Positions 1 to 45,288 of a stretch of DNA of 45,288 nucleotides are shown here, one piece after another. Each line of letters begins with the position of its first letter. Positions within the stretch are counted from its first letter, which is position 1. The DNA is from Acidobacteriota bacterium. Lineage in GTDB: Bacteria > Acidobacteriota > Blastocatellia > RBC074. The translations under genes were made by a program, and so were the position numbers. Where the stretch lies: the NCBI GenBank assembly GCA_016196035.1, contig JACPYM010000062.1:1-45288 (forward strand), in the 5' to 3' direction. Under the pieces are notes generated by a model. The model was given only the letters and a program-made list of their open reading frames with translations, was not told where the DNA came from and made no database searches.

Positions 1-105
1 GCGATTATCGCGACGGCGCGCAAGTTCCTGGGGGTGATCTACCGGACGCTGAAGAACAAATGGGTGTTCGCAGACTTCCCCCATTTCGTCCTCGCCGAGG
101 GCTAA
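1..105 (+). CDS. IS110-type transposase, C-terminal fragment
   Basis: The frame is open from the first base and encodes the last 34 residues of a protein, ending KNKWVFADFPHFVLAEG and a TAA at 103-105. The pattern ARKFLGVIYRTLKN followed by W-V-F-x-D-F-P is what I recognise from the extreme C-terminus of IS110/IS116/IS902-family transposases, which cut and join DNA with a DEDD plus serine mechanism. The catalytic parts lie upstream of the window, so activity cannot be judged. Assignment is from memory of the family tail only. It marks an insertion sequence just upstream of the sensor kinase. Confidence 0.55.
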   Translation, partial: AIIATARKFLGVIYRTLKNKWVFADFPHFVLAEG

Positions 106-806
106 CAACCACCTCGGAGTAGACAACTCATCATAGGAGGAATAATTTTCGTTTCAATTTCGGATCAAATCGAACAGCCAGCACGGCGCGGACAGCAGGC
201 GCCTGAGCAGCGTTTGAGCGCGAGTGCGCGGCGTCTGACCTCATTTTTCAATTCAGCAAACTCAAGTATGCTTAACCCGTCACGCCTGACAGGAAGCCGG
301 ACTTTTTGCTGGCCAACTTTCATGTCTTGCGCGTCACGGGCATGAACAAGCTGCCACCCAGGCTCTCCGGTTAGCGCCGCTGCACTGCGCGCTTTTCACT
401 CATTTGCCTGGCGGGAGAAGCTCCCTGCTGATGCGCGCCACGCCTGAACGTTGCGCGCATCAGCTTGCTTGGCTGTCGCAAAACCAATTTGGCTACATTG
501 CAGCTTGCCTGCGGGCCAGGATGACTGGTAGACGTGGATAGCGGGGCAAAACCGCACTTGGTGTCTGGCCGCCGCGCAAAGCCAAACAGAGTTTAGGGGT
601 GGCTCCCATGCGCCTTGCACCTGTACAGCGGCAGTGGTAGAAGGGTGTTGTCTGAAACTGAAAATTTTTCCCAAGCCAAATTCATTATTGATTTATTTTT
701 TTTGACTGTGATTGCTGCGGAACGTCCGCTGAACAGTGATTTGGCACACCACCGCACAGTTTTGGATTAGCCGCGAAATCAAACATACCACCCACGCTTA
801 CTCCAC
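106..806. other. 700-bp non-coding stretch after the transposase
   Basis: I see no convincing gene here. A leftward open frame at 396-674 has no recognisable domain, no good ribosome-binding site and atypical composition, so I treat it as chance. The first part should contain the right end of the insertion sequence; IS110 elements usually lack terminal inverted repeats, so its boundary cannot be placed. The A/T-rich stretch near 675-705 just upstream of the kinase is the likeliest promoter region, but no clear -35/-10 pair stands out. Confidence 0.4.
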
Positions 807-866
807 GTGTTGAGATTGTTCTCCGTGTTGGTCAGGGAAGCTGTCCCACCCTCCCTAGAGTCGTCT

Positions 867-3800
867 ATGTTGCATCAATCTCCCCTATTGAAGCACTTGC
901 TCAAGCGCGCTGGCGGTCTCCTGCTATGCCTATTATGCCTGCTGTGCCTGCTCACCTCCCCCGCGCTGGCCCTGGCGCTACTGCCCGAACCCGGTTTAAG
1001 CAGCGCCAGCCTTATTTTCCTGCCCTGGCCAGGGAAGCTTGTCTGGCTGGGGCTGCTTTGTCTGGGAATGGCGCTTTACCAGTCAACGCCACAGGCCGCA
1101 GACCTCAACGAAGACCTCAACCTCGATCAACCTTTCGCCAAAATCTTCGATGACTTGCCGGTGCCGATGGCGCTCATGCGCATACGTGATCGCGTTTTCG
1201 TCTCGGCCAACCAGGAATTTCAACGCCTCACGCGTTTGCCACTCACTGGCATTGTGGGCAAAACCCATCAACAAGTTGGGTTCGAAGTGGCACCCGCCGA
1301 ACAGCAACGCTTTTACGCTTGCATTCTGGCGCAACCGCGCGTGCGAAATTACGAATTGACGTTGCGCTTCTCTGGGCATGAACTTGTCTTGCTGATTTCG
1401 TCTGAACAGATCAGCTTCAACGGCGAGCCTTGCCTGCTTGGCTCATTTCAAAACATCACGGCGCGCAAGCTGGCCGAAGAGCGCTTTGCCAAAGCCTTTC
1501 ACGCCAATCCGGTCTCGATGACGATCATTCGCCGCCGCGATTACCGCATCGTCGAGACCAACCCCAGCACGTTAAAACTGACCGGCCTCACGCGCGCCGA
1601 CATGCAAGACAAAACCTTGCGCGAGCTGAACGTAGAGATTGCGCCGGCAACCTGGCAGGAAATCAACGCACGTCTGGCCGCCACCGGCCAGCTCAGCGAC
1701 TATGAATTCAAAGTCATTTATCGCGGCCAGGAGCGCACTTTACTGGCAGGCGCTGAAACGATTGAGTTCAACGGCGAGCCTTGCATTTTGTGGTCGCAAC
1801 AAGACATCACCGAACGCAAACTCGCCGAAGAGCGCTTTGCCAAAGCCTTTTATGCGAACCCGCTGCCGATGTGCATCAGCCGCGCCAGCGACCTGCGCTT
1901 TATCGCTGTGAATGAGAGCACGCTACGTTTTACCGGCTATACGCGGGCGGAAATGCTGGGCAAAACGCGCTGCGAGTTGGGCATGGTCGCCGATGAAGCA
2001 GAAGAACAAAGGCTGCAAGCCCAATTGCAAGACCACCAGGCGTTGCAGGATTTTGAGTCGAATGTAACCCTGCAAGGAAAACGCCATACGCTGTTGGTTT
2101 CGGTTGAGTCAATCGTGCTGAACGGAGAACCCTGCTGGCTTTGGACTTCGCAAGACATCACCGAGCGCAAGCGCATAGAGGAACGCTTTACCAAAGCCTT
2201 TTTCAAAAGCCCTACGCCCATGACGATCTCGCGGTTTGCCGACCGCCGCCATCTGGCCGTCAATGATAGTTATGCGCAACTCACGGGGGTGACGCCAGCC
2301 GAGTTGGTGGGCAAGACGGCGCAAGACCTGGGGTTTGTCGTTGACCCGGTGAAACAAACGCTATTCTGGCAAACTTTGCTAGAGACCAAGTCCGTGCGCA
2401 ATTTCGAGCTTGAAGCGCAATACCGCACGGGCAACCGGAGCTTGCTGGTGTCGGCGGAATTGCTGCCCCTGGAAGGCGAATTGAGCATCTTGTGGACGCT
2501 GCTGGATATTACCGAGCGCAAACAGGCTGAAGAACGCTTCACCAAAGCCTTCCAGGCGCACCCGCTGCCGATGGTAATTTTGCGGTATGGCTCACATGAA
2601 ATTCTGCATGCCAACGAGATTTTTCTCCGGCGCTCCCGGCGCTCGCTCGCCGAGGTGCAAGGGAAAGTGCCCGCCGAAATCGGTTTCGGCATTGATCTGG
2701 CAAAGGTCAAGGCCATTACCGAGATGTTGCGTGCGACAGGGTCGGTGCGGGATTACGAGTTACAGACCAGCTATCAGGGGCAGGAACTTTATTTTTTGAC
2801 CAGCGCCGAGTCTATGAACCTGGACGGCGAACGCTGTGTGCTGTGGTCATTTCAGGACATCACGGCCCGCAAACGCGCCGAAGCGGCCTTGCAAGAAAGC
2901 CAGGCCCGCTTGTGTATGGCGCTGGAAGCCGCAGCGCTGGGGATTTGGGAACACGATCTAAAGACCAATCTCGTCTATCTGGATGAGCGCGCGCAAAAGC
3001 ATTTCGGCCTCGCCTCCGGCCTGCCCCTCGCTGAAATCTTTTGCCGCATTCATCCGGATGATTACGAAGCCGCGCGGCGCGTGATGCACGCCCTGCACGA
3101 TCCGCAAACACCGCGGCAACAGCAATCGCTCGAATATCGTTGGCGGCATCCGGACGGGACGACCCGTTGGCTGCGCTTCGACCTCTATGTCAGTTTTGCG
3201 GGGGAAGGCAGCCAGCGTCATCCCGTGCGCAGCATCGGCACCAGTCTCGACATCACGGAACGCAAGCAAGCTGAAGAAGCCTTACGGGAAAGCGAATGGC
3301 GCTATCGCAGTCTGGTCGAAGATCAAACTGAATTCGTCGCGCGCTGGCGGCCCGATGGGACGCGCACCTTCGTCAACGACAGTTATTGCCGTTTCTTCGG
3401 CTTGCCCCGCGAGAAAGCAATCGGCACGAAATGGTTTCCGGCGACTTTTGACGAGACCACGCAAGCGGAATTTGCCAAACTGCTCGCCTTGACGCCCGCG
3501 CAGCCCTTGCATCAGGTCGAACACTTGACCCGCCGCAAAAATGGGCAACTCACCTGGACCCACTGGAGCAATCGCGCCATCTTCGATCAGGGCGGACACC
3601 TCAGCGAATTTCAATCCGTGGGGCGCGACATCACTGAACGCAAGCAGGCCGAAGAGATTGCCCAGCGCTGGCAGAGCGTGTTTAACCAAACGCATTGCGC
3701 CATGGCCTATCTCAATGCCCGGGACAACACGTTTATTGATGTCAACGAAGCCTATGCCGGCGCCCACGGCTATCGGCGCGAAGAGTTACTGGGCCAGCCC

Positions 3801-6800
3801 CTCGCCATCCTTTATCCGCCTGCCCGGCGCGCCGAATTGGCCGCCGACATTCAATTGACTCAGCAGGCCGGCCATCGCGTTTTTGAATCTACGCACGTGC
3901 GCAAAGACGGCACCAGCTTCCCGGTGTTTTTGGAGGTCACCGCGTTGCAAGACGCCGCTGGCCGGCCCTTCGCGCGCATCGTTTATGCACGGGACATCAC
4001 CGAACGGAAACAAGCGGAAGAAGCTTTGCGCGCCAGCGAATTGCGTTACCGGCAATTGGTCGAAGATCAGCTTGATTTCCTCGTGCGTTGGACACCGGAT
4101 GGCCTGCGCACCTTCGTCAATGATAGCTATTGCCGCTTTTTCGGCTTGCCACGCGAAACGGCCATCGGTACAAGCTGGTTCGATATGGCAGCGCTCGCCG
4201 CAGACGATCCCCTTCGCCAAAAACTGGCGGGCATCTCGCCCGAGACACCGATTGTTGAATGGGAGCACCAGTGCCCTGCCCCGGACGGCAGCCTAGCTTG
4301 GACGCATTGGGTCAATCGCGCCTTTTTCGATGAAGCTGGCCGCCTCGTCGAATTTCAATCAGTCGGACGCGACGTCACGGCGCGCAAACAGGCAGAAGAA
4401 CGCTTCGCCAAAGCCTTTTACGACAATGCGGTGCCGATGAGCATTGTGCGCGCCGACAACGATGTCATCATCGAGGTCAACCGCGCGTATACCGTACTCA
4501 CCGGCTGGTCGCAGGAAGAAGCGTTGGGCAGGACTTGCGCCGAAGCCGGCATCCAGTTTTCGGTTGAAGATCATCAGCGCGCGCTGGCTGAATTGCGCAG
4601 GACTGGGTTGTGCAATCCAGCCGAATTCAAGGCCGATTTCAAGACCGGCCCCAAAACCCTGCTCTCCTCCGCCAGTTTGATCTTCTTTAATGGAATGGAG
4701 TGTGTGCTCTGGTCGGAACAGGACATTACCGAACGCAAGCAGGCCGAAGAAATCGCCCAACGCTGGCAAAGCGTTTTTAGCCAAACGACTTTCGGGCTGG
4801 CCCACACCAACGTGGCTGACAATACTTATCTGGATGTTAACGAAGCCTATGCGCGCACGCGCGGTTATACGCGCGCGGAACTGATTGGCCAGCCGGTTGC
4901 CATCATCTATCCACCAGAAGAGCGCGCGCGAATTGCACAGATCACCATCGAAATTGATCGCACCGGACATGCCATTTTCGAGACCGTCCATCAGCACAAA
5001 GATGGCTCGCAATTCCCTGTGCTGATGGAAATCACGGTCATCCGTGATGCTCAAGGTAAGCCCGTTTCGCGTATCAGCTACACCAGTGACATCAGCGAAC
5101 GCAAAAAGGTCGAGGCCGCGTTGCAAGCCAGCGAAGCCAAATTCCGCATTCTGGCCGAAACCTCGCAGGCGGCGATTTTTATCACCGATCAGGAGCGTTT
5201 CCTGTATGCCAATCCAGCGGCAGAAAAAATCTTCGGCTACACGCCAGCGGAAATGTTGCAGCATTCGTTTGCGGGTCTGGTGCATCCTGATTCTCTGCCC
5301 GCCATTCAAGCGCGTTACAACGCCTGGTTGCACGGTGAACCCGTCGCCACCCGCACCGAGTTAAAGATTGTGACGAAAAGCGGCGCGCCGCGCTGGATTG
5401 AGTCGGCGGGCGACAGCCTCGTGCTCAACGGCCGCCATTGCTATCTCTCAACGATCCTCGACATTACCGAACGCAAACAGGCCGAAGAAGCCTTGCGCGC
5501 CAGCGAAGCCAAATTCCGCGCGCTGGCTGAAACCTCGCAGGCGGCGATTTGTATTTACGATGCGCAGGATACCTTTATCTACGCCAACCCTGCCAGCCAT
5601 GAGTTATTTGGTTATACGCCGGCTGAACTGACCAGCAGAACGATCTGGGACGTGATTCATCCTGATTCGCGCCCTGCGGTGGTAAAGCGTCAAGCGGCCC
5701 GCTTGCGCGGCGAGACCGTTCCCCCACGTAATGAAATCAAGATTCGTAATCACGCCGGTGAGACTCTCTGGGTAGATTATTCAATCGGTCAAATCGAATT
5801 TGCAGGCCGCTCTTGTTACGTCATCACGAACTTTGACATCACGGAACGCAAACACACCGAAGAAGAATTGCGCATTTCCGAAGAACGTTTCGCCGCCGCC
5901 TTTAACGCCAGCCCCGATGCCATGGCGATCACCACTTTTGACGAAGGCCGCTTTGTTTTGGTCAATGATGCCTGGGTCAAAACTTTCGGCGTCACACAGG
6001 CAGAAGCGCTCGGCCAGCGTTTTCAAAGCCTCAACCTCTGTGTGGACGAGGCGCAACGCAACTACCTTTTCAATCAAGTGCGAACAGTTGGGCCGGTGGT
6101 GGATTACGAGGTGACGACGCACGCTCCGGAGGGCCAGACCAGCACGCTATTAGTCACTGCCAAATTGATCAAACTCGGGGCTGAAACCTTTGTGCTCTCC
6201 GTAAGCAGAGACATCAGCGAACGCAAGCGGGCCGAAGAAGAGTTGCGTATTTCCGAAGAGCGATTCGCCGTCGCCTTTAACGCCAGCCCGGATGCTATGG
6301 CCATCACGACCTTTGATGAAGGCCGCTTTGTTTTGATCAATGACGCTTGGGCCAGGATTTTTGGTGTCAACCCGGCAGCGGCACCCGGCCAGCAATTGCA
6401 AAACCTCAACGTCTGGATGGACGAAAAAGACCACCATTATATTTTCAATCGGGTGCGCACAGCCGGGTCGGTGGTTGATTATGAAGTAACCGGGCGCACG
6501 GCGCAGGGCCTCTCCATTACGTTTCTGCTCACGGCTAAATTGATCAAACTCGGCGCCGAAACCTTTGTGCTGTCGGTGATCAAAGACATCACCGAACGCA
6601 AACGCGTCGAAGTGGAATTGCAAACCTCACAAGCACAATTACGCAATCTGGCCGGACGTTTACAAACCGTGCGGGAAGAAGAGCGCACCGCCATCGCCCG
6701 CGAGATTCACGACGAACTGGGTCAAGCCTTGACCGGCATCAAAATGGATTTGAAATGGCTGGAGCAATTGCTGCCGCCTGAGGCTGAACCGGCGCGCGAA

Positions 6801-7343
6801 CGCCTCACATCAGTGTACAGTTTGATTGGGAATACGGTGCAGAGTGTGCGGCAATTGGCCACTTCGCTGCGTCCGGGCGTGCTGGACGACTTCGGACTGG
6901 TCGCGGCGCTGGAATGGCAAGCCCGTGATTTCACCAAGCGCACCGGCATCGCCTGCGGCTTTGACGAACTACCCGAAGAGTTGCCGCTGGAACCCGCGCA
7001 TGACACCGCGCTGTTCCGCATCTTTCAAGAAGCACTGACCAATGCCGCGCGCCATGCCGGGGCCAGCCAGATCAACGTGCGGTTACGTTATGAGAGCAAC
7101 GCCTTACGCCTGCAAATTCGTGACAATGGAAAAGGGATTAACGCCGACGCCATCAAACACAGCCGTTCGCTGGGTTTGGTCGGAATGCGCGAACGCGCGT
7201 TATTGTTGGACGGAGAATTCAGCATTGAAGGCAGTCCCGGCGCCGGTACGACCATCAACGTACACATTCCGGTGGCTGCCCACACTCAACCAGAACCTCT
7301 AACCGGGGAGAACACGAATGATTCGCATCCTGATCGCCGATGA
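867..7343 (+). CDS. Giant sensor histidine kinase with 15 PAS domains
   Basis: Multi-PAS sensor kinase of the NarL/DegS (HisKA_3) type that would autophosphorylate and pass phosphate to the overlapping response regulator. An ATG at 867 gives 2158 aa; a GTG at 807 in the same frame would add 20 residues. A Leu/Cys-rich hydrophobic stretch and a second near W-P-G-K-L-V-W suggest an N-terminal membrane anchor. Fifteen PAS repeats of about 120 residues follow, each ended by a D-I-T-E-R-K-type linker. Repeats 14 and 15 are almost identical, and repeats 7 and 8 resemble 9 and 11. The kinase core has the phospho-acceptor motif AIAREIHDELGQALTGIK, then an HATPase with N box (FQEALTNAARHA), DNGKGI and GLVGMRERA. 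The C-terminus overlaps the regulator start by 26 bp. Such a high PAS number is rare; the signals sensed are unknown. Confidence 0.93.
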   Translation: MLHQSPLLKHLLKRAGGLLLCLLCLLCLLTSPALALALLPEPGLSSASLIFLPWPGKLVWLGLLCLGMALYQSTPQAADLNEDLNLDQPFAKIFDDLPVPMALMRIRDRVFVSANQEFQRLTRLPLTGIVGKTHQQVGFEVAPAEQQRFYACILAQPRVRNYELTLRFSGHELVLLISSEQISFNGEPCLLGSFQNITARKLAEERFAKAFHANPVSMTIIRRRDYRIVETNPSTLKLTGLTRADMQDKTLRELNVEIAPATWQEINARLAATGQLSDYEFKVIYRGQERTLLAGAETIEFNGEPCILWSQQDITERKLAEERFAKAFYANPLPMCISRASDLRFIAVNESTLRFTGYTRAEMLGKTRCELGMVADEAEEQRLQAQLQDHQALQDFESNVTLQGKRHTLLVSVESIVLNGEPCWLWTSQDITERKRIEERFTKAFFKSPTPMTISRFADRRHLAVNDSYAQLTGVTPAELVGKTAQDLGFVVDPVKQTLFWQTLLETKSVRNFELEAQYRTGNRSLLVSAELLPLEGELSILWTLLDITERKQAEERFTKAFQAHPLPMVILRYGSHEILHANEIFLRRSRRSLAEVQGKVPAEIGFGIDLAKVKAITEMLRATGSVRDYELQTSYQGQELYFLTSAESMNLDGERCVLWSFQDITARKRAEAALQESQARLCMALEAAALGIWEHDLKTNLVYLDERAQKHFGLASGLPLAEIFCRIHPDDYEAARRVMHALHDPQTPRQQQSLEYRWRHPDGTTRWLRFDLYVSFAGEGSQRHPVRSIGTSLDITERKQAEEALRESEWRYRSLVEDQTEFVARWRPDGTRTFVNDSYCRFFGLPREKAIGTKWFPATFDETTQAEFAKLLALTPAQPLHQVEHLTRRKNGQLTWTHWSNRAIFDQGGHLSEFQSVGRDITERKQAEEIAQRWQSVFNQTHCAMAYLNARDNTFIDVNEAYAGAHGYRREELLGQPLAILYPPARRAELAADIQLTQQAGHRVFESTHVRKDGTSFPVFLEVTALQDAAGRPFARIVYARDITERKQAEEALRASELRYRQLVEDQLDFLVRWTPDGLRTFVNDSYCRFFGLPRETAIGTSWFDMAALAADDPLRQKLAGISPETPIVEWEHQCPAPDGSLAWTHWVNRAFFDEAGRLVEFQSVGRDVTARKQAEERFAKAFYDNAVPMSIVRADNDVIIEVNRAYTVLTGWSQEEALGRTCAEAGIQFSVEDHQRALAELRRTGLCNPAEFKADFKTGPKTLLSSASLIFFNGMECVLWSEQDITERKQAEEIAQRWQSVFSQTTFGLAHTNVADNTYLDVNEAYARTRGYTRAELIGQPVAIIYPPEERARIAQITIEIDRTGHAIFETVHQHKDGSQFPVLMEITVIRDAQGKPVSRISYTSDISERKKVEAALQASEAKFRILAETSQAAIFITDQERFLYANPAAEKIFGYTPAEMLQHSFAGLVHPDSLPAIQARYNAWLHGEPVATRTELKIVTKSGAPRWIESAGDSLVLNGRHCYLSTILDITERKQAEEALRASEAKFRALAETSQAAICIYDAQDTFIYANPASHELFGYTPAELTSRTIWDVIHPDSRPAVVKRQAARLRGETVPPRNEIKIRNHAGETLWVDYSIGQIEFAGRSCYVITNFDITERKHTEEELRISEERFAAAFNASPDAMAITTFDEGRFVLVNDAWVKTFGVTQAEALGQRFQSLNLCVDEAQRNYLFNQVRTVGPVVDYEVTTHAPEGQTSTLLVTAKLIKLGAETFVLSVSRDISERKRAEEELRISEERFAVAFNASPDAMAITTFDEGRFVLINDAWARIFGVNPAAAPGQQLQNLNVWMDEKDHHYIFNRVRTAGSVVDYEVTGRTAQGLSITFLLTAKLIKLGAETFVLSVIKDITERKRVEVELQTSQAQLRNLAGRLQTVREEERTAIAREIHDELGQALTGIKMDLKWLEQLLPPEAEPARERLTSVYSLIGNTVQSVRQLATSLRPGVLDDFGLVAALEWQARDFTKRTGIACGFDELPEELPLEPAHDTALFRIFQEALTNAARHAGASQINVRLRYESNALRLQIRDNGKGINADAIKHSRSLGLVGMRERALLLDGEFSIEGSPGAGTTINVHIPVAAHTQPEPLTGENTNDSHPDRR

Positions 7344-7947
7344 CCACGCCATTGTGCGCAGTGGCCTGAAACAAATCGTCACGCATACGCCCGACTTGAC
7401 CGTCGTCGGTGAAGCCACCTCGAGCCAGGAATTGCTCACGCTGGCGCGCCAACAGCCTTGGGACCTGATCATCCTCGACATTCACATGCCCGGCCGCGGC
7501 GGCCTCGAAACGCTCAAAGACCTCAAACGCGAGTTTCCCAAATTGCCCGTGCTGATTCTGAGCATGTACCCCGAAGACCAATACGCCGTGCGCGCCATCA
7601 AGGCGGGCGCTTCCGGTTACCTCAGCAAAGACAGCGCGCCCGACGAATTGCTGACTGCCATCCACAAAATCCTGCGCGGCGGCAAATACATCAGCTCCAT
7701 CGTCGCGGAGCACTTGGCGACCGCCGTTGATGCCAAATCCGACAAAGCGCCGCACGAATTGCTCTCGGACCGCGAATACCAAATCCTCTGCCTGATCGCT
7801 TCCGGCAAGACCGTCGGTGAAATCGCCGTCGAACTCAATCTCAGCGTCAAAACCGTCAGCACGCATCGCGGCCGCATCCTCGACAAAATGCAGATGAAGA
7901 CCAGTGCCGAACTGACGCATTACGCGATTCGCAATCAGTTGGTTTAG
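7318..7947 (+). CDS. NarL/LuxR-family response regulator
   Basis: A 209-aa two-component response regulator. The receiver domain (about 1-120) has the acidic pair D8/D9, phospho-acceptor D54 in LIILDIHMPG, conserved S82 and K104 in GYLSKD. A LuxR-type helix-turn-helix (about 146-205) starts with the typical L-S-D-R-E-x-x-I-L-C-L-I-A-S-G and has TVSTHRGRILDKM as recognition region. The start lies 26 bp inside the upstream kinase gene, so the two are almost certainly co-translated and form a cognate pair. Expected to bind DNA as a dimer after phosphorylation. Targets cannot be read from the sequence. The region after the stop is a heptamer repeat array that may act as a two-way hairpin. Confidence 0.95.
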   Translation: MIRILIADDHAIVRSGLKQIVTHTPDLTVVGEATSSQELLTLARQQPWDLIILDIHMPGRGGLETLKDLKREFPKLPVLILSMYPEDQYAVRAIKAGASGYLSKDSAPDELLTAIHKILRGGKYISSIVAEHLATAVDAKSDKAPHELLSDREYQILCLIASGKTVGEIAVELNLSVKTVSTHRGRILDKMQMKTSAELTHYAIRNQLV

Positions 7948-7948
7948 T

Positions 7949-8080
7949 CGGTAACCGGCAATCAGTAGTCGGTAGTCGGTAGCCGGTAGTATCGCAATTT
8001 CTTTATCAATGCCTGACATTAGCCGCGCACTCGTAACCGGCTACCGACTACTGACTACTGACTACCGACTACCGACTACT
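7949..8080. repeat. Inverted array of 7-bp repeats between convergent genes
   Basis: The left side carries tandem GTCGGTA-type heptamers (about 7949-7993) and the right side their complements, TACCGAC/TACTGAC units (about 8031-8080). The two sides can pair into a long imperfect hairpin between the convergent regulator and asparaginase genes, so it may end transcription from both sides, though there is no clear T-tract. The TAG stop of the asparaginase (8076-8078) lies inside the right array. Confidence 0.8.
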
Positions 8081-9056
8081 GCACTTCAAAGATTTCTCGT
8101 ATCCGCTGCAACTCATATCCGGCGCCCAGCGCCAGCATCAGCTTGATGCGCGCTTTATGGCTCGGCAACAAGCCGCCCAAGATCGCGCCCAGCCGCGTCA
8201 ATTGCCGCCCGCCGCCTTCATACGCATAAGTATCCAACACACGTCCGCGCGGACAACGCGAGGTGATCACGACCGGAAGGCCCTCCTCCACCGCGCGTTC
8301 AATCGCGCCCAGCGCCGCCACCGTCACATTGCCGCGCCCCAACCCTTCGATCACCAGGCCGCGCGCGCCTTCGTCCAGCGCGAAGTTGATGAAGCGCCCG
8401 TCCGCGCCGCTGTACATTTTGAGGATGTCCACGCGCTCTTCCATCTGCTCGGTGATGATGTGCTCGCGCCGCGCCGGTTTGCGCATCACGAGCACGCGGT
8501 CTTTGTCCACGATCCCCAACGGCCCGAAATCGCGGCTTTGAAACGTGTCGGTCTTTTCGGTGTGCGTCTTGGTGACTTCAAACGCGGCGATCAACTCTTC
8601 ATTCATCACGACCAGCACGCCCAAGTCGCGCGCGTCCACACTCGTCGCCACGCGCACTGCCGCGCGCAAATTGGCCGGGCCGTCCCAGCTCAATTCCGAA
8701 CTGTTGCGCATCGCGCCGACAAACACGACCGGCTTGGGCGAATCCAGCAGCAAGTCCAAACAGTACGCCGTCTCTTCCAGCGTATCGGTGCCGTGCGTAA
8801 TCACCACGCCATCAATTGCGTCATCGGCCAGCTTGGCGCGCACCTCACACGCCAGTTCCAACATCAGCGCCGGCGTCACGTGCGGCCCCGGCAAGCGCCC
8901 GAAGTTCGTCAAATCGAAGTCAGCCAAATCATGAATGCCCGGCACGGCGGCCAGAATCTCTTCGCCCGACAGCGCGGGCACGGCACCGCCCGTCTGCGGA
9001 TCAATCCGCATTGAGATCGTGCCGCCGGTAAAAAACATGGCGATGCGTGGTTTCAT
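8076..9056 (-). CDS. L-asparaginase
   Basis: Hydrolyses L-asparagine to aspartate and ammonia. The ATG at 9056 gives 326 aa beginning MKPRIAMFFTGGTIS; an upstream in-frame start at 9119 would only add sequence encoded by an intergenic repeat, so I reject it. Both active-site signatures are present: T-G-G-T-I (nucleophile Thr13 by analogy with E. coli AnsB) and H-G-T-D-T-L-E-E-T-A with the second Thr and Asp, plus the lysine in KPVVFVGAMR. There is no signal peptide, so a cytoplasmic enzyme is likely. The family also contains the glutaminase-asparaginases, and sequence alone does not settle the relative activity on glutamine. The gene stands alone, convergent with the response regulator. Confidence 0.93.
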   Translation of the reverse strand: MKPRIAMFFTGGTISMRIDPQTGGAVPALSGEEILAAVPGIHDLADFDLTNFGRLPGPHVTPALMLELACEVRAKLADDAIDGVVITHGTDTLEETAYCLDLLLDSPKPVVFVGAMRNSSELSWDGPANLRAAVRVATSVDARDLGVLVVMNEELIAAFEVTKTHTEKTDTFQSRDFGPLGIVDKDRVLVMRKPARREHIITEQMEERVDILKMYSGADGRFINFALDEGARGLVIEGLGRGNVTVAALGAIERAVEEGLPVVITSRCPRGRVLDTYAYEGGGRQLTRLGAILGGLLPSHKARIKLMLALGAGYELQRIREIFEVQ

Positions 9057-9081
9057 CAGTGCTTGCCTCAAACTGGGTTGC

Positions 9082-9154
9082 GCCGCAGATGAACGCAGAA
9101 AAACGCGGATCAGAATCAATTGCCAATCCGCGTCACTCAGCGTTGCTCTGCGGC
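9082..9154. repeat. Palindromic CCGCAGA-type intergenic element
   Basis: Outer arms GCCGCAGA (9082-9089) and TCTGCGGC (9147-9154) enclose inner arms ACGCGGAT (9103-9110) and ATCCGCGT (9126-9133), giving a nested stem-loop. It lies between the asparaginase and the exported protein gene, which are both on the minus strand, so it may lie in their linking transcript. A related palindrome occurs at 22128-22210. Confidence 0.75.
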
Positions 9155-9188
9155 CAAATTTCTTGTGTTTGCTTGACCGTGTTGTAGC

Positions 9189-12100
9189 TCACTTGCCCGG
9201 CGCTGGCAACGGCAGGCGCAGCAAATGTCCTTTGTAGGTTAGCCAGACTTTGCCGCGCGCCTCGTCTACCCAAACATCGGCGCTGCGCAACGACAGGCCC
9301 GGCACTTCGAGCACGGGCGTGAACGTAAAAGCGCGTTCATCGTAACGGCCCACGCGGCTGCCTTTCGCGTCACTCAACACGGCCCAGAATTCGTTCGCTT
9401 TGCCGGTTGGTTGCAATGGGCGCAGTGATTGATCTTGCAAGGGACGGAATTCACCTTCGACGGTCTGCACTTCGCCATTCTCAGGATTGAGCAGGTAAAA
9501 ACGCCTTTGCCCGCGGCGATAATCCAGGCCGCCGCTCAATAGCATCTTGCCAGGCCCTGCCACATAGGCCAGTGGTAATAACAGTTGGCCGTCTGGGGCG
9601 ACCTCGAATTCCTGTCCGGTTTGCGTGTTGATGCGCAGCAGACGCGTGCCACGCTTCGGGTCGAATTTGAGACCAACAGTCCATTGATGATTCGGCGTGC
9701 TCAATGCCTCTAAATATCCATTGCCTGTGGGCAGGCTTTCGGCGGCTGCGGGGATGCCTCCTGCCATACCTTGTGGATTTGGCCGAATTTCAAGCTGTCG
9801 CACATCATCAACTGAAACAGGCCCACTGATCGCTTGGCGCGCATTCATCAACCGCAGCCGCATCAGAACTTTTGCATACTCAGAGAGGTTGAGTTCGTTG
9901 AAAATTGCGGGTGCATTGACCGCGCTGCCTAGTCGGCCGTCTTTGAACAAATGCCACGCGAGTTCTGCATTGAGCAGTCCATGCTTTTGATCGAATTGCT
10001 CGCCCGCTAGCACCAGCGTCTCGCCACCTTCCTGACACACGGCAAACACCTGCTGCGGCTCAGCGGCAAACAGCACTTCGACGCCCGGCAGCTTCGCTTC
10101 GATGGAGTAATGCGTTTTGTATTCGCCCGCTTTGCTGAAGCGGTAAAACAGTTCCGACAGTTGTTCGTGTAAGGTGGCATCACGTGGCGCAGGCTTCAGC
10201 CCTTCGAGCACCACACGGTAGCCGCCGTCTTTGCTCACGCGCACAAATTCGGCGAAGCCTTCGCGATACCCGCCGAGCGGCGCTTCGGGTTTGAGTTCCG
10301 CGACTTCGGGCCGCGCCGCGAGCGTTTGCAATTCGATCAACTCGCTATTACTGAGGTCGCGCATACGCCATACATTTGGGTCGGTGAATAGGCGCAATTG
10401 TGCGCGGTCTTTGCGCACACGGATTTCAGCTTTGAGCAAATCACCAGGGCTGTAGAGTGCATAAACCTCTTCAGCCTCACCCGCTTTGACGATATGTTGT
10501 GCCACTTCTTCGCGGCGTTTGAAGGCTGGAGGATCCGCTTGCTCCATTGACATGTCGAGCGGACGGTTTGCGCCGAGGAGTAGCGCCTCACCCGGATGCC
10601 GTGCCCACACTAGCTGTCGTGCTGGCACACTGTCTTCCACAATCAAATAACTTTCCGCCGCCATCCCCAAGGTTTTGTCTGCTAACAATGGTGCGACCAA
10701 ATCCACTGGCAAAGCGGTGCGTAAATAGCGCGCGGTGGCCAGCAGCGCCAGTTGCGCCTTCGCGTCTTTGCCCTGCAAGACGGCAGTTTGCAACGCGGTA
10801 TCTTTCAACAATACCGCCGCAATGCCCGCCGCGTGAACGCCTTGTGTAATCAGTGGGAATAGTTCGCCGCTCGCGTGTTGGCGCAGTTCAGCAGCATGCT
10901 CCAACGCCAGCTTGAGCGCCTCCACGTCCAGCCAACCTTCGCCCAGACGCTCGGCTAGAAATTGATAAGCCTGGGGCAGCGGCGCACCTTGCACGATGTT
11001 GAGGATTTGTTTAGCGACATTGGGCTGGGTTTTGCGCAAGGCTTTGACGCGCGCAAACAGGCGCGCGGCCAGTCCTTCGGAACACGGGATGGTTTCGCTG
11101 TCGCTGAGGATACGGCCAACGCTCAATTGCAGTGGCAAGGGCGCGACGTCTTCATTATTGCGTAGCGCTTCAAGCTGCGCCTGCCCGTTGGGCGCAGCCA
11201 TTTTGCGCGCGAAGGCTTCAATCGCCGCCGCCGCTTCTTCGTCAGAGATGCCGCCGCAGAACATCAGCGCCGTGACAAGCCGCTGGCGCAACTCTTCGTT
11301 TTTCTCGCGTTCGAGCGCGCGGCGAATGGCGGGCGCGGCGGCTGTGAATTTCAAATTGCCCAGCGTCTCTGCCGCCAGGGCGCGCAACGCTTCGTCCTCA
11401 TCGTTTTCGAGCACATAAAGCATGCCGCTCGCGCTTTCCGGCAATTTCAAATCGGGCAACGCGCCGATCAATGCTTCGCGTTGCGGCCCGTCGGCCCAGG
11501 CGGGATTGCCGAGCCACGGCAACAGGCTGCGCGCGGCTTCGGCGGCGTCCTGTTCCCCGGCTTGCCGGTACGCAAACAGGAACTGCGTCAGCGTATCCAC
11601 CGCCGCGTTGTGCACATTGCGATCAGGATTGCCGATCAGCTTTTGCACGATGGGCAGCAGCTTTTTGCGCTGGCTTTGCAGCAATTGAGCAAGCAGGTTA
11701 TTCCCCGGCTCGTGTAGCTGATCCCAACTCTCGGCGGCGTCTTTAGGCGCGCGCATCTCCGGCAGGCGTCGCCGCAGGCGTTCGGGATCAATCCCCGTCA
11801 ATGACGTATCAGCGAACAGCCCAGCCAGCCATTCCGCCTGCCCGTTCCATTCGCTTTCGGCCAACGCTTGCAAAGCGAACATGCGCATCTCGCCCGCTTC
11901 GCGCTCAGCCACCATCTCGCGCAACTGCGCGCGAATCTGATCGGCCAGCGCCACCTCATTGTTGCGCGCCGCGCCTTTATAAAGCGCCACGATCGCGAAG
12001 GGATTTTCTGATTGCGCCAACAACAACGGCTTGGCCTTTTCCCAATCCAGCCGCGCCAGCGCATCGAGCGCAAACGGATCGGCGCCAGGTTCCGCGCCTT

Positions 12101-12668
12101 CCTGCTTGGCCGCTTCCAACAACTCATCCACGAAATAGCGGCTGTTAAAGCGCAGCCACTGATGCAATCCGCTCTTCCAACGATCGTCATCATCCGGCGC
12201 TTGTTGATAAAGCCGGTACAGCCGTTCCGCTGTTTCCTCTCCCAGCGGCAATTTATCGAGCAGCCGCTCCATTAACCACGGGCGCGCTTCGACCGCCTCC
12301 AACAAACGCTGGGCGGCTTTTTCTGACGGATGCAGGCCATCAGGAACGACCTGCTGTTGCTGCCAAAAAGCGAGCAACTCCGCCAATGGCGCATCATCAG
12401 CGGGCGGCGGGGCAAGTGCGCCGTCTTTCAGATGTTTGGCGTTGTCCGTGGCGGCGTTCGATTCCGGCGGCGCGAGCGGTTCCTCTTTCAACAATTCATT
12501 GATGGCAGCGGCGAGTTCCGTGTTGAGCGAAATCACGGGACGCGCGCGGCGCACAGGCGGTGGTGGGCCGGTTTTGGGCGGGCGTCCTTGCGCGAAGAAA
12601 ACGGCAGCGGCCAGCAGCGGCAACGCCAAGCTCAGCCACAAAGCGAGGTAAGGGCGCGACAATTTCAT
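9189..12668 (-). CDS. Large exported protein with HEAT-like repeats
   Basis: A 1159-aa protein of unknown function. Start ATG at 12668 has a good upstream GAAGGAAG. Residues about 7-27 form a hydrophobic signal peptide or anchor, followed by a proline-rich linker. The middle contains helical repeats of HEAT type, clearest near 340-375 and 400-490, where paired helices with A-A-E-T-L-G-N-L and R-R-A-L-E-R-E spacing occur. The C-terminal 230 residues look beta-rich, with strand-forming segments such as FYLLNPENGEV, and could be a propeller-like domain. HEAT proteins usually serve as binding scaffolds, so a periplasmic or surface scaffold is a reasonable guess only. No catalytic motif seen. Confidence 0.8.
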   Translation of the reverse strand: MKLSRPYLALWLSLALPLLAAAVFFAQGRPPKTGPPPPVRRARPVISLNTELAAAINELLKEEPLAPPESNAATDNAKHLKDGALAPPPADDAPLAELLAFWQQQQVVPDGLHPSEKAAQRLLEAVEARPWLMERLLDKLPLGEETAERLYRLYQQAPDDDDRWKSGLHQWLRFNSRYFVDELLEAAKQEGAEPGADPFALDALARLDWEKAKPLLLAQSENPFAIVALYKGAARNNEVALADQIRAQLREMVAEREAGEMRMFALQALAESEWNGQAEWLAGLFADTSLTGIDPERLRRRLPEMRAPKDAAESWDQLHEPGNNLLAQLLQSQRKKLLPIVQKLIGNPDRNVHNAAVDTLTQFLFAYRQAGEQDAAEAARSLLPWLGNPAWADGPQREALIGALPDLKLPESASGMLYVLENDEDEALRALAAETLGNLKFTAAAPAIRRALEREKNEELRQRLVTALMFCGGISDEEAAAAIEAFARKMAAPNGQAQLEALRNNEDVAPLPLQLSVGRILSDSETIPCSEGLAARLFARVKALRKTQPNVAKQILNIVQGAPLPQAYQFLAERLGEGWLDVEALKLALEHAAELRQHASGELFPLITQGVHAAGIAAVLLKDTALQTAVLQGKDAKAQLALLATARYLRTALPVDLVAPLLADKTLGMAAESYLIVEDSVPARQLVWARHPGEALLLGANRPLDMSMEQADPPAFKRREEVAQHIVKAGEAEEVYALYSPGDLLKAEIRVRKDRAQLRLFTDPNVWRMRDLSNSELIELQTLAARPEVAELKPEAPLGGYREGFAEFVRVSKDGGYRVVLEGLKPAPRDATLHEQLSELFYRFSKAGEYKTHYSIEAKLPGVEVLFAAEPQQVFAVCQEGGETLVLAGEQFDQKHGLLNAELAWHLFKDGRLGSAVNAPAIFNELNLSEYAKVLMRLRLMNARQAISGPVSVDDVRQLEIRPNPQGMAGGIPAAAESLPTGNGYLEALSTPNHQWTVGLKFDPKRGTRLLRINTQTGQEFEVAPDGQLLLPLAYVAGPGKMLLSGGLDYRRGQRRFYLLNPENGEVQTVEGEFRPLQDQSLRPLQPTGKANEFWAVLSDAKGSRVGRYDERAFTFTPVLEVPGLSLRSADVWVDEARGKVWLTYKGHLLRLPLPAPGK

Positions 12669-13002
12669 AGTCTTACTTCCTTCTGAAAAGCGGCGAACGC
12701 AAACAGGTGATGGCGGGCATTCTATACAGACTGTTTGCGGCGAAGGCCAGTCAAAATTGCCATTTCACGCATTAAACCTTGCCCATTTTTTCCCGGTTGA
12801 AGCTAGATTGGGTTTCAATTGCGTGTACGTTAGGGTGCAGCGCTGGGACGGTACCGCGCGCGTCAGCCAGCGGAGGCTATGATCCTGTACCTGTCCGCCA
12901 AGCTTGCTGCGCCGCTTGCTGACGCGCGCGGTACCGCCCCGCTGCGCGGCTTTTTTCCAAAGGCGAGACTAACCGCCAACCGCCACGCTATGATGCCGCT
13001 GC
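12669..13002. other. Divergent promoter region containing a REP-like palindrome
   Basis: This 334-bp gap separates the divergent exported-protein gene and ppc, so it should hold both promoters. I could not pick out confident -35/-10 boxes. Its central part is occupied by the inverted repeat described at 12849-12936. Confidence 0.5.
12849..12936. repeat. 25-bp inverted repeat (REP-like element)
   Basis: Arms at 12849-12873 and 12912-12936 are reverse complements with one mismatch in 25 bp; each begins or ends with GGTACCGCGCGCGTCAGC or its complement. The loop is 38 bp. Such long GC-rich hairpins between genes behave as REP/BIME-type repeats in other bacteria. It lies between divergent genes, so a terminator role is unlikely. 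Confidence 0.85.
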
Positions 13003-15914
<2,912 letters not shown>

Positions 15915-15918
<4 letters not shown>

Positions 15919-16601
15919 GTAAGAATAGTTGGTTGGCGGTTGGCAGTTGGCAGTGGTTGCCAGTTGTCAGTTGGTTGCTGCTTTCGCTTACGGTGATGAG
16001 TCAAGCTACGAAACAAAACACGCGCCCACGCGCCCGCGATCTGGGCCTCGTCATCGGCATCTTGCCGCCAGGAACGAACAACGCGATCACGGATGTGCCG
16101 GGCGGGCGCGCCGGTCACGCAACGTTGAACAAGGGCGACAACATTCGCACCGGCGTCACGGCCATTCTGCCGCACGGGGGGAATCTGTTTCAGGAGAAAG
16201 TCGCGGCGGCCATTCACGTCGGCAATGGTTTTGGCAAGCTGATGGGTTCGACGCAGGTGAACGAGTTGGGCGAACTGGAAACGCCGATTCATTTAACCAG
16301 GACGCTGAACTTGCCGCGTGTGGCCGATGCGGTGCTGGATCGGATGCTGGCGCTGCCGGGCAATGAAGAAGTGCGCTCGATCAATCCCCTCGTGGCTGAT
16401 GAACCGTTACGCCGGATCGAAGTGCGCGGCAATGACACAGTGCCCCCGCTCTTTGAGGCGGTGGTCGAAGCGACGGAAGAGGCGACCTCCAAATCACTGC
16501 TGCGCGCTGTCACGACGAGCCGACGTAATGAGAATCGCGTGGAAGCGTTGCCGCTGGATAAGACAGTGGGACTCTTGCGCAAGTATGGCGCGGTGCCGTA
16601 G
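15915..16601 (+). pseudogene. S58 (DmpA-like) peptidase with internal deletion
   Basis: The 228-aa product starts with a hydrophobic signal-like segment, then matches the N-terminus of P1/S58 family aminopeptidases: GLVIGILPPGTNNAITDVPGG, R-T-G-V-T-A-I-L-P-H-G-G-N-L-F, VGNGFGKLMGSTQVNELG and LALPGNEEVRSINPLV. It then jumps at about 16390-16440 to the family's C-terminal end, TVPPLFEAVVEATEEA and EALPLDKTVGLLRKYG. Family members are about 350-400 aa and self-cleave before a catalytic serine in the missing middle. The frame stays open, so a short product is possible, but it should lack peptidase activity. The start codon overlaps the ppc stop, suggesting coupled translation. An alternative start at the internal Met27-28 region would remove the signal. 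Confidence 0.8.
15928..15976 (+). repeat. Heptamer array encoding a signal-like segment
   Basis: Seven units of the TTGGCAG type with period 7 lie just after the start codon of the peptidase remnant. Translated, they give the Trp/Leu/Val-rich core SWLAVGSWQWLPVVSWLL, which has the hydrophobicity of a signal peptide. Confidence 0.75.
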
Positions 16602-16606
16602 CCGGG

Positions 16607-16754
16607 AATTTGAAATTTGAGATGAAGTGGGCTGCTGGCTTAAGTGGCAGGTACCGTGTCCAAATATTTAAGCCTGGCGATTGAGACAGAAAACGGACTA
16701 CGGACTAAACCCGTAAGTTCAATCCGCAATCCGCATTCTGCAATCCGCAATTAA
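16607..16754. repeat. Heptamer arrays between peptidase remnant and STAS gene
   Basis: Three short arrays with period 7: AATTTGA twice at 16607-16620, CGGACTA twice at 16694-16707, and CAATCCG, CAATCCG, CATTCTG, CAATCCG, CAATTAA at 16720-16754. The last unit contains the stop codon of the leftward STAS gene. No hairpin terminator with a T-tract is evident. Confidence 0.8.
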
Positions 16755-17089
16755 GCAAAGCTGGCGACCGACGCGGCTTCGTCTTCGTGCATTTCAAAAA
16801 CGGTGATGAGTTTGGTGATGGTCAAGAGATCGCTGATCCGTTTGGTGGCGTTGAGCAGCTTGAGTTCGCCGCCCGCGCGTTTGACCGTCGTATAGCTGCG
16901 CACGATTTCACCGAGGCCGCCGCTATCCATATACGGCACGGCGGCAAGGTTTAAGACCAGTTTGGTTTTCCCGCCTTCGATCAACTCGTCAATCTTGCGC
17001 TTCAATTGCACATCGCCTTCGCCGAGCAGAATTTTGCCGTCGACATCGAGGATTGTCACATCGCCGCTTTCACGCTCTGTAATGGTCAT
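16751..17089 (-). CDS. STAS-domain anti-sigma factor antagonist
   Basis: A 112-aa single STAS domain of SpoIIAA/RsbV type. These proteins bind and release anti-sigma kinases, depending on phosphorylation of one serine. The conserved D-S-G-G-L motif is present in YMDSGGLGEIV, with Ser56 as the expected phosphorylation site, after the typical strand TILDVDGKILLGEG. It is not next to a recognisable anti-sigma kinase or phosphatase gene, so its partner must be elsewhere. The start ATG at 17089 follows a GGAGG-like sequence (rc of the bases at 17092-17098). The last codons are in a heptamer repeat array. Confidence 0.92.
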   Translation of the reverse strand: MTITERESGDVTILDVDGKILLGEGDVQLKRKIDELIEGGKTKLVLNLAAVPYMDSGGLGEIVRSYTTVKRAGGELKLLNATKRISDLLTITKLITVFEMHEDEAASVASFA

Positions 17090-17435
17090 AGGGCCTCCAG
17101 ATTTGCCTCCACTTTGTGTTGGTAGATGAAATTGCTGTAGAAAAGCAGGCAGAAACTACCACAGGCCCCGCGCGATGGCAAGATGGGCCTCCGGCATTTC
17201 ACCAGAGAATTTCTAGCGTCCACAGCCACCCCGGTGCTTGCTTTTTCGCCGCCAGATCGCGTACAACCGCTTGGCTGAAGCTGGCCTGGGACCGGGAACG
17301 AACACGCATCGCCGCCGCCCCGCACGCATACTAACGGTTTTATTCGTTACGCCCTTGAGCGCGTAAATTCGCTTCGATCAGGGCAGTGCGTACCGCCGCC
17401 GTCAGCCTGCATCTTTAAGGGAGAACATTGAACTC
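17090..17435. other. 346-bp divergent intergenic region
   Basis: Holds the promoters of the leftward STAS gene and the rightward HD-GYP/GNAT gene. I see no gene, strong palindrome or clear promoter boxes. An AAGGGAGAA ribosome-binding site at about 17417-17425 serves the rightward gene. Confidence 0.4.
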
Positions 17436-18989
17436 ATGCTGGCAACTCAAACGCTGCTGAATTTCAGCGAGGCCGAACGTCCGCTGGGCGAGCGTTTGCT
17501 CAAACTCGCCGCCGAAACCGACCGCATTGAGGGCTACCGCGAACCGCACGCCACCGAAATCGCCCGGCTGGCCGAAAAGCTGGGGCAGCGGCTGGGGTTG
17601 CACGGCCTGGACTTGAGCGCGCTGAAATTTGCGGCCCTGGCGCATGACCTGGGTGAACGCGCGATGAAACGCGATTACCTGCTGCGGCCCGGCAGCTTGA
17701 CCTGGGAAGAGCAACTCGATTTGTGGCGGCATCCAATCATCGGAGAGCAAGCCGCCGCCGAAATGAAATTGCCCCGGCTGTCGCAACTGCTGATTCGCTG
17801 GCATCACGAATGGTGGAACGGTCAAGGCTATCCTGATGGATTGGCGGGCACGGCGATTCCGCTCGGCGCGCGCATCTTGCGCCTGGTGGATACTTATTGC
17901 GCGCTCTTAGCCGACCGCCCCTATCGCGCCAGTCTGGAACGCGCCACTGTCGAACAATTCATCGCGGATCAAGCGGGCATTGAAACCGACCCTCAAGTCG
18001 TCAAAGAATTTCTGGCCCTGCTTGTCGAAGAGCGCCCCGTCAGCATCCCCGTCGAACCCGAGCCTATGTTTGCGCCAGCCGAAGAATCCGCTCTGCCGGA
18101 TTACTACACGACAGCTCCCTCTGAAGCTGAAGAGGCTGACGCGCCCATCGAGAGTCCGGCGGCGCCCATCGTTTCCGTTTGGAATCAAGCGCGCCAGGAG
18201 GCCGATGCCGCACCGCTCAGATGGCAGGGCCTGACGGCGGATGAAGCGCAAGACCGCTGGCCCGCCACGCAGGACTTTCCGGCTGTGGCGGAAGAATCGC
18301 CGACCGCCGTGGCCCACGACGAAGCCGCCATGAATTCAGTTCAAGCATTACCCGCTGTTGAATTCATTCCGGCTGAAGCGCCCGCCGAACCATTGATGGA
18401 ACTGGCCACCACGCCAACTGCCAACACACTGATTGAACCGCCGGATGAACTGCCAGATGAACTGCCAGATGAACTGCCAGATGAACTGCTGGATGAGTTG
18501 ATGCTGCCCGTCGAAACCCCGGCGCAACCTGCGGCAGCAGTAAGTATCGTTAGCTTAAGTGAGGCGCCGGATTATTTTTGGCCCGTCGCACAGTGGCTCT
18601 ATGACCAATGGTGGGCGCTGCCGGGCAGCACAATCAATGTGGTTTCCGATCAACTCAAAGAGCATTTGGCTGTTCAGCCGCTGCCCTCAACCTTGGTGGC
18701 AGTCGTGAACGAAAAGCCTGTCGGTTCGATTTCCCTGCATGAACACGCCAGCGCCGAGCGGCCTGATTTGACACCCTGTTTGGCGGCGCTTTATGTGCGG
18801 CCCGAAATGCGCGGGCACGGCGTCGCCTCGCGCCTGCTGGCAGCCGCCGAAGCGCGCCTGCGCAGTTTGGGCGCGGAACGGCTTTACTTCACCGTGCCGG
18901 AACAGAATGACTTTTTCGTCAGGCGCGGCTGGCAAGTCCTCGAACCGGCGGCAGGCGCGCAAACCCTGCTCGTTTTAGTGAAGGAATAG
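17436..18989 (+). CDS. HD-GYP domain protein fused to a GNAT acetyltransferase
   Basis: A 517-aa two-domain fusion. Residues about 20-200 form an HD-GYP domain with a full metal/catalytic set: H38, H70-D71, H99, H123-H124, G131-Y132-P133 and D152 in the run [24 protein letters not shown] enzymes hydrolyse cyclic di-GMP or related cyclic dinucleotides. Residues about 205-365 are an acidic, Pro/Ala/Glu-rich linker with four to five P-D-E-L repeats. Residues about 370-517 form a GNAT N-acetyltransferase with the acetyl-CoA loop [14 protein letters not shown] and a late F-x-x-R-R-G-W. I do not know a described family with this order. The next gene starts 17 bp downstream, so they are probably co-transcribed. 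Substrate of the acetyltransferase is unknown. Confidence 0.9.
18439..18500 (+). repeat. 12-bp in-frame tandem repeat (PDEL)
   Basis: About four to five copies of CCAGATGAACTG or close variants in the linker of the HD-GYP/GNAT gene. Each unit encodes Pro-Asp-Glu-Leu, so copy number changes keep the frame. Confidence 0.85.
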
Positions 18990-19006
18990 AGGGGAATGAA
19001 TTGGCA

Positions 19007-19954
19007 ATGAATACGCATTTTGCAACCACCCCAAATCGGCGCTGGCTGGGCTTTGAGTTGAGCGTGCTGCGGCGTTTGAAATTCGCCTCGATTGCCGTGC
19101 CGTTTGCGGGCCAGCCCGACTTGGAATGGTATTTGAAATTCTGGGGCAAACAGATTTTGGACAACGATCTGTGCCAATGGGCGTGGTGGGCTTCGCGAGC
19201 GCTGATCGAAAACCAGGGCGACAAACTCACCGAAGACGCCGTCGCCGTGACGCTGGACAATGCCTATGTGCCGCGCCGCCGCTTGCACAACCCGGCGCTC
19301 GCACAAAGCCTGAGCGAAATGGACGCCGTCTGGTTCGACAACGTCTGGCAAAACATTCAATCGCTCGAAAACGAACATCAGCGCGCCTTGGCATACGCGC
19401 ACGCGCTGGCCGTGGCCGATTACGTATTCAGCTTCACGCCCGCGACGGCGGAGTTGCGCCGCCCGCTCTCGCAGGTCTTTCTTTCCAGTTGGCGTAATCA
19501 ACGCAAACTGGTCAACAATGGTCAAAGCAACTACAGCATGAACCGCGACGCGCACGAATTCATTCGCGGCGCGCGCGTGGATTTGATGTTCGCGCGCTTC
19601 CCGCGTCCGCAAGGGCTGGCGGCCTTGCGCAACACGATTGCGGGTTGGCGCGAAACCTGGATACGCGGCGGCGCTGAGGACGGGGCCAACACCTGGGATG
19701 CGCTGATCGAAGCCCAGCGCGGCAAGTTGGGCGACGAGGTCGCGTCAAAAGATCATTACCTGCAATTGATCAGCCGCTTTCTGGCCAAAGCCAAGCACAT
19801 CCCGAAATGGGCGCTGGCGCACGCCGAAGACGGTTTTGTCAGCGCCGCCGAGTTGGGCGAAGTCGTCAGCCAATATCGCCGCATCGAAGTCAGCTATAAC
19901 AAAGATTTTTCGGAAGCCCTGGGCGGGCTGAATGCCTTCATCATTGTGGCGTAA
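19007..19954 (+). CDS. Degenerate D12-type adenine methylase-like protein
   Basis: A 315-aa protein (ATG at 19007 preferred over TTG at 19001). No domain is obvious at first sight, but its layout follows D12/Dam-like DNA adenine methylases. [10 protein letters not shown] sits where E-P-F-A-G-x-G is expected. K-Q-I-L-D-N-D-L with W-A-S-R-A-L-I-E-N follows like the N-D-x-x-x-x-x-x-x-A-x-A-L-I-E-N motif. A later D-N-V-W-Q-N-I and R-A-L-A-Y match the helical insert, and R-R-I-E-V-S-Y is close to the C-terminal strand. The catalytic D-P-P-Y position reads roughly F-A-R-F-P-R-P after V-D-L, so methyl transfer would be lost. This is my inference by pattern; a plain unknown protein is the alternative. 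It sits 17 bp after the HD-GYP/GNAT gene. Confidence 0.55.
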
Positions 19955-19962
19955 TCATTTTT

Positions 19963-20000
19963 GTCAGTGCCGGTTCGTCAGTGCTGGTTTGTCAATGCCG
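19963..20000 (+). repeat. 14-bp tandem repeat upstream of the OsmC gene
   Basis: Units GTCAGTGCCGGTTC, GTCAGTGCTGGTTT and GTCAATGCCG follow one another. The period of 14 is twice 7, so this may belong with the other heptamer arrays of the window. Confidence 0.7.
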
Positions 20001-20014
20001 GCAGAGGAAATGCG

Positions 20015-20488
20015 ATGGGCAATATAACCACGAAAGTCACCTGGAACGGCGCGCTGCGCTTCACTGGCGCCAACGGCAAAGGACACGAAACCGTCATGGA
20101 CGGCGACACGCAAGCCGGCCCCAGCCCCGTTGAGATACTGCTCGAAGCCCTGGGCGCGTGCGCCGCCGTGGATGTCGTCACGATTCTGGAAAAGAGCCGC
20201 ACGCCCGCGCAAAAGCTGGAAGTCACCCTTACCGGCAACCGGCACGAACCGGAGCCGCGCTATTACACCGGCACCGTGATGCGTTTCGACATCTGGGGCG
20301 CGGGCATCCGGCCTGAAACCGTCACACGCGCCATCAATCTATCCGTCACCAAATACTGTAGCGTTTATCATTCGCTGCGCGGCGATTTGAAACTACAGCC
20401 TGAATTCCGGCTGCACGTGCCCGCAGCAGCGGCGGCGGGTGAGTATCACGTTGTCGAAATGGGCGTGCCGACAGGCGATTTAGGCTGA
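20015..20488 (+). CDS. OsmC/Ohr family protein
   Basis: A 157-aa OsmC-fold protein; this family reduces organic or fatty acid hydroperoxides using two cysteines. The ATG at 20015 is preceded by GAGGAAA and is the best start; an earlier TTG at 19961 would translate a repeat. Typical sequence features are GPSPVEILLEALGACAAVDV with Cys49, and a second cysteine in LSVTKYCSVYHSLRG. The glycine-rich approach to the first Cys and the K-Y-C-S-V tail resemble the YhfA-like branch more than Ohr. It ends a three-gene same-strand run with the HD-GYP/GNAT and methylase-like genes; the functional link is unclear. Confidence 0.9.
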   Translation: MGNITTKVTWNGALRFTGANGKGHETVMDGDTQAGPSPVEILLEALGACAAVDVVTILEKSRTPAQKLEVTLTGNRHEPEPRYYTGTVMRFDIWGAGIRPETVTRAINLSVTKYCSVYHSLRGDLKLQPEFRLHVPAAAAAGEYHVVEMGVPTGDLG

Positions 20489-20726
20489 GCCTGGCGACCC
20501 TTGGTCAGCTTGCAATCGCGTGTACGGGAAAGCCAGCCGCGCTGCTGACACGCCGTACACTGATCTGCCAACCACTCTAACCCACTGGCGCGGGCAACGC
20601 GTGAAGCGCCCAAACGCAATACAGGCTCAACAAGCCCCAGGCCGTCTTTGCTACTCAAGCTCTCCCTCTTTAGCCGCAAAGACCGCCCGGAGCCAGTTGA
20701 GCCTGCACCGTGCGTCAGAACTGTTT
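20489..20726. other. Gap between convergent genes
   Basis: No gene recognised in these 238 bp between the OsmC gene and the convergent DUF1501 gene. No clear T-tailed hairpin is visible. Confidence 0.4.
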
Positions 20727-22088
20727 TCAATACATAAAACCCAAATTGCGCGTCGCAAAGCGTCCGATGTTCGGCAGCACGGTCGGCAATTCGCTGAAAC
20801 CCACGCCAAACCACGTCGCCAGCGTCGCGGCGTATTCATCCACCGCCGTCGTCGGAATCAAACGCCCCGCGCCCGCGTCATCCGGCCCATCCAGCGCCAG
20901 GTTGGGATAGCGGCCAAACAGTTCGCCGCCGCGCACACCGCCGCCCAGGATGAAATGATGATTGCCCCAGCCGTGATCGGAGCCTTGTCCGTTCGGTTTC
21001 GCCGCGCGCCCAAAATCCGAAGCCGTAAACGCCGTCACCAGATGCGCCACGCCCAGTTCGACCGTCGCGTCGTAAAACGCCTTCAAACCCTGACTCAGCT
21101 TTTGCAGCAAGCCCGTGTGCGAAGCCAGTTGATCGCCATGCGTGTCGAAGCCATCCAGCGTGACAAAGAAAACCTGCCGCCGCAGATTCAGCGTGTTGCG
21201 TGCGCCGATCAAGCGCGCCGCCATCTTCAATTGCTTGCCGAAATTGGTATTCGGGAACGCCGTCTGAATAACGGGCGCGCCGGCCAGCGCCGTGCGAAAG
21301 GCCGCGCCCGCATCCAGCGCGCGGCGCATCACGCCGTTCCAGGCTTCTTCCAACAGGTTCGCGCGCGTGGGTTGGTAAAACGTATTGCGAATCGCCGTCG
21401 AGATCACATCGGTCGGGCGTCCGGTGTAGTAATCCAAGGTCAGCGGCCCTTCGGATGGGCATTGGTACTGCGTCACCTGATGGCCGACTTGGAAGGTGTT
21501 GGTACCGCCCAGCGAGACGCTCATCGAAACCTGTGCGTTCTGGTTCAACGCATTCAGCGCATCGGCCAACCGTCCACCCCACCCCGTGCGCGCCGGTTGA
21601 TCGGGCCACGCCGTTTGCCAATGCACCTGCTGGTCGGAGTGCGAAAAGAGTTGCGGCGGCAGCGTGGCCGTGCCGTTTTTATAAGCGTCTTTGCTCACCG
21701 GCGCGGCCAGCGGCCCGACGTTCGCCAACACCGCCAGCTTGCCCTGGTTGAAGAGCGTTTGCAGTTCCGGCAACGACGGATGCAAGCCATAAGCACGCCC
21801 GTCACCATTGCGCACGGTCAGCGGCAACAGGCCAGTCAACGGCAGCGCCAGTTCGCGGCGCGCGGCGGCATAACCGTTGTATTCGGCCTGCGTGCGCGGC
21901 ACGAGCGTGTTGTGCCCGTCGTTGCCACCATAGAGAAACACGCACACCAGCGCCTTGTAATCGCCGCCTTGCGCGGGCGCGGCGGCGGCGGCGGTCTTGA
22001 CCAGTTCGACCAGCGCGGTCGAAGCGCTCGCGGCGCTCAACGCGGCGCAGGTCGAATGGCGTAAAAATGTTCGGCGTGTTTGCAACAT
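20727..22088 (-). CDS. DUF1501 family exported protein (Tat substrate)
   Basis: A 453-aa protein of the DUF1501 family, related to the alkaline phosphatase/sulfatase fold by reputation but with no proven activity. The N-terminus has a twin-arginine signal, TRRTFLRHS, followed by an Ala-rich hydrophobic core, so export in folded form is expected. Family marks include VFLYGGNDGHNTLVP, L-H-P-S-L-P-E-L, FSHSDQQVHWQT, FFVTLDGFDTHGDQ, ASDFGR and GSDHGWGNHHFILGG. In many Acidobacteriota and Planctomycetota DUF1501 genes sit beside DUF1800 genes, as here. The two are on the same strand with DUF1800 first in transcription order and 420 bp between them, so they may or may not share a transcript. Confidence 0.93.
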   Translation of the reverse strand: MLQTRRTFLRHSTCAALSAASASTALVELVKTAAAAAPAQGGDYKALVCVFLYGGNDGHNTLVPRTQAEYNGYAAARRELALPLTGLLPLTVRNGDGRAYGLHPSLPELQTLFNQGKLAVLANVGPLAAPVSKDAYKNGTATLPPQLFSHSDQQVHWQTAWPDQPARTGWGGRLADALNALNQNAQVSMSVSLGGTNTFQVGHQVTQYQCPSEGPLTLDYYTGRPTDVISTAIRNTFYQPTRANLLEEAWNGVMRRALDAGAAFRTALAGAPVIQTAFPNTNFGKQLKMAARLIGARNTLNLRRQVFFVTLDGFDTHGDQLASHTGLLQKLSQGLKAFYDATVELGVAHLVTAFTASDFGRAAKPNGQGSDHGWGNHHFILGGGVRGGELFGRYPNLALDGPDDAGAGRLIPTTAVDEYAATLATWFGVGFSELPTVLPNIGRFATRNLGFMY

Positions 22089-22127
22089 CGTTGTTAATTC
22101 AATAGTGGCTCAAAGAGGAGAGGTCTT

Positions 22128-22210
22128 GCCGCAGATCAACGCTGAAAAACGCTGAAAAACGCTGTTCAACCCAAGCGACTTGATCGGCGTGCCCCGCGTT
22201 GATCTGCGGC
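22128..22210. repeat. 15-bp perfect inverted repeat of the CCGCAGA type
   Basis: Arms GCCGCAGATCAACGC (22128-22142) and its exact complement (22196-22210). Between them lies a 10-bp tandem repeat, GCTGAAAAAC twice. Related to the palindrome at 9082-9154. Confidence 0.85.
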
Positions 22211-22393
22211 TTAGCTCTCTCCCCATTGACCCACTACCGTTAATTCTTCTCCGGCAGTCAGACGCGGCGTTCGTTCGCGGGTTCACTGGAGGTAGTGGTG
22301 AAGCAGCAAAGAAACCTCAACCGAACGCCTGCGACTGTCTGCCGAAACCGATTTGTGCCGTCTGCGCACCTGATTCTTACTTCCACGGGGGGT

Positions 22394-22448
22394 GGGGCAA
22401 ACAGTGAAAGGTTGGGTAAAGCGTGACGACCATTTCACTGTTTGCCCC
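22394..22448. repeat. 16-bp perfect inverted repeat downstream of the DUF1800 gene
   Basis: Arms GGGGCAAACAGTGAAA (22394-22409) and its exact complement (22433-22448) enclose 23 bp. It lies just past the DUF1800 stop, so it may stop or stabilise that transcript, although no T-tract follows in the leftward direction. It differs in sequence from the other palindromes here. Confidence 0.8.
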
Positions 22449-22508
22449 GGGTGTTCCCGGCCCGCGCAAATGCCCCCGCTTGCGCGCACCCGGATCACCT
22501 TTGAAGCG

Positions 22509-25500
22509 TCAGCGCTGAATTGCGAATTCAGGCGACAACAAAATCAAATAGACGGCCATTTGCACACGCCCCAACTGATCGCTGGCGGCAATCGTGTTGA
22601 GCACCGTCAACAGGCGCGCGCGCGTCTCGCTGGTCAGCGCATTCGCCAGCAACAACAGATTCAACTTGTCCAGCAACTGCCCCGGATTGCCCGGATTCAC
22701 CGCCAACGGCAGCAACACTGTGTAATCGAGCGTGAGCTGATCCTGATCCCAGGTCAGCCCGCGAAAGGCCACGCCGCGCAGCGTGTTCGAACTGCCGATG
22801 ATCGAAGTCTCGGTTGTGATCTGGAATTCGGGCGCAACCAGCCCGGCCTCTGTCATTGCGCCCGGTTGCGCATAACCCGGCTGGAAGAAATTAAAGACGG
22901 TCGGCGCATACAACGGATTCTGCCCCATCCCCCACAGCGGACTTTCCAGATTCCAGATGCGGAACTTGCCCGTGTTGGAACGCACGTTGAACGCACGCAA
23001 CAAGGCGCTGAACCGCAAGACCGGTTCGCGCTGTTTGCCGAAGCCTTGATTACCGATGACATCCGGGCTGCGCGCTTCGTAATCGAGCAGGATGGCGCGC
23101 ACCACGGCTTTCAGATCGCCGCGCACGCCCGCGCCGTTGTTGTCGAACACATTTGCCACGCGATAGACATAACCGGGACTCGGATTGCTGGTGACCAGCC
23201 GCTGAATCAATTGCCGCGCGATAAACGGCCCGACGTTCGGATGATTGAAGATGTTGTCGAGCGCGTCTTTCAGGTCTTTTTGCGGCGTTTGATTGGCCGG
23301 CAGGCGCGCGCCATTCAACAGCACCTTCTCGCCGGTCGAATGGTGCGTCACCCACGCCTCCAGCGGCGCGCGCCAGTTTCGATCAGGCCATTGCCACTTC
23401 CAGGCTTTGGTTTGATCGTTGCCCGCGTGATTCCAACCCGTGAACACCTTGGCGAAATTCTCGATGGTCGTCTGGTTGTAAGTCGGAACCGGCAAGCCGC
23501 CCGCATCCAGTTTCAACGTGCCGTCGGGATTGAGTTGGTAAAGACCGATGCTGAAAAGCTGTAAGACTTCGCGCGCGAAATTCTCGTTCGGCTCGCGCCC
23601 GGTCGCCGGGTCTTCCCTATCGTTTTGCAGCAGGTTCAGATACGCGCCCATCGCCGGATGCAGCGTCACCTCTTCCAGCAATTGCCGGAAGTTGCCGAAG
23701 GCGTTGCGATTGAGCATGTCCAGGTATGAAGACAGCGCGAACGCTTCGCCTTCCAACGGCCCGCTCGCATTCGAGATGACAAAGATTTGGCTCAACGCAA
23801 ACACCACGCGCGCGCGCAATTGATCGCGGCCCGCCAAGGCCTGCGCCCACCACGGCTCCATCGTGTGGTGCGTGTTGATCTCGACACCCGCCGCCTTGGC
23901 CGCGTCCAGATAGGCCACGTGCGAAACCAGCGGCGCGCTGAATTGCTCATTCAACCACGCCTGATAGCCCAATTGCGGCAAACGATCCAAGTCTGTTTGC
24001 GCCGGGCCAAACGTCGCCTGCGTCAGAAAGCGCGCGGCCTCCCGCGGCGTCGGCGTTCCGCTCGGCAACGGCGGCGCTGCGGCGGGCGGCGTGAAGGTTT
24101 GCGAACCATTCGCCAGCCGGAAATGTCCGCGAATCTCGCCACCCGGATAGCGCGACGAATGAATGTTGACGTAAAGCCTGCCCGTTTTGAGCGCCGCCAC
24201 GATTTGCGCCGCCGTCACCGTGCCCACGTTGGCAAACGTCCAGCGAAACGCGCCATCGGCCTCGCGCGGCGCGTCATCCAGATCGAACAGAATGCTGCCG
24301 CTCGTGCCGGGGTCAGCCGGGCCATGCACGTGCGCGGCCATCTTCGGCGTCGTCAAATTGGCGAAGTTGAACCTGACCGTCCCGCTCTTTTCATCGCCGC
24401 CGAGCAACAACGTCGCCACGCCCGAACCGCCGCTTTGCGCCGTGCCCTCCGGCGTCAACGCCGCCAGGTAAAGCGCCGGCCCCGTGTTCTGTGACAGCGG
24501 CGTCGCCGCGGCTACGTTGGAGTTGGCCGTCTCGCCCGCACAACCAGTCGCGCCTACAACGTAAAAATACGTTGTGCCATTGGTCAGCGCCGTGTCGGTG
24601 TGCGCGGGCCGGCTGACCGTTGCAATCGTCGTAAAAGGCCCGCCGCTGGCCGTCGCGCGTTTAACTTTGTAAGCCGCCGCGCCCGTCACCGTATTCCAGC
24701 TCAACGTCGCCTCATTCGCCCCGGCAGCGGCTGCCAAGCCGGTCGGGGCGCTCAGACTTAACGCGCCCACCGCCACCTGCACCTTGTTCGCCAACTTGCC
24801 ATCAATCGTCAGCGTCACATCGAGTGTGCCGCACGTCGTTAGATCGCGCGGCACACGCAGATTGATTTGATCCAGCCCGACCAGCGCGCCTTGCGCGCCT
24901 GCCGATATTATTTCGACGGGCGTGGCACCCAGTTTCGCCGCGATTTGCGCCAGCCCGCTGTGAAAGCGCGCGCCCGTGCCATAGAGCACCAGATACACCT
25001 GCTCCGTTTCCGGCCCCAGATTGACAGGCACCGGGATGAATTTGCTTTGCGTGGCATCGAAGCGTCCGACCGGTTCATAACTCTGGACGTTGTTCGGTTT
25101 GATGCGCAGAAAATTGGCCGCCGCCACGCCGCGCCCGGTGGCATTGGCGGTGAACAGGCTCGGCGCGACTTTGGCGACTGTAATGTTGCCTAGCGAGACG
25201 GTGCCGTCGCCGCTGCGAATGGTGACCAGCGCCGTTCCCAACGCCGTTCCCGTTGGAAGCTGAAAGTTGACCTGCGTCGGCGAGACGAAAAACAACGCTG
25301 CCGCGCGTTCTGTGCCTGCGCTGTCTTTTACCTTGACGGTGGCGCCGCCCAAGACTGTGGGTAAGGGCAACACGGTTGCCACATTGGTCGTTGTCGCCAG
25401 CCGCGCGCCGAAGGCCGAAGCCATCGCTTCAGGCGCCAGTGTGCCCGCTTCATAACTCGCCGCTGAAACAATGCTGAGTTGTGTTTGGGCGCTTGCCGCC

Positions 25501-25583
25501 ACCGGCAGTAACAATCCCGCCGGTATTACCAGGCAGACAGCCAATGACACAAACAAAATTGAATAACTCAGCTTTCGTTTCAT
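22509..25583 (-). CDS. Exported DUF1800 protein with TIGR03437-like, FN3 and CHRD domains
   Basis: A 1024-aa secreted multidomain protein. Residues 1-32 are a signal peptide ending A-S-A-Q. Residues about 36-280 match the Solibacter-type module (VSPTQVNFQLP, VAPSLFTANATGRGVAAA, V-Y-L-V-L-Y-G-T-G, D-Q-I-N-L-R-V-P). An FN3 domain (about 283-370) has the usual A-Y-K-V-K-R-A and T-Y-F-Y-V. A CHRD domain (about 375-490) shows AHVHGPADPGTSG and LYVNIHSSRYPGGEIRG. From about 513 the DUF1800 domain runs to the end: RFLTQATFGP, ARVVFALSQIFVIS, NENFAREVLQLFSIGL, FTGWN and a late LRFSALLRAF. DUF1800 function is unknown. The neighbouring DUF1501 gene is its usual partner. Confidence 0.94.
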   Translation of the reverse strand: MKRKLSYSILFVSLAVCLVIPAGLLLPVAASAQTQLSIVSAASYEAGTLAPEAMASAFGARLATTTNVATVLPLPTVLGGATVKVKDSAGTERAAALFFVSPTQVNFQLPTGTALGTALVTIRSGDGTVSLGNITVAKVAPSLFTANATGRGVAAANFLRIKPNNVQSYEPVGRFDATQSKFIPVPVNLGPETEQVYLVLYGTGARFHSGLAQIAAKLGATPVEIISAGAQGALVGLDQINLRVPRDLTTCGTLDVTLTIDGKLANKVQVAVGALSLSAPTGLAAAAGANEATLSWNTVTGAAAYKVKRATASGGPFTTIATVSRPAHTDTALTNGTTYFYVVGATGCAGETANSNVAAATPLSQNTGPALYLAALTPEGTAQSGGSGVATLLLGGDEKSGTVRFNFANLTTPKMAAHVHGPADPGTSGSILFDLDDAPREADGAFRWTFANVGTVTAAQIVAALKTGRLYVNIHSSRYPGGEIRGHFRLANGSQTFTPPAAAPPLPSGTPTPREAARFLTQATFGPAQTDLDRLPQLGYQAWLNEQFSAPLVSHVAYLDAAKAAGVEINTHHTMEPWWAQALAGRDQLRARVVFALSQIFVISNASGPLEGEAFALSSYLDMLNRNAFGNFRQLLEEVTLHPAMGAYLNLLQNDREDPATGREPNENFAREVLQLFSIGLYQLNPDGTLKLDAGGLPVPTYNQTTIENFAKVFTGWNHAGNDQTKAWKWQWPDRNWRAPLEAWVTHHSTGEKVLLNGARLPANQTPQKDLKDALDNIFNHPNVGPFIARQLIQRLVTSNPSPGYVYRVANVFDNNGAGVRGDLKAVVRAILLDYEARSPDVIGNQGFGKQREPVLRFSALLRAFNVRSNTGKFRIWNLESPLWGMGQNPLYAPTVFNFFQPGYAQPGAMTEAGLVAPEFQITTETSIIGSSNTLRGVAFRGLTWDQDQLTLDYTVLLPLAVNPGNPGQLLDKLNLLLLANALTSETRARLLTVLNTIAASDQLGRVQMAVYLILLSPEFAIQR

Positions 25584-25625
25584 AACTTAGCTGCCTGCTA
25601 ATAGACACACTTCAAGCGCGCCAGC

Positions 25626-25643
25626 AGTAACTCTTGAGTTACT
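25626..25643. promoter_or_regulatory. AGTAACTC/GAGTTACT palindrome upstream of DUF1800 gene
   Basis: Two 8-bp perfect arms spaced by 2 bp lie 43 bp upstream of the leftward DUF1800 start codon, where an operator could sit. Further copies of AGTTACTT or GTTACTT are at 25668 and 25689, and at 26381 and 26502, with GTAACTTC at 26403. The binding protein is unknown. Confidence 0.45.
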
Positions 25644-25940
25644 CTCGTAAAAAAATCCGTCACCAATGTTACTTGCAACTCTGCCTTAAGTTACTTTTCG
25701 ACGAACAGCAGACACACTTCGACCGTGAGCGAACGCGCTTTTGCAAAAAAGCGTCCGCAGCCGTCACTCACACGATCAGGCAAGCCGCTAACGATGATGG
25801 TTATAAAGGAACAGCGACGATTGCGTTGGTGGAGGAAGTCCGGATCGTGAGGAAACTTTCCGGATTAACTGGGCAACCTGTATTTTCAGCCATTTCAGCC
25901 TCATTCTTCATCACTTGAGCATCTCGCACCAATTCCGAAT

Positions 25941-26004
25941 CCGGCTTGTATCTATCCCGGCTTGTATCTATCAATGAGGCAATGAGGCAATCAGGCATTG
26001 AGGG
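25941..26004. repeat. 16-bp and 8-bp tandem repeats
   Basis: Two perfect 16-bp copies (CCGGCTTGTATCTATC) are followed at once by four 8-bp units AATGAGGC, AATGAGGC, AATCAGGC, ATTGAGGG. The array seems to continue after the MITE, at 26144-26160. Confidence 0.85.
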
Positions 26005-26142
26005 GGCTTTGCACAAAAACCTCTAAAAATGACGGACTTTTTGTGCAGGTTGAAAAAAAGCGGCGATAAGTCATTTGGATTTGCGCGCGCTTCTACGCAA
26101 TCACTCGACTTTTTGTGCAAACGGGACTTTTTGTGCAAAGCC
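26005..26142. mobile_element. MITE-like element with 15-bp terminal inverted repeats
   Basis: Left end GGCTTTGCACAAAAA (26005-26019) is the exact reverse complement of the right end TTTTTGTGCAAAGCC (26128-26142). The 138-bp body is flanked on both sides by CATTGAGGG (25996-26004 and 26143-26151), which looks like a 9-bp target duplication. Inside, GACTTTTTGTGCA occurs three times (26035, 26107, 26125). It has no coding capacity, so it would need a transposase in trans. The parent element is not identified. Confidence 0.8.
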
Positions 26143-26503
26143 CATTGAGGGCAATGAGGCCACACTCTAGCCAATGTACATTCTCCCACAGGGCGGAATG
26201 AATCTTCAGGGCACCAGTTGACGTGGGTTCAATCGGATGGGGCGGAAAAAACCATGCGGTTCAAACAAGTACGTCTCAATTGTTTTTGCATAGCTTCCTG
26301 ACAAGCAAGCGGAAGGTAGCACAAAAGAACCAGCCCGACAATTGGAAAAATTTACCTAGCTGGCCTTACCATGCTACAGAAGTTACTTAATAAACACCTT
26401 GTGTAACTTCAGACAGCCAGAATACGCTGCTACAAAATTGCCCGGCGCTGGCCATAAATAACAGGAGCGTCTGAGGTGCGGGCGCTTCAATGCTAACGCG
26501 CAG

Positions 26504-28219
26504 TTACTTGGCGGCGGTTTTCAGCGCTTCTTCCAAGACACGTCCGATGTTGTTGCTGGGCGGCTGCACTTTCAGCAACGCCGCCAACGTGGGGGCAATA
26601 TCCGCCGGGCTGCTGGCGTGGTGGTAATAGCCAGGGGTGACGCCAGCGCCGTAAAAGATCATCGGCACGTGCGTGTCATAGCTGTAAGGCGTGCCATGCG
26701 TGGTGATGATCAGGCCATCGCGGCCTTCGGCAAAAAAGTTAAACGGCTGCGGCACGACGACCAGGTTGCCGTTGCGGGGCGGGAAAAACCCGTTGGCCAC
26801 ACTGCGCGCGATCATCGTTTGCGGCACTTGCCCTTTCAGCAATTGCGAACGTGTCAAACATTCGGCGATGCCGGGAACGGCCAACACCGCCGTCTGTGCC
26901 GCGCGTTCCACTTCAGCGGCGTCCAGCTTGCGGCGTTCGATCACGGTTTCATCCAGATAGACGTTGCCGTTGCCAAAATTCAGCACCCATTTGTCTTCGC
27001 CAAAGCGTTGCGCGAGCGCATTCTGCACGGCATCGGTCACGGCTTTGGCACTGATCCGGCCGCCGTGGCCGATTTCCTGAACTTGCTCCGGAATGGGGGC
27101 AACGCCGTGATCCGCTGTGAGCGCGATCAGCACATTATCCAAGCCGATCTTTTTGTCCAGGTACGCAAACAGGTCGGCCAAGGTGCGGTCTGTGCGCAAG
27201 GTCAGATCCTGCACTTCCTGACTGTAGGGGCCATAAAGGTGGCCCAACAAATCGTTGGCCGAAAAACTGATGGTCAACAAGTCCGTCGTGTCATCCGCGC
27301 CCAGACCTTCGTTTTCAATCGCAGCCTTGGCGAAATTGGCGAGATATTCGTTGGCATACGGCGTGATCTCAAATTGCGTATAGAATTTCGGGCCGGGTTT
27401 TTCTTCCCCGCCATTGATGATGTATGGGAAGGTCGAGCCGTAACGCGCTTTCTTCTCGTATGCCGCATCATCGGGCGCGGAGCGTTGGTAAGCCGCTTCC
27501 GGCAAGAGTTTCTCCCACTTTGCGCCAAAGTATTTGTCGGGCCGCTGCGCTTGATTGAATTGCTTGACCCAGTCGGGCAGATCATTGAAGTAATACGTGC
27601 TTGAGGTCAGCGTCCCTGTGTCGGCATCGAACCAGTAAGCGCCATTGGGCCGCTTGCCGGCGGGCAAAATCGCCGAGCGGTCTTTGAAGGAAATCCCGAC
27701 GACTTTGGCCTGACCCGCCGTGGCCAGCCGCAGTTCATCGCCCAGTGTCGAACCCAGCAGTTTGTGCGGCGCGGCCGCCCGCGCGCCCGGTTTGCCGCCC
27801 AACGATTTGAATTGAGCTTTGTCATCCGAAACGCTGGTGATCGTTTTGCCGCTCGCGCGGTCATACCATTCGTTGCCGATGATGCCGTTGGTCGCCGGCA
27901 CCGAACCGGTCATAAACATGGCGTGGCCGCAGGCCGTGTAAGTCGGCGTTTGAGGATAGTTGGCATTAGTAAAAACGGCGCCGCCATTGAGCAAGCGCCG
28001 GAAGCCGCCCGCGCTGAACTGATCGGCGAAGCGTTGCAGATAATCGTAACGGAACTGATCAATCACGATGCCGACCACCAGTTTCACCGGTTTGGCCGCC
28101 GTCAATTTGGCCGCGCCGCGCCGTTGTTGCGCCGCCGTGCCGCCGCCGTCGAAACTCGCCAGCAACAGAATGAGACCGAGCAACGCGCTGAACTGACGTT
28201 GCGGCTTGCTGAATTGCAT
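26504..28219 (-). CDS. PafA-like alkaline phosphatase family protein
   Basis: Alkaline phosphatase superfamily enzyme, likely a phosphomonoesterase or phosphodiesterase at the cell envelope. The ATG at 28219 has AAGGAG five bases upstream and gives 571 aa; an upstream in-frame start to 28300 lacks this. A signal peptide follows (FSALLGLILLLASFDGG). The core carries the metal Asp in VGIVIDQFRYDYL, the nucleophile Thr in PTYTACGHAMFMTGS, the N-D-x-x-G-H-x-Y-G-P segment, the D-H pair in ALTADHGVAPIPE and the late histidine in THGTPYSYDTHVPMIF. Thr as nucleophile and the overall length match PafA rather than the classical Ser-type PhoA. It stands alone; the TlyA gene lies upstream on the same strand. 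Confidence 0.92.
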   Translation of the reverse strand: MQFSKPQRQFSALLGLILLLASFDGGGTAAQQRRGAAKLTAAKPVKLVVGIVIDQFRYDYLQRFADQFSAGGFRRLLNGGAVFTNANYPQTPTYTACGHAMFMTGSVPATNGIIGNEWYDRASGKTITSVSDDKAQFKSLGGKPGARAAAPHKLLGSTLGDELRLATAGQAKVVGISFKDRSAILPAGKRPNGAYWFDADTGTLTSSTYYFNDLPDWVKQFNQAQRPDKYFGAKWEKLLPEAAYQRSAPDDAAYEKKARYGSTFPYIINGGEEKPGPKFYTQFEITPYANEYLANFAKAAIENEGLGADDTTDLLTISFSANDLLGHLYGPYSQEVQDLTLRTDRTLADLFAYLDKKIGLDNVLIALTADHGVAPIPEQVQEIGHGGRISAKAVTDAVQNALAQRFGEDKWVLNFGNGNVYLDETVIERRKLDAAEVERAAQTAVLAVPGIAECLTRSQLLKGQVPQTMIARSVANGFFPPRNGNLVVVPQPFNFFAEGRDGLIITTHGTPYSYDTHVPMIFYGAGVTPGYYHHASSPADIAPTLAALLKVQPPSNNIGRVLEEALKTAAK

Positions 28220-28337
28220 GAATGCTCCTTGCAAGGATGGTTTGGAAAGTTGTGAACGCTTCTGGTTGCGCAGAATACTGAGTGCCGCGCGCGAACACAA
28301 GACGCCGACAGGCTCACGTTACGCAAACGTTGAAACC

Positions 28338-29081
28338 TCACACCAACTTAAAGCAGGCCAGAAACTCCCGATTGCCATCCGCCCCCAGAATCGGCGAATC
28401 CAGCACTCCCTGCGTTTGCATTCCCTGGCTTTCGGCACACGCACAAACTTCCCGCGCTACACGTTGCTGCGCCGCCGCGTCGCGCACGATGCCGCCCCGG
28501 CCCACCTCGCTGCGGCCCACCTCAAATTGCGGCTTGACCAATGCGATGACCCAGGCCGGACGCGCCAGCAACGGCGGCAACACGGGCAAAATCTTGTCCA
28601 ACGAGATAAACGAGACATCCAGCACCGCCACGTCAAAGCGTTCGCTGAAATCAGCAGGCTGCAAATACCGCGCATTGACGTATTCACGCACCTCGATGCG
28701 CGGGTCATTGCGCAATTTCCAATCCAATTGCCCATGCCCCACATCCACCGCGACGACGCGTGCCGCCCCGTGTTGCAACAAACAATCGGTGAACCCGCCC
28801 GTCGAAGCCCCGATATCCAGACAAACCTTGCCCGCCACCGCCACGCCGAATTGCGCCAACGCTGCCGCCAGCTTCACACCGCCCCGGCTGACATAGGGCA
28901 AAGTCTCTTTGACCAACAGCGCCGCATCCATCGCCACCAAATGCCCGGCCTTGTCCAACCGCTGTTCACCCGTGAAGACCTGCCCGGCCAGAATCAGCGC
29001 CTGCGCCTGGGTGCGCGTCGCGGCCAACCCGCGCGTCACCAGCAGCTTGTCCAATCGTTCTTTCGGCGATTTTTTCTTCAC
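28338..29081 (-). CDS. tlyA: TlyA family rRNA 2'-O-methyltransferase
   Basis: Predicted to methylate ribosomal RNA ribose 2'-O positions, the known role of TlyA in mycobacteria; sometimes annotated as hemolysin. The 247-aa product starts with GTG at 29081. Residues about 6-65 form an S4 RNA-binding domain (RLDKLLVTRGLAATRTQA, with VSRGGVKLAAAL just after). The FtsJ-like methyltransferase domain has the AdoMet motif CLDIGASTGGFTDCLLQ, the V-D-V-G-H-G-Q-L-D-W segment, DVSFISLDKILP and LVKPQFEVGR, with the catalytic lysine in the last. Length and order are normal for the family. Confidence 0.95.
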   Translation of the reverse strand: MKKKSPKERLDKLLVTRGLAATRTQAQALILAGQVFTGEQRLDKAGHLVAMDAALLVKETLPYVSRGGVKLAAALAQFGVAVAGKVCLDIGASTGGFTDCLLQHGAARVVAVDVGHGQLDWKLRNDPRIEVREYVNARYLQPADFSERFDVAVLDVSFISLDKILPVLPPLLARPAWVIALVKPQFEVGRSEVGRGGIVRDAAAQQRVAREVCACAESQGMQTQGVLDSPILGADGNREFLACFKLV

Positions 29082-29168
29082 ATAAATGCCCTCTCGAACG
29101 CGCTAAAAGTGCCGTCAATAGCGGCGGCGACCAATGATAGCGGATTATAGCAAAGTCAAATGCCCCCG

Positions 29169-29197
29169 TTGACAGACCCACCCTCGGATGGCAGAAT
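29169..29197 (+). promoter_or_regulatory. Probable sigma-70 promoter of tRNA-Arg
   Basis: A perfect -35 box TTGACA at 29169-29174 is followed after 17 bp by CAGAAT (29192-29197), a fair -10 box. The tRNA begins 15 bp later, at a suitable distance for a short 5' leader. Confidence 0.65.
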
Positions 29198-29212
29198 GCG
29201 CCTTCTTCAAAC

Positions 29213-29290
<78 letters not shown>

Positions 29291-29329
29291 GTTTTTCAAT
29301 AACTTGCAGACAACTCAATAAACCGAAAG

Positions 29330-29360
29330 GCCGTCAGCAACACATTGACTGACGGCTTTT
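29330..29360 (+). terminator. Rho-independent terminator after tRNA-Arg
   Basis: Arms GCCGTCAG (29330-29337) and CTGACGGC (29349-29356) form an 8-bp stem with an 11-nt loop, followed by TTTT. It would end the tRNA transcript. Confidence 0.8.
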
Positions 29361-29426
29361 CGCTTTCCCTGCCCTGTGTTTTCAAAGATCACTTCCGGCC
29401 TGAGCACCAACCCGCAGTTCTCTACC

Positions 29427-29828
29427 CTACCTGAAGAAATTGATCAGACAAACGCCCGCCGCCGCAATCGGGTCAAGCTCGTGATGATCGGAGGTGACAA
29501 ACTCCCCTTGCAGCCGCAGTGTCAACGCCAGCCCAATGGCGTCTGCCAACGAAAGCCTGTATGTGCCCTTGATCTTCCCGGCTTGCTTCCATAACGCTTC
29601 GTCAAAGTCGCCGCGCGTCTGAATGCCCACAGCGGCCAGCTTGCTCATCGCCGTCTCCGCCGCCGCTTCCCCGCTCTCACGCACCACCTGATAGTAGATT
29701 TCGCAAAGGTTGATGGCGTGCGCCACGTTGAGCGCGTTCGGCGTGAGCAGACAAGCAGCCACGTTCGGTGCGCCCGGTTCGCCGTTCAGATACGCCAGCA
29801 TTGCCGATGAATCGTAGACGTAGATCAC
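29427..29828 (-). CDS. vapC: VapC-like PIN-domain toxin
   Basis: A 133-aa PIN-domain ribonuclease, the toxin half of a VapBC-type system. The four expected acidic residues are visible: D6 in YVYDSSAML, E43 in NLCEIYY, D96 in LSLADAIGLA and D114 in VTSDHHEL. These bind metal and cut RNA, often initiator tRNA or 23S rRNA. Its start overlaps the stop of the antitoxin gene by 4 bp, the usual arrangement for coupled translation. It lies just downstream of tRNA-Arg at the outer edge of the phage-like element, so it may help keep the element in the population. Confidence 0.9.
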   Translation of the reverse strand: MIYVYDSSAMLAYLNGEPGAPNVAACLLTPNALNVAHAINLCEIYYQVVRESGEAAAETAMSKLAAVGIQTRGDFDEALWKQAGKIKGTYRLSLADAIGLALTLRLQGEFVTSDHHELDPIAAAGVCLINFFR

Positions 29829-30058
29829 CAGCGTTGTGCCCCTTCTTCGGTAGCCAACTCTGCGTGCCGCTCTGCCAATAGCTTCTCAGTCGAAGGCAGC
29901 AACCCGGCCATGCTGCCCATCGTCTGCATCACTAATGCGCGACGTGTTTCAACACCGTCTTGCGCCGTTTCTCTGGCGAGCCATTCCCCCAGCTTGATCT
30001 TGTCCGCCAGCGGTAGCGCCTGCACAGTTTGCAAAACCTGCTCGAATGTCGGTGTCAT
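29825..30058 (-). CDS. VapB-like antitoxin
   Basis: A 77-aa protein directly upstream of the PIN toxin and overlapping it by 4 bp. The first part (TFEQVLQTVQALPLADKIKLGEWLARE) looks like the short helical antitoxin type often found beside PIN toxins, and the C-terminal part (TEKLLAERHAELATEEGA) is charged and would wrap around the toxin. I see no clear AbrB or RHH fold, so the class is uncertain; assignment rests on the gene arrangement. ATG at 30058 has AAAGGAA upstream. Confidence 0.75.
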   Translation of the reverse strand: MTPTFEQVLQTVQALPLADKIKLGEWLARETAQDGVETRRALVMQTMGSMAGLLPSTEKLLAERHAELATEEGAQRW

Positions 30059-30151
30059 TGGTTGGTTCCTTTCTTCGCTGCCCGATTGTGCACGTTTTTC
30101 GTCTCAACTTTGCTGTTAGCCGCCGCTAGCTGTCTTCTCGTCTCACAATGA

Positions 30152-30385
30152 CTAATTTTTTCTTGCACGGCGAAACCTCACAAACGTGCCCTGTGGTTCT
30201 GTTCTTAAAGCCCCCATCTTGGCTCTGACATGTTGGGGCAGCTTGCTTATATCTGTAACCTTGTACCAAGCGCCCTTTTTTTCTAATAGCCCTTCTGCAA
30301 TCAACGCATCAAAATCAATCGGCAATGCGACCAGCTTCCGTCTTTGCTCAATCTCCTTGATTGTTATTTTTGAGTTTTCAGCCAT
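30152..30385 (-). CDS. Small unknown protein
   Basis: A 77-aa basic protein whose start overlaps the stop of the upstream HTH gene by one base (TAATG), so the two form an operon. The sequence (DFDALIAEGLLEKKGAWYKV, PQHVRAKMGALRTEPQGTFVRF) shows no domain I know. Context suggests a partner of the regulator. Downstream lies the toxin-antitoxin pair on the same strand. Confidence 0.65.
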   Translation of the reverse strand: MAENSKITIKEIEQRRKLVALPIDFDALIAEGLLEKKGAWYKVTDISKLPQHVRAKMGALRTEPQGTFVRFRRARKN

Positions 30386-30777
30386 TATTTTCCTTTCTTC
30401 GCCGTGCGTTTCTTCGTCGCCTTGGTCTCGACCGCCGCTGCGCCCTGCCCTGCCGCCTTCGTCTTCGACTTGGTTGCCGTGCCGGACGTGGCTTTCTTCG
30501 TCTTCGATCTCGCCAGCATCTGTGCTGGCGTCTTCACCACGTCGCCCGCTTTCATCTCTGCCGCCGTCACAGCAGGCAGGTCCGTCGTCTCGCCTTCGTC
30601 CAGCTTTTTCGGACGGCCTGGCTTGCGGTCGGAGACAAGGGCAAGGTCTGAACGATTGATGACGTAATCACGGCCTATGCGCTGCGCTGGAAGCTTTCCA
30701 TCCGAAATCATCGCTCTGACTCTGCGCTCTGTTACCCCCAAAGATTGGGCAGCTTCGTTTGTGCTTATCAGTTCCAT
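30385..30777 (-). CDS. HTH regulator with Lys/Ala-rich tail (excisionase-like)
   Basis: A 130-aa DNA-binding protein. Residues 1-50 form a MerR/HTH_17-type winged helix (STNEAAQSLGVTERRVRAMISDGKLPAQRIGRDYVINRSDL), the fold of phage excisionases and small regulators. The rest is a basic Lys/Ala/Thr-rich tail, which could bind DNA non-specifically. A Met two codons earlier (30783) is a possible start. It is the first gene leftwards of the 18-bp inverted repeat at 30802-30854 and is a good candidate for the repressor that binds it. Confidence 0.8.
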   Translation of the reverse strand: MELISTNEAAQSLGVTERRVRAMISDGKLPAQRIGRDYVINRSDLALVSDRKPGRPKKLDEGETTDLPAVTAAEMKAGDVVKTPAQMLARSKTKKATSGTATKSKTKAAGQGAAAVETKATKKRTAKKGK

Positions 30778-30801
30778 GCACATTTTATAACCTGAAATTT
30801 T

Positions 30802-30854
30802 CTATACCGCAAGCGGAATTATTCTCTTGCGTATTCATTCCGCTTGCGGTATAG
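30802..30854. promoter_or_regulatory. Double operator between divergent element genes
   Basis: CTATACCGCAAGCGGAAT (30802-30819) and its exact reverse complement (30837-30854) form an 18-bp perfect inverted repeat with a 17-bp spacer. Each arm contains the near-palindrome CCGCAAGCGG. One arm covers the -10 box of the rightward promoter, the other lies at the matching place of the leftward one, so one repressor could control both directions like a phage immunity switch. Confidence 0.75.
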
Positions 30855-30855
30855 T
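30827..30855 (+). promoter_or_regulatory. Predicted rightward early promoter
   Basis: TTGCGT (30827-30832), 17 bp, then TATAGT (30850-30855) form a sigma-70-like promoter. The -10 box is inside the right operator arm. It would drive the SWIM/Rad52 operon starting at 30896. Confidence 0.6.
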
Positions 30856-30895
30856 TCGCCTGTCAATTGGACATCTCTCACGGAGGCAAACGGCA

Positions 30896-31222
30896 ATGAT
30901 TAAACTGGAACGCGGCGACAAGATGAATAAAGCGATTGCACGGGCGAAGACGGTTCACCCGCGCGTCAAATGGCTGGGCAACCGGACGTATCTGGTTACG
31001 TCGAGCGACGGCCAGCGGCGCTACACCGTGCGCTTCGTGGTGGCGCACGGTCACAAGCTGGCGGAGTGCAATTGCAAGGCGGGCGAGAAAGAACAGCTTT
31101 GCTACCACGTCGCGGCAGCTGAGCAATCAGCCGCGCCGGTGGTCGAGACGAAGCGCGCCGCCGTGGCATTCCGAATGCCGTATACGCTGAAAGGTGAGAA
31201 GTACTGCGGCGTGGACATCTAA
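30896..31222 (+). CDS. SWIM zinc-finger-like protein
   Basis: A 108-aa protein starting at the ATG at 30896 with GGAGG nine bases upstream; the frame extends to 30827 but that part is promoter. It holds the SWIM pattern C-x-C-x(n)-C-x-H in AECNCKAGEKEQLCYHVAAAE, preceded by a beta-rich stretch (WLGNRTYLVTSSDGQRRYTVRF). SWIM domains bind zinc and contact DNA or protein. First gene of the rightward operon, just ahead of a Rad52-family gene; SWIM proteins pair with recombination factors elsewhere, so a role in recombination is possible but unproven. Confidence 0.8.
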   Translation: MIKLERGDKMNKAIARAKTVHPRVKWLGNRTYLVTSSDGQRRYTVRFVVAHGHKLAECNCKAGEKEQLCYHVAAAEQSAAPVVETKRAAVAFRMPYTLKGEKYCGVDI

Positions 31223-31245
31223 CCGAGACGAAGGGAGCGCACAGA

Positions 31246-31677
31246 ATGAGCACCAACACATCCGAACAACTTCAACCCCTCACCGCCGAGCCGCTGGCAG
31301 CACCGTTCACCCTGCGCGCGCTGGCGGCGATCATCGCGGACTTGTCCAAGCCTTTGAAGGCGCGCCATCTCAAGACGCGCAAACAGGGCGGTTCGGACAT
31401 CACCTTCATCGAGTGGCACACCGCCGTGAAGTATCTCGACCTGGACGCGCCGGGCTGGTCATATAACGTGCGCGCGGTCGGGCTGGTAGGCAAACTGGTG
31501 ACGGTGACGGCTTCGATCAGCGTGCCGTGCGCCGAAGGCCAGGTGACGCGCGAAGCCACGGGCTGCGAAGACCTGGACGCCAAAGGTTACGGCGATCCGG
31601 TCAGCAACAGTGAAGCGATGGCGCTCAAGCGCGGCGCGTCGAAGTTCGGGCTGGGGCTTTATCTCTACTCGAAATAA
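31246..31677 (+). CDS. Rad52-family single-strand annealing protein
   Basis: A 143-aa protein that fits the Rad52/22 (DdrA-like) annealing family used by phages for recombination. Supporting features are an H-L-K-T-R-K followed by D-I-T-F-I-E-W-H-T-A-V-K-Y-L-D, the strand A-P-G-W-S-Y-N-V, V-T-V-T-A-S-I-S-V, and the strong C-terminal block GDPVSNSEAMALKRGASKFGLGLYLY, which matches the family's A-x-S-x-A-x-K-R-A-x-x-x-x-G-x-G-x-Y-L-Y. It would anneal single strands coated by SSB. An SSB gene is found at the other end of the element (44633-45100), and a resolvase-like nuclease at 34869-35177. Confidence 0.85.
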   Translation: MSTNTSEQLQPLTAEPLAAPFTLRALAAIIADLSKPLKARHLKTRKQGGSDITFIEWHTAVKYLDLDAPGWSYNVRAVGLVGKLVTVTASISVPCAEGQVTREATGCEDLDAKGYGDPVSNSEAMALKRGASKFGLGLYLYSK

Positions 31678-31731
31678 TCACCAACCGGCTGGCGGGGCAA
31701 CTCGCCAGCCCTCCTCAACGAGGAAATTCAA

Positions 31732-32070
31732 ATGCCGCAAGTGCCAGCAATCAACCTGCGAGCCGTCGAAGACGTTGAGCGCCGCGTGGAGCAGTTATTC
31801 TCAATGTTGCACGAACTCCGAGCCGTGTGCACCGAATTGCGCTGTTTGCCACGTCCACTGATGTCCGGGCCGGAGGTGCAAAAAGCGCTGGGGCTGAGTG
31901 CCACCACCTACGCGGACATGGTGCGTCGGGGCGTGCTGAAGCCGTTGCGCGGAATGGATGGCGGTAAAGGCACGGTCAAGTATTTCCCCCGCCACATAAT
32001 CGAGGCGCTGGGGCGTGGCGAACGAGTCGAATGGCCGGCGGGGTGTTTGCCGGAGCAATCGAAAAACTAA
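31732..32070 (+). CDS. Small HTH protein
   Basis: A 112-aa protein. The N-terminus has a helix (VEDVERRVEQLFSMLHEL) able to form a coiled coil. Residues about 43-95 resemble an HTH_17/excisionase-like fold: M-S-G-P-E-V-Q-K-A-L-G-L-S-A-T-T-Y-A-D-M-V-R-R-G-V-L then a wing-like G-G-K-G-T-V-K-Y-F and I-I-E-A-L. Likely a DNA-binding accessory of the element. It has no partner nearby that shows its role, and an AACGAGGAA ribosome-binding site precedes it. Confidence 0.75.
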   Translation: MPQVPAINLRAVEDVERRVEQLFSMLHELRAVCTELRCLPRPLMSGPEVQKALGLSATTYADMVRRGVLKPLRGMDGGKGTVKYFPRHIIEALGRGERVEWPAGCLPEQSKN

Positions 32071-32155
32071 CCACCACCTGGGAGCGGCAGACCGCAACGC
32101 TGCGTCACCTGCCGCTCCTGTTCACTTCACCAACAACCACCACGGAAAGGAACTT

Positions 32156-32581
32156 ATGAAAGCAACCGACATCACCAAACGCGAGGCGAAACACACACTC
32201 AACGGGCAGGCGGACGCGCCAGCGGCAGGCACACCCAGCTTCCAGCCCACGCCCTTCCCTTACGCACCGAAAGCCGAGGAGATGCGCCCCTTGTATGAGC
32301 GGGTCGCGGCGACGTTCTCAAATCTCTACGAACTGCAATTCGATTACGACGACCCGCTGTTGCAAATTGACAGCCCGATGCAGGTGCACCCCACGGACTT
32401 CGTCGGCCTGATCGACAAGCACATGCATGACCTGTTTGACGAGGTGAACTTGGCCGACCGCCGGGTAATGGCTTGGCTCTATCCGCATCTGCGCCTCATC
32501 GTGGACACCCAAAAGGTCGAGCGTGAGACGGCCAAAGAGAAGGCTGACCTGCTGACTGCCCCAGCCCGGCGCGAGGTCTAA
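32156..32581 (+). CDS. Unknown acidic phage-type protein
   Basis: A 141-aa protein starting at the ATG at 32156 after GGAAAGGAA; an earlier in-frame start would overlap the previous gene by over 50 bp. No domain recognised. It has a Pro/Ala-rich N-terminal third and an acidic, helical remainder (YERVAATFSNLYELQFDYDDPLLQ, NLADRRVMAWLYPHLRLIVDTQKVERET). Its position in the early operon suggests a role in replication or recombination, with no direct support. Confidence 0.65.
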   Translation: MKATDITKREAKHTLNGQADAPAAGTPSFQPTPFPYAPKAEEMRPLYERVAATFSNLYELQFDYDDPLLQIDSPMQVHPTDFVGLIDKHMHDLFDEVNLADRRVMAWLYPHLRLIVDTQKVERETAKEKADLLTAPARREV

Positions 32582-32637
32582 CAGGAAAGGCTTTCCAAGT
32601 GCGTCAACACAAGGAAAGCCCCAACAACAACCACACG

Positions 32638-32683
32638 CCGAAGCGCGCAGGATGCTGCCTACACCGCCATCCTACCGCTTCGG
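32638..32683 (+). terminator. Stem-loop in the early operon
   Basis: CCGAAGCG (32638-32645) pairs with CGCTTCGG (32676-32683), extended inside by AGGATG/CATCCT, and is followed by CCTTTCCC. The T-tract is weak, so it may be an attenuator or mRNA-stabilising hairpin before the membrane-protein gene rather than a full terminator. A second palindrome, GGAAAGGCTTTCC, lies at 32584-32596. Confidence 0.5.
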
Positions 32684-32711
32684 CCTTTCCCTTTGAAAGG
32701 ACACCCTCACG

Positions 32712-33497
32712 ATGAAGGATTTCGAGAAGTATCAACAACGCTCCAAGCAGATCGCCGCCAAAGCCGCCAATTCCGGCGACACGCTGGGCACGGTCATTCC
32801 CTGGGCGATGATCGTGGTCGGCGTGATCGTCACGGCGATCCAGACCCACGCCCTGAGCTATCGCGGGATGAGCGGCAGTGACCTGTATGCGGGCTGGCTC
32901 GATGTCGCGGCCTGGCTGCCGGTTGTGCTGTTGGAAGGGACGGCCGTCGGCTTGACGCTGGGGCGGCTCTACTTTTTCAAGGGCACCGAACAGCGGCGGC
33001 TGGGTTACGTCGCCTCGTTCGCGGTCTGGGGCGTGCTGGCCTTCAACACCGTCGCGCAATTCGTGGTGGGCAACGGCGGCGCACTGCCTGCCCCGCTGCA
33101 ATTCTACGTGCGTTACGTGCTGCCGCTGTCCATCGTGGCCGTGCCATATCTGTGGAAGTGGCTGCTCGATCTGCATCCGGATTCACAGGAACGCATCGCC
33201 ACGTTGGAAGTGGAAGCCGAATACTCCGCCCAATGGCGCGACATCCAGCGCGAACAAAACAACCAACTCATTGGCGCCTATCGTGACGCCATTGACTCAC
33301 AGGAAGTGAAGCAAGCCGTGACGAACCTGGTGCAGAAAGCGGCGCTCAAACGAGCCACGGAAATCGTCGGGGCGATTGATGAGAGCGTGCCGCAACTGCG
33401 CCGCGACTTCGATCAGAAGCTGGACAAGCCGCCGCAACCGCGCATCGCCTGGCGTGGCAACCAGCGCGTGGACGTGGACAACGCGGGAAACGGATGA
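32712..33497 (+). CDS. Four-helix membrane protein with coiled C-terminus
   Basis: A 261-aa membrane protein. Four hydrophobic segments are visible at about 28-45 (IPWAMIVVGVIVTAIQT), 60-78 (AAWLPVVLLEGTAVGLTL), 95-113 (YVASFAVWGVLAFNTVAQF) and 128-146 (VRYVLPLSIVAVPYLW). After residue 150 the protein is soluble, charged and helical. It recalls membrane proteins of phages and integrative elements, but I do not recognise the family. The next gene overlaps it by 4 bp, so the three genes 32712-34107 form a tight cluster. Confidence 0.75.
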   Translation: MKDFEKYQQRSKQIAAKAANSGDTLGTVIPWAMIVVGVIVTAIQTHALSYRGMSGSDLYAGWLDVAAWLPVVLLEGTAVGLTLGRLYFFKGTEQRRLGYVASFAVWGVLAFNTVAQFVVGNGGALPAPLQFYVRYVLPLSIVAVPYLWKWLLDLHPDSQERIATLEVEAEYSAQWRDIQREQNNQLIGAYRDAIDSQEVKQAVTNLVQKAALKRATEIVGAIDESVPQLRRDFDQKLDKPPQPRIAWRGNQRVDVDNAGNG

Positions 33498-33871
33498 CGC
33501 CGGTGGTGACTGCGCCAGCACCATCGGCGACGTTTTCAATGACGGCTCCGGTCAAAGCGCAATCCGCACCAGCACCGAAGCCGGATGCTCCCACGGAAAA
33601 ACGCGGCGGTAGCGGGTCGGCCCAAAAACGCGGCGGTAGCGGGTTGCCGGTCTTCGAGGGCATCCAGTGGGAACAGCGCACCGACCGACCGGCGATGACG
33701 GCGTGGTACGCACCGCAGGGCGCGCGCGCTCACCGCAACACCAAAACCTATCTCGGATACATCAGCCAAAAGCTGTTGGCTGAGTGGCTGGCGCTGCCAG
33801 CGAGCGAGCGGCGGCGCGTCATTGAAGCGTGGATCACCGACGCGAAAGCGAAGAAAGGATTGCCTCGATGA
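33494..33871 (+). CDS. Small protein with Gly/Ser repeat and AP2-like C-terminus
   Basis: A 125-aa protein overlapping its neighbours by 4 bp on each side. The first 50 residues are low complexity, with two copies of K-R-G-G-S-G from a 27-bp tandem repeat. The rest (FEGIQWEQRTDRPAMTAWYAP, HRNTKTYLGYISQKLLAEWLALPASERRRVIEAWI) is compact and basic, like a small nucleic-acid-binding domain, but I do not recognise the fold for certain. The K-T-Y-L-G-Y-I strand is typical for DNA-binding beta sheets; this is only a hint. Confidence 0.65.
   Translation: MTPVVTAPAPSATFSMTAPVKAQSAPAPKPDAPTEKRGGSGSAQKRGGSGLPVFEGIQWEQRTDRPAMTAWYAPQGARAHRNTKTYLGYISQKLLAEWLALPASERRRVIEAWITDAKAKKGLPR
33597..33648 (+). 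repeat. 27-bp in-frame tandem repeat
   Basis: Two copies of AAAACGCGGCGGTAGCGGGT separated by a few bases within the small protein gene. They encode two K-R-G-G-S-G segments. A change in copy number would keep the frame. Confidence 0.8.
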
Positions 33872-34107
33872 TGGCCCCTTACGAATGCAAGCGCCTCTTA
33901 CCGGACGGCACGTTGGAACAGGCTTGGTTCTACGAGTACGAAGCGGTGCTGTTTTGGATTCACCAACGGCTGGATTTGGACGCGGCGGTTTCCTACAACG
34001 GCATCCTCGTCAACCGCGCCCAGTTGGTGGAGGCGGTCGAGCACTTTATCCCTGACTTGGCCTGTCTGGACAAACGCGATGCTTTGAACTTGCTTGATTC
34101 CGAGTGA
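33868..34107 (+). CDS. Small unknown protein
   Basis: A 79-aa acidic protein whose ATG overlaps the previous stop (ATGA). The sequence (KRLLPDGTLEQAWFYEYEAVLFWIHQRLDLDAAV) shows no known domain. It is the last gene of the rightward operon, followed by a strong bidirectional terminator at 34218-34248. Confidence 0.65.
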   Translation: MMAPYECKRLLPDGTLEQAWFYEYEAVLFWIHQRLDLDAAVSYNGILVNRAQLVEAVEHFIPDLACLDKRDALNLLDSE

Positions 34108-34434
34108 AGGGAAGAAGCGAGACGAAGGGCGGGCCTGCGGTCGCGGGCCTTTTCGCGTTTATTATGTCCTACGCCGCGCGGCGGTCTGAACGCGCAACAA
34201 GCCGCCGCAAAAATTGCAAAAGGCCAGCCCACACAGGCTGGCCTTTTTGCGTGGCGGCGCGGTTAGCCGGTGTGCTGTGGCGTATCCCTTTGGCCCAACC
34301 GCGACACCTTTGGCCGACTGACTCGTTGCCCGGCATCTGGCATTTGCGATTGATGTCTACTGGCATTTGCGTGAAGTGCTTCAAGTCCCGCACAAGCACC
34401 AATTGCCGGGGTTACTGGCATTTGACTTTGCGCG
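34108..34434. other. Convergence zone between early and late operons
   Basis: This stretch holds no supported gene. It contains a GC hairpin near 34125-34155, the bidirectional terminator at 34218-34248 and three of the five CTGGCATTTG repeats. A rightward open frame at 34104-34454 runs across all of these and has no domain, so I leave it out. Confidence 0.6.
34218..34248. terminator. Bidirectional rho-independent terminator
   Basis: AAAAGGCCAGCC (34218-34229) and its complement (34236-34247) make a 12-bp stem with a 6-nt loop, flanked by A-run on one side and T-run on the other. It can end both the rightward and the leftward operon. Confidence 0.9.
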
Positions 34435-34471
34435 TTACTGGCATTTGCCGGTAACGCGCTGCTGGCATTTG
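34337..34471. repeat. Five iteron-like CTGGCATTTG direct repeats
   Basis: CTGGCATTTG occurs in the same orientation at 34337, 34360, 34415, 34438 and 34462. Spacings are 23, 55, 23 and 24 bp, close to two turns of the helix for the short ones. The last two lie in the 3' end of the leftward zinc/HTH gene. Regular direct repeats of this size are typical of replication iterons or of terminase or recombinase binding sites. Confidence 0.7.
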
Positions 34472-34869
34472 GTTGGGCTGCTTGCAAAACGCGCCTTGAG
34501 CGCCGCCGTCGCCGTGTGGAAAGCGCCGCCGTCGCGCAATTCACCCGCGCGGACGGCGTGCGCCAGGATCGCCGTCAGTTCCGCCGCTGAGACTTGCGGG
34601 CAATGCGCCAGGAGCGTGCCGCGCCAGGCCAGAAACCGGCCCGGCTGGTTCCAATAACCCAACACCGCGCCGTAATGCGGCGGCCAACAGGGAATGGCCG
34701 CGCGGGAATGATTTTCAACTGCGGTGCTGTGCGCCAGCCGATGCCGGTTCAGCCCGTCCTTGCTCACGCCGAACTGCCGCGCCGTCACGCGCAGACTTAC
34801 GCCGTCGTGCAAGGCGTCTTCGATCCCGGCACGTTCCGCGTGTCCGCAAATTTTGCAGGGTTGCGCCAT
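34435..34869 (-). CDS. Zinc-binding HTH phage protein
   Basis: A 144-aa protein with an N-terminal zinc-ribbon-like C-K-I-C-G-H and a helix-turn-helix region (DGVSLRVTARQFGVSKDGLNRHRLAH). This pattern is common in small phage DNA-binding proteins. The middle is Ala-rich helical. The C-terminus (SPTKCQQRVTGKCQ) is encoded by the iteron-like repeats, so it may be a recent extension. The start overlaps the stop of the upstream nuclease gene (TGATG), and it is the last gene of the leftward operon. Confidence 0.75.
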   Translation of the reverse strand: MAQPCKICGHAERAGIEDALHDGVSLRVTARQFGVSKDGLNRHRLAHSTAVENHSRAAIPCWPPHYGAVLGYWNQPGRFLAWRGTLLAHCPQVSAAELTAILAHAVRAGELRDGGAFHTATAALKARFASSPTKCQQRVTGKCQ

Positions 34870-35177
34870 CAGCCGTTTTTCCCCTTTTCATCCATCACAC
34901 CGATGATCTGCACATCCGGTTGTGGCTGCCGGTCGCGCCACCGATGAATTTCCTTCCGGCAATTCGGCGGGCAGGGAAACGCTGCCAGCGCCGCCAACTC
35001 CACCGCGCGCGGCCAGGCATTCGATTTCACCTGCACCAGCAACACGTCCGCCGGGCCGACCGCGATCACGTCGAAGGCGCCCAACGAAGCCGCAGCCCGC
35101 GTGCATTGGTAACCCGCCGCTTCGAGCATGCGGATGGTTTTGTATTCGTTGCGATTGCCCTTCGCCTTCGCGTTCAC
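34869..35177 (-). CDS. Holliday-junction-resolvase-like nuclease
   Basis: A 102-aa PDDEXK-type nuclease starting with GTG at 35177. It has the pattern of archaeal Hjc-like and VRR-type enzymes: E in KGNRNEYKTIRMLEAAGYQC, the central Asp in SLGAFDVIAVGP, and Q-x-K in LLVQVKSNAWP. Likely resolves branched DNA or trims ends before packaging. The start overlaps the stop of the 1413-aa gene. With the Rad52-like and SSB proteins it gives the element an own recombination set. Confidence 0.8.
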   Translation of the reverse strand: MNAKAKGNRNEYKTIRMLEAAGYQCTRAAASLGAFDVIAVGPADVLLVQVKSNAWPRAVELAALAAFPCPPNCRKEIHRWRDRQPQPDVQIIGVMDEKGKNG

Positions 35178-38100
35178 GGTTCCTCCCGCAACTCAGGAAA
35201 TTGGTATTGCAGCTTCAACCCTGCCAGTCCGCGCGGTTCGGCGCGGTAGGTGGCCGTGCGCAACTCCTTGATGAGCTTTTTGAGCGCCAGCGCTTTTTCC
35301 GCATCGCTGGCGGTTTCGTATTCGAGCGAGTTGACCAACTCGCCGGCGGCGGCGGCGAAGGTGTGACCGAAGGCCGCCTCGCGCTCGCGCAAGAGCGAGG
35401 TCGGTTCGTTCCAATCCTGCACGCCCACCGCTTTCCCGCTCAGCCGCGGCAGCCGCAGACTGACGCCCTCGCCCACCGGCAGCGCGCGGTTCAAGCGGCT
35501 GATTTCCGTCTGGATCGCCGACGGGTCGTAGGTGTTGACCTGGCCGGGCAGCACCGTCGCGGCCAGCTTGCCCGGCGCGCCTTGCTGGCCGATGGCCGTC
35601 TTGACCGGTTCGCCCGTCAACAGGCTCACGCGGGCGGGGAAGCGCGACGAGACGCCCGGCAATTGCGTCAGGACTTTGTTGCGGGCCTCTTCGACGACGC
35701 CGGAGAGGCCGCGCCGCGTTTCGGGCCGCGTGTCGCGCGTGTAGTCGTCGGTGAAGCCGCGCGTCTGGCGCAGCAGTCCGGGCACGAACGACGCCGGCGC
35801 GTCCACCGCGATGCTGCGCGCAATGTTGCCGGTCGCCTCGACGAAGTTGCGCCCGCGTGCTTGTTCGAGGTAATGCGCCACGTTCTTGAAAACGCTCTGG
35901 TCGCCCATAACTTCCAGCACATTCGTCAGGCTGTTGCCCGCCGCCGCCGCGCCCGCCTGTGCGCCCTTCATGCCGGTGAGTTCGCCCTTGCGCTGCAACT
36001 CCATCAACGAAGCGCCGACCGATGCCCCCATTGCCCAGGGTTGCACCCAATCAATCGGGACGAGCTTATCGCCTTTCACTGGCCGTAAGTCCGGTTGCAC
36101 GCCGCGTGACAGGGCGTTGAGCGTTTCCGGCAAGCGCACCAGCGCCGACAGGTTCACCGAGAAGCCGCGCAAACCGGCACGCCCTTCTTCGGCTTTCAGC
36201 GTGTAGTCCTTTTCATCGGACGGCGCAGCGAGGATGCCCAGTGCATTGAGTGCCGCGCCCGCCCCCAACGTCTGCGCCGTGCCCACCGTCGCGCGGGAAA
36301 GGGAAAGCAACGCCTGCCGCCGGGCATACGGATCGGCGCCATGCACGGCATGCACCGCGTGACGCGCTGCTTCAAACAGACCGAGCGGGGAATACTCAAG
36401 CGCGCGTTTGGTGAGCGCGCCCGGCGTCTGGCTGTATTTCAACACGAAGTCGCCCAGTCCGAAGTTTTCGGTTCCGGTGACCGGCTTACTGAGCGAGTTG
36501 AGCGCGCTCCGAATCCGGCTGGCGGTTTCCGAGACGAAGTTGGGATCGCGGAGCGTTGCATAGTTTGCTTCGGCCATCGCGCGATCGAGCAAGGCGGCGC
36601 GCGCCTTGCCGTTGAGTGGTTGGCCGCTGCGCTGTGCCGTCTTCACCAGCGCATCAAAGGCACGTTGGTAATGGCCGGTCCAGTTGCCAGCGTCCGGAAC
36701 TTCGTTAATCCAAAACAACAGGTTGTCGAACGCCTTGCCCAGCTTGTTTGAGCGCGTACCCGGTGGCAGGTTCGGTTTGCCTGGCAAGGGCTGGCCTTGC
36801 TGGTGCGCCGCGACAGCCTGCTTCATCCCGTCCACATAGTGGCGGAAGAAGGGCACGTCCGGCGCGATGTTCGTGCGCGCCGTGCCGGTCAGCTTCGAGA
36901 AACCAGCATCGAGCGCCGAGGCCACGCCCTGAACGAGCTTTTCCTGTCCGGTGAAGACGAAGTGCTGGACGATGTTCCGCCCCACGAATTTCGGCGTGGC
37001 AAGTTGCGCCGCTGTCTGCGCGCTGCCCACCGTGTCAAAGAAACGCCCGCGCGCCCCTGGTTGTGTGGCGGCGCTGGCTGCGTTCGCAATCCCTTGCCCG
37101 ATGTCGGTGATGACCTGGCCGGACACGAAACCCGCCTCGCCGCTGCGCCGGTGCAAGGCTGGGGGATTGGTCGGTTGTGCGGAGGGCGAGTCGGGCGGCG
37201 TTTCCATCAACAGCGCATTTGGCCTTACGCCTTCCGCGCCGATCTCCGTTTGCTGTCCAAGCGCGGAGTCCGTGTCAGGGAAAAGCGCATTCAAGCGCGC
37301 GAGTTGGCCTTCGCGCCAGACATCCACCGGCGGCGCTTCGGCGGTGGGTAGCTCTGCCACTGTTGCCGCTGCTGCTGTTTGCGGGGCAACCGTTGCGCTT
37401 TCCGCCCGGAAGCTCTCAAGACTGAGCGGGTCTGCTGTTGCCGCAGTCGTCGCCCTCGTCACTGGCTCATCTGTCATCCGCATGGCCGTTTCTACTTCCG
37501 GCGACGTCTCTTCCGGCATCCAGAATCCCGCTTGCGCGCGCAAGGTGGCCTCGTATTGTGCGGCGGCTTCAGCTTGACTGAGCAATCGTTCGGCCTGGCT
37601 CTCCAAGGCAGCCAATTGCGTTGCCGCTGTTTGCCCGGCAGCAACAGCCTCACGTCCCACCGGCACAATGCCTTGACTCAAGAATTGCGCATCGCGTTCC
37701 TGCGCCAGCCGTCCCTGTTCGACGGCAGCGAGTAACGGTTGGGCTTGCGTGTGAAGCTCTGCCAACGCCTGCTGATGCTCATCAACCGTCAGGCCGAAGG
37801 CTTGGCGCACCTGTGCGTCAAGCTCCGGCGCGCTTGATTCCGTTGCAACACGTCCGGACGCACCGGCATGCTGCCGACCGGGATAAAAAGCGGCATCCAT
37901 CAGACCGCTCGTCACGATGTTTTGCAGCGCGTCCTGTCCGTCCATTCCACGCGCCAACGCTTCCGCGCCACCCACGCCTGCACCCGCCGCGCCGGTGATG
38001 GCCCGGCCTGTCAGTTGGCGGCCCAGCGCGGAACCCGGCGCAACTTTTGCAGCCGTGCCCAGCGCCAGCCGTTCGGCCATTCCGCCCGCCTTTGCGCCTA

Positions 38101-39412
38101 CGCCCGCCCACAACGCATCGAGCAGCATTTCGTCGCCCGGCGTCTCGCGCGCCACGTCCTGACCCACGGTCGAAGTGATGGCGGCCGCGACGGGCGGCAC
38201 TCCCATTGCCGTCAGCGCCACCATCGGCAACACCTGGCCCGCCGCGTTGCCACCCAGCCGCGCCGCCTGTTGCAGCCACGACGCATCCGGCGGCAAGGCA
38301 CTGACCGCCGCTTCGTCCTCTTGCAGTCCGGCTTTCCATTCGTCGAACGTTTTGCCCACGGAGCCATAGGCTTCGTCCACGCTGGCCTGACCTTCCGGCG
38401 TCAACCGCGACTTCAGCATCGTGCGCGGCAGATCGGCCAAGCCCAGCGCCGTTTGACCAACGCCCGTTTTCACGCCCTCGCCCAACCGGCGCAGCGCACC
38501 CCATTGCCCGCCGCGTTCCTGCGCTTTCTTTTGTTTGGCCTCTTGCGCCTGCCGGTTCTGCGCCGCGACTTTATCCCAGTGCTTGGGGGCTTGTTCTTCC
38601 GGGTCGGGCAAGGCCATCCCATGCACCAGGAAGTCGCGCGCTTGCTGTGGCGCCGCTTGCCAGTCTTTCAACGTCAGCCGCGGCGTCCGCGCGTTCACAG
38701 TTTGTTTGGTTGGTGGCGTGGATGGTTGAGAAACGGGCGTGTCTGGCGTTTGGCCAAAGAGCGGCGTTGACTGTTGGTAATCAAACAGCCGCTCCAACCC
38801 TGCCACCACTGGCTGGTTTTGGCGCACTGGCCCACGGCGTGATTCACGGCGCAAGAGTGGTGCAGCTTGAGCGGGCTTCGTCAACTGGTTGGCCCCTTCT
38901 GCGCGGAAGGCGTCGAACGAAAGCGGATCATCATCCCCCTGGCCGATGTGGGAGAGCACGCGCTGCGCATGGTCGCCGGTGTAGATGTCTGCGGCTTTGT
39001 CGTAAAACTCCGCTGAGCGGGGCAGGCGCTCCTTGCTTTTGAAGTACGGCAGCACCTTGCCTTCGCCCGCGTGATAGGCCGCCGCCGTGTAATAACTGTC
39101 GCCGCCGAACAGTTCATCCAGATGCTTGGTATAGCGCACGCCCGCGCGCACCTTGCCTTCGAGCGTTTCCCATTCGGCAGGGGAGACGTAGCGCAGGCCT
39201 GTCTCTGGAACCACCTGCAACGGCCCGTGGGCATTGGCTCCGGATGTCTGCGTGCCCAGCTTGCCGCCTTCTTGCTGGCTCATGCCGCGCAAGGTGCGTC
39301 TGGCACTGGGTGACAGGCCTTCTTCGTCGGCGATCCTGTCAATCAGCGGTTGCGCGGGTGTCTTCTGCATCTCCCGCCGGAAAGAATTCAAATCGTATTG
39401 GTCTTGCGGCAT
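35174..39412 (-). CDS. Large virion-type protein with lytic transglycosylase domain
   Basis: A 1413-aa protein starting at the ATG at 39412, with AGGAGG just upstream; the frame extends to 39493 into the neighbour, which is unlikely to be used. Residues about 36-125 form an SLT-type lytic transglycosylase with E48 (SQQEGG), GPLQVVPETG and AAYHAGEGKV. In phages such domains open peptidoglycan during DNA entry. A long Ala/Gln-rich helical middle includes a hydrophobic stretch near 400-500 (GQVLPMVALTAMGVPPVAAAI) that could cross a membrane. The C-terminal third (PGLLRQTRGFTDDY, QLPGVSSRFPARVSLLTGEPV) resembles the end of large phage polyvalent or internal virion proteins. A short S-F-R-x-E type motif recurs three times. 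Likely an ejected internal protein, similar in role to T7 gp16. Confidence 0.85.
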   Translation of the reverse strand: MPQDQYDLNSFRREMQKTPAQPLIDRIADEEGLSPSARRTLRGMSQQEGGKLGTQTSGANAHGPLQVVPETGLRYVSPAEWETLEGKVRAGVRYTKHLDELFGGDSYYTAAAYHAGEGKVLPYFKSKERLPRSAEFYDKAADIYTGDHAQRVLSHIGQGDDDPLSFDAFRAEGANQLTKPAQAAPLLRRESRRGPVRQNQPVVAGLERLFDYQQSTPLFGQTPDTPVSQPSTPPTKQTVNARTPRLTLKDWQAAPQQARDFLVHGMALPDPEEQAPKHWDKVAAQNRQAQEAKQKKAQERGGQWGALRRLGEGVKTGVGQTALGLADLPRTMLKSRLTPEGQASVDEAYGSVGKTFDEWKAGLQEDEAAVSALPPDASWLQQAARLGGNAAGQVLPMVALTAMGVPPVAAAITSTVGQDVARETPGDEMLLDALWAGVGAKAGGMAERLALGTAAKVAPGSALGRQLTGRAITGAAGAGVGGAEALARGMDGQDALQNIVTSGLMDAAFYPGRQHAGASGRVATESSAPELDAQVRQAFGLTVDEHQQALAELHTQAQPLLAAVEQGRLAQERDAQFLSQGIVPVGREAVAAGQTAATQLAALESQAERLLSQAEAAAQYEATLRAQAGFWMPEETSPEVETAMRMTDEPVTRATTAATADPLSLESFRAESATVAPQTAAAATVAELPTAEAPPVDVWREGQLARLNALFPDTDSALGQQTEIGAEGVRPNALLMETPPDSPSAQPTNPPALHRRSGEAGFVSGQVITDIGQGIANAASAATQPGARGRFFDTVGSAQTAAQLATPKFVGRNIVQHFVFTGQEKLVQGVASALDAGFSKLTGTARTNIAPDVPFFRHYVDGMKQAVAAHQQGQPLPGKPNLPPGTRSNKLGKAFDNLLFWINEVPDAGNWTGHYQRAFDALVKTAQRSGQPLNGKARAALLDRAMAEANYATLRDPNFVSETASRIRSALNSLSKPVTGTENFGLGDFVLKYSQTPGALTKRALEYSPLGLFEAARHAVHAVHGADPYARRQALLSLSRATVGTAQTLGAGAALNALGILAAPSDEKDYTLKAEEGRAGLRGFSVNLSALVRLPETLNALSRGVQPDLRPVKGDKLVPIDWVQPWAMGASVGASLMELQRKGELTGMKGAQAGAAAAGNSLTNVLEVMGDQSVFKNVAHYLEQARGRNFVEATGNIARSIAVDAPASFVPGLLRQTRGFTDDYTRDTRPETRRGLSGVVEEARNKVLTQLPGVSSRFPARVSLLTGEPVKTAIGQQGAPGKLAATVLPGQVNTYDPSAIQTEISRLNRALPVGEGVSLRLPRLSGKAVGVQDWNEPTSLLREREAAFGHTFAAAAGELVNSLEYETASDAEKALALKKLIKELRTATYRAEPRGLAGLKLQYQFPELREEP

Positions 39413-39423
39413 CGCCCCTCCTG

Positions 39424-41232
39424 TTACCTTGGCTGATAGGAATTCAACCGTTGCTGTATCTCGGCTGCGCTCAACCCCTTGCCACGCAACCATTCCGCAT
39501 AGCGGTTTAGTTCGTCGGTATTTGGCGGCGCGGCAACACCACTGCTGTTACGCTTGTTCAATGAGCGTTGCGCCGCCGGTGCGGCCAGCTTCTGGCGTTC
39601 GCGCTCAATGGCGGCGTTGTAGATTTTCTGCGCGGCTGCAATTTCGGCGGATGTGGCTTTGGTCAGCAACTCTTGCTCGCGTCCGGTCGCGGGATCGCGC
39701 ACGACTTTCGTTTTACGCCCGGTCTGCACCATTTCCAGCACGCCCGGCGGTAAGCTGCCCTCAATGGCGGTGCGGCGTTCCAACAGAACATCCTCAATGT
39801 TGCTGCTAGGCGCGCCTGACACGGGCGCGCCGTTGCGATTGTCAAGATACCGCCGCGCTGCTTTCTGCTGCGCCACGGCGCGCGTTTCGACCAGCATGCG
39901 CTTCCGTTCTTTCTCAATCGCGTCCTCGCGCAATTTTTTCGCGGCGGCGATCTCCTGTGGTGTCGCGGCCACGTCCACCGTCACTGGCTTGCCCGTCGCC
40001 GGATCACGCACGGCCTTCGACTTTTTACCCGTCTGCAAAAGTTGCAACGTGCCCGGCGGCAGGTTGGCTTCGATGGCGGGGGGGCGTTCGCGCAAACCGT
40101 TCTCGACGATGGCTTCAACGCTGCCGTCTTCCGCGAGCTGCTCCATCTCCGCGTCGGTCTTCGTGTACGCGGGCAGCTTCGGCCCGCCTGGCTGACCTAC
40201 GCGCGGCGCGGCGGCAGGCTTCGGCGTCACCGGGTTCGCGGCAATGGGCTGGGTGCCCAGGAAGCGCTTCCCACCGCTCGGCAGGGTGTATGGGAGATCA
40301 ACTTGGCGGTACTCCAACGTCCCATCCAGCTTCGTGCGGTAAAAGACACCGCTTTGCGGATTGAATTGAAAGCGCGTCAACGGGTCGGGCTTCTGGGCGG
40401 GTTCGCGTAACGCCTTCAGCGCCGTGGCCGCGTGCGTCAAACTGCCGAATTGCTCCAACGCCTCACGCCGCGCTTGGGCGTCCTGTTGGCTGGCGGCCTG
40501 CTCGCGTTGCAAAGCTTCCGGATACTCAGTAGTCAGCCACCTTTGTTTATGCGGCCCATCCCGATTGACCGCGCCCGCCAGCGCGCCACCCAACGCGCCT
40601 TCCACCTTGCCCGTTTGCAGAAACCCTTGCCCCGCGCCCTCGAGGGCCCCCAGTAAGCGGTTTTTGAGGCCGGTCTTTTGCGAACGTTCGAGCGGCTGAT
40701 AGACCGGCAATTGCGCTGCCCGCCGGGGCGTTCGCACCAGGCGTTCAGCTTCGTCGGCGAGGACGCGGCGCAACTGTTCGACCGGCCCGTCATTGTCAGG
40801 CGCAGCTTCAGCAGCCACTGGCGCGGATTTGTACATCTCCAACGCCTGGTTGCGCGCCTGTAGGTCTTCGTTCGCACCTTCTCCCTCAAGATTGCGCCGG
40901 AGCAACTCGCCCATCTTCATAGGGGCGGGCGGCTCCGCTGGCGGCGCGTCATCGTGCGCGCGCAGAGACCCCCAAAGCGCCTGATTGCGCAGTTCAGCGC
41001 CGGGGTCTTGCGCCTCGACGCTACGCCGGAGCAACGTTCCCGTGGTTGGCGGCGGTGCTGTCGGTGACGGCGTGCCGGTGACGGGGTTCGGTAAGGTACG
41101 CTCGACGGCACGGCGTACCAGCGCAGGCGTTGAGTTGTCGGCAGCGACCAAGGCGGACTGTTCCTGCTCGCCCGGCAACCAGCGCGTTGGACGCGCGCGG
41201 CGCATCAGCATCTGACCAGAAATGACAGGCAT
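39424..41232 (-). CDS. Repeat-containing phage structural-type protein
   Basis: A 602-aa, Ala/Gln/Arg-rich protein 11 bp upstream of the 1413-aa gene. The N-terminal third has four copies of an L-x-R-R-x-V/L-E-like motif (LVRRAVER, LLRRSVEA, LLRRNLEG, QLRRVLAD). A Gly/Ala-rich hydrophobic region lies near 200-225. Near 385-540 two about 75-residue repeats share A-I-E-x-x-L-P-P-G, L-x-x-x-Q-T-G-x-K-x-K, RDPATG and E-I-A-A-A, A-I-E-x-E-R. No enzyme motif is seen. Position and composition suggest a second internal virion or tail protein working with the transglycosylase. Confidence 0.75.
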   Translation of the reverse strand: MPVISGQMLMRRARPTRWLPGEQEQSALVAADNSTPALVRRAVERTLPNPVTGTPSPTAPPPTTGTLLRRSVEAQDPGAELRNQALWGSLRAHDDAPPAEPPAPMKMGELLRRNLEGEGANEDLQARNQALEMYKSAPVAAEAAPDNDGPVEQLRRVLADEAERLVRTPRRAAQLPVYQPLERSQKTGLKNRLLGALEGAGQGFLQTGKVEGALGGALAGAVNRDGPHKQRWLTTEYPEALQREQAASQQDAQARREALEQFGSLTHAATALKALREPAQKPDPLTRFQFNPQSGVFYRTKLDGTLEYRQVDLPYTLPSGGKRFLGTQPIAANPVTPKPAAAPRVGQPGGPKLPAYTKTDAEMEQLAEDGSVEAIVENGLRERPPAIEANLPPGTLQLLQTGKKSKAVRDPATGKPVTVDVAATPQEIAAAKKLREDAIEKERKRMLVETRAVAQQKAARRYLDNRNGAPVSGAPSSNIEDVLLERRTAIEGSLPPGVLEMVQTGRKTKVVRDPATGREQELLTKATSAEIAAAQKIYNAAIERERQKLAAPAAQRSLNKRNSSGVAAPPNTDELNRYAEWLRGKGLSAAEIQQRLNSYQPR

Positions 41233-41250
41233 ATAGATTCCAACTTGTCA

Positions 41251-41287
41251 GGCAACGCGAGGAAGGAAGGCAACCGCGAGGAAGGAA
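41251..41287. repeat. 18/19-bp tandem repeat upstream of the 602-aa gene
   Basis: GGCAACGCGAGGAAGGAA (41251-41268) and the copy with one extra C (41269-41287). They lie 19 bp upstream of the start, in the 137-bp gap that may hold a promoter. Confidence 0.75.
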
Positions 41288-41369
41288 GACTGGCGAGATT
41301 ATACGTGATGACCCGCCAGCCAAAGAACGAAAGTTTCGGCAGCCCGGGCTTGCCGATCAACCACATAGG

Positions 41370-41651
41370 CTACCGCCCGGTGTGGCGCAAGAAGTCCAGG
41401 ATGTTATAGGCCAGACTCACGCGCTGGCGAATCGTGGCGCGCGCCGGTTCGCTGATCGTCTCGCGCGCGCCGGAGACGCGCCGCTCGATCTCACCTTGCA
41501 ACTCCGCTTCATTGATCACAAAACCGTGTTCCTGCGCATAGGCGTTCACGAAATCAAAAAAACGCCCTTCGTCCGCTGCGTGCCCTTTGTACCAGGTTTC
41601 GATCCCCAGCCAATAAGCGAGCGCCGCATCCGTTTGTGGTTGTAACTGCAT
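41370..41651 (-). CDS. Small unknown phage protein
   Basis: A 93-aa protein following the large terminase gene. Its ribosome-binding site (TAAGGAGG) overlaps the terminase stop codon, so the two are translationally coupled. The sequence (LAYWLGIETWYKGHAADEGRFFDFVNAYAQEHGFVINEAEL) is acidic and helical, with no known domain. Its place suggests an accessory packaging or head-related protein, without further evidence. Confidence 0.7.
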   Translation of the reverse strand: MQLQPQTDAALAYWLGIETWYKGHAADEGRFFDFVNAYAQEHGFVINEAELQGEIERRVSGARETISEPARATIRQRVSLAYNILDFLRHTGR

Positions 41652-41663
41652 AAAATGACCTCC

Positions 41664-42533
41664 TTAGTCATCATCATCGTCGTCAATCCGGTACCAATCC
41701 GGGCTGACTTCATGGTGGATTGAATGGCGGCGCGCATCGCGCACCGTCGAGAAATTGTTGCCGCGTCGAGCCAGGCGGCCCGCCACGCCCCAGTTCGGCC
41801 CGCCTGCTTCGGACTCTTCGGACTGGGCCTGCTCCACTGCGGCACGATAGCCGTAGTAAGCATTCGCGCCGTGTTGCTGGATCGTCTTTGGCAGGTTTTC
41901 GCGCTGGAAATGCGCCGGGAGCTTGGCCTCCAGGCGCTGCGCTTCAGAGAGTTCACGCGCAGCCGGAAAAAACTGCGCCGCCAAGGCCCGCGCGCAGTCA
42001 AACGCATCATCGAGCTTTTTGAAATGGCGTCGTGCCCGCACCGGTTTGCCCATTTCGGACTGTGGAATATGAATCGCCGGAAACTCGCGCCGTAACCGCG
42101 CAAAGCCATCGCTGTCGAGCGCCGGTTTCGATTTCCAACCGGTCTGTTGCCCGTCCACCACGTCAGGAACCAAACCGCCTTGATTGTCAGCCACCACCAC
42201 AAAGAGCTTCGGGCAGCCCACTGGCGCGCCTTCCTTGTCCTTCAACCACGGGCGAAACAGATGCGGCAGCTGCTTGTCCGGCTCCAGGTACGCCTGCAAT
42301 TGAGGGTAGCCTTGCGTATACCCCTGCACGGTGTCCCAGGGTTCAAACGGGATGCCGTAATCGCGTTCGTACAGCAGCCGTTCCGCGTTGCCTTCGTGCG
42401 AGATGAGCGACAGCACCAGCGAGCGCCATTCGTTCGCGGGATCCATCGCCGCTTTGATCAATGGCGCCACGATGCCCGGATGCGCGCCTTCGCCCAGATA
42501 CAGTTCCCGATAGAGAAAAACATAACCTGGCGC
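41664..42533 (-). pseudogene. terL: Large terminase subunit, C-terminal part (after frameshift)
   Basis: The frame from 42533 to the TAA at 41664-41666 encodes about 289 aa that continue the terminase after a 1-nt shift. It starts APGYVFLYRELYLGEG, matching nuclease-domain sequence, and holds the strand KLFVVVADNQGG and the helix LDDAFDCARALAAQF, both with acidic residues expected in the RNase-H-like nuclease that cuts concatemers. The tail ends in six Asp residues. No good separate start or ribosome-binding site exists at its beginning, so alone it is probably not made. Confidence 0.85.
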
Positions 42534-43887
42534 GCGAATCCTCCGCTGCCGTCGTGCCCCACAAAATGACCGCCGGATGTTCCTGCGTCGTGCCCACGTC
42601 GTGCGCCATGCCCCGGCTCCAACGCGGCGGAATGCACGGGCGGCCCTGTTCATCGCGCGCCTTTTCGCCATAGAAATCGGCAAACTCCGACCACGTGATG
42701 ACGTGCAAATTCTCGTTCCACATCGGCAGCAACCGCCCGGCTTGCGAACCTTCGTAATCCAAGTCAATTTCCTGCGCGATCTCCGCCGCCGACATCTCCA
42801 TCGTCTGGCCCTTGTACCAGCGTTCGTCTTTCCACGGATGCCGCCGCCAGTTAAGGCTCAATGCTTCCACTTCGGAGTTAAAACGTAGCTTAGCCTGTTT
42901 GGTCAACTTACCTTTGGGCGTCGAGATGGAAATTTTGCAGGGCGTGGATTGGCTTGAGGCCGTCCATTGTGGAAAGCCGCCGTGTGGCCAGGCCGCATGT
43001 TCATCCAGCACGGCCACCGTGTAGCGGCCCTGCCGTCCGAAGTCCGGCGTCGGGGCTTCACCGGTCAACAAACAATCCAATTCTGGGTTGACGATGTTCA
43101 TATAGCCCGTGTGGCTACGGTAGTCGAAGCCCGCCGGCAGCATCCAGCCCGGTAGCAACCGCAATTGGAAGCGCACCTTTTCCAGCAACGCATCGGAATT
43201 TTTCTTGTCGTCTACGAGGTCTTCGACGCGCGAACCGAAGAGCGCCTTGAACCCCGGGTAGAAGCGCCAATGCTTCACCGCCCAATCCACCGCCACCCAG
43301 CTCGCGCCCATGTCGCGGCTTTTGTCGAGCAAGCCCGATTTACGTTCGAGAAAAACCAGCCGATCCAGCCAGGCGATGGCTCCCTCCTGAAACTCGAACG
43401 GCTCGAACGGCGTGACGGCCAGCGGCGCGACCGGGCGCGGGTCTTGCGACCAGGCCCAATACTTGAACCAGTGCAGCGTCCCGTTCACACCGTCGGCGCA
43501 ACGTGCCAGTTCCGCCTGGCGCGCGGCCTTGCTCTTCAACACGCGCAGATGCGCCAACCGCATTTCCGCGCAAGTGGCGGCTCGTTCAACCTGCAAGGGA
43601 ATCACATCGGCCAGGTACAGCAGATAATCGCGCTCAACCGCCTTTTCTTTCGTCGCCGCCAGGTCGCGCAACTCCGCGCACTTTTGCGGCACCAGCACCC
43701 GCGCCGCCAGGCACTCTTCCAGCGCCGCCCGCAAGCGCGCGTCATTCGCTTGGCGCGGGTCTTTTTCCGCCTTTTGCGGGTCGCGCACCTGCCGCAACGC
43801 CTCAAGCGCGGGCGCGATCAGCGTCGAGCCGGATCGCGCCCCAGCGTTGTTCGACAGCGGTAAGAAGTTGAGTTGCAGTGTCTTCAT
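42343..43887 (-). CDS. terL: Large terminase subunit, N-terminal part (frameshifted)
   Basis: The ATPase motor of phage DNA packaging. The frame from 43887 encodes the ATPase domain: a Walker A-like DKSRDMGASWVAVDWA, a Walker B in YTVAVLDEHAAWP, and the coupling motif SISTPKG. It continues into the nuclease domain (GMAHDVGTTQEHPAVILWG, first nuclease Asp) and then leaves the homologous frame at about 42534 in a CGCGCG tract; the rest to 42343 is out of frame. The intact protein would be about 740 aa. The frame loss could be a real mutation, a sequencing error or, less likely, programmed shifting. The start overlaps the small terminase gene by 86 bp. Confidence 0.9.
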   Translation of the reverse strand: MKTLQLNFLPLSNNAGARSGSTLIAPALEALRQVRDPQKAEKDPRQANDARLRAALEECLAARVLVPQKCAELRDLAATKEKAVERDYLLYLADVIPLQVERAATCAEMRLAHLRVLKSKAARQAELARCADGVNGTLHWFKYWAWSQDPRPVAPLAVTPFEPFEFQEGAIAWLDRLVFLERKSGLLDKSRDMGASWVAVDWAVKHWRFYPGFKALFGSRVEDLVDDKKNSDALLEKVRFQLRLLPGWMLPAGFDYRSHTGYMNIVNPELDCLLTGEAPTPDFGRQGRYTVAVLDEHAAWPHGGFPQWTASSQSTPCKISISTPKGKLTKQAKLRFNSEVEALSLNWRRHPWKDERWYKGQTMEMSAAEIAQEIDLDYEGSQAGRLLPMWNENLHVITWSEFADFYGEKARDEQGRPCIPPRWSRGMAHDVGTTQEHPAVILWGTTAAEDSRARLCFSLSGTVSGRRRASGHRGAIDQSGDGSRERMALAGAVAHLARRQRGTAAVRTRLRHPV

Positions 43888-44551
43888 CCAATTCAGCCTC
43901 GCGCACCGCCCGCAACAGATCTTCGCCCATTGCCCACATCACGCGGTTGAGTGTCGCCAGCGAAATGGAGCTGGCCGCTTTCTGTTTGTGGATGCGTCCG
44001 ACCATCGCGCCAACGCGCTCCACCAGTACCGTCACCGTGCTGAAGTCAGGCAACTGGCGTGGCTTCGGCGGGGTTTCCTTGGCGCTGAACGATTCGTGCC
44101 AGGCCAGCAACGCCCCGTCCGGCCCATAGATCGCGTCCCAGCGTTCGATGAGGTCTTCCAGGAAGGCGCGCAACAAGGCGACTTCCGGTTCCAGGTTGAG
44201 CGGCTCAGGATCATCCGCAAATTTTGCAATCCGATCGCGCAAACTCGCGCGCTGGATCGCCGAATAGCGCCCGTGCTTGATCGGCGTCGCCCCACCGTGC
44301 AAATAACATTTCCCTTCCCCCGGATGGTCGGTGCGCCAACCTGCTGGTTGCGCGCACGTCCTGCCGCCGCTTTTGGTCTTTGCTCCGCAGCGCCCTTCAG
44401 CATGAGGTTCCGCGCTTTTGCGCGCAGCATGAGGTTCCACGCGCTGCGCCTTTTTTGTGACCTGTTTTTTCACTGCTGGTTTTGCCATCGCTTGGTACTT
44501 GCCCCGTCTTTTTGCGTTTAACGGCCCGTGGTGGCGCCGGATATTCGACAT
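43802..44551 (-). CDS. Small terminase-like protein (HGGATP/KHGRYS type)
   Basis: A protein of 249 aa from the ATG at 44551, or 228 aa from the ATG at 44488 (MAKPAVKK). The conserved block C-G-A-K-T-K-S-G-G-R-T-C, then GEGKCYLHGGATPIKHGRYS, is what I know from phage small-terminase-like proteins found just before large terminase genes. The N-terminus is Lys-rich and the C-terminal half helical. It would recognise the packaging site and hand DNA to the large subunit. It overlaps the large terminase gene by 86 bp, an unusually long overlap. Confidence 0.8.
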   Translation of the reverse strand: MSNIRRHHGPLNAKRRGKYQAMAKPAVKKQVTKKAQRVEPHAARKSAEPHAEGRCGAKTKSGGRTCAQPAGWRTDHPGEGKCYLHGGATPIKHGRYSAIQRASLRDRIAKFADDPEPLNLEPEVALLRAFLEDLIERWDAIYGPDGALLAWHESFSAKETPPKPRQLPDFSTVTVLVERVGAMVGRIHKQKAASSISLATLNRVMWAMGEDLLRAVREAELDEDTATQLLTAVEQRWGAIRLDADRARA

Positions 44552-44632
44552 GGCCAACGCCGCGCGCCGCTGTCGAAACGCACCAGGCAGACGGTAAAGC
44601 AGGAAGCTGTGCCGCCCTTCCTGCCGCCCGCT

Positions 44633-45100
44633 TTAGAACGGGATGTCGTCTTCATCCAGATCGGGCGGGGCTTGCGCCTTCAACACGGCCCGCGCGGCTT
44701 CCTTGCCCACACTAGCGGCGGCATCTTTCGTCTGCGGTCGCGCCATCTCCGGTTCACCTACCGTGTCCACCGCTTTGCCCAGGGCATAGACCGCCGCCGC
44801 ACCGACTTCCAATGATGTCCGTTGCGCGCCTTCGCGGTCGGTGTAAGTTTCGAGACGAAGACGGCCTTCGACGAAGACTTGCTGGCCTTTGCGCAAATGC
44901 TCGCCCACGAATTCCGCCGTCTGATTCCAGCACGTCACGCGGAACCAGGTCGTGAGGTCTTCCGGCTCGCCATCGGCATTCTTGCGCCGCTCAGAAGTGG
45001 CGACGCTGAATTTGCACACCGCTGAACCTTGCGGCGTGTGTTTCAGCTCGGGATCGCGGCCCAAGTAGCCAACGATGGTGATTTTGTTGAACGATGCCAT
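44633..45100 (-). CDS. ssb: Single-stranded DNA-binding protein
   Basis: A 155-aa SSB. The OB fold (about 1-110) has the normal opening FNKITIVGYLGRDPELKHTPQG and the FRVTCWNQTAEFVGEHLRKGQQVFVEGRL block. A Pro/Ala-rich linker leads to the acidic tip DLDEDDIPF, which binds partner proteins in bacterial SSBs. It is the first visible gene of the leftward operon and precedes the terminase genes, so this is likely the element's own SSB, working with the Rad52-like protein. An AAGAGGA sequence directly before the ATG serves as ribosome-binding site. Confidence 0.96.
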   Translation of the reverse strand: MASFNKITIVGYLGRDPELKHTPQGSAVCKFSVATSERRKNADGEPEDLTTWFRVTCWNQTAEFVGEHLRKGQQVFVEGRLRLETYTDREGAQRTSLEVGAAAVYALGKAVDTVGEPEMARPQTKDAAASVGKEAARAVLKAQAPPDLDEDDIPF

Positions 45101-45159
45101 TCCTCTTGTTCCTCTTGTTCCTCTTTTTCAGTTCTTTCAGTTCAGAGAAAAAATGTGGC

Positions 45160-45288
45160 TCATGTGTAACCAGTTTGCATCGTTGCTGTCCGGCACATTC
45201 GTCGAATGAGCATCGCATTGATGCGTTTGGCGTTGTACATGGCTTCATAGGTCGCCACGTAGTCTTTGAGATAACGCTTGTGGACACC
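45160..45288 (-). CDS. Probable transposase, C-terminal fragment
   Basis: The frame is open from the window edge and encodes the last 42 residues, ending at a TGA (45160-45162). The sequence GVHKRYLKDYVATYEAMYNA followed by K-R-I-N-A-M-L-I-R-R-M-C resembles the tail of DDE-type transposases I have seen with an H-K-x-Y-L-x-x-Y-V pattern, but I cannot name the family. If right, an insertion sequence cuts or borders the element here. Another phage gene remains possible. Confidence 0.4.
   Translation of the reverse strand, partial: GVHKRYLKDYVATYEAMYNAKRINAMLIRRMCRTATMQTGYT

Follow-up and report, generated by a model that had tools for sequence, protein, structure and literature searches.

In the DesK and VraS two-component pairs, a kinase whose transmitter consists of HisKA_3 and HATPase_c lies beside a response regulator composed of a receiver and a GerE domain; the inputs of DesK and VraS are short and lack PAS arrays. 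The locus analyzed here lies on a 45,288-nt contig of an Acidobacteriota bacterium of the class Blastocatellia (GCA_016196035.1, JACPYM010000062.1; the whole stretch is referred to as the window) and has the same kind of transmitter and regulator, but the transmitter is preceded by 15 PAS units. Up to 19 PAS domains have been reported in one cyanobacterial histidine kinase (Aulosira, UniProt A0A1Z4MZL8; Xing 2023, PMC10468136), which, going by its published description alone, resembles the window kinase in having a long PAS run in a single protein. In myxobacteria, orthologues within a genus were described as having gained or lost a duplicated PAS unit, and likewise a poly-HAMP tract (PMC4603909). 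The myxobacterial description concerns one PAS case, whereas the single subfamily analyzed here, sampled over a class, spans 0 to 16 units. A second long array is present in the same genome, in the paralogue C36 (G000:C36, L031:2163-9149), which has 16 PAS units, a core of the same type (51-52%) and an adjoining regulator that is 54-55% identical; it differs in that 12 of its 16 units fall outside the clade that holds the window types A and F. Judged by the published descriptions, the gene is unusual but not unprecedented, as long PAS arrays are already known; what merits further attention is the range of 0-16 PAS units attached to a single output module. With a probability of about 0.8, we read the product as the membrane-anchored HisKA_3-type kinase of a two-component pair, with a duplication-grown array of 15 cytoplasmic PAS domains as its input.

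The kinase gene is one open frame on the forward strand, with an ATG at 867 and a stop at 7343, and encodes a multi-PAS histidine kinase of 2158 aa (Table 1). A GTG at position 807 is in frame with it as well. The hydropathy profile contains a strong hydrophobic stretch at aa 10-42 and a weaker one at aa 49-67, with no such stretch beyond aa 100. Since the gap between the two is too short to accommodate it, a large extracytoplasmic domain is probably absent. HisKA_3 was recognized at aa 1939-2006 with 64.4 bits (Pfam cut-off 24) and HATPase_c at aa 2047-2137 with 57.2 bits (cut-off 26.4); by this succession of domains the kinase would belong to the HisKA_3 (DesK/NarX-type) class. The HisKA_3 kinases VraS and DesK are among the PDB sequence matches of the transmitter. 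The start of the regulator gene overlaps the 3' end of the kinase gene by 26 nt, and its receiver and LuxR-type (GerE) helix-turn-helix domain make its product a NarL/FixJ-type regulator.

Table 1. Features of the multi-PAS kinase gene and the adjoining regulator gene (positions in the window)
Feature	Position	Strand	Basis
N-terminal membrane anchor (inferred)	867..1067	+	hydropathy
PAS 1-5, type A, 116-117 aa each	1122..2873	+	linker cutting, identities, tree
PAS 6, type C	2874..3266	+	linker cutting, 55-unit tree, Pfam PAS_3
PAS 7, type B, sister of PAS 9	3267..3644	+	identity, tree
PAS 8, type D, sister of PAS 11	3645..4010	+	identity, tree
PAS 9, type B	4011..4388	+	identity, tree
PAS 10, type A, out of order between 9 and 11	4389..4739	+	identity, trees
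PAS 11, type D	4740..5105	+	identity, tree
PAS 12 and 13, type E tandem pair, 52% aa	5106..5852	+	identity, tree
PAS 14 and 15, type F tandem pair, 70% aa, 77% nt, dS 0.84	5853..6602	+	
Transmitter: HisKA_3 + HATPase_c	6603..7340	+	Pfam, PDB sequence matches
NarL-type response regulator, receiver + GerE	7318..7947	+	Pfam

The units were delimited by cuts at the linker D-I-T-x-R-K (D-I/V-T/S-x-R-K or close), which yielded 15 units of 116-131 aa each in the window segment 1122-6602. A profile trained on the window's own units also counts 15 but is circular. At E<=1e-3, PAS_9 of Pfam recognizes 12 units, with 10 scores above the cut-off, while unit 6 passes PAS_3 and unit 1 matches PAS_8 just below the cut-off; altogether, a Pfam PAS match at E<=0.01 was obtained for 14 of the 15 units, and for 11 of these PAS_9 or PAS_3 scores above its cut-off. 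The exception, unit 5, matches no Pfam model at this threshold and is counted as a PAS domain because it is 36-42% identical to units 1-4. AlphaFold2 models, built with the window's own units alone as input, gave a PAS fold for unit 14 (pLDDT 89.3), whose 20 best matches in the PDB are LOV, FixL and other PAS structures (TM 0.71-0.80, query-normalised; 15-24% identity). In the model of units 14 and 15 a single 23-residue linker helix (H122-144) joins the two (pLDDT 90.7, pTM 0.63). Linker cuts, Pfam, the identity to units 1-4 and the model of unit 14 bear out the fifteen PAS repeats of the original prediction. The number had also been called extreme, which is fair for the count, but it is not unique: a record is ruled out by the 16 units of the paralogue and by the 19 given in the published description.

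The source assembly is a draft of 139 contigs, and the window is one entire contig, a setting in which the 14/15 repeat, or even the whole array, might have been created by the assembly. Against this, the two members of the closest unit pair (14/15) differ at 87 of 375 nucleotides, far above read error, and the frame is open across all 15 units. A simple assembly duplication is excluded by these differences, and an artefact is extremely improbable as the source of the array. Collapse of truly identical units may hide more than 15 copies.

The array is arranged in the order A A A A A C B D B A D E E F F. The paired units are 60% (7/9), 56% (8/11), 52% (12/13) and 70% (14/15) identical at the amino acid level, and PAS10 is 42% identical to PAS2 and PAS3. 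Trees were calculated for 86 units and for 55 units, both with units of relatives; they are based on about 125 columns, and many of their forks are unresolved. All four pairs are starred in the 86-unit tree (96-100 bootstrap, 87-100 SH-aLRT) and again in the 55-unit tree. The type A clade includes one unit of L036, a kinase of the same genus, in both trees. PAS6, on a long branch, joins six units in the 55-unit tree, three each from L036 and L044 (100/98), and in the 86-unit tree, from which those L036 and L044 units are absent, it lies beside 12/13 with weak support (88/37). The subtype map proposed earlier (1-5 with 10, 7/9, 8/11, 12/13, 14/15) agrees with the identities and the trees, which also support the proposed stepwise growth of the array through internal duplication. 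Growth would have proceeded by single-unit duplications and at least one copying of a two-unit block, with some units exchanged or lost, and the output end would have remained constrained.

The block is represented by units 7-8 and 9-11, for which the original prediction had claimed the same order of two PAS subtypes, with a unit of the 1-5 type (PAS10) inserted later. The shared order stands, and a single two-unit duplication fits, since 7/9 and 8/11 are equally diverged (63% nucleotide identity each, dN 0.34 and 0.35, tree path 0.70 each), as is expected if B-D was copied as one block. The later insertion is disfavoured. The dN values of PAS10 with PAS2 (0.65) and PAS3 (0.63) exceed those within 7/9 or 8/11, so that with equal rates its split from units 1-5 would predate the copying of B-D, and PAS10 would not be a late copy of one of these units. 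Such an early split points either to an ancestral B-A-D arrangement with loss of A from the first copy or to an origin of PAS10 in another gene. Rate differences between subtypes would weaken this argument about age. The best-supported sister of PAS10 in the 55-unit tree is a unit of L036 (95/85).

The position of PAS10 bears on an alternative origin of the units, in which they arrived from other multi-PAS genes through recombination at the common linkers and did not arise as internal copies. Relatives in other proteins likewise exist for types A, C, D and F, and codons are shared among the window linkers more often than predicted from codon usage (532 of 839 compared with 417, sd 24). Import would not readily account for the finding that, for the units of the pairs 7/9, 8/11, 12/13 and 14/15, the closest unit lies in the same protein. 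Nor does the paralogue C36 show a within-gene linker excess (214 of 434 compared with 212, sd 17), and the linker comparison between the window and C36 is raised as well (726 of 1278 compared with 630, sd 32). Positional codon preference may thus explain part of the linker sharing, and the case for gene conversion at the linkers is ambiguous. Import appears rather unlikely, and copying within the gene is the preferred account.

Units 14 and 15 are the closest pair in the protein and mutual nearest units among the 86 compared, and a very recent duplication of two almost identical units had been proposed. The near-identity holds for the N-terminal third and for most of the last ~25 residues but not overall: the two units differ in 38 of 125 residues, and of the 87 differences among their 375 nucleotides 48 fall on third codon positions. 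Of the 125 codons, 32 have synonymous changes only and 38 change the amino acid. At dS 0.84, half of the comparable fourfold sites (21 of 42) differ. Synonymous sites are not yet saturated, as 55 of the 87 codons for the same residue are identical, compared with 38.4 (sd 4.6) expected. For calibration, rpoB and PEPC were considered; neither had a match in the same-genus genome G001 (73% complete), so aminoacyl-tRNA synthetases were taken instead. Four synthetase orthologue pairs between the window genome and G001 have dS values of 0.96, 1.02, 1.13 and 1.20, and a fraction of 0.37-0.48 of their fourfold sites differs; six pairs had been computed, of which one was dropped as non-orthologous (27% identity) and one because the longest frame in the loci was not the regulator. 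On a clock, the duplication would therefore be about as old as the split between these two species of the genus. A very recent origin is contradicted unless the synonymous rates of this gene are many times those of the genome, and we consider it highly improbable.

The differences between the two units are unevenly distributed. dN is 0.06 at residues 1-42, 0.31 at residues 43-98 and 0.09 at residues 99-125, at similar dS in the three parts (0.68, 0.88 and 0.99), which suggests that the matching ends result from purifying selection; this division was chosen after the pattern had been seen, and the Fisher p of 3e-5 is post hoc. Placed on the model, the changes affect 10 of 22 residues in helices C to E, 6 of 13 in helix F, and 3 of 5, 2 of 3 and 4 of 5 in the turns 61-65, 79-81 and 91-95; the A strand region has none among 11 residues and the B strand region one among 8. 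The C-to-F helix region is the usual ligand-binding part of PAS domains. To judge from sequence and model, units 14 and 15 therefore probably have diverged in specificity or no longer bind ligands; the duplicates would have retained scaffold and linker and diverged in the C-to-F helix region.

A search with units 14-15 and the kinase as query revealed no whole-gene orthologue among 57 relatives, including G001. The best match was the paralogue C36 of the same genome (43%), weaker matches being left unlisted, and a scan of genome contigs yielded two distant relatives (38% and 42%). The regulator gave 41 matches at E<=1e-60, the window included, in 34 of 162 genomes of the class, and 34 of the 41 regulators have a kinase core on the same strand directly upstream. 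The remaining seven (L086, L088, L090, L091, L092, L098, L101), which lack a core directly upstream, were kept out of the PAS count. The kinase and the regulator of L098 may lie in a single frame. The window itself aside, the cores are 41-56% identical to the window core, low enough that some of the 34 pairs may be paralogues rather than orthologues. With a profile derived from 86 units of the same genomes, no PAS unit was counted in nine of the 34 kinases, one in three, two in eight, three in four, four in two, five in two, six in one, seven in two, and 10, 15 (window) and 16 (C36) in one each. The zero counts may mask a divergent PAS, but those nine frames measure only 315-484 aa. Broken frames do not explain low counts, since the upstream sequence of each of the 34, read over at most 1.5 kb in every forward frame, contains no PAS match (E<1e-3). 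Pfam scans of seven of the 34 identified PAS-rich HisKA_3 kinases, two of them with GAF domains.

In the proposed mechanism, the kinase would dimerise, and changes in the PAS domains would travel along the helices that join successive units, of which that between 14 and 15 is predicted. The changes would set the autophosphorylation of the DHp histidine and the subsequent transfer to the adjacent regulator, such that several intracellular cues could merge into one transcriptional output. PDB sequence searches with units 14, 8, 7 and 13 allowed no cofactor to be assigned. The best match of PAS13 is DosP, a haem PAS protein; its RPAH histidine, which we take to be the haem ligand, aligns with V in PAS13, the one unit aligned. 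The flavin-adduct motif of LOV domains is GxNCRFLQ, and because NCR is absent from the entire 2158-aa protein no unit is classed as LOV. With V at the DosP histidine and no NCR, no cofactor was assigned. Many of the PAS units may be structural only, and the array could be mostly a spacer or dimerisation stalk in which one or two PAS domains sense and the others hold the helix register. This would agree with the failure to assign a cofactor, with the 0-3 PAS members of the subfamily that retain the same core and regulator type, and with the linker position of five of the seven alignment columns in which the 15 units vary hardly or not at all. A pure stalk would not need six maintained subtypes, nor ends under constraint in 14/15 with most variation in the C-to-F helix region, and we regard it as unlikely. 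The best reading of the sequences is a conserved output module behind a fast-changing intracellular sensor array.

In the tree of core plus regulator, the window gene (15 PAS) groups with L036 (5 PAS, same genus; 95/94), followed by L035 (3 PAS, another family; 87/85, not starred), and C36 is not its sister. The three kinases with at least 10 PAS units require three changes on the tree, at least two of them by starred branches, compared with a mean of 2.9 for shuffled labels; the large arrays are thus scattered over the tree. Of 82 pairs with at least 60% core plus regulator identity, which are not independent of each other, 49 differ by at least two PAS units and 12 are equal, and one pair has 1 and 6 PAS at 80% identity. 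These data permit a broader, tentative proposal, which we regard as possible rather than probable, that in this class one subfamily of kinase core and regulator serves as a fixed output socket, on which arrays of 0-16 intracellular sensors are assembled and rebuilt in genus-level time, with duplicates free to change in the ligand-binding half and coupling helices fixed. If true, the subfamily would offer a natural set of variants in which to measure the number of sensors that a single kinase can integrate. Relatives with the same output end and different sensor numbers could also show, by comparison and by the exchange of arrays between cores, how a kinase merges many cues and how sensors of many domains expand. 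In the window's own genome, the arrays counted in the stretches analyzed have 16 units and then 7 or fewer.

Within the multi-PAS kinase gene, the codons of the linkers that lie between the PAS units were alike in 532 of 839 cases, as against 417 (s.d. 24) calculated from the codon usage of the gene. An excess likeness of linker codons was also sought within the paralogous 16-PAS kinase C36 encoded by the same genome, and none was found there. Another genome of the genus contains a contig of 3104 bases (G001:C467) that is spanned in its entirety by a single open frame, which encodes eight PAS units and a partial ninth and is cut at both ends; among the proteins compared, C36 was the closest to its product (33%).

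Heptanucleotide tandem arrays were seen in the window at the four sites tabulated below. Two of them lie in the interval that separates the regulator gene from the gene for asparaginase, and the units of these two are complementary to each other. The tandem repeat in the HD + GNAT gene has a period in multiples of three.

ARAGORN called a tRNA-Asn that was unsupported by Rfam at the gathering score; the tRNA-Arg was called by ARAGORN and by Rfam.

Features in the window
Feature	Position	Remarks
Linker codons (example)	1449-1484	kinase gene
Heptamer array	7945-7990	TAGTCGG
Heptamer array	8036-8079	ACCGACT
Heptamer array	14702-14735	
Heptamer array	16720-16751	
HD + GNAT protein	17436-18989	open frame, contains the tandem repeat
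Tandem repeat	18434-18496	12/24 nt
tRNA-Arg	29213-29286	
tRNA-Asn	35642-35739	98 nt, ARAGORN call unsupported by Rfam, opposite a 1439-aa open frame
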